This document shows, one piece after another, positions 1-32,752 of a DNA stretch of 32,752 bases. The notes below the pieces were generated by a model. The model was not told the origin of the DNA. It worked only from the letters and a program-made list of their open reading frames with translations, and did no database searches. Numbering within the stretch: the first letter of the stretch is position 1; each line of letters opens with the position of its first letter. The stretch spans positions 4,418 to 37,169 of the forward strand of contig NZ_HE998012.1 in the NCBI RefSeq assembly GCF_000312585.1, written 5' to 3'. This DNA comes from Bartonella queenslandensis AUST/NH15. GTDB lineage: Bacteria; Pseudomonadota; Alphaproteobacteria; Rhizobiales; Rhizobiaceae. The position numbers and the translations under genes were made by a program.

Positions 1-132
1 ATCCCATTTTAACTAAAATCGTTATGAAAAACATTTGTTTGGGTAGTACGAGTGACATTATTATTGGTGCAAATTTACAATCAATAGATATACTTTGAAC
101 ATTCTGTATTTTTAGGCTATAGTTAATTTCAA

Positions 133-450
133 TTACCCGTTACCCGTGAATAACAGCGTAGCAAGTTGGGTTGCCGAGCCAGCAATGATAACACCGACCG
201 CCCATCGTACAAATGTATCTTTTTCGATGTAGCGTCCTGCATAACCAATTGCTAGACATAAAAGTATAACAGCGGCAGCGATAGGAATAATATGATCAAT
301 AAGGTCTTTTTGGAGGCCCTCTAAAGCTTTTTTAGCAGTATCTAGTTTTTGTGCATACGCAGGATGCGTTATAATAAAGGCACTTATAGCTGCAAAAAGT
401 ATGGTAATTTTGTTGTTACTTTTTGATTGGAGATTAATGAATTTTTGCAT
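133..450 (-). CDS. trwL: TrwL/VirB2-type pilin subunit (fifth copy in transcription order)
   Basis: Predicted pilin subunit of a Trw (VirB-like) type IV secretion system, 105 aa. It has an N-terminal signal peptide (hydrophobic stretch about residues 16-31, likely cleavage after AYA). A mature hydrophobic domain follows, with a core IIPIAAAVILLCLAIGYAG and then a GRYIEKDTFVRWAVGV segment shared almost unchanged with the neighbouring copies. The 106 bases upstream of the signal-peptide cleavage point and the C-terminal tail (LFTGNG) vary between copies. A good ribosome binding site (AAGAGGG) lies just before the ATG. It is the most downstream of five tandem copies, and further trw genes are expected to the left of the window. 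Multiple TrwL copies are a known feature of Bartonella trw loci, where they are thought to give variant surface pili for erythrocyte adhesion. The copy number label here is mine. Confidence 0.9.
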   Translation of the reverse strand: MQKFINLQSKSNNKITILFAAISAFIITHPAYAQKLDTAKKALEGLQKDLIDHIIPIAAAVILLCLAIGYAGRYIEKDTFVRWAVGVIIAGSATQLATLLFTGNG

Positions 451-588
451 GTTTCCCTCTTATTAATACTCTAAATAACATTTTATATATCTTTAATACA
501 AATGAAACCGCCATTGTATTATTTTCAATTGGTTAATAACTTTACAATTTATAAAAACATTTTGTATTATATTTTGCCATAGTCAAAT

Positions 589-906
589 TTAACCAGCTGC
601 ACCTGTAAATAACAGCTTAGCAAGTTGGGTCGCAGAGCCAGCAATGATAACACCAATAGCCCACCGTACAAATGTATCCTTTTCGATGTAGCGTCCCGCA
701 TAACCAATTGCTAAACACAAAAGTATAACGGCGGCAGCGATAGGAATAATATGATCAATAAGGTCTTTTTGGAGGCCCTCTAAAGCTGTCTTAGCATTTT
801 TTAGCTGTGCATATGCAGGATGTGTTACAAAAAATACAGCTACAGCTGTAAAAATTGCAGCGATCTTGTTATTATTTTTTGATTGGATATTAACTGATCT
901 TTCCAT
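589..906 (-). CDS. trwL: TrwL/VirB2-type pilin subunit (fourth copy)
   Basis: Pilin paralogue of 105 aa, closest to the copy at 133-450: both share the stretch ALEGLQKDLIDHIIPIAAAV and an LLFTG tail. The first 35 residues differ (Met-Glu-Arg-Ser start, signal peptide ending AYAQ). The mature domain has two hydrophobic segments separated by the conserved YIEKDTFVRW turn, typical of VirB2-like pilins. It is separated from its neighbours by 138-210 bases of AT-rich spacer, so the repeat unit is gene plus spacer of roughly 450 bp. The ribosome binding site (GAAAGAAA) is weaker than that of the last copy, which may give unequal expression among paralogues. The family call is firm; the individual role of this copy is unknown. 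Confidence 0.9.
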   Translation of the reverse strand: MERSVNIQSKNNNKIAAIFTAVAVFFVTHPAYAQLKNAKTALEGLQKDLIDHIIPIAAAVILLCLAIGYAGRYIEKDTFVRWAIGVIIAGSATQLAKLLFTGAAG

Positions 907-1044
907 ATTTTTCTTTCATCAAGATTGTAAATAACGTTTCATATACCTTGAATATAAGTGAAATCACCATTTGTTTATCTATAATTGATTAGAGAAGTCT
1001 CACCTTTAAAAAATACTGTGTATTACATGTCGTCGTGGTTAAGT

Positions 1045-1359
1045 TTAACCACCTGCACCTTTGAATAACACTGCAACAAGTTGGGTTGCAGAGCCAGCGA
1101 TGATAACACCAACTGCTCATCGTACAAATTCAATGTAGCGTCCCGCATAACCAATTGCTAAGCACAAAAGTATGACGGCAGCAGCGACAGGAATAATGTG
1201 TGCAATGAGGTCATCCTGTAAACTCTTTAGCGCTTTGTTAGCATTTGTTAAAGTTTGTTGGGCATATACAGAAGTACTCATAAAAAATGCAGCTATAGTT
1301 GCAGCAATTGTGATAATTTTACCATTATCGTTCAATTGGAAATTGATTAATTTTCTCAT
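1045..1359 (-). pseudogene. trwL: TrwL pilin copy, truncated (third copy)
   Basis: Third trwL paralogue, interrupted. Read on the minus strand from ATG at 1359 (aligned to the MQKFIN/MRKLIN start of its neighbours), it is normal through the signal peptide and hydrophobic core up to GRYIE. Two lesions follow: an in-frame 9-base loss removes the Lys-Asp-Thr of the conserved IEKDTFVR motif, and the codon for the invariant Trp is TGA (complement of 1117-1119). The remaining 24 codons are still open in the same frame, encode a recognisable AVGVIIAGSATQL tail, and end at TAA (1045-1047). The product would stop at about 80 residues without its second hydrophobic segment. The intact remainder suggests a recent loss, or a donor for gene conversion into other copies. 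Confidence 0.85.
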
Positions 1360-1501
1360 ATTACTCAGCCTCATCAGACCATATTTGACGCAAATAGCTT
1401 TTTTGCAAAATAAGAAGCAATTTTATTGATATGGAATGAACATATTGAAATCTAAACTTTTTTCATGAAAATAACACTTCATCGTGCAAAAATTTTATCA
1501 G

Positions 1502-1813
1502 TTACTTTGTAAATAATAAAGCGGCAAGCTCACTTGCTGAACCAGCGATAACAACACCTATTGCCCACCGAACGAATGTATCTTTCTCGATGTAGCGCCC
1601 TGCATAACCGATTGCCAAGCACAAAAGTATGACAGCAGCAGCGATAGGGATAAGTCCAATCAATTCCGTCTTGAACTTATTTAAAACATCTTTTGCATTT
1701 TTTAATTCTTGTGCTTGAGCACACACAGAGTGTGTTAGAAAAAAAGCAGTCGTTATTGTAACGATTGAAGTGCTTTTATTAACCATTGTTTGAAGAATAT
1801 TTAATTGTTTCAT
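1502..1813 (-). CDS. trwL: TrwL/VirB2-type pilin subunit (second copy)
   Basis: Pilin paralogue of 103 aa. It belongs with the copy at 1930-2247 as a second subgroup: both start with a NILQT motif after a basic N-terminus, carry AQAQ(E/G)LK after the signal peptide and KF(K/Q)TEL before the hydrophobic core, and lack the DLIDH motif of the downstream copies. The core from IPIAAAVILLCLAIGYAG to YIEKDTFVRWA matches the rest of the family. The C-terminus ends in LLFTK. The ATG at 1813 is preceded by a GGATAA ribosome binding site. The predicted product is exported and inserted in the inner membrane as a pilin precursor, then assembled into the Trw surface filament. Confidence 0.9.
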   Translation of the reverse strand: MKQLNILQTMVNKSTSIVTITTAFFLTHSVCAQAQELKNAKDVLNKFKTELIGLIPIAAAVILLCLAIGYAGRYIEKDTFVRWAIGVVIAGSASELAALLFTK

Positions 1814-1929
1814 ATTGTTTATCCAAATTTAAGTTACAGGTTGTATAAATACTCTCTCTTTTTCGATATGATTTTTATCGATATGCATAATCTTTAGATT
1901 TTAGGTTCTTCTTTGAATAAAAGAACATT

Positions 1930-2247
1930 TTATGGTTTTGTGAATAACATATTTGCAAGTTCAGCTGCTGAACCGGCGATAATGACACCTACCGCCCACC
2001 GAACGAATGTATCTTTCTCGATGTAGCGTCCTGCATAACCGATTGCTAAGCACAAAAGTATAACAGCAGCAGCGATAGGAATAATCGTTTTTAATTCTGT
2101 CTGGAATTTTGTTAAAACTTCTCCTGCTTTTTTCAAACCTTGTGCTTGGGCCCATGCAGAGTGGGTCATAAAAAATAGAGTTAAACCTGCAGAGATTTGA
2201 GTAGTTTTATTACGAATTATTGTTTGAAGAATATTTGATCGTTTCAT
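1930..2247 (-). CDS. trwL: TrwL/VirB2-type pilin subunit (first copy)
   Basis: First trwL paralogue of the array, 105 aa from the ATG at 2247. I chose this start rather than the longer frame because AGGA lies 8 bases before it and because MKRSNILQT aligns with the start of the next copy. It has a signal peptide, a hydrophobic core, and the family motif GRYIEKDTFVRWAVGVIIAG, ending LFTKP. The end of the preceding gene (stop at 2210) runs about 38 bases into this gene in another frame, so translation of the two may be coupled. Its N-terminal region is most like that of the copy at 1502-1813. As the first copy after the probable promoter, it may be the most highly expressed. Confidence 0.88.
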   Translation of the reverse strand: MKRSNILQTIIRNKTTQISAGLTLFFMTHSAWAQAQGLKKAGEVLTKFQTELKTIIPIAAAVILLCLAIGYAGRYIEKDTFVRWAVGVIIAGSAAELANMLFTKP

Positions 2248-2509
2248 GTTTTTCATCCTGATTAAGACTAAAACTTCCACAAATAACCCCTCTTTCATAA
2301 AGAAATTTAAAGAGATATTTCGGATCAGCCCAAGTTCTTAATTTTCCTCTTTGTGTAAGTAGTGTATATTTATCTGGTTTTCCGGTGATTGGATCATCAG
2401 CAACAAACGTAAAATACCACTCTCTTTCAGAGAGCATAATAATTGTAACCTCACGTGCTGCTTTCTGATTAAACGCTATATCAACGCTGTTCTGTTCTAT
2501 CATTTTCAT
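2210..2509 (-). CDS. Small plasmid-type protein in the korA-like position of the trw operon
   Basis: A 99-aa protein between trwN and the trwL array. Its central part reads like small plasmid-borne proteins with a YTLLTQRGKLRTWADP segment followed by KYLFKFLYERGV. I see no obvious helix-turn-helix, signal peptide or membrane segment. In trw loci a repressor gene (korA) lies between trwN and trwL, so position suggests a regulatory or accessory role, but the sequence does not prove it. The ATG at 2509 has a GAGGG ribosome binding site 8 bases upstream. The last 12 or so residues (after GSFSLNQDE) overlap the first trwL gene and are low-complexity (SSNNNS), so the C-terminus may have been extended by loss of an earlier stop. 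Confidence 0.6.
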   Translation of the reverse strand: MKMIEQNSVDIAFNQKAAREVTIIMLSEREWYFTFVADDPITGKPDKYTLLTQRGKLRTWADPKYLFKFLYERGVICGSFSLNQDEKHETIKYSSNNNS

Positions 2510-2523
2510 TTTTTGCCCTCAAT

Positions 2524-2537
2524 TAGAATAGATTCTA
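2524..2537. promoter_or_regulatory. Perfect inverted repeat upstream of the korA-position gene
   Basis: TAGAAT-AG-ATTCTA, with 6-base arms and a 2-base centre. It lies 15 bases upstream of the start codon at 2509 and downstream of a candidate -10 box. The placement suits a repressor or autoregulatory site controlling the pilin operon. No binding protein can be assigned from sequence. Confidence 0.4.
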
Positions 2538-2583
2538 TCCAATCTTACTAATTAGAGCTTTAATCTCTCTTTATCTACCTTTC

Positions 2584-2589
2584 ATTATA
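2584..2589 (-). promoter_or_regulatory. Candidate -10 box for the korA-position/trwL transcript
   Basis: Perfect TATAAT on the minus strand in the 125-base gap between trwN and the next gene. A -35 box is not clear (TAGAAC lies 19 bases upstream). The position suggests that the pilin array has its own promoter rather than relying only on read-through from trwN. Confidence 0.4.
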
Positions 2590-2634
2590 ATATCCTATCA
2601 AAATTTTAGTTCTAATTTGCAAAAGCAAGACATA

Positions 2635-3270
2635 TCATTCGTGTTGTTTTCCCAAAGAAGAAGAATCCTCTGTCGCAAAAGCATCATGAACACTACTTGC
2701 TTTATGTGTAAACGCATCTTCCAGTTCTTCTTGGGAAAGAGGAAGATATTCCATCTTAATTATTTGGCTTCGTTTTCCTTCGTGAATTTCTATAGCTTCT
2801 TGCGATGTTTGATCATCTACAAGTAGAAAACTTTCTGCTTCAAAAAATGAAGAAATCTTCTGTATATAAAGGTTATTTAAATTTCCCATATTATAGAAAT
2901 TTAGCGCAGATTGTAATGCATCCTCTTTAGAGTTGTATACAAATGCTTTTGGCTCATAGTGGTAGGTTAAAGCGGTTTGTTTAACTTTAAGATTTCTGCA
3001 AAAATCAAATATGTCAAAAAAAGAAAACGATTCCACATCTTCAACATCACTTTGTTCCAAATTTACGTCAAAACTATGTTTACTTTGTTTAAATGGCTCA
3101 CTTGTTGCAATTTCTTCTCTAAGCAGAGATAACTGACAGAATAATTTATTATCATTATCTCTTATATAAACATTATCCCGTACTTCTTGTTTGACGAAAG
3201 CTGAAAATGCTAGATGAGGGGGATTGGATATATATGCGGCAGCAAACATTGTGAAATCTGGGACAATCAT
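2635..3270 (-). CDS. trwN: TrwN/VirB1-like protein, strongly diverged lytic transglycosylase
   Basis: A 211-aa protein that aligns along its length with VirB1/TrwN peptidoglycan hydrolases, which open the murein layer for type IV secretion assembly. The FSAFVKQEVRDNVYI segment matches the catalytic-Glu region of the family (IVQVESGFNPYAI), with the Glu retained but the following Ser-Gly lost. SFDVNLEQSD matches the VGLxQIN motif, with Gln kept but Ile-Asn changed. FDFCRNLKV matches FDPCxNLK. ALNFYNMGNLNN matches the ALxxYNxGN motif, followed by YIQKI (usual YVxKV). The start at 3270 has AAGGTG 8 bases upstream; there is no clear signal peptide. The tail (residues 150-211) is acidic and unrelated to anything I know. 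The gene may be inactive as an enzyme but retained as a scaffold. Confidence 0.65.
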   Translation of the reverse strand: MIVPDFTMFAAAYISNPPHLAFSAFVKQEVRDNVYIRDNDNKLFCQLSLLREEIATSEPFKQSKHSFDVNLEQSDVEDVESFSFFDIFDFCRNLKVKQTALTYHYEPKAFVYNSKEDALQSALNFYNMGNLNNLYIQKISSFFEAESFLLVDDQTSQEAIEIHEGKRSQIIKMEYLPLSQEELEDAFTHKASSVHDAFATEDSSSLGKQHE

Positions 3271-3868
3271 CAGCAATACACCTTATTATAAAGAATTTTA
3301 TTGATATAAATGCCAATTTTGTTGGTGCTTTTTGTCGCTGTCTTTTGATTTTATAATTTTTCAGAACAAGATTGTTTAGCTTGGGACGTTCCTTGTGATT
3401 ATTGCTTTGTTTTCTTCTAAGAAGATCTATAATATACACCAATATCCAACAAATAAGATCAATTTTCGGAATAGAATAGAGGACATTAAGCCAACTAATA
3501 TTATTAGAATCACGAGAAAAAACGCGAGCTTTAAGCAATAATGATCTTTGGAATTTTATTGAAATTTTCTGTTTCATATAATTTTTTAGTTGTAAAAAAC
3601 TTCTCAAAGCACATTTATATGAAGTAAAAATTCGTTTTATGAGAGAGTATTCCTTATTCTCATAATAAGCTACACCACCATTATCGGAAGAGGGCTTGTT
3701 CTTTGTTACATATTGCCATAGTTTATAGAGTGGTGATTTATATTTACCTTTGATTGCTGATTCATGAGAGTCAGAGAGGTGTGAAGGTGTTTGTGCACTG
3801 TACTTGTCAGTTCTAATAACTGAACTGAAAAAAGACATAGCAGTGGTAATTGATATACCATTAAGCAT
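3173..3868 (-). CDS. Unidentified protein upstream of trwN (possibly degenerate)
   Basis: An open frame of 231 codons from ATG 3868. It is the first minus-strand gene of the trw region and is divergent from the H-NS gene. I recognise no domain. The sequence is rich in Lys, Ser and Asn, with one hydrophobic stretch (LICWILVYIIDLL, about residues 142-154) followed by a basic tail (KNYKIKRQRQK). The last 30 or so residues overlap the start of trwN in another frame and are Cys/Arg-rich, unlike the rest. This suggests that the natural stop has been lost or that the frame is partly fortuitous. An in-frame TTG at 3883 is an alternative start. Low confidence that a functional protein is made. Confidence 0.35.
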   Translation of the reverse strand: MLNGISITTAMSFFSSVIRTDKYSAQTPSHLSDSHESAIKGKYKSPLYKLWQYVTKNKPSSDNGGVAYYENKEYSLIKRIFTSYKCALRSFLQLKNYMKQKISIKFQRSLLLKARVFSRDSNNISWLNVLYSIPKIDLICWILVYIIDLLRRKQSNNHKERPKLNNLVLKNYKIKRQRQKAPTKLAFISIKFFIIRCIADDCPRFHNVCCRIYIQSPSSSIFSFRQTRSTG

Positions 3869-3937
3869 CTTTTTGTATTCCAAAGCACATCTCCGTCAAA
3901 GTGATATATTTATCGTAATTTTAATTCCGATAACAAA

Positions 3938-3954
3938 TAGACAAAAATTGTCTA
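3938..3954. promoter_or_regulatory. 17-bp perfect palindrome overlapping the hns -10 box
   Basis: TAGACAA-AAA-TTGTCTA, with 7-base arms and a 3-base spacer. Its right arm overlaps the first two bases of a perfect TATAAT (3953-3958) that lies 54 bases before the hns GTG. A protein bound here would block RNA polymerase. Candidates are the H-NS-like protein itself, a Kor-type repressor, or a chromosomal regulator. The site lies in the gap between the divergent transcripts, so it could control both. Confidence 0.55.
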
Positions 3955-4011
3955 TAATTGTGTTTAAAATATGGCAAAGGGCAATTCTTTTTTGCAAGGG
4001 GAGTAATTAAG

Positions 4012-4299
4012 GTGAATGATCTCAAAAATATGAATTTTGATGAACTACAAGAGATGCGTATACAAATCGATATGGAATTGAAAAAACGGCAAGCAAAAGA
4101 AAAGCAAGATGCACGACGAAAAATTCTTGAAATTGCTAATACCCATGGAATTGATATCGCTGATCTTGTGAGTAAAGAGCGTCATTATAGGAATCCCAAT
4201 AACCAATGGGAATTATGGAATGGGCGTGGGCGTAGACCTAAGTGGATTAAAGAGTGGTTGGAGAATGGATATACACTTGATGAACTCGAAGTAACATAA
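4012..4299 (+). CDS. H-NS family nucleoid protein / xenogeneic silencer
   Basis: A 95-aa H-NS-type protein. The N-terminal half (NFDELQEMRIQIDMELKKRQ onward) is a charged helical oligomerisation region. The C-terminal domain has the family signature: HYRNPNNQWELWNGRGRRPKW, where the GRGRRP loop inserts into the minor groove of AT-rich DNA. I chose the GTG at 4012 because AGGGGAG lies 8 bases upstream; the longer frame from 3958 starts inside the -10 box. H-NS proteins bind and repress AT-rich, laterally acquired DNA. This gene is transcribed away from the trw genes, so a role in silencing or tuning that locus is a reasonable inference, not shown. The palindrome over its promoter suggests autoregulation or outside control. 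Confidence 0.85.
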   Translation: MNDLKNMNFDELQEMRIQIDMELKKRQAKEKQDARRKILEIANTHGIDIADLVSKERHYRNPNNQWELWNGRGRRPKWIKEWLENGYTLDELEVT

Positions 4300-4538
4300 C
4301 ATATGTGCAATATTTATAAATAAAGGGAATACCAAGAGATATGAATGCAAGAAATAGACTCTTTTTGCTCCTTTGATTGTATAAAAATACTGAACTGATA
4401 TAGTAGCCTATTGAGGTGTCAAATAAAATGGCAGAAAGTACGGACAAATATATCTGAATGCAAAAGGTATTATTGTCATAAGTTGGTATCATCATTATGC
4501 TCACTCGTTTAAAGTATTATAATTAATTTTGGCATTTG

Positions 4539-4560
4539 AAGGAGGAGTTACCTCCTTTTT
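4539..4560 (+). terminator. Rho-independent terminator downstream of hns
   Basis: AAGGAGG-AGTTA-CCTCCTT forms a 7-bp stem with a 5-base loop and runs straight into a T tract. It lies about 240 bases after the hns stop with no gene between, so it is the likely end of that transcript. Confidence 0.7.
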
Positions 4561-4732
4561 GTAGTTTTTCTTAACATTGCCTTTTTTAGTTTATGAAAAT
4601 CAATGGGTTTATTGATTTTTTACAAAAAGGGTTGGAATCAGAAGAATTTATTGCGTCAGCTACCTTCCAAAGGAGCATGCCAATACTATTGTTATATTTT
4701 CTATCCATGATGTTGTGACAGTTCTTAGTATT

Positions 4733-4990
4733 TGAGACGGTTTATAAAAGGCATTTTTAGTCTTTTCTTCAAACATTTTTACCGACATGGCTCGTTTGTT
4801 TATGATACGTGACAGGCATGGTTTTGATTGATTCAATAAGAAAAAGTTAAAATGAGAGATCTTACGGTGTTCAAGGTTCTAAGTAACGACAAATTATTAT
4901 TGTAAATCAATTTGTTGTTTGATTCTAAACTAATATAGAAAATGATAATTTTATTAATCAATATGTTGATAAGTGAGCTTCCTTATCTTT
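4733..4990. repeat. Dispersed repeat family A, copy 1
   Basis: Shares an ordered set of motifs with 19003-19205 and 25447-25690: TTGAGACGGT..ATAA.AGGC near the start, TGGTTTTGATTGATT in the middle, AAAATGAGAGA, and ATTAATCAATATGTTGAT near the end. The copies have diverged by substitutions and small indels. No reading frame or terminal inverted repeat is visible. Confidence 0.5.
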
Positions 4991-5964
4991 TTGCAATACT
5001 GTTCTGTAGAACAAAAACCTGATGTTATGGATTTCGGTTGGTCTTTTTTCTGTAAGATTATATATGTGAGGCATGCACTTTATTTATCGTTCATATAGTT
5101 GGGATGAGTAAGTATGTGAAAAACGAAAATTTTCTATGGCGGATGAGTGTGGTAATAGGATTTTGTGACACGTTTTGAAGTGTCTGTGATTAAAACTCAT
5201 TTATAGGCATTTATTGAATAAAGAGCGTATTGAAAATAAAAAGGTTGAGTTCTTTTTTTACTGCAATTTGCTTTGTTTTATGGTGTGGAGGTTAAGAGGC
5301 AATACACAAGCTTATAATTGTGTGTGATGGTATAAAGTGCAGAAAACTTTGTTGTATATCGAAATGCTTTTCTAAAATCATGTGGCATTTCACAATAAGT
5401 TTTAAAGGACTTGATAAGTTTTTAAAGATTTGTCTGATAAATAGAACGCCATTGTTTTTGCAAAGTTATAGGCTTTTAAAAAGAAACATCTTCAATGCAG
5501 ATCAGATTATTTTATGATGTTTCGTGTGAATAGTATAACGTAAAAGTCTCTATAAAAATATAAAATCCATTGTTCATCATCATTTTTATTTCAATAAAAA
5601 GTATAAAAGCTGTGCCATTATACACTTTGCTCACTTTTAATGTTTCGCAATAGGCTTTGATACAAGGGATGTGGCATGAAAGGTTTTGCTTCTTTTTTTT
5701 TTAATTCATTTTTTTCTCTATGCTCATCCCATTTGTGGCGTGCAAAGGGTGATTTTGATTACTTCAAAAGGAAAGGGATTAGAAATAAGAGTATTTTATG
5801 ATTTTTAGCTTTCTCATTTAACATGAGAACAATGATGTATTCATTATAAGTCAAAATTTGTCTGATAAAGAAAGACTTATTTATTTTTTATGCTTGCAAC
5901 ACATTGTCTTTTGAGGTCTGGTGATATAAAGTAACTTCCATTAAATGTTTTTTCAGTGTGTGGT

Positions 5965-6095
5965 GAATATTCTTAAAGTATGGCTTGCGTGTCTTTCCTA
6001 TGGTTAAGTGAAATATGGGAGGGGGAAGTCAAGGGAAATTTACGCGATAAGCAACCGGATTGTTTACGGACCGGATTGGATGGGATTTTTTGTTA
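5965..6095. repeat. Dispersed repeat family B, copy 1
   Basis: Contains ATATTCTTAAAG, GGCTTGCGTGTC, TTAAGTGAAATATGGGAG, AAGTCAAGGGAAATT and CGATAAGCAACCGGATTG in this order. The same order is seen at 25725-25850 and, in part, at 11190-11310. It lies just downstream of the ubiH-like stop. No coding content. Confidence 0.5.
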
Positions 6096-6152
6096 TTGAG
6101 GGGAGGGAAAGAAGCCAAAGGTTGTAAAAAGTGAAAAGGTATGAATTTTTGC

Positions 6153-7430
6153 TTAAAGCGGGAGGCCATTTAGAAGTCGGGGTGCGTTTGGGGTAAGGCC
6201 AGCAGCTTCTTGAATGAAATATTTTTTTATTTTTGGCGCTTGATTGACGATTCCAAGACCGGTATCGCGAAGCATCCGTAAGAGAAGGTTATCGTTAGAA
6301 AAGAGTTTATTAAGCCAATCATTGCTTAAAGCCATACGGACAATTTCAAAACGTCTCCAACTTTGATAGCGCTCTAAAGTAGTGAGGGAGCCAATGTCAA
6401 GACCCAATCGTGCTGTTTCAATAATCACTTCAGAAAGGGCAGCGCTATCACGTAATCCTAAATTGAGTCCTTGTCCTGCAATAGGATGGATGGTATGGGC
6501 AGCGTCTCCAACGAGGGCAAAACGGGGCTTAATACATTGACGTGTTAAAGAAAGGTTTAGGGGAAAAGCTTGACGTTCACCATTCCAAGAGAGTTTTCCT
6601 AATTGATGGCCAATGCGTCTTTCGAGTTCTGTTTCAAAAATAAGTGCATCAGCTTTGAGGTAGTATTGCGCAGTTTTATGGTTTTCATTCCATACAATGG
6701 CGGATCGGTTGCCTTTGAGAGGGAGAAGAGCGAAAGGGCCAGCAGGTAAAAAATGTTGAATTGCTTGACCATTATGGGGTTTTTCATGTTCAACTGTGCA
6801 GATAATTGCTGTTTGTTTATAGGCATGAGAAAAGTTTTTAAGACCTGCTTTTTGGCGTAATTTTGAATGGGCGCCATCAGCTGCAATAAGCAATTTTGTT
6901 TGCCAAACCTCTTCATTATCTAAGGTGACAGTTGTGTGTTGGTTGCTTTGATGAAAATCAATGACACGCGTGTTTGCCATAACAGGGATATCAAGATCTT
7001 TGACACGTTTTTTTAAAGTGTTGATGAGTTCTCTCTGTTCTACCATAGTTGCAAAGGGTTCACCGGGGGTAATGTCGCCTTCAAATGTTAAAAGAGTTGG
7101 TTTGACAGGATCACTTATGCTTGTATCTGTGATGATCATGGAGTGAATGGGTTGCGCATAGGGTTGTATAGGTTCCCAACATTGCAATTGTTTTAACATA
7201 CGAACAGAAGCAGCAGCAAGGGCGATGGTTCGTATATTAGAAGCAGGAATATCTCCTCTTGGAGCAGCATCAACGATGTTTATTTTCAGATTAGGGGCTG
7301 TTTGCTTGAGAGCTATGGCGAGTGTTAAACCGACAGCCGCCCCCCCTGCAATGAGAAGGTCACATTGCTTGATTTTATGGGATTTTATTTTTTTATTGGG
7401 TTTTACATCTTTATGGTGATTAGAATACAC
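6153..7430 (-). CDS. ubiH: UbiH/UbiF-family FAD-dependent monooxygenase (ubiquinone biosynthesis)
   Basis: A 425-aa flavoprotein hydroxylase of the UbiH/Coq6 type, which hydroxylates the aromatic ring of ubiquinone intermediates. The N-terminal FAD-binding Rossmann motif GGAAVGLTLAIAL sits at about residues 29-41. The central DGAHSKLRQ motif is the conserved DG fold of these hydroxylases. The C-terminal LVGDAAHTIHPIAGQGLNLG (about residues 308-327) is the FAD/NAD(P)H-binding GD motif and UbiH signature. The start is probably a GTG with GGAAAAA upstream; the frame stays open further back but has no other start codon. The first 22 residues are basic and not conserved in the family, so the true start might be a little later. 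Which ring position it hydroxylates cannot be read from sequence. It stands alone, followed by repeat family B. Confidence 0.88.
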   Translation of the reverse strand: MYSNHHKDVKPNKKIKSHKIKQCDLLIAGGAAVGLTLAIALKQTAPNLKINIVDAAPRGDIPASNIRTIALAAASVRMLKQLQCWEPIQPYAQPIHSMIITDTSISDPVKPTLLTFEGDITPGEPFATMVEQRELINTLKKRVKDLDIPVMANTRVIDFHQSNQHTTVTLDNEEVWQTKLLIAADGAHSKLRQKAGLKNFSHAYKQTAIICTVEHEKPHNGQAIQHFLPAGPFALLPLKGNRSAIVWNENHKTAQYYLKADALIFETELERRIGHQLGKLSWNGERQAFPLNLSLTRQCIKPRFALVGDAAHTIHPIAGQGLNLGLRDSAALSEVIIETARLGLDIGSLTTLERYQSWRRFEIVRMALSNDWLNKLFSNDNLLLRMLRDTGLGIVNQAPKIKKYFIQEAAGLTPNAPRLLNGLPL

Positions 7431-8233
7431 AATGCTTTTTCCATTATTTATGAGGCTTCTTCCGTTATTTACGGGGCTTCTTCCCTTGTTTAAAGTTTGT
7501 TTGCTGTTAAAAAATATTGTTCTTTAAAATTATCTACAATATTTTAATTTTTACTTCTCTCCCTGCTTCATAAAGATGAGATTTTTCTTTGGATGAAATA
7601 TCTTTTTGGTGTCAATCTGATGACAGATGAGTGTTTTAGAGCTCTTTTGTTTTACTTGTGTGACTCACTTTACAGATTTATCGGATCAGCCTTTTTTGAA
7701 TATCTTCTTCAACTCTTTTTACACTTGCTTGATAGAAAAGAAAACTAAAATTAGGCAAAGATGGAAGTATACTTTTTAATTTGTATGAATGTCTTTATAA
7801 TATGCTTGTCCTGAAAGAGTACATTGAGGATGATAGATAAAAATTATGTTCATTTGTGATGGTTAAAACGATATTAAGATTTTATTGTTACCATAATCTG
7901 GCATAGCCTTCTGTTTAGGAGAGTGAGAGGGACTGTCATAAATTTTACAACCCATGTTAAATTTTACACATGAGATGTTTTTTTGGTTGCTTGGGTGATA
8001 AATATTCTAGGGTAGGACTTTTTTCGTGTTTTATGAAGGATTGTTCCTTAGGATGGTAGTATTATATGAATGATATGAAGTAGGAAGAAGGTAGAACGCG
8101 TTAGATTAAGAAGTTGGATTGTTGACAGATGATTGTTTACAGATCGGCATTGGGTGTCAGCTTCGTCCTTTTTGGGGAGAGGGAGGAAGTTATAGCTCTT
8201 TAAATATGAAAGCTTTGTATTTGGAATTGATGG
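7431..8233. other. Non-coding spacer between divergent ubiH-like and ftsK
   Basis: About 800 bases between divergent genes, AT-rich. It holds a 21-bp tandem repeat next to the ubiH-like start (7441-7482) and a fragment resembling repeat family B (8090-8165, with GATTGTTTACAGATCGG). The ftsK promoter should lie here, but I cannot pick a clear -35/-10 pair. Confidence 0.5.
7441..7482. repeat. 21-bp tandem repeat in the ubiH-like leader
   Basis: Two units of CC(A/G)TTATTTA(T/C)G(A/G)GGCTTCTT in direct tandem. A third, more diverged unit (7420-7440) covers the ribosome binding site and GTG of the ubiH-like gene. On the minus strand each unit begins GGAAGAAGC or GGAAAAAGC, which resembles a ribosome binding site. 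Confidence 0.7.
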
Positions 8234-10677
8234 ATGCACCGAAATTCTTCTCCTTATGATTCATTGGAAGCACGAGATTCTCAAGGTTTTCGGCTTGTTG
8301 AGATGTTTTTACGGCAGATTGGCGTCTTTATTGGGCTTGGGCTTTTGGGCTTTATTATTTTTTGTGTGTTTGCTTTGGCGACGTGGAATGTTGCTGATCC
8401 CTCTTTAACCCATGCAAGTACAAATGAGGTTACAAACCTTATGGGGTGGTTGGGGGCAATTTTTTCAGATTTTATGATGCAGTTTTTTGGCTTGGCAAGT
8501 CTTGCTGTTTTGTTGCCACCATTATTTTGGTCTTTTCTCTTGTTGGCACAAAAGAATATCTACAATTTGACTTTGCGCTTTTTTTTGTGGGTGGTATCAA
8601 CAATTTGTTTTTTAATGGCTTTTGCCCTGATGACGCCTGTTGCTTCTTTCACTTATTGGCCATTGCCCATGGGGTTTGGAGGGGTTTTAGGAGATAAAAT
8701 TTTAAGGATTGCTTCTTCAATTTTTCCTCTTTTGCTTTCTCCATTTTATACGGTGCTCTTCAGTGTTGTTTTTATCCTTTTAGGTTTTTTCATTGCTGCT
8801 TTTGCTGGCAATGTGATATGGCGGCGTCGAGAAAAGAAAAGAAAAGAAAAAAGAATTCCAAAAAACGAAATCATTGATCCGGTCTTTGAGATGGAAGAAG
8901 ATGGGGAAGATGCTGCTGAGGATGATCGTGAGAAGCATGGTGTTTTTGCGACAACTTTTGGTGCTCTTTTACATCTTTTTTATTTTTTACAAGCGCGTTT
9001 TTTCGTTTTTTCTGTTTCAAAAGGCCTTCTCAGGGGAAGGGGCAAGGCAAGTCATTTGATCGGATTGAACCAACTTTTTTGGATGAAAAAGAAAAGTGTG
9101 AGGAAAATAAAAATAAAGCCTATGCTTCTTCTTCTGTTAAAAGTCTAAAGTCTTTAACAGCTTTTTCAAATGGTGGTTTTGTTCTTCCACTTTTAGATTA
9201 TCTAGCAGTTCCACCACCATCTGTGCGGGATGCAAAACTTTCTCCAGCTGCTTTAAAAGCAAATTCTCATGAACTTGAAGGTGTTTTATTAGATTTTGGG
9301 GTCAAAGGAAAAATTATAGATGCTTGTCCTGGACCTGTGGTCACTTTATATGAATTCGAACCGGCTGCTGGCATTAAATCATCTCGTATCATTAGTCTGG
9401 CAGATGATATTGCGCGTTCGATGCGTGCGATTTCTGCTCGTGTTGCTGTGGTTCCTGGTCGCAATGTGATTGGAATAGAATTGCCCAATGCAAAGCGTGA
9501 GATGGTTTATTTAAGGGAGATTGTGCAAGCACAGGAATTTGTTGAAAGCAAAGCAAAATTAGGGCTTGCCTTGGGCAAGACAATCGGGGGGGAAGCTGTT
9601 ATTGCAGATTTAGCAAAAATGCCGCATCTTTTGGTTGCTGGTACAACAGGTTCGGGAAAGTCTGTTGCTATCAATACAATGATTTTATCATTGCTTTATC
9701 GTATGACGCCTGAACAATGTCGTCTCATTATGGTCGATCCGAAAATGCTTGAACTTTCGGTTTATGACGGCATTCCTCATTTGTTAACACCTGTGGTGAC
9801 GGATCCTAAAAAAGCAGTGACTGCGCTTAAATGGGCTGTTCGTGAAATGGAAGAGCGCTACAGTAAAATGTCAAAACTTGGCGTTCGCAATATCGATGGA
9901 TTTAATGCACGTCTCAAGGAATCAAAAGGTCAAGGAGAGACAATGGTGCGTACGGTTCAAGTGGGCTTTGATCATGATACGGGTGAGCCTCTTTATGAAA
10001 CGGAAACACTTGATTTTAGTCCTATGCCTTATATCGTTGTCATTATTGATGAAATGGCTGATTTGATGATGGTCGCTGGTAAGGATATCGAAGGTGCAGT
10101 TCAGCGTTTAGCACAAATGGCACGTGCCGCCGGTATCCATGTGATTATGGCGACACAGCGTCCTTCTGTTGATGTTATTACTGGAACGATTAAGGCCAAT
10201 TTTCCTACACGCATTTCTTTTTCCGTTAGTTCAAAAATCGATAGCCGAACAATTCTGGGCGAACAGGGAGCCGAGCAATTATTGGGACAAGGGGATATGC
10301 TCTTCATGATGGGAGGAGGACGTATTCAGCGTGTGCATGGACCTTTTGTTGCGGATGATGAAGTGGAGCAGGTTGTTGCACATCTCAAAGCGCAAGCACG
10401 ACCGGATTATTTGGAAACAATTACCCAAGAAGTTGAAGAAGATGGTGCTGATGTTTCTTCATCTTCTCCTTCAGCAGATGATCCCTATAGTCAAGCTGTT
10501 GCTATTGTTCTTCGTGATCGTAAGGCTTCAACCTCTTATATTCAACGCCGTTTAGGTATTGGGTATAACCGTGCTGCAACATTGATTGAAAGGATGGAAG
10601 AAGAAGGTATCATTAGTCCAGCAAATCACGCAGGAAAACGAGAAATTTTAGTCCCTGCCGAAGAAGAACGCTTTTGA
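8234..10677 (+). CDS. ftsK: DNA translocase FtsK, split by a -1 frameshift
   Basis: FtsK is the septal DNA pump that clears chromosome ends during division and activates XerCD. Two overlapping frames together give about 814 residues, a normal FtsK length for this group. The first frame (8234-9148) has four membrane helices (about residues 29-51, 78-99, 109-130 and 160-185) and an acidic linker. The second (to 10677) has the motor domain with Walker A GTTGSGKS (about residue 470), Walker [13 protein letters not shown], and the C-terminal gamma winged helix ([22 protein letters not shown]). The frames meet near 8998-9004: reading ARF in frame one and then [14 protein letters not shown] in frame -1 restores the protein. 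Without a shift, the product is a 304-aa membrane fragment with a spurious tail. Since FtsK is normally essential and the motor half is fully intact, I infer that it is expressed. A sequencing error or a recent deletion is also possible. Confidence 0.85.
8831..8850 (+). repeat. Pentanucleotide repeat (GAAAA)4 inside ftsK
   Basis: Four perfect tandem GAAAA units in the basic linker just after the fourth membrane helix, encoding a Lys/Arg/Glu run. A change of one unit would shift the frame. The acidic linker that follows is in frame with the membrane domain at the present length. Confidence 0.8.
8998..9004 (+). promoter_or_regulatory. Candidate -1 slippery heptamer in ftsK (T TTT TTC)
   Basis: In the upstream ftsK frame this reads CG(T TTT TTC), the X XXY YYZ layout of a -1 frameshift site. 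Slipping back one base makes the next codon CGT, which is exactly the frame of the motor domain. Loss of one T from an ancestral T7 tract would give the same picture. Confidence 0.5.
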
Positions 10678-11719
10678 AAAATCTTTATAATCGTTTTTTA
10701 ATAATAGCTTATAAAACTAGGTCTTTATTTTATTGCACCGTAGAAATTTCTGTATTATTTGGCACGAGCTCTCTCAATTTTGCGATATCTCTTTGACATT
10801 TGAGGCGATTCACAAGAGCTATTCTTTATCTTATATCATTTTACCTACACGTTAATCTTGCTTGTAATGTGCAAAAAAATAAATTGAATTGATTCAATAT
10901 AAGAGAGTATATGGTGAGAGGATTGTACCGTATTTAGTACTATGATTTCAGTTTAAAAAATAATAATTTATCATTATAAATCAATATTTATATAAATAAA
11001 ATAGTGTCCTTGGGGGAGAGAAGGTATGCAAGGCTTGATATTTAAGTTTTTTGCTGTTTGACGATTGTTCAATCTCACGGCAAAATCAGTTGCGTCATGT
11101 GATTTGCCAGTCTGTTGTTATGCTGTTCAAATCACCTTCGAAAAAAGTTTATAACACATCCGTGAAATGGGCACTCTAGTGCTTCTTAAAAAGGGCTAGT
11201 TTGTCACGCCCTTAGTTAAGTGAATTATATGGGGTGGGACACCAAGTAAAACTTGCTAAAATTTAAATTGTTTACAGAACGGATTGGCTGAGAATTTTTA
11301 TTCTTTTGGATGGGGAGAAAGTCAAAAAAGCATTTTTTCTATTGAATTTTTTCATTGAAGAGCCTTCAAATTCGCAAGCACTCTATTGAGGACTTCACTC
11401 CGTTCGTGTATTGATTATAATCCATGGTGTTTCAAAGATTAGAGATGGAAAAGAAGAGATTATGCGTTTAGCCAATCAGTAGAAAGCTTAAAAAATAGGG
11501 ATGCTTTCGAAAATTCAAAAGAAAATTGATTATTTGGATAATGCATTGATTTATAATAATATTGCATTACTCATTTTGAACAAGAGATTTAAATATCGTA
11601 AGATTCTTTCATTTCAAACCTGTTTATATTGAATCAATAAAAACCATTCGCTTGCTATATTACAAGCAGGGAGAGTCTGTTTGGATCAAAAACGATTCAA
11701 AGAGAACTAAAAATGTTTG
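10678..11719. other. Non-coding spacer downstream of ftsK
   Basis: About 1 kb with no convincing gene. It contains a copy of repeat family B (about 11190-11310). The first 65 bases after the ftsK stop are echoed after the decayed second copy of the ftsK tail. Confidence 0.55.
11190..11310. repeat. Dispersed repeat family B, copy 2
   Basis: Partial match to the other copies: GGGCTAGTTTGTCACGCC, TTAAGTGAATTATATGGGGTGGG, CAAGTAAAACTTGCT, then TTGTTTACAGAACGGATTGG. More diverged than the copies at 5965 and 25725. Confidence 0.45.
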
Positions 11720-12011
11720 TTATGAACTGTTTCAAGTGCAAAGGGTTGTCGCGACATTTTAAGGTTAGTAAAGCGTGTGATGGTGCTGGCTTGGAAACAA
11801 TACCGCAAGGGATCGCAAGAAATAAAGAAGAAGGTTTCTTTTGTTTTTTTTAGCAGATGGTTGCTATAGCTAAGCTGTTGCAGTGGTGCTTCGTGATGGT
11901 AAAGCTTTAACTTTTTATATTCAATGTCGTTTAAGCATTGAATATAATCATGTTACCACATGGATGGAGAGGATCGAAGAAGAAGGTATAATTAGTCCAG
12001 TGTCGTTGGAT

Positions 12012-12047
12012 ATGGGGTTTTATAGTAAGATGGGGTTTTGTAGTAAG
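12012..12047 (+). repeat. 18-bp tandem repeat, two units
   Basis: ATGGGGTTTTATAGTAAG followed directly by ATGGGGTTTTGTAGTAAG (17 of 18 bases match), at the left edge of the insertion in the ftsK-tail duplicate. Confidence 0.8.
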
Positions 12048-12095
12048 TAAGAATAGATCATAATTTATTGTTTTTACATACAAAATTTAGCATTA

Positions 12096-12145
12096 AATGC
12101 GAAATGAGAGAAATGCAAAAAATGCGAAATGAGAGAAATGCAAAT
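12096..12145 (+). repeat. 25-bp tandem repeat, two units
   Basis: Two adjacent 25-base units beginning AATGCGAAATGAGAGAAATG, differing at one position. They lie inside the insertion in the ftsK-tail duplicate and may be recent, given the near identity. Confidence 0.8.
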
Positions 12146-12525
12146 GCGTGAAGTGCGCGTTTTATCAAAATGAATTTTAACAGTTAAAATTGCCCAAAAG
12201 AGCAAAAAATTGTAAAAATCGAAATTTGAGCGTAAAAATGAGTAAAGGCTTTGAAAATCTTTTGAGAGTTCTTAAAAAAACTTTGAAAAAATAAATTGCT
12301 GCAAAACATGTTGGCAAATTATGTAAAATCCAATGACAAGCTTCATCCAGCAAATCATATGGGAAAGCGGAAAATTTTGGTTCCTGTCGAAGAAGAATAC
12401 TTCTAAAAATCTTTTGATAGTTTTTTCAAACAATATCTTTATCTTATAAAGCAGGGTATTTATTCACCATGGGTGGCTTAATTATAAATGATCAAGTCAA
12501 TTAAATATTGTTTGGGAGCATTTTT

Positions 12526-13134
12526 ATGAAAACGTCTTTTTTACCGCAAAGAAAACTCTTTGGATTTGTGGGGATTCTTATCTTTTGGTGTTTAACTTTT
12601 CCTACTTTTTCGCAAACAGCTAATAAGGTGGCAAAGGCGCAGAATATTGCCAACCACTTTGCGGCAATCAAGACAATGACAGGTGACTTTATCCAATTTA
12701 GTCCAAAGGGAAAAATGTCACAAGGAACATTTTATCTTGAGCGTCCAGGGAAAATTCGCTTTATTTACAAGAAAATGCCTTTACAAATTATTGCAGATGG
12801 TCAATTTGTGGGCATTAACAATCGGGCTTTAAATACTTGGAACTTTTCACAACTTTCGCAAACGCCAATGAAGTTTTTGTTGGATGATAAAATTGATCTA
12901 TCATCTGGCCGTTTGTTAGCGTTTCGTGAAGATCCAGGGGCAGTAACGATTGTTCTGCGCGATAAAACAATAGGGGCAGGGCAAATAAGAATGGTGTTTG
13001 ATTCTAAAAGCTTTGCTTTGCGGCAGTGGACAATTGTTGACCAGCAAAACTTGGAAACAACTGTGCAGATTATGAATGTGCGAACAGGCGTTCGTTTTGT
13101 TCAGGGCATGTTTACACTCCCTTCGAAGAAATAA
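12526..13134 (+). CDS. lolA: Outer-membrane lipoprotein carrier protein LolA
   Basis: A 202-aa periplasmic chaperone that takes lipoproteins from LolCDE to the outer membrane. The N-terminal signal peptide has a basic start (KTSFLPQRK), a hydrophobic core GFVGILIFWCL, and likely cleavage after TFSQ. The mature part has the LolA pattern: a MTGDFIQFSPKGKMSQGTFYL strand pair, then RPGKIRFIYKKMPLQIIADG, which forms one wall of the lipid-binding barrel. The ATG at 12526 is chosen because GGGAG lies 7 bases upstream and a signal peptide follows; an in-frame start at 12508 would add six residues without a better site. Location downstream of ftsK and upstream of xth matches the usual alphaproteobacterial order, although here a repeat-rich 1.8-kb spacer separates it from ftsK. 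Confidence 0.9.
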   Translation: MKTSFLPQRKLFGFVGILIFWCLTFPTFSQTANKVAKAQNIANHFAAIKTMTGDFIQFSPKGKMSQGTFYLERPGKIRFIYKKMPLQIIADGQFVGINNRALNTWNFSQLSQTPMKFLLDDKIDLSSGRLLAFREDPGAVTIVLRDKTIGAGQIRMVFDSKSFALRQWTIVDQQNLETTVQIMNVRTGVRFVQGMFTLPSKK

Positions 13135-13167
13135 AGCAATAGTTTTACGTTATTGGGATTGAAACAG

Positions 13168-13977
13168 ATGTTCTTTCGTATTGCGACTTGGAATATTAAC
13201 TCTATTCGTTTGCGCCTTGCACAGGTTTTTCAGTATTTGGAACTCTTTCCGGCCGATGTTTTGTGTCTACAGGAAACAAAATGTCCTGATGGTTTATTCC
13301 CAGTGGAGGCTTTTGAAGCAGCTGGATATAAGCATATTGCACTGAGTGGACAAAAATCGTATAATGGGGTGGCGATTATTTCTCGTTTGCCTTTTAAAAA
13401 GGTGGAAAAGCGTTTCTTTTGTCAAAACCAAGATTGTCGCTATATCTCAGTGATTGTGGAAATCCACGGGAGAAACTTGCGGATTCATAATTTTTATGTT
13501 CCTGCTGGAGGCGATATTCCTGACGCTGATGTGAATGAAAAATTTCGCCATAAGCTTGATTTTTTGGAAGAAATGTCTTGTTTTCGCGCTGATCAGGAAA
13601 AGGGGATGTCTTCTCTTTTGCTGGGTGATTTAAATATTGCTCCTTTAGCAGAAGATGTTTGGTCTCATCAGAAATTGTTGAAGGTTGTAAGCCATACACC
13701 CATTGAAACCCAGCGTTTACAGGATTTGTGCTGTCAGGGCGGATGGGTTGATCTCATGCGGTTGCATATTCCTGTTCCTACTAAACTTTACACATGGTGG
13801 AGTTATCGTGCTCGCGATTGGGCTCTTACGGATTATGGATGGCGACTTGATCATATTTGGTCCTCTCCAGATTTAGCGTCTTTTGTGGTGGATCTTTCAA
13901 CTTTTCGTGATGCGCGCGGGTGGGAACGTCCCTCAGATCATATTCCTGTGCAAACTGTATTTAATTTTTCATCTTAG
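13168..13977 (+). CDS. xth: Exodeoxyribonuclease III (AP endonuclease)
   Basis: A 269-aa member of the exonuclease III / AP endonuclease family of base-excision repair, which cuts at abasic sites and removes 3' blocking groups. Family motifs appear in order: IATWNINSIRLRL at the N-terminus, LCLQETKC with the metal-binding Glu (about residue 36), YNGVAIISR, the catalytic GDLNIAP (Asp and Asn, about residues 153-159), WRLDHIWSS, and SDHIPV with the catalytic His at the C-terminus. The ATG at 13168 fits the family start (RIATWNIN); the TTG at 13153 would add five residues. It follows lolA by 33 bases and is probably co-transcribed with it. All active-site residues I can check are present. Confidence 0.92.
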   Translation: MFFRIATWNINSIRLRLAQVFQYLELFPADVLCLQETKCPDGLFPVEAFEAAGYKHIALSGQKSYNGVAIISRLPFKKVEKRFFCQNQDCRYISVIVEIHGRNLRIHNFYVPAGGDIPDADVNEKFRHKLDFLEEMSCFRADQEKGMSSLLLGDLNIAPLAEDVWSHQKLLKVVSHTPIETQRLQDLCCQGGWVDLMRLHIPVPTKLYTWWSYRARDWALTDYGWRLDHIWSSPDLASFVVDLSTFRDARGWERPSDHIPVQTVFNFSS

Positions 13978-14044
13978 TTTTGAAATAATAGGTAAATAAA
14001 GTATTAATATTACATAATGATTCTGAAAAAATGCGGGAGACTAG

Positions 14045-15523
14045 ATGCATATCAGAAATCTCAAAAGGGGAACTTCTAGTAGATTACTTTCAAGTGTTGT
14101 GCTGTGTTTTCTTCTATCTGGCTGTATGGTTGGTCCGAATTATCATAAGACATCTTTTTCTGTTCCAGCGCGATGGGGACAGCAGTCTGCACAGATATCT
14201 GGGCATTCAATTGCTCTTGCGGGATGGTGGCGGTCTTTAAATGATCCAGTTTTAAATACGTTAATGGATCAGGCAATTTCTGGAAATAATGATGTTGCGG
14301 TTGCCAAAGCGCGGATTCGTGAGGCGCGTGCGAGCTTAGGGCAAGTGGTGGGATCTTTATTGCCAAGTGCGTCAAATACAATTTCAGGAACCCGTAGCGG
14401 ATCTGGACAATCTGATCCGTTGAACCAATATCGTAGTGGATTTGATGCAAGTTGGGAGCTTGATTTTTTTGGAGGGCATAAGCGAGGCGTTGAAGCTGCA
14501 CGTTACGGTCTTGAAGCGGTGGTGGAAGATATGCGTGCGACGATGGTCATACTGTTAGGAGAGGTGGCAACAAATTATGTTCAAATGCGCGGTTGGCAAC
14601 AAAAATTGTTGATTGTACGGCAAATTGCTGCTGCACAACGCAAAACATATGAATTGATGTGTGCTAAATTAGCAGCAGGTGATATTTCAGAGCTTGATGT
14701 TTCAAATGCAAAAGCGCAAATGGCTAATACAGAAGCCGATATTTTTCAGATGGAAGCAAATGTGGCTATGAGTATGCATCGCCTTTCTGTCTTAACCGGT
14801 CATGTGCCTACGGCTTTGAAGGATTTTTTGCAAAAAAATGCTAAACACGTAAAAATTCCACAACCGCAATGGCCAATACCAGCAGGAATTCCGGCAGATA
14901 TTTTGTTGACACGTCCCGATTTGCGACGGGCCGAGCGTCAATATGCGCAAGCAACAGCACGCATTGGTCAACGTGAGGCAGAGCGTTATCCGTCACTTAC
15001 ATTAACGGGGAATATTTCAACAGCAGCAACAGCAATGGACCAATTATGGAAAAGTTCAACGATTGGTTGGTCTTTTGGTCCAAATCTTCGTTTCCCTTTC
15101 TTTAATGGAGGACAGATTATGGCCTCTGTTGAGATGGCACGGGCACAGCGTGATCAGGCTTTTATTACTTATCGGGCGGCTGTATTGAAGGCTTTAGAAG
15201 ATGTCGAAAATGCGCTCGTAAGATTAACAAAAGAACATCAGCGCCTTGAAAAGCTTGTCGTTGCAAATAAAGCTTTTCTGCATTCTTTACAACTTTCACG
15301 AAGTCTTTTTGAAAATGGCAATACCAGTTTTCTTGAATTGTTAAATGCTGATCGTTCCTATTATTCTGCGCAAATGGCACTTAAAGATAGCCGTATTGCT
15401 TTAGCTACCCAATATATTGCTCTGATGAAAGCATTGGGAGGGGGCTGGGATGGTGTCGTTGATGTATCACGTTCGGAAGTTGTTGATGGTGTTCCCCATT
15501 CGCTTGCAAAGGTAAGGCAATGA
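14045..15523 (+). CDS. NodT-family outer-membrane efflux lipoprotein
   Basis: A 492-aa TolC-like outer-membrane channel protein of the NodT/OprM lipoprotein type. The signal peptide ends in the lipobox LLSGC (Cys about residue 27), followed by MVGPNYHKT, the family N-terminus. Two OEP repeats follow: the first includes LARARIREARASLGQ-like helices and SFDASWELDFFGGHKRGVEAA, and the second ADILLTRPDLRRAERQYAQATARIGQREAERYPSL-type sequence and WSFGPNLRFPFFNGG. These form the beta barrel and alpha tunnel. GGGAG precedes the ATG by 6 bases. The stop overlaps the ATG of the next gene (ATGA at 15520-15523), so translation is coupled with the MacA-like adaptor. Together with macB it forms a complete tripartite exporter. 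The substrate is not readable from sequence. Confidence 0.9.
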   Translation: MHIRNLKRGTSSRLLSSVVLCFLLSGCMVGPNYHKTSFSVPARWGQQSAQISGHSIALAGWWRSLNDPVLNTLMDQAISGNNDVAVAKARIREARASLGQVVGSLLPSASNTISGTRSGSGQSDPLNQYRSGFDASWELDFFGGHKRGVEAARYGLEAVVEDMRATMVILLGEVATNYVQMRGWQQKLLIVRQIAAAQRKTYELMCAKLAAGDISELDVSNAKAQMANTEADIFQMEANVAMSMHRLSVLTGHVPTALKDFLQKNAKHVKIPQPQWPIPAGIPADILLTRPDLRRAERQYAQATARIGQREAERYPSLTLTGNISTAATAMDQLWKSSTIGWSFGPNLRFPFFNGGQIMASVEMARAQRDQAFITYRAAVLKALEDVENALVRLTKEHQRLEKLVVANKAFLHSLQLSRSLFENGNTSFLELLNADRSYYSAQMALKDSRIALATQYIALMKALGGGWDGVVDVSRSEVVDGVPHSLAKVRQ

Positions 15524-16743
15524 AAAAAAATTTCATCAAAAATTTCATTACAAAACGCAAAAAACTTTCATTCTTGCTTATTGCTCTCTTCATTATTATC
15601 ATTTTGTTGTGGTTGCGCTCTGTTTTTTTTGGAACATCTACACCAGTGTATATGACAGCTGTGGTGAAGCGTGGTGATATCGAGGAAAGTGTTTTGGCTT
15701 CAGGGCTTGTACGTCCTTATCGGTTGGTGGCGGTTGGCGCGCGTACTACGGGGCGGGTGATTTCCATGCGCGTTTTTCCGGGTAGTGTTGTCAAAGAAGG
15801 GGATTTGTTGGCAGAAATTGATCCTACAGATCAAGAAAATGATCTGAAAAGAAAAAAAGCAGCATTATCGCATTATTATGCGAATTTAGTAGAACAAGAA
15901 GCTTATCTTTCTCTTGCACAGAAAAATTTAGAACGGCAGAAAAAAATGATCGAATTGCGTGCAATTTCAAAAGCTAATCTTGATGATGCTGCGACACAAG
16001 TGAAAATACGTGAAGCGCAAATTGCTCAATTGCGTCAGCAAATTGTACAAGCTCAAATTGATGTGGAAAGTGCAGAGGTTAATCTCGGTTATACGCGAAT
16101 AACTGCTCCTTCAGCGGGAACTGTTTTAGCAACGGTTGTTGAAGAAGGACAGAATGTCAATGCTGTTCAGTCGGCGCCTACAATTGTTATTTTAGGCGAC
16201 TTGTCAAAGATGACCGTCAAAGCGCAAATTTCGGAAGCTGATATTCTTAAAGTTCGCGCTGGGCAGCCTCTTTATTTTACGGTATTGGGTAATGCAAACC
16301 GTCGTTATGAGGGGACTTTAGAAAGAGTTGATCCGGCTCCTGAATCTATTCGTGCTGATGTGAGTATTAATCCTGGGGCAGGAGGGTCTAGCTCTCTCAT
16401 GTCGTCTGCAATTTATTATAATGGGATTGTGCATATTGATAATAAAGACAACTTTTTGCGAACTTATATGACTGCTCAAGTTCATATTATTTTAGGACGT
16501 GCTCAGAATGTTTTGTTGGTCCCAAGTGATGCTTTGCGTGATGAAACAAAAGAACACAAAGCATGGGTTTCACTTTTAGTGGGGGGCAATAAAGTGGTGG
16601 CAAAACAAGTGACTGTGGGGCTTAATAACAAAGTAATGGCAGAGATTGTTTCAGGGCTTGATGAGGGGGATGTGGTTATTACTGGTTCGCGTGATGGCGT
16701 GATGCCAGAAATTCCGGATAAACAAAGCAACGATGAGAATTAA
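15520..16743 (+). CDS. macA: MacA-like periplasmic adaptor (HlyD family)
   Basis: A 407-aa membrane fusion protein linking the inner-membrane ABC transporter to the outer-membrane channel. One N-terminal transmembrane helix (SFLLIALFIIIILLWLRSV, about residues 18-36) anchors it. The lipoyl half-motifs (VVKRGDIEESVLASG and the later YTRITAPSAGTVL) flank a coiled-coil hairpin at about residues 105-190 rich in Gln, Lys and Glu. The beta-barrel domain (GDLSKMTVKAQISEADI) and the membrane-proximal domain (GLDEGDVVITG near the end) follow in the usual MacA order. The start overlaps the NodT stop by 4 bases, and macB starts 3 bases after this gene. The family and operon arrangement support MacA rather than an RND adaptor. 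Confidence 0.9.
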   Translation: MKKNFIKNFITKRKKLSFLLIALFIIIILLWLRSVFFGTSTPVYMTAVVKRGDIEESVLASGLVRPYRLVAVGARTTGRVISMRVFPGSVVKEGDLLAEIDPTDQENDLKRKKAALSHYYANLVEQEAYLSLAQKNLERQKKMIELRAISKANLDDAATQVKIREAQIAQLRQQIVQAQIDVESAEVNLGYTRITAPSAGTVLATVVEEGQNVNAVQSAPTIVILGDLSKMTVKAQISEADILKVRAGQPLYFTVLGNANRRYEGTLERVDPAPESIRADVSINPGAGGSSSLMSSAIYYNGIVHIDNKDNFLRTYMTAQVHIILGRAQNVLLVPSDALRDETKEHKAWVSLLVGGNKVVAKQVTVGLNNKVMAEIVSGLDEGDVVITGSRDGVMPEIPDKQSNDEN

Positions 16744-16746
16744 GCT

Positions 16747-18729
16747 ATGAAAGCAGAAAAAGCAGATGCTGTTTTCGTTTTGGAAAATATTGTGCGCAAA
16801 TTTCCTGCGGGTGAAACATTTGTCACTGTTTTGAAAGAGATTAATCTAACCATTAAACGTGGTGAAATGGTGGCGATTGTTGGGGCTTCCGGTTCTGGAA
16901 AGTCCACATTGATGAATATTTTAGGCTGTCTTGATCGACCAAGTTCTGGTCGTTATTGGATTTCAGGAAAAGAAGTAGCTTCTCTTTCTGCTGATGAATT
17001 ATCCGCTTTGCGGCGCAATCATTTTGGATTTATTTTTCAACGCTATCACTTGTTGAATGAATTAACGGCACTTGGCAATGTTGAAATTCCAGCTATTTAT
17101 GCAGGCTATGCACCGGATGTGAGAAAAAAACGTGCTCAGGATTTGTTAACACGCCTAGGTATGGGAGAGAGAGTTAATCATCGGCCTAATCAGCTTTCAG
17201 GGGGGCAACAACAACGGGTGTCTATTGCGCGAGCATTGATGAATAATGCGGAGGTTATTCTTGCCGATGAGCCAACTGGCGCTTTAGATAAAAACAGTGG
17301 TCAAGAAGTGTTGCGTATTTTGGATGAGCTTCATCAAGAAGGGCGCACCATTATTATCGTAACACATGATATGCAGGTGGCTAAAAGAGCAGATCGTATT
17401 ATCGAAATCAGTGATGGGGAAATTGTTGCTGATAATATATCAAAGGGTAAAAAAACAAAAACGAGAGTTCAATCCCCTCAAGAGCAACAGAATCTGAAAG
17501 ATCAAAAAACACTGGGGTATTTTCGTTCTTTTGTTGAACGTTTTCGTGAAACGTTTGTCATGGCTTTGTTGGCGATGAATGCACATCGGATGCGGACTTT
17601 TTTAACAATGCTTGGGGTAATTATCGGTATTGGAGCGATTATTGCTATGGTGGCTTTGGGAAATGGAACGCGGGAAAAAATACTAGAAAATTTTAAAAGC
17701 TTGGGATCCAATACTTTGACAATCTTCCCTGGGAAAAGTTTTTCTGATCCACAAGCAGAGAAGATAACGAGTTTGGTGGAAGCGGATGCAGAAGCCCTTT
17801 CTGATCTGCCCTATATTTCTGGTGTAACACCTCAGATTTCAGCAAATTCTACGATTCGTTTTGGTTCCGTTGAAGTTAATGCAGTGATTACTGGGGTGGG
17901 AGAACAATTTTTCCAAACACAAGGGCTCAAGGCTGTGAAAGGGCAGTTGTTTGATCAAAAAAGTGTGCGTGAGCGTGCTGTTGATCTCGTTATTGAAAAG
18001 GAAGCTGTTGCTGTTCTTTTTCCTCATAGCCATGAGAGCCCACTGGGAAAAGTGGTGCATGTGGGAAAAGTTCCTGCTCGTATCGTTGGGGTGGTTGATC
18101 CACAAAATAATAGAGGTAGCTCAAATACGTTGCAGATTTATTTGCCTTATACAACTGTGCAAACACGTTTTCTTGGCACAACACAAGTTCGGGCTATTAC
18201 CGTGAAGATTGCTGATCATATTGATTCACATTTAGCGGAGAAGATGGTGAAACGTTTTCTCATTATGCGCCATGGTGAGGAAGATTTTTTCATTCGAAAT
18301 TCCGAATTTTTCCGTGAACGTATTATGGAGAGCACACATATTTTAACGCTTTTAGTGTCTTCAATTGCGGCGATTTCACTCATTGTAGGGGGGATTGGGG
18401 TAATGAATATTATGTTGGTTACTGTTTCTGAGCGGATCAATGAAATTGGGGTGCGTATGGCTGTTGGTGCACGGCAGAGTGATATTCTCCAACAATTTCT
18501 CATTGAAGCAATTTTAGTATGTATCATTGGAGGCGGTTTAGGAATCCTCTTGGGATTTTCTATTGGGGGCTTGTTTTGGCTCTTTAATGCGCCTATTCAT
18601 CTCATTTATACACTGGATTCAATTATTATATCTCTTACTTTTTCCACTCTCATTGGAATATGTTTTGGCTTTTCGCCAGCGCGACAAGCTTCACGGCTTG
18701 ATCCTGTTGTTGCGCTTTCGCGCGATTAA
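16747..18729 (+). CDS. macB: MacB-like ABC exporter (ATPase fused to permease)
   Basis: A 660-aa MacB-type transporter with the ATPase first and the permease second. Walker A is GASGSGKST (about residues 42-50), the signature [15 protein letters not shown], Walker [13 protein letters not shown], and the switch His is in IIVTHD. After a linker comes one transmembrane helix ([20 protein letters not shown], about residues 287-306), a large periplasmic domain, and three C-terminal helices beginning near [23 protein letters not shown]-like sequence, with the [17 protein letters not shown] coupling motif. MacB uses ATP to drive substrates from the periplasm through the MacA/TolC conduit (macrolides, peptides, siderophores or heme-like compounds in various bacteria). 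Last gene of the three-gene operon; followed by a long spacer. Confidence 0.92.
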
Positions 18730-19002
18730 GTGCTCATCAATATAAAACATGTTTGTTGTTCTATCTGCTTGGATAAAGCGTTTTTGAAGCAAAATATGAT
18801 CAGAAAAAATTTTGATTATCCGCTGCGCCCTCCTAAAAAACGCTTCATTCGTTAAGTGGAACAATACCATGAGACGAATGAGATTTTATATAGATTAATG
18901 ACGTTTTATAGCACATTACCCTCTTTACATTTGATCGGGAGAAAAATAGCACCATCATACACTGCTCCCACTGTTGCAGTTCTTGGTGTCAGAAGGATGT
19001 AG

Positions 19003-19205
19003 ATTTGAAACTTTTCATAAGAGGCATTTTTTGTTCTTTCTTTATAGTCTTTATTCACACCCACACCCCGTTGTAACGGGAAAGCAAGTGATTTTGATTG
19101 TTTTATAGAGACTTAAAATGAGAGAGCCTAAGATATTCAAAACTCTTATTTTAAGATGCAGAACACTTATCTTGATCAATCAATGCATTGTCTTATGGTA
19201 AAAAT
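19003..19205. repeat. Dispersed repeat family A, copy 2 (left of the type ISP gene)
   Basis: Matches the copy at 25447-25690 over blocks such as TCATAAGAGGC, AAGCAAGTGATTTTGATTG (compare AAGCAAATGGTTGTGATTT), AACTCTTATTTTAAG and GAACACTTATCTT followed by ATCAATCAAT or TTAATCAAT. The two copies lie in the same orientation on either side of the type ISP gene. Confidence 0.55.
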
Positions 19206-19629
19206 ATGATTGCGAAATTTGGCTTATTTTTTATCGAGCTCGTTGAGTGGTTTAAGATTTTTTGAAAAGACGTTATAAGGATTTTCACTTTTAGTTTTGA
19301 AAAGGATTGGTGAGAATTGTATGTGTTTAGGCTTATGCAAACAAATTATGATTACGCTCAAGTTTTAAAACGTAACCTGATATGTAGCCGTTTTTTGTTC
19401 TTTCATTTGAGACACTTGGCTTTCCTTAGAGTACTTGTTTAAGACATTGCTCTTTTTACTCTCTCTTATAACTTGGGAGCTGAAGGGTAAACAAGCTATT
19501 TTAGTTTTTGGGATAAAGATATCGTCAGATGTTCCGTAGGGGGCGTGATCTTAAAAACTAAGACTTGTTCATTTCTGCGTGAGATACGGATTTCATTTCA
19601 TGATTTTGGTAAGTGAGACAAAAAAGTTT

Positions 19630-19648
19630 GAGAGGCGGAAAGCCTCTC
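19630..19648 (-). terminator. Hairpin terminator for the heptad-repeat membrane protein gene
   Basis: GAGAGGC-GGAAA-GCCTCTC, a 7-bp GC-rich stem 36 bases beyond the stop of the minus-strand gene. On that strand the stem is followed by AAAC and six T. On the plus strand it is followed only by ATTTTG, so it may act weakly in both directions between the convergent genes. Confidence 0.7.
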
Positions 19649-19683
19649 ATTTTGAATGATGGACGAATGAAAAGGACTCTCAT

Positions 19684-20103
19684 TTATTGAAAAAGTCTAA
19701 TCTCATATCCAGCAGGTGTGAGGTGGAATAAGAGAGCATCGTAATACCACATTGCAGTGAGGCTACCGAAACAAATAAAAGGGGTTATAATGAGTATGGG
19801 TATGTGTAGTTTGTGTGGCATTTCCCCTCCTAGGTAGACTCCAATGCTGAAAACAATGAATACTAAAGCCGAGCCACCCGCTATAACACTTAATAAGCGT
19901 ATAACCATTCCACGAATGGCCAAAAGAAAAAGAAAGGTTTCAAAAATAAATATTTTGAATATTACGACGAATATTTTTCGTATGATAAAAAATATCACCC
20001 GTATTATGGTGAATATTATACGCATTATTGTTCGTAGAATGCGATGTTTTTTGTGTAGAATTTCTTCCTTAGTATCTTGTGTGTTTTCAGGTATCGTGTC
20101 CAT
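19684..20103 (-). CDS. Small membrane protein with heptad-repeat basic/hydrophobic helix
   Basis: A 139-aa protein of no family I recognise. After a polar N-terminus (TIPENTQDTKEE) there is an unusual stretch at about residues 22-50 of near-perfect seven-residue units (IMRIIFT, IIRVIFF, IIRKIFV, VIFKIFI) that puts a Lys or Arg once per unit in an Ile/Phe-rich helix. Two or three ordinary membrane helices follow (SVIAGGSALVFIVFSIGVYL; IPILIITPFICFGSLTAMW). I use the ATG at 20103 because GAGGGGGG lies 4 bases before it; a further in-frame ATG at 20118 overlaps that site. It stands alone, with a strong terminator after it. Amphipathic basic helices of this kind can bind acidic membranes or act as transmembrane oligomerisation segments; the function is unknown. 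Confidence 0.65.
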   Translation of the reverse strand: MDTIPENTQDTKEEILHKKHRILRTIMRIIFTIIRVIFFIIRKIFVVIFKIFIFETFLFLLAIRGMVIRLLSVIAGGSALVFIVFSIGVYLGGEMPHKLHIPILIITPFICFGSLTAMWYYDALLFHLTPAGYEIRLFQ

Positions 20104-20410
20104 TTCCCCCCCTCTCATTTCTTAAGTTAAATCCTAAAACTATCGTGCATTTTATTTTGTTTTTTTTACAAAATGCAAAAAAATATTTTTAACATCATCA
20201 CACACTCTTTTTATTTCCATAAGGGGGTAAAGATCATGAAATACATCATATGATTGGGGAAGAGGCAAAGAGATTTTTTCATATCATGTCGCCAAGGATA
20301 GAAAGAACGTCTTAAAATTAAGATATTTTAAATCTTTTGGGTAGAACAAGAGGCATTAATAAATAGGCCTAGATTCAATAATTGAAGATGTTTTTAATAG
20401 GAAGAAAGCA

Positions 20411-23400
20411 ATGACGCTACAATCGCTTTTACAGATTTATCGTGATGAAGCGCGTACCGAAAGGGATAAAGGGACCTATTTTGAGCGTTTGGCTCTTGCT
20501 TATCTGACACATGATCCTCTCCAGTCTCTGTGTTATGAAAAGGTTCAAACCTTTAAAGATTGGGCACATGAAAATGGCTGGGATGGTCGTGATATTGGCA
20601 TTGATCTTGTGGCAAAACTTCGTCATGAAAAGGGGTTTGCTGCAATCCAATGTAAATTTTATGATGCAGAATATCGGATTAAAAAAGCAGATATTGATAG
20701 TTTTATTTCAGCATCAGGTAAAGAACCGTTCAAACGGCGCGTTATTATAGATAGTACCATCAACGCTTGGACTGATAATGCGGAAACAATGATACGGGGG
20801 CAAGATATTCCTGTTATACGGATTGGTCTTTCTGATTTGCAAGAAAGTCCGATTCGTTGGGAGATTTTTGCAGCTAAAGACAAAATTGTGCTGGAGGATA
20901 AAAAGAAACTCCGTTCTCATCAGGCGGAGGCGTTGCGTTTTGTGCGTGCGGGGCTTGAGCAAGCAGATCGGGGCAAGCTTATTATGGCTTGTGGTACGGG
21001 TAAGACATTTACCAGTCTTAAAATTGCTGAGAATTTGGCTGGTGAAGGGAAGTTTGTTTTATTTCTTGTTCCCTCTTTGGCTTTGATGTCACAGACGGTG
21101 CGTGAATGGACAACGGATGTAGAAATCGGATTACGCTCTTTTGCGGTATGTTCCGATACACAAGTGGGGAAGCGTCGTAAAAATAGTGATGATGTTGCTG
21201 AAATTGATGTGTTTGATCTTGCTTTTCCGGCGACAACCGATGCAGCAAAATTGGCAGAACAAGCGGGTGATGGTGTCTTAGATAAGATGAGCGTTGTGTT
21301 TGCAACTTATCAATCCATTCAGGTGATTGCGGATGCTCAGAAAAATTATGGTTTGCCAACATTTGATCTTATCATTTGTGATGAAGCGCATCGTACAACA
21401 GGGGCAACGCTGGTGGGCGAGGATGAATCCAATTTTGTGAAGGTGCATTCCAATGATGTTATTCGTGCTAAAAAGCGCCTTTATATGACAGCGACACCCC
21501 GTGTTTTTGGTGATAACGCGAAAAGTCGCGCGAATGAAGTTGATGCTGTTCTTGCTTCAATGGATGATGAAAAACTCTTTGGCAAAACACTTTTTTATCG
21601 AGGCTTTTCATGGGCTGTACGAAATAATCTTTTAACGGACTATAAGGTTATTGTCTTAGCAATGGACGAAAAATTGGTCAGTTCCGCTGTTCAAAAACGC
21701 CTTAGTGATAGCGATTCAGAGCTTATTCTTGATGACGCAACAAAGATTATCGGTTGTTATAAGGCGTTGACAAAAAAAGATATAAAAGCTGATGTTGGGG
21801 TTGATTCATATCCTATGCATCGTGCTTTAGCGTTTTGTAAAACTATTGAAAGTTCTAAACTGGTTCGTCGTGAATTTTCGGCGGTTGTCGAAGAATATCT
21901 TGAGTATACTCAAGGGAATGCGGAAAACGAGCCATTTTTGAAATGTGCAGTTGAACATGTTGATGGCAAGTTTAATGCGAAGGACCGTAGTGCACTGCTT
22001 GATTGGTTGAAAGCAGAGAGCGGGGATGGTGTTTGTCGTATTTTGACTAATGCTCGTTGTTTGTCTGAGGGTGTAGATGTTCCGGCTCTTGATGCCATCA
22101 TGTTTTTAAATCCACGTAAGAGTCAGATTGATGTTGTGCAAGCGGTTGGGCGGGTGATGCGTCGCAGTGAGGGCAAAAAGATGGGGTATGTCATTTTGCC
22201 AATAGGTATTCCCTCTGGGATTCCAGTAGAACAGGCTTTGAACAACAATGATAAATATCGGGTTGTTTGGCAAATTTTAAATGCTTTGCGTGCGCATGAT
22301 GACCGTTTTGATGCAACGATTAATAAGGCGTCGTTGGGGCAAGATATCAGCAATGTGATTGAGATCATTGGGGTTACACAGAGCACTGAGTTACAGGCTG
22401 TTACAGCTGTTGTCGATAATCTTCCTGTTCACTCACAACCTGCACGATCAAATGTTGGTACAGCGGAGCGTGATTTTCTTTTTACAGATGGACAAGAGGA
22501 GCTTTCTTTCCCTGTGGATGAATTTTCGCGTGCAATTCTGGCAAAGATTGTCAAAAAATGTGGGACGCGTGATTATTGGGAAGATTGGGCGAGTAATATT
22601 GCAGAGATTGCTAAAAACCATATCACGCGTTTAACAGGTATTCTTGCGGCACCAAATACTAAGGCACGTCAAGCTTTTGATCAGTTTTTAGCAGAACTGC
22701 GTGATGACTTAAACGATACGATTAGAGAGGTTGATGCGATTGAGATGTTGGCACAACATATCATCACGCGTCCTGTCTTTCAGGTGTTGTTTGAAGGGTA
22801 TCAATTTACACGTGAGAATCCTGTCTCGCGTGCTATGCAACGTATGCTTGATGTGCTTGATAAGGAAAATCTTGATAAGGAATCTAAAGATCTTGAGAAA
22901 TTTTATGCGAGTGTAAAATTACGCGCCAGTGGCATTACAGATCCAAAAGCAAAGCAGAAATTAATTGTAGAGCTTTACGATAAATTTTTCCGTTATGCTT
23001 TTCCACGCACGGTCGAAAAATTGGGAATTGTTTATACGCCCGTTGAGGTGGTGGATTTTATTGTGAACTCTGTCAATGATGTTTTGCAAAATGAATTTGG
23101 ACAAACGCTTGGCTCATCGGGTGTTCACATTATGGATCCCTTTACCGGAACGGGAACTTTTATCACGCGGCTTTTACAATCAGGGTTGATCACATCAGAG
23201 GAGATGAAACACAAATTTTGTCATGAAATCCATGCCAATGAAATCGTGCTTTTAGCTTATTATATCGCAGCTATTAATATTGAGACAACCTATCATGGTC
23301 TGATGGGGGGCGATTATGTTCCCTTTGAGGGAATTTGTCTGACCGATACATTTCAGCTTTATGAGCAAGATAAAGATCTGATTAGCGATTTGCTGATGGC

Positions 23401-25366
23401 CAATAGCACCCGCAGGTCACGCCAGAAGGAATTGGATATTCGTGTTATTGTTGGTAATCCCCCTTATTCTTCTGGGCAAAAAAGCGAAAACGACAATGCG
23501 CAGAATATTAGCTATCCTAAATTGGATCGTCGCATCCGTGAAACTTATGCCGCTCAATCCAAAGCGAGCAATGTTAATGGACTTTACGACAGTTATATCC
23601 GTGCCATTCGCTGGGCAAGTGATCGCATAAAAGACTGTGGTGTTATTGGGTTTGTGACAAATGCAGGTTTTATCAATGGATATTCTATGAATGGTTTACG
23701 AAAAGAATTGAATAAAGAATTTTCGAGCATTTATGTTCTCAACTTGCGCGGAGATATTCGTAAAAACATGATGAGTAAAGGACGTGCTCAAGAAGGGCAA
23801 AATGTTTTTGGAAGTGGAAGTATGACAGGAATTTCTGTGACAATTTTTGTCAAAAATCCAAATGTCACGGGGCATTGCAAAATTTATTATCATGATATTG
23901 GTGATAATCTCACAACAAAAGAGAAACTATCTGAACTTAAGCGATTAGGCAGTTTTGACGGTATCAAGCGTGAAAAAGATTGGCAGATGATTACACCAGA
24001 TGAGCATGGTGATTGGCTGAAACAGCGCAACAGTGATTTTGAAAAGTTTCTAGCCTTAGGTGATAAGAAGGGCGGTGATAAAAAGTTCTTTGAAACTTTT
24101 TCTCGTGGTATACAAACTGGTCGTGATGCTTGGGCATATAATTCAAGCCGTGAAGCTTTAGCAAAAAATATGAATGATATGATTGCTTTCTATAACAGTG
24201 AAGTCGAGCGTTTTAATGTTATACATTTACATTCTGACCGCAAGGCGCGTGCAAATGCTGTAAATGATTTTGTCAACGCGGATACTAGAAAGATTAGTTG
24301 GAGTGGTAGTCTGAAAGAAGAGTTGATAAGAGGAAAGTTTTTTGAATTTGAAAATGATTGCTTAGTTCAGAGTTTATACCGTCCTTTTATGCGACAGTGG
24401 CTCTATTATAATCGTACTTTCAATGAGAGAGTATATCAAATGCCGCGTATCTTTCCACTGGGGAAAACAGTTGAAAATAGGGTGATACAAATTACCGGCA
24501 TTGGAGCAAGCAGTGGTTTTTCTGTTCTGATGACTAAGGATTTGCCTAACCTTCATACAATGGATACGGGTCAATGTTTTCCACGGTATCTTTATGAGGA
24601 TTCTGAGTTCTTAAAAAATAAGAAGGAAAATCAGGTTCATTTGTTTGCAAATTTTGCAGAGGAAAACAAAAAAGCCGGTTTACAGCGGCGTGATGCACTC
24701 ACGGATGAAGGATTAGCTTATTTTAAGGCTGCCTATCCTAGCGAAGTGATTACAAAAGATGATTTGTTTTATTATATTTATGGGATCTTGCATTCTGAGG
24801 ATTATCGTGCGTGTTATGCGCATAATCTTTCTAAAGAATTACCACGAATTCCAACGGTTAAAAGAGCAGAAGATTTTTGGGCTTTTGTGACAGCAGGGCG
24901 TGAATTGGGGCATTTGCATATGAATTATGAAGAGGTTGAGCCCTATCCCGTTACCTATAAACAGGGTGATCCTAGCACTTGGATGATTTCTGATGAGAAG
25001 AGTTTTTACCGGGTTAAAGCGATGAAATTTGCAGGTAAGCGCGGTGCTATTGACAAAAGCACTGTGGTTTATAATGCGCATATTACGATGCAGAATATTC
25101 CTCTTGAAGCTTATGAGTATGTGGTGAATGGTAGACCTGCTCTTGAATGGGTTATGGAGCGGCAGGTGGTCAAAACGGATAAAGCGAGTGGACTTGTTAA
25201 TGATGCCAATTGCTATGCTGTTGAGACAGTGGGTAATCCAGCCTATCTTCTGGAATTGTTTCAAAGGGTTATTACGGTAAGTTTAGAAACGATGAAAATT
25301 ATTCGCAGTCTTCCAAAATTGGATGTGAGGGAAACTGAAAAGGTTAAATTATCTATTGTGCGGTAA
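20411..25366 (+). CDS. Type ISP-like single-chain restriction-modification enzyme
   Basis: A 1651-aa protein with the complete order of a type ISP (LlaGI/LlaBIII-like) enzyme. An Mrr-like PD-(D/E)xK nuclease comes first (D65 in GRDIGIDLVAKL, Q80 and K82 in AIQCKFY). A superfamily 2 helicase/translocase follows, with Walker A MACGTGKT (195-199), DEAH in LIICDEAHRT (about 325), YMTATPR, and motif VI QAVGRVMRRSEG. Next is a linker, then an N6-adenine methyltransferase: YTPVEVVDFI, AdoMet-binding DPFTGTGTF (about 908) and catalytic NPPY (about 1016). The C-terminal 600 residues should hold the target recognition domain. One polypeptide thus methylates the host site and, at unmethylated sites, translocates and cleaves. 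All motifs look intact. AGGAAG lies 6 bases before the ATG. There is no separate hsdS/M/R gene. It is flanked by family A repeats and long spacers, consistent with accessory DNA. Confidence 0.9.
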   Translation: MTLQSLLQIYRDEARTERDKGTYFERLALAYLTHDPLQSLCYEKVQTFKDWAHENGWDGRDIGIDLVAKLRHEKGFAAIQCKFYDAEYRIKKADIDSFISASGKEPFKRRVIIDSTINAWTDNAETMIRGQDIPVIRIGLSDLQESPIRWEIFAAKDKIVLEDKKKLRSHQAEALRFVRAGLEQADRGKLIMACGTGKTFTSLKIAENLAGEGKFVLFLVPSLALMSQTVREWTTDVEIGLRSFAVCSDTQVGKRRKNSDDVAEIDVFDLAFPATTDAAKLAEQAGDGVLDKMSVVFATYQSIQVIADAQKNYGLPTFDLIICDEAHRTTGATLVGEDESNFVKVHSNDVIRAKKRLYMTATPRVFGDNAKSRANEVDAVLASMDDEKLFGKTLFYRGFSWAVRNNLLTDYKVIVLAMDEKLVSSAVQKRLSDSDSELILDDATKIIGCYKALTKKDIKADVGVDSYPMHRALAFCKTIESSKLVRREFSAVVEEYLEYTQGNAENEPFLKCAVEHVDGKFNAKDRSALLDWLKAESGDGVCRILTNARCLSEGVDVPALDAIMFLNPRKSQIDVVQAVGRVMRRSEGKKMGYVILPIGIPSGIPVEQALNNNDKYRVVWQILNALRAHDDRFDATINKASLGQDISNVIEIIGVTQSTELQAVTAVVDNLPVHSQPARSNVGTAERDFLFTDGQEELSFPVDEFSRAILAKIVKKCGTRDYWEDWASNIAEIAKNHITRLTGILAAPNTKARQAFDQFLAELRDDLNDTIREVDAIEMLAQHIITRPVFQVLFEGYQFTRENPVSRAMQRMLDVLDKENLDKESKDLEKFYASVKLRASGITDPKAKQKLIVELYDKFFRYAFPRTVEKLGIVYTPVEVVDFIVNSVNDVLQNEFGQTLGSSGVHIMDPFTGTGTFITRLLQSGLITSEEMKHKFCHEIHANEIVLLAYYIAAINIETTYHGLMGGDYVPFEGICLTDTFQLYEQDKDLISDLLMANSTRRSRQKELDIRVIVGNPPYSSGQKSENDNAQNISYPKLDRRIRETYAAQSKASNVNGLYDSYIRAIRWASDRIKDCGVIGFVTNAGFINGYSMNGLRKELNKEFSSIYVLNLRGDIRKNMMSKGRAQEGQNVFGSGSMTGISVTIFVKNPNVTGHCKIYYHDIGDNLTTKEKLSELKRLGSFDGIKREKDWQMITPDEHGDWLKQRNSDFEKFLALGDKKGGDKKFFETFSRGIQTGRDAWAYNSSREALAKNMNDMIAFYNSEVERFNVIHLHSDRKARANAVNDFVNADTRKISWSGSLKEELIRGKFFEFENDCLVQSLYRPFMRQWLYYNRTFNERVYQMPRIFPLGKTVENRVIQITGIGASSGFSVLMTKDLPNLHTMDTGQCFPRYLYEDSEFLKNKKENQVHLFANFAEENKKAGLQRRDALTDEGLAYFKAAYPSEVITKDDLFYYIYGILHSEDYRACYAHNLSKELPRIPTVKRAEDFWAFVTAGRELGHLHMNYEEVEPYPVTYKQGDPSTWMISDEKSFYRVKAMKFAGKRGAIDKSTVVYNAHITMQNIPLEAYEYVVNGRPALEWVMERQVVKTDKASGLVNDANCYAVETVGNPAYLLELFQRVITVSLETMKIIRSLPKLDVRETEKVKLSIVR

Positions 25367-25446
25367 AAAGGTATCGAGTCGTAATAAGCCGGCACTCTCA
25401 TATATTTTTTACTTTGCTCGTTTGTGGGTGTTGCAATAAGCCCTCG

Positions 25447-25690
25447 GCACTTGAGACGGTCCATAACTTGAGACGGTCCATAAGAGGCGTGCCTTTCTTG
25501 TATAGTTTTACTCCATACCGCTCCTTTCCCTTGTGATGTGCAAGCAAATGGTTGTGATTTATTGAACAGAGAACAGATTTGAAAAGAGAAAATCTTACTC
25601 TATTTGAAACTCTTATTTTAAGTTGAAGAACACTTATCTTTATTAATCAATATGTTGATGGTAATAAAACACCTGAGGCAGTAAGGCAGC
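25447..25690. repeat. Dispersed repeat family A, copy 3 (right of the type ISP gene)
   Basis: Begins with two tandem units of ACTTGAGACGGTCCATA, then AAGAGGCGTGCC, CAAGCAAATGGTTGTGATTT, AACTCTTATTTTAAG, GAACACTTATCTT and ATTAATCAATATGTTGAT. The last block is identical to one in copy 1 (4959-4976), and the middle blocks match copy 2. Confidence 0.55.
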
Positions 25691-25724
25691 TAAGATTATG
25701 ACACATGAGCTTAGCGACAGTGAT

Positions 25725-25850
25725 GAATATCTTTAAGCAGGGCTTGCTTGTCGAGCCTTATCTATGAGTGAATCGTATAAATGGGAAATCAAGTGAAATT
25801 CGCTGGATAAGAAACCGGATTGTTTGCAAATTAGCGTTGATGGGAGGCTT
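25725..25850. repeat. Dispersed repeat family B, copy 3
   Basis: Contains GAATATCTTTAAGCAGGGCTTGC, TATGAGTGAATCGTATAAATGGGA, AATCAAGTGAAATTCGCTGGATAAGAAACCGGATTG and TTTGCA in the same order as the copy at 5965-6095, with about three in four bases matching over the best blocks by eye. Confidence 0.5.
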
Positions 25851-26746
25851 CGTTGCTTGAGATGTGGCGAGGAGATCAATAATCCTCATGAAATCTGTCC
25901 TTTGAGTGGGGGATTGGAGGTGGGCAGGTGGAACGCGTTGGATAATAAGCTGCGTTATTATTGTTTATAGATCTTAGAGTTTAAGAATTTTTCGTTCTTT
26001 TTGGGGGAGCAAACCAAACAAAAAGCGATTTGAGAGAAGGAAATGATTTCAAAAAAGATTGCGATAAAGAGCGTGGGATATTTGTGGTGGTGTGGGCTGT
26101 AAGCTTATTTTATCTGTGATCTAAAATGCTCTTATGAAGATGCTTTATAGAATGAAGAGATTGTTTCTAATCTATTTATAATGATATTTTAATGTTCTCT
26201 CTGTTGAATGAGAAATCTCAGTATTATCTATTTTTTTTTATTTTAAATCCATTAAAATTACTTCCTTGCATCCCATACATGGTTGCTATGTGGGTACTGT
26301 TTAAACAAGGCCTAAAGTGTGCCTCTTATCAATTATCTCGAGAGGTTTAAGAGCTATCGTAATATTGAGGGCTGGCAAAATATTAAGATGGGGCGGTTTG
26401 TATTTTTTATGCAGTGTAAAGATGATGGCATAAATAGACTTTTACGACAAGTCTGGAGATCTTATAGTTGTCTTGGAAGCTCTATTTATGAGGAGTTTTT
26501 TATACTATTAAGATGTCATTGATCGATTCGTGTCGTGAGATAAGTTTGAGATGTGAGAGATGTTTCTTTAAACGTGTAAATATGCAAGACAGTGACACGT
26601 TTCTTGGGGCGTTTTGCTTTTATGAGGGGAAGTTCTGTCGCGCTCTTATGGAGGTAATCTCGTGTGAAGTGAATAGAGAGAATGCTATGAAGCGGTTCGT
26701 GGGTGGTAAGATTTAAAGTCACAAGAGGAAAGATCAGGGGGAAAGA

Positions 26747-27412
26747 TCAGAAGGCGGTTCTGATATAGACGTGGAGCGTTTTAATATATTGGAAGATAAG
26801 AATGCGGATTTGCTTGATTTGTTGTGCTGTGCTTTCAGCTTTGCTCTTTTTAACAGGATAGGCAATGAAATGGATATCAGGCATGAGATATTTAAGTTCA
26901 CGCATCGAGCGCCATATGTGGTAATCATGAGTGACGATATAAAGGGTTTTATAGTGGTGCTTTTTGATCCAAGCTGCACTTTCTTTGGCATTTCCTTTGG
27001 TGTTAATCGCTTGATGCCCAATGTCAATGCAACAGGAGATAAGTCGTGGGCTAATATGCATGTTCTGCATAAAACTCTTTAGATTGGTTGAGGTGTTTAC
27101 ACCACTGATGAGGAGTCGTGAACCAACCCCTTTTTGTAAGAGATGAAGCCCTGTCTCTATTCGGTTTTCTCCGCCCGTGAGCACGATGATGGCATCGGCT
27201 TTGGGGAGAGGCTGTGGGGGGGCAAGTCGTTCGGTTTTTTCAGAAAAAATGATAAATCCACCCCAAAAAATAAAAACAATGACTGCAAGAGTAAGAGTTG
27301 TGGGTGGAAAATAGCGAAATAAGCAGCGCACAGACCAACTGTAGTGGTGCTGTTTTGGAACAGGACGCTCTAAATCATTTTGTGTCAATGGGTTGGAAGT
27401 GTTGTGAGTCAT
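26747..27412 (-). CDS. YdcF-family (DUF218) membrane-anchored protein
   Basis: A 221-aa protein of the YdcF/SanA/ElyC family, which has links to envelope and peptidoglycan homeostasis, though the biochemical activity is unsettled. One N-terminal membrane helix (LTLAVIVFIFWGGFIIF, about residues 40-56) is followed by the DUF218 domain: ADAIIVLTGGENRIETGLHLL at the start, RLLISGVN, then NTKGNAKESAAWIKKH and LYIVTHDYHIWRSMRELK. The conserved Glu, Asn and His residues of the family are in these motifs. The ATG at 27412 is 3 bases after the ftsX stop, so it is the third gene of the ftsE-ftsX-ydcF operon, a frequent arrangement in Rhizobiales. The spacer after it has no further operon gene. Confidence 0.85.
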   Translation of the reverse strand: MTHNTSNPLTQNDLERPVPKQHHYSWSVRCLFRYFPPTTLTLAVIVFIFWGGFIIFSEKTERLAPPQPLPKADAIIVLTGGENRIETGLHLLQKGVGSRLLISGVNTSTNLKSFMQNMHISPRLISCCIDIGHQAINTKGNAKESAAWIKKHHYKTLYIVTHDYHIWRSMRELKYLMPDIHFIAYPVKKSKAESTAQQIKQIRILIFQYIKTLHVYIRTAF

Positions 27413-27415
27413 AAA

Positions 27416-28369
27416 TTAAAATAAACCGTTTTCACATTGGTCGATTTTTTTCAGTTGTGCTAAAATAGTCATGCGGTTTGTAAGGGTAGTGAGAAAAGAA
27501 ACAAAAATCATAAGGAAAATGATTTTTCCGTAAGGAATGGAACTTATGGAAATATGTCCAAATAAAGCGGTTATTTGGCTGGCTTCTGCTTTTCCTAAGT
27601 TATAATTCGTCCAAAGACAAAGGGCTGAAAAGAGAAATATGCTTGTGAGACCACCATATAAAGCACCACGCAGCGCCGTTTTAAAAAAATGCCAATCAAA
27701 TTGACGCGCAATGAAAAGAGTTTCTGTGCCAAGAAAATATAATACATTAATGATATGTGCATTTTCTGCCAATGCATTGCGGGTGGCAAAAATGATGGTG
27801 AGGATAAGAGAGCCTAAAACCAATGATAAAATTGAAAAACCAATGAAAACAGAAGTATATGCCATGGTCGTAAAACGATGGACCCAAACACGATGATCAT
27901 CAAATTGACCTCCTGGAATTTGAGTTTTAATGGCATGATTGATGGCGGCAAAATTGATTTCTACATCTTCTTTTAGAGTCACAATGATAAGACGGGGAAG
28001 AGGCAATTCATTGATATTAAAATCTGTTCCAAGCCATGGCTCCAGCAACTTTTCGGTGGCTTTTTGGTCAACAATTTTCGCATCTTGTACACCAGAAAAG
28101 GTTTTAACCAATTGGACAGCATCATGAAGTGCTTTGTTGATATCAACATTGTCAACGGGGCGTATTTGTATTGTTGCTTCATAGCTAATTTGATTGCTCC
28201 AATTTTTGGCAGAACGTTGGATTAAATCAACACCCATTAAGGTGAGGCTTGAGAGAAATGTCATAATAGCAATGACGGCAACCAGCGCTTGCCCAGAAAT
28301 GTTGCTACTGGGAATAATCGCTGTTGTGTTTTTTTTATTATTGGTAAAAATGGAGAAAAATTTATTCAT
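27416..28369 (-). CDS. ftsX: Cell-division ABC permease FtsX
   Basis: A 317-aa permease partner of FtsE. FtsEX sits at the septum and activates murein hydrolases. After a short cytoplasmic N-terminus comes a membrane helix (ALVAVIAIMTFLSSLTLMGVDL, about residues 28-49), then a periplasmic domain (to about residue 165) containing VDINKALHDAVQLVKTF and VVTLKEDVEINFA-like segments. Three C-terminal helices follow: FIGFSILSLVLGSLILTIIF, ALYGGLTSIFLFSALCLW and IIFLMIFVSFLTTL. This is the FtsX topology. The start codon overlaps the end of ftsE by 8 bases (ATGAATAA), so translation is coupled. Followed 3 bases later by the ydcF-family gene. Confidence 0.88.
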   Translation of the reverse strand: MNKFFSIFTNNKKNTTAIIPSSNISGQALVAVIAIMTFLSSLTLMGVDLIQRSAKNWSNQISYEATIQIRPVDNVDINKALHDAVQLVKTFSGVQDAKIVDQKATEKLLEPWLGTDFNINELPLPRLIIVTLKEDVEINFAAINHAIKTQIPGGQFDDHRVWVHRFTTMAYTSVFIGFSILSLVLGSLILTIIFATRNALAENAHIINVLYFLGTETLFIARQFDWHFFKTALRGALYGGLTSIFLFSALCLWTNYNLGKAEASQITALFGHISISSIPYGKIIFLMIFVSFLTTLTNRMTILAQLKKIDQCENGLF

Positions 28370-29021
28370 GAATCGTCATCCGGCCGTTATGGAGAAGCAT
28401 CCGTCGTGCTGCAACTTGTTCCATTAAGGCGATGTCATGGGTGGCAATGATAACAGCTGTTCCAAAACGGTTTAATTCAATAAACAAACGCAGCAGGCGT
28501 TTTGCCAAGGGCGGATCGACATTGCCTGTTGGTTCATCTGCAAGCAGAATTTCTGGTTGATCAATAAGCGCGCGTGCAATGGCGACCCTTTGTTTTTCCC
28601 CACCGGAAAGAACTGGAGGTAAAACATGAATATGATCTCCAAGACCTACCCAACAAAGAAGATCTTCTACTTCACTGCGATAGGTTGCTTCTTCTTGCCC
28701 TTTAATGCGTAAAGGTAAGGAAACATTTTCATAAGTGGTCATGTGGTCAAGGAGACGAAAATCTTGAAAAACCACACCGATACGTTGTCGCAGTGCTGGG
28801 AGCTCTTGTCGTTTGAGCAATGCTGTGTCTGTTCCAAATAAATCAATATGACCACGGGTGGGTTTGAGTGCCAAAAACATCAGACGCATCAATGATGTTT
28901 TACCGGCTCCAGAGGCACCTGTGAGAAATTGAAATGATCCAGCAGGAATATGAAAGCTAATATCGCGAAGGACCTCTGGGCCCATTCCATAGCGCAGACC
29001 GACATTTTCAAAATGAATCAC
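28362..29021 (-). CDS. ftsE: Cell-division ATP-binding protein FtsE
   Basis: A 219-aa ABC ATPase. Walker A GASGAGKTS (about residues 36-44), Q-loop in VVFQDFRLL, signature LSGGEKQRVAIARAL, Walker B ILLADEPTGNVD, and switch His in IIATHD are all present. The IHFENVGLRYG start and the FQDFRLLDHMTTYENV segment are typical of FtsE. The start is a GTG at 29021 with only a weak AAGTGG upstream, which may limit expression. It powers FtsX to regulate septal peptidoglycan hydrolysis. First gene of the ftsE-ftsX-ydcF operon, with the promoter expected in the spacer above 29021. Confidence 0.92.
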   Translation of the reverse strand: MIHFENVGLRYGMGPEVLRDISFHIPAGSFQFLTGASGAGKTSLMRLMFLALKPTRGHIDLFGTDTALLKRQELPALRQRIGVVFQDFRLLDHMTTYENVSLPLRIKGQEEATYRSEVEDLLCWVGLGDHIHVLPPVLSGGEKQRVAIARALIDQPEILLADEPTGNVDPPLAKRLLRLFIELNRFGTAVIIATHDIALMEQVAARRMLLHNGRMTIHE

Positions 29022-29719
29022 TTTTTGTTACCACTTCCGTTTTTACCGTATATTACTTTCAGGATTTTTGCTCCTATTGTTTTCAATCTTATTCATACTT
29101 TACAGCCCCCAATACTTCTTAATTTGTGCTTGAGAAATATTGTTTGTAAAATATCTCTTATATTTCTTTATTTTATCTTTATTTATGACTTTAGCAGGAA
29201 TTCCAAGGTGTTTCTAGCAGAAACATAAGAACTGCTATACTTGTTTTTTGACCTGATCTTGATCTTATTCGTTTTGTGGTTGATGAGATTTGTGCTTTTT
29301 TCGCTTTGATGTGCGTTAAATTACGTCTTTTATAATTTTAATCTTTGTTTGTTTTTTATTGGTTATGGAAAAAACTATTTTTTTCAAAGATTTTGAAAGT
29401 CTGTTTGTTGTTTTTTTCTTTTGCTAAAATAAATTGATAGAAAAGTTTTACCGACAGAAAAATTTACCACCCATGGCAAGTTTTTTATGGCATTCGTTTG
29501 CGGTTTGAAATGTGTGTGTGGATAAAAACATCTGATGTTTAAATATATCTCTTATGAAGGATTAGGTTATAAGAGAAGAGGGGTGGCAATGTTTGGGGTT
29601 GCAAAGAGAATAGGGGTGCTGGCTTGGATTTTTACCGGTAGCTTTAGCAAGAATGCTGGAATTATTTCAGTAAAGGGCTAAAGCTTACCGGTGTTGTTGT
29701 GTATTAAACCATGGTTTCT
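29022..29719. other. Non-coding spacer between acs and ftsE
   Basis: About 700 bases, very T-rich on the plus strand, between two minus-strand units. It contains the ftsE promoter region (no clear boxes picked) and, next to the acs stop, a long inverted repeat (29634-29692). Confidence 0.5.
29634..29692. repeat. Inverted repeat downstream of acs
   Basis: ACCGGTAGCTTTAGC (29634-29648) and GCTAAAGCTTACCGGT (29677-29692) are complementary apart from one bulged base, with a 28-base loop. It lies 28 bases beyond the acs stop on the minus strand. No T tract follows on either strand, so it may be a transcript-stabilising or factor-dependent 3' hairpin rather than a classic terminator. Confidence 0.65.
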
Positions 29720-31663
29720 TTAATCTTGTCGGTTGGCAATCAGATCTTCAACAACTTGTGGTTCAGAAAGGGTTGAAGTATCTCCTAAATTATCGAAATT
29801 ATTTTCAGCAATTTTACGTAAAATGCGTCTCATAATTTTTCCTGATCGTGTTTTGGGGAGTTGCGGAGCAAACTGAATTTTATCCAATATGGCAATGGAG
29901 CCTATTTCTTTTCGAACATGCTTGATAAGGTCTTTTTGCAATTCTTCACTTGGCGATGTTCCTTCCATTAAGGTAACAAAACTGTAGATTCCTTGCCCTT
30001 TAATGGGGTGAGGGTAACCAACAACAGCAGCTTCAGAAACAGCAGGATGCAAAACAAGGGTTGATTCAATTTCAGCGGTTCCTAGCCTGTGCCCCGAAAC
30101 ATTGAGAATGTCATCCATGCGTCCTGTAATCCAGTAATAGCCGTCGCTATCGCGCCTACAGCCATCACCTGAAAAATATTTTCCTTTATAGGTGGAAAAA
30201 TACGTTTGAATAAAGCGTTCATGATCCTTATAGAGCGTGCGCATTTGTCCAGGCCATGAATCACTGATACAAAGATTACCTTCTGCTTCACCTTCTAAAA
30301 CATTGCCTTGATCGTCAATGATTTGCGGTTGAACACCAAAAAAGGGACGTGTGGCTGATCCTGCTTTGAGGGGGATTGCACCGGGTAAAGGTGTAATCAT
30401 ATGCCCCCCTGTTTCTGTTTGCCACCATGTATCGAGAATCGGACAACGGTCATTGCCAACGGTGTGATAAAACCATTCCCATGCTTCTGGATTAATCGGT
30501 TCGCCTACGGTTCCTAAGAGACGTAAGGAGGTTCTTTTTGAGTGTTCAACAAACGCGTTTCCCGCCCCCATTAAGGAACGGATAGCTGTTGGTGCTGTAT
30601 AGAGCGTATTGACTTGGTGTTTGTCGACAACTTCCCAAAATCTTCCCTTATCAGGGAAGGTTGGGGTGCCTTCAAACATTAAAGTGGTAGCGCCATTGCA
30701 TAAAGGTCCATAAACCAAGTAAGAATGCCCTGTAATCCAGCCAATATCGGCTGTACACCAGTAAACTTCACCAGGGTGATAATCAAAAACATATTGATGG
30801 GTTATCGCGGCATAAACAAGATAACCCGCTGTGGTATGCAAAACCCCTTTAGGTTTACCGGTTGAGCCTGAAGTATAAAGAATAAAAAGCGGATCTTCAG
30901 CATTCATTGGTTCTGCTGGACAGTCTATTTTAGCATGAATTATCTCTTCGTGATACCAAAAATCCCGCCCCTCTACCCATTGAATGGGTCCACAAGTTCG
31001 CCGTATAACCATAACTTGATCCACATGCACATTTTGGTGTGCAGCAATCTCAATAGCATGGTCAACGTTGTCTTTTAAGTTAATCCGTTTGCCGCCACGC
31101 AACCCGTGATCAGCGGTAATGATGAAGGTCGATTGACAGTCAACAAGGCGTCCTGCTATTGCTTCAGCAGAAAAGCCTGCAAAAATAACCGAATGAATGG
31201 CACCAATGCGGGCACAAGCAAGCATAGCATAGGCTGCTTCGGGAATCATGGGAAGATAAATGGTTACTTTATCGCCTTTCTTTATACCACGGCTTTTTAA
31301 AAGATTGGCAAAACGACAAACATGTTCATAAAGTTCGTTATAGGTTATTTTTTTATCATGATAGGGGTTATCCCCTTCCCAAATGAGCGCAATTTTGTCT
31401 CCATGGGTTTTTAGGTGACGATCAATGCAATTATAGGCTACATTTGTTATTCCATCTTCATACCATTGAATTGATACATCTCCATTAAAAGAAGTGTTTT
31501 TTACTTTTGTATAGGGTTTAAACCATTCAATACGTTGACCATGTTTTGCCCAGAAGCTTTCTGGATCATTGATGCTTTCTCGATACCATTTTTGATAAGT
31601 TTCCTCATCAAGCAAAGTATTTTTTTTGATCTCTTCTAATATCGGATAAATTTTTTCAGTCAT
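29720..31663 (-). CDS. acs: Acetyl-coenzyme A synthetase
   Basis: A 647-aa AMP-forming acetate-CoA ligase, of the normal length for Acs. It converts acetate, ATP and CoA to acetyl-CoA. The N-terminal [18 protein letters not shown] segment is the Acs family start domain. The ATP/AMP loop [11 protein letters not shown] (about residues 264-274), the acetate-pocket motif [15 protein letters not shown] (Trp typical of acetate-specific enzymes), the hinge [20 protein letters not shown], and the C-terminal catalytic Lys in [16 protein letters not shown] (the residue controlled by acetylation in other bacteria) are present. A GAGGG ribosome binding site precedes the ATG. It is monocistronic, with a hairpin-forming repeat after the stop. 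All active-site motifs appear intact. Confidence 0.95.
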
Positions 31664-31962
31664 GTTTCCCTCTTTTAATTTATTGTTTGGAAAAATCAGC
31701 CATTGCGTTTTTATATTTGTGGCAGCATTTTCCTAAAAGCTTTTCATTGTGAGGGTAGACTAAATGACAAAAATTGGAATAGTCAATTTTAAAATTTGAT
31801 ACTCTTGTCTTCAAGAGAGTATTTTATGCTCATTTTTAGGATATTTAAATGCGGCAGAGCTTTGTCGTACAGAGCTTTTTATAAAAAGCATAAAGATATT
31901 AAAAAATATCATATTGAATATTTTTGTACGCACTCGTTTTAAAAGAATAAATTCAATAAGTA

Positions 31963-32346
31963 TTAATATAAACCAAAATATCTACACAAACTGTCTATAA
32001 TCAATAGCGCAATTCCTCCCGATAATGATGCTATGATAGCTAATTTCCAACTCCGACCGTAGAATACTCTAACAATAGTAACATTTAGAGAGACAAACAC
32101 AACAAGCAAGCAAAGCATTCTTATGATTTCATAACGAATCTTTATTATAACAAAATCCTGGTTGTAATCTAAGCCACAATATCTACGCAAAAAATCAGAA
32201 AGAAAGGGCATAATAACTATCAATAATGCTATTATAATAGAAACCCTCCAATCCTTACTAATGAATATTTTAAAAGGAATGGCAATTATAGGAGTAATTA
32301 TAATAAGCTTGAAAAACAAATTTACAATTTCATCGTGAATATCCAT
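31963..32346 (-). CDS. Small membrane protein with internal duplication
   Basis: A 127-aa integral membrane protein of no family I recognise. It is built from two related halves of about 63 residues. Each has a hydrophobic helix, a short basic SKDWRVSIIIAL / GRSWKLAIIASL motif, a second hydrophobic segment, and a LRRYCGLDY / LCRYFGLY ending. This gives about four membrane helices arranged as a tandem repeat. It lacks a signal peptide beyond the first helix (FFKLIIITPIIAIPFKIFI). It lies 155 bases downstream of another unidentified minus-strand gene that runs off the window. No function is proposed. Confidence 0.6.
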   Translation of the reverse strand: MDIHDEIVNLFFKLIIITPIIAIPFKIFISKDWRVSIIIALLIVIMPFLSDFLRRYCGLDYNQDFVIIKIRYEIIRMLCLLVVFVSLNVTIVRVFYGRSWKLAIIASLSGGIALLIIDSLCRYFGLY

Positions 32347-32501
32347 TATAATAAATCCTAATTATAAGATGTGATCTATAGTAGATATCTCTGAAAATTA
32401 TTTATCCATAGATATGAGATAGTTAATTTTGGTATATTTTTTCGAATATTTATTACATAATTACTCATTTCAGAGATATCGTTGTAGGTATTCTCTCTAA
32501 A

Positions 32502-32752
32502 TTAGAACCAATACTCATGAGCTTTATAAATAAAGCGCCAAGCGGTATCTTCTGCAAATTCCAATGCAAAAGCGCCCATTCCATTTGTAAATGCATCCAC
32601 TGGTCGTCCAGTTATAGCACCTGTAAATGCTCTGACTAGTCCTGCTCCAGCGCCTATTTTAAAGCGTTGAAAATTCATTCTGAGAAGTAAAATCATTACA
32701 GTTCTATGCATTTCCATGAGTAAGTTTTGAACTGTGCGAATGACCAAAAGAA
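32502..32752 (-). CDS. Unidentified protein, cut by the window edge
   Basis: A minus-strand frame open to the right edge, so the N-terminus is probably outside the window. The visible 80 or so residues have a Gly/Ala-rich centre (FKIGAGAGLVRAFTGAITGR) and an aromatic C-terminus (DTAWRFIYKAHEYWF). The Gly/Ala stretch could insert in a membrane, as in small holin-like, bacteriocin-like or glycine-zipper proteins, but nothing more specific can be said. Internal starts (TTG at 32747, ATG within MEMHRTVM) are possible if the gene is short. Confidence 0.4.
   Translation of the reverse strand, partial: LLVIRTVQNLLMEMHRTVMILLLRMNFQRFKIGAGAGLVRAFTGAITGRPVDAFTNGMGAFALEFAEDTAWRFIYKAHEYWF

What the first reader, a model, noticed from the sequence alone, without database searches (positions are those of the whole stretch)
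20411..25366. Intact single-chain type ISP-like restriction enzyme as an isolated defence gene
Nuclease, translocase, methylase and a large C-terminal specificity region are all present with intact motifs in one 1651-aa chain. It stands alone in a repeat-rich spacer of a host-restricted pathogen with a small genome, where large defence genes are uncommon. It should leave a one-strand N6-adenine methylation mark of a new specificity.
Basis: partly seen in the sequence, partly recalled or inferred. Interest (0 to 1): 0.5.

Follow-up and report, generated by a model that had tools for sequence, protein, structure and literature searches.

The report
Intact single-chain restriction enzyme in Bartonella
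The gene is an ordinary, apparently working single-protein DNA-cutting and DNA-marking enzyme of a known type; the surprise is that it is not a lone defence gene, because related bacteria can carry many such enzymes whose recognition parts differ.

Summary
In detail: 20411-25366 (+) is one intact 1651-aa type ISP restriction-modification enzyme that aligns end to end with LlaBIII, with nuclease, ATPase, coupler, N6-adenine methylase and specificity domains and core motifs intact. The genus is Bartonella. The gene does stand alone between macAB and ftsXE, but it is a clade-wide resident: at least 23 of 71 genus genomes hold a full-length copy of this lineage, under purifying selection (Ka/Ks 0.07-0.28). 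One very close genome lacks it, with a single copy of the 51-nt repeat that flanks the gene left at the junction. Such genes are not rare here: 57 of 71 Bartonella genomes carry the domain, and one genome has 21 full-length copies with 21 different base-contact signatures. Ten of its paralogues were examined widely; all ten have an integrase upstream, on islands of about 12.5-15 kb that form a lineage separate from the window gene. There, recognition segments are uncoupled from enzyme bodies. At the window locus, 20 orthologues show 19 signatures. The enzyme is a new member of a known kind; "new specificity" is plausible but untested. The multi-copy, recombining ISP repertoire is the part worth following.

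The parts
20411..25366 (+). type ISP restriction-modification enzyme gene, 1651 aa
20510..20881 (+). Mrr-family nuclease domain (Mrr_cat_2, aa 34-157); D65 lines up with position 78 of LlaBIII (count along the alignment); D78 is catalytic in LlaGI; Q80-C-K82 follows
   Evidence: D78 in LlaGI from PMC4872093
20903..22165 (+). superfamily 2 helicase-like ATPase/translocase (ResIII 165-364, Helicase_C 468-585; GTGKT, DEAH, QAVGRVMRR)
22574..22948 (+). type ISP coupler domain (aa 722-846)
22961..23719 (+). N6-adenine methyltransferase domain (aa 851-1103; DPFTGTGTF and NPPY)
23747..23824 (+). recognition loop III of the methylase (aa 1113-1138; I at LlaGI position 1118, N at 1131), the segment that differs in type between orthologues
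24086..25258 (+). type ISP C-terminal specificity domain (aa 1226-1616): variable up to about 1450, conserved guide after
19134..19184 (+). left copy of the 51-nt direct repeat flanking the gene; end of left-flank match in the gene-less genome G031
25601..25651 (+). right copy of the 51-nt direct repeat (88% identical)
16747..18729 (+). left conserved neighbour: MacB-like ABC transporter
26747..27412 (-). right conserved neighbour, 221-aa protein of no NCBIfam match, before ftsX/ftsE

Best explanation
The gene encodes a complete, probably active type ISP restriction-modification enzyme kept as a chromosomal gene in a clade of Bartonella. Inferred working by homology: one chain binds a short asymmetric site through the MTase-TRD clamp; if the site is unmethylated it hydrolyses ATP, leaves the site and translocates downstream; two enzymes converging from head-to-head sites cut the DNA between them. 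Host sites are protected by N6-adenine methylation of one strand. Shown here: architecture, motif integrity, purifying selection, a shared locus across many species, absence in one very close genome with a single repeat copy at the junction, and faster change of the recognition region than of the body. Inferred only: activity, target, and a role as barrier to phages and to DNA arriving from other Bartonella. A tentative target frame from the published partial code is T-N-G-S-S-C (A opposite the T methylated, nothing read at -1), low confidence (~0.2).
For: End-to-end match to LlaBIII, 1234 bits; all Pfam domains over cut-off. Across 92 full-length Bartonella homologues: D65 92/92, Q80 and K82 90/92, GTGKT, DEAH and NPPY 92/92, GTGTF 91/92. 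Ka/Ks medians 0.07-0.28 over 171 orthologue pairs. Synteny: 14 of 14 named Bartonella loci with an orthologue (12 intact, 2 broken) have orf221-FtsX-FtsE-Acs downstream, 13 of 14 have MacB upstream. Mean pairwise aa identity of 20 orthologues per 50-residue block: 0.81-0.97 before residue 1050 (except 0.73 at 651-700), 0.68-0.80 over 1051-1450, 0.84-0.93 after. Mechanism of the prototypes: PMC4666363 passages, PMC4872093 sections 15, 16, 18. Target frame: I1118/N1131, N1056/N1058, R1327, H1368.
Against: No expression, methylation or restriction data. 6 genomes or loci have broken or remnant copies (G068/L088, G020/L093, G037, G026, G024, L097) and G031, G001, G064 and G032 have none at the locus, so it is dispensable. 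The target code rests on two structures and 11 enzymes; E1326, suggested in the paper for A:T at +5, fits the frame poorly.
Confidence: 0.85

Rival explanations
1. The enzyme works mainly as a one-strand methylase (epigenetic mark or gene regulation) and restriction is silent or weak in the cell.
For: Methylase motifs are kept, and the parts are separable in the prototype: nuclease-dead LlaGI still translocates (PMC4872093, passage).
Against: Nuclease D65-Q80-K82 and the ATPase motifs are kept in all orthologues aligned; only 2 of 92 homologues, both paralogues of G066 (B. tribocorum), lack K82. Nuclease Ka/Ks 0.215 and ATPase 0.136 argue that these parts are still selected.
Confidence: 0.12
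2. It is a decaying relic that happens to be open in this strain.
For: Broken or missing in several relatives, including the very close genome G031.
Against: Full-length in at least 23 of 71 genus genomes, low Ka/Ks.
Confidence: 0.05
3. It is recently imported cargo of the mobile ISP islands that fill many Bartonella genomes.
For: The genus has many island copies with integrase and YfjI genes. In the tree of residues 1101-1440, 4 of 22 orthologues fall on a side with 20 paralogues, and the loop III letters of those 4 are of the paralogue type.
Against: No integrase, toprim, YfjI or solenoid match in the window. In the body tree the window lineage nests among other alphaproteobacterial enzymes (97*), apart from the island clade (100*).
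Confidence: 0.04

Closest known systems
LlaBIII (PDB 4xqk), Lactococcus type ISP enzyme, target TnAGCC
   Same: Whole length, all domains and motifs (1234 bits). Same I/N pair at LlaGI positions 1118/1131 and N1056/N1058, so probably no base read at -1.
   Different: Contact residues at 1226, 1286, 1326 and 1368 differ, so the target should differ.
LlaGI (PDB 5ffj), target CTnGAYG
   Same: Same architecture; H1368 and E1326 shared.
   Different: Lacks Q1118/K1131, N1228 and R1286, which read -1, +4 and +6 in LlaGI.
Type ISP enzymes of other Alphaproteobacteria (for example Mesorhizobium sp. Z1-4, Nitratireductor sp. B36, Paracoccus aurantiacus)
   Same: 68-69% identical in the best segment; they share a supported group with the window lineage in the body tree (97*, 13 non-Bartonella rows).
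   Different: Targets not known to me; neighbourhoods not annotated here beyond a search for island partners.
Bartonella ISP paralogues on integrase islands, probably overlapping the 'fha-repeat' of B. grahamii (PMC2697382, passages seen)
   Same: Same enzyme type, 56-63% identical.
   Different: Mostly on integrase islands in many copies; separate lineage. The passages I saw mention integrase, phage genes and an Sfi18-like gene with the repeat; a find for 'restriction', 'methylase' and 'methyltransferase' in that paper gave only laboratory digests.
7lo5, a 1029-aa adenine-specific methyltransferase entry
   Same: Methylase and TRD half (468 bits, query 752-1635).
   Different: No counterpart of the Mrr nuclease and ATPase half in the match.

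Membership tests
Type ISP restriction-modification enzymes | Single polypeptide in order Mrr nuclease - SF2 ATPase - coupler - N6A MTase - TRD | tested here: met
Type ISP restriction-modification enzymes | Catalytic residues of nuclease (D78 of LlaGI), ATPase (Walker A, DEAH) and MTase (NPPY) | tested here: met
Type ISP restriction-modification enzymes | Type_ISP_C specificity domain with core, jaw and guide | tested here: met
   PF18135 354.5 bits; C-terminal part conserved, core variable; jaw not checked separately
Type ISP restriction-modification enzymes | N6-adenine methylation of one strand of an asymmetric target | not testable with these tools
   no methylome available
Type ISP restriction-modification enzymes | ATP-dependent translocation and cleavage between head-to-head sites | not testable with these tools
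   prototype behaviour from PMC4666363
Type IIG (the label of the best PADLOC model, PDLC03597) | Cleavage near the site without a translocating ATPase domain (definition recalled) | tested here: not met
   complete SF2 ATPase present; the PADLOC model is itself 1646 aa long, so its name looks like a labelling matter
Bartonella integrase-YfjI-ISP-solenoid island | integrase, YfjI/DUF3987 and beta-solenoid partners beside the ISP gene | tested here: not met
   no integrase hit in the window; nothing credible for YfjI, toprim or solenoid

The most novel reading that the evidence does not exclude
Many Bartonella, above all rodent-associated ones, keep a repertoire of single-chain restriction enzymes whose recognition segments are reassorted by recombination. 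One genome holds 21 full-length copies with 21 different contact signatures, largely on ~14-kb islands that match the reported 14-kb load of the Bartonella gene transfer agent. The window gene is the fixed chromosomal counterpart whose specificity turns over between species. Together they would write a combinatorial methylation barcode that decides which strains can exchange DNA by gene transfer agent, with the islands themselves spreading as satellite-like cargo.
Probability: 0.25. Interest if true: 0.78.

Novelty: new member of a known kind. Interest (0 to 1): 0.48.

Why it matters
The enzyme alone adds one more type ISP protein with an unknown target. The wider picture matters more: the Type_ISP_C domain is sparse in the order (11 of 149 genomes other than the own one over the cut-off, at most 2 matches each) yet one Bartonella genome has 21 full-length copies. 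If the copies are active, the genus offers a natural library for decoding how single-chain restriction enzymes read DNA, since copies with identical nuclease and motor segments differ in recognition. It would also bear on what limits gene-transfer-agent exchange in Bartonella, which a review says could be limited by restriction-modification barriers (PMC6899734, passage seen).

Tried and rejected
Wholesale swapping of the TRD between window-lineage orthologues and paralogues: the TRD tree did not show the orthologues as one clade, but holding them together was not rejected (AU p=0.555 for 1101-1440, p=0.609 for 1226-1440). Only the segment 1090-1165 with loop III rejects one clade (p=1.6e-7), and it was picked after seeing the loops. 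A nearest-neighbour scan found windows nearer to a paralogue in 11 of 22 orthologues within residues 1041-1460 and, before 1041, in one divergent orthologue (L171) only, but margins were small. In orthologues the TRD Ks (0.57) is only a little above that of other segments (0.38-0.54) while Ka is raised (0.165 against 0.036-0.11), so most orthologue TRD change looks like amino-acid divergence, not import.

Attachment sites of the islands: no common direct repeat found at their ends; 1 tRNA in 19 wide loci scanned. Island partners outside Bartonella: YfjI and solenoid in 0 of 55 non-Bartonella loci, toprim-like 3, integrase-like 4; many of these loci are short. Promoter-like sites in the spacer region: 20 against a shuffle mean of 22.9; terminator-like 10 against 5.7, sd 2.4. 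Papers: no held paper has both 'Bartonella' and 'type ISP' (0 papers). The listings (titles and starts of abstracts; several capped) showed none on Bartonella ISP enzymes; the same genes under another name could have been missed. Structure prediction was not run, as the match to solved structures was already end to end. Rows dropped: 6 loci without a full-length open frame were left out of the 92-sequence set (L137, L154, L172, L173, L174, L176); the trees used 55 of the 92, that used 35 of the 92 plus 37 non-Bartonella rows.

Full report
WHAT IS THERE. The open frame 20411-25366 (+) is real and intact: 1651 aa, ATG to stop. Pfam places, in order, an Mrr-family nuclease (34-157), ResIII and Helicase_C (165-364, 468-585), the ISP coupler (722-846), an N6-adenine methylase (851-1103) and the Type_ISP_C specificity domain (1226-1616, 354.5 bits). 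A phmmer search aligns residues 15-1641 to LlaBIII (4xqk, 1234 bits) and most of 157-1641 to LlaGI (5ffj). D65 lines up with position 78, whose aspartate is catalytic in LlaGI (PMC4872093, passage); Walker A, DEAH, methylase motif I and NPPY are intact. The best PADLOC model is labelled type IIG, but it is 1646 aa long and matches end to end; by domain content the protein is type ISP.

WHERE IT SITS. Titles of the nearest relatives show the genus is Bartonella; the window is a stretch of a 2.38-Mb draft in 598 contigs. The gene lies between MacB (ends 18729) and a 221-aa gene that precedes ftsX-ftsE-acs. The downstream neighbours are found in 14 of 14 named Bartonella loci holding an orthologue (12 intact, 2 broken) and MacB in 13 of 14. 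Of 71 genus genomes, 23 have a full-length copy of this lineage (the listing was cut, so a lower bound). For 19 of these 23 at least one of the window's neighbour genes lies in the fetched flank (for G028 through its named locus L064; in G027 MacB is on the other side). In G040, G029, G012 and G047 the gene is elsewhere, far from ftsX. Broken or remnant copies were seen in G068 (named locus L088), G020 (L093), G037, G026, G024 and L097.

ABSENCE NEXT DOOR. G031 is very close by these neighbour genes (MacB 98%, FtsX 97%) but lacks the gene. Its spacer matches the window's left flank up to 19184 and the right flank from 25531. A single copy of the 51-nt repeat is left at the junction. The alignment reads like the left flank up to shortly before the repeat and like the right flank from there on. 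Deletion between the direct repeats explains this best, given that the gene is widespread at this site; insertion is not strictly excluded. G001, G064 and G032 also have macB and orf221 without the gene between them.

SELECTION. Over 171 pairs of 19 orthologues, median Ka/Ks is 0.07-0.28 in every segment. The TRD has the highest Ka (0.165; loops II-III 0.11; nuclease, ATPase, coupler, methylase and guide 0.036-0.081) at only slightly higher Ks. Mean pairwise amino-acid identity of 20 orthologues falls from about 0.9 to 0.68-0.80 over residues 1051-1450 and rises again after.

RECOGNITION RESIDUES. Using the recognition elements and the partial code of PMC4872093 (sections 15, 16 and 18 read), I took 12 contact positions. 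The window signature is SNNINQGGERYH; 20 orthologues give 19 different signatures. Some differ at one position only and may share a target, so this is an upper bound on the number of specificities. Loop III, which reads position -1 in LlaGI, is LlaBIII-like (I1118, N1131) in the window gene and of other types in L023, L024, L025 and L170. A tree of residues 1090-1165 rejects one clade of orthologues (AU p=1.6e-7, segment chosen post hoc), whereas residues 1226-1440 do not (p=0.609). The tentative target T-N-G-S-S-C follows from I1118/N1131 (no -1), H1368 (+3 G as in LlaGI), N1056/N1058 (GC or CG step at +4/+5) and R1327 (+6 C). It is a guess to be tested.

NOT A RARE KIND OF GENE HERE. The own genome has a second full-length copy on contig C47 and fragments on C35, C40, C11 and C7. 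Across the genus 57 of 71 genomes carry Type_ISP_C over cut-off; matches, fragments included, reach 21 in G027, 16 in G034, 14 in G066, 13 in G055 and 12 in G028. As a control, of 150 genomes of the order 12 are over cut-off including the own one, and none of the other 11 has more than 2 matches; 3 of 14 named control genomes also carry it. G027 has 21 full-length open copies, one orthologue and 20 paralogues; G034, in contrast, has 2 full-length copies and many fragments. Of 92 full-length Bartonella copies aligned, 90 keep K82 and all keep D65, GTGKT, DEAH and NPPY.

ISLANDS. In 20 loci of 20 kb around paralogues of G066 and G027, an integrase-like ORF occurs in 19, YfjI/DUF3987 in 19, beta-solenoid ORFs in 19 and a toprim primase in 7 (Pfam). 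For 18 of the 20 the script paired an upstream integrase with a full-length ISP frame; in 17 of these the span from integrase to last solenoid ORF is 12.5-14.8 kb (some cut by the locus end), while L195 has no solenoid ORF. L192 lacks the integrase and YfjI. Several loci also hold phage terminase, portal, capsid or tail-collar genes. The B. tribocorum plasmid pBT01 carries toprim, YfjI and ISP in a row. In a separate set of 39 flanks (38 paralogues and one orthologue), YfjI-type ORFs were found in 32 and solenoid-type in 34. The B. [quoted passage not shown] I think this overlaps these islands. The match of island length to the 14-kb gene-transfer-agent load (same paper; PMC6899734 passages) is suggestive only. 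The window has no integrase, toprim, YfjI or solenoid match, and its gene belongs to a different lineage, grouped with other alphaproteobacterial enzymes (quick tree without the mixture model, with a long-branch warning elsewhere in it).

REASSORTMENT. In G027, copies L119 and L124 are 100% identical in DNA over residues 1-640 and 700-850 but 77.7% in the TRD; L120 and L126 are 94.9% in the TRD but 64% and 77% in nuclease and ATPase. Across the 20 paralogues, ATPase identity goes with nuclease (Mantel r 0.72) and coupler (0.74), less with methylase (0.49), weakly with loop III (0.29, p 0.006) and guide (0.19, p 0.03), and not detectably with the TRD (0.10, p 0.12). Among orthologues ATPase against TRD is 0.52 (p 0.003) and against loop III 0.22 (p 0.15). 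All 21 G027 copies have different contact signatures; 11 full-length copies of G066 have 10. So specificity is largely uncoupled from the body in the paralogues, and at the window locus clearly only for loop III.

CONCLUSION. Working like a type ISP enzyme: very likely. Membership in the family: every sequence feature tested is met; the biochemical features could not be tested. The window gene is ordinary as an enzyme. The repertoire around it is the interesting part and needs methylomes.

Noticed in passing
8234-9148 and 9079-10677 (+): FtsK is split over two overlapping frames: the 4TM part in the first, the alpha/motor/gamma parts in the second. A frameshift, a sequence error or an unusual ftsK.
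   Followed up: no
133-2509 (-): Row of small ORFs of about 85-122 aa at the window start; the one at 1930-2298 is a TrbC/VirB2 pilin (PF04956), which looks like a TrwL-like pilin array (name recalled).
   Followed up: partly
L148 (G000 contig C47): Second full-length ISP gene of the own genome, 61-62% identical to the window gene, on a contig with ParA-like and resolvase-like ORFs (read by eye), perhaps a plasmid or integrated element.
   Followed up: partly
L109-L128 (G027): 20 full-length ISP paralogues in one genome besides the orthologue L026, with TRDs uncoupled from bodies.
   Followed up: yes
L131 and L139 (G066, B. tribocorum): Two paralogues have RCQ instead of QCK at the nuclease site, so they may be methylase/translocase only.
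   Followed up: no
L190-L209: ISP islands lie near terminase, portal, capsid and tail-collar genes, with several islands within a short distance in G066 and G027.
   Followed up: partly
L177-L181 (G058, G059, G063, G044, G004): Five further Bartonella ISP genes form a third lineage in the body tree (100*), apart from the window lineage and the island paralogues; their place next to a long branch is unsure.
   Followed up: no
19684-20118 (-): 144-aa ORF without Pfam match beside the gene; related ORFs occur near the orthologue in several loci and near two paralogue copies, so it may belong to a multi-copy Bartonella family.
   Followed up: partly
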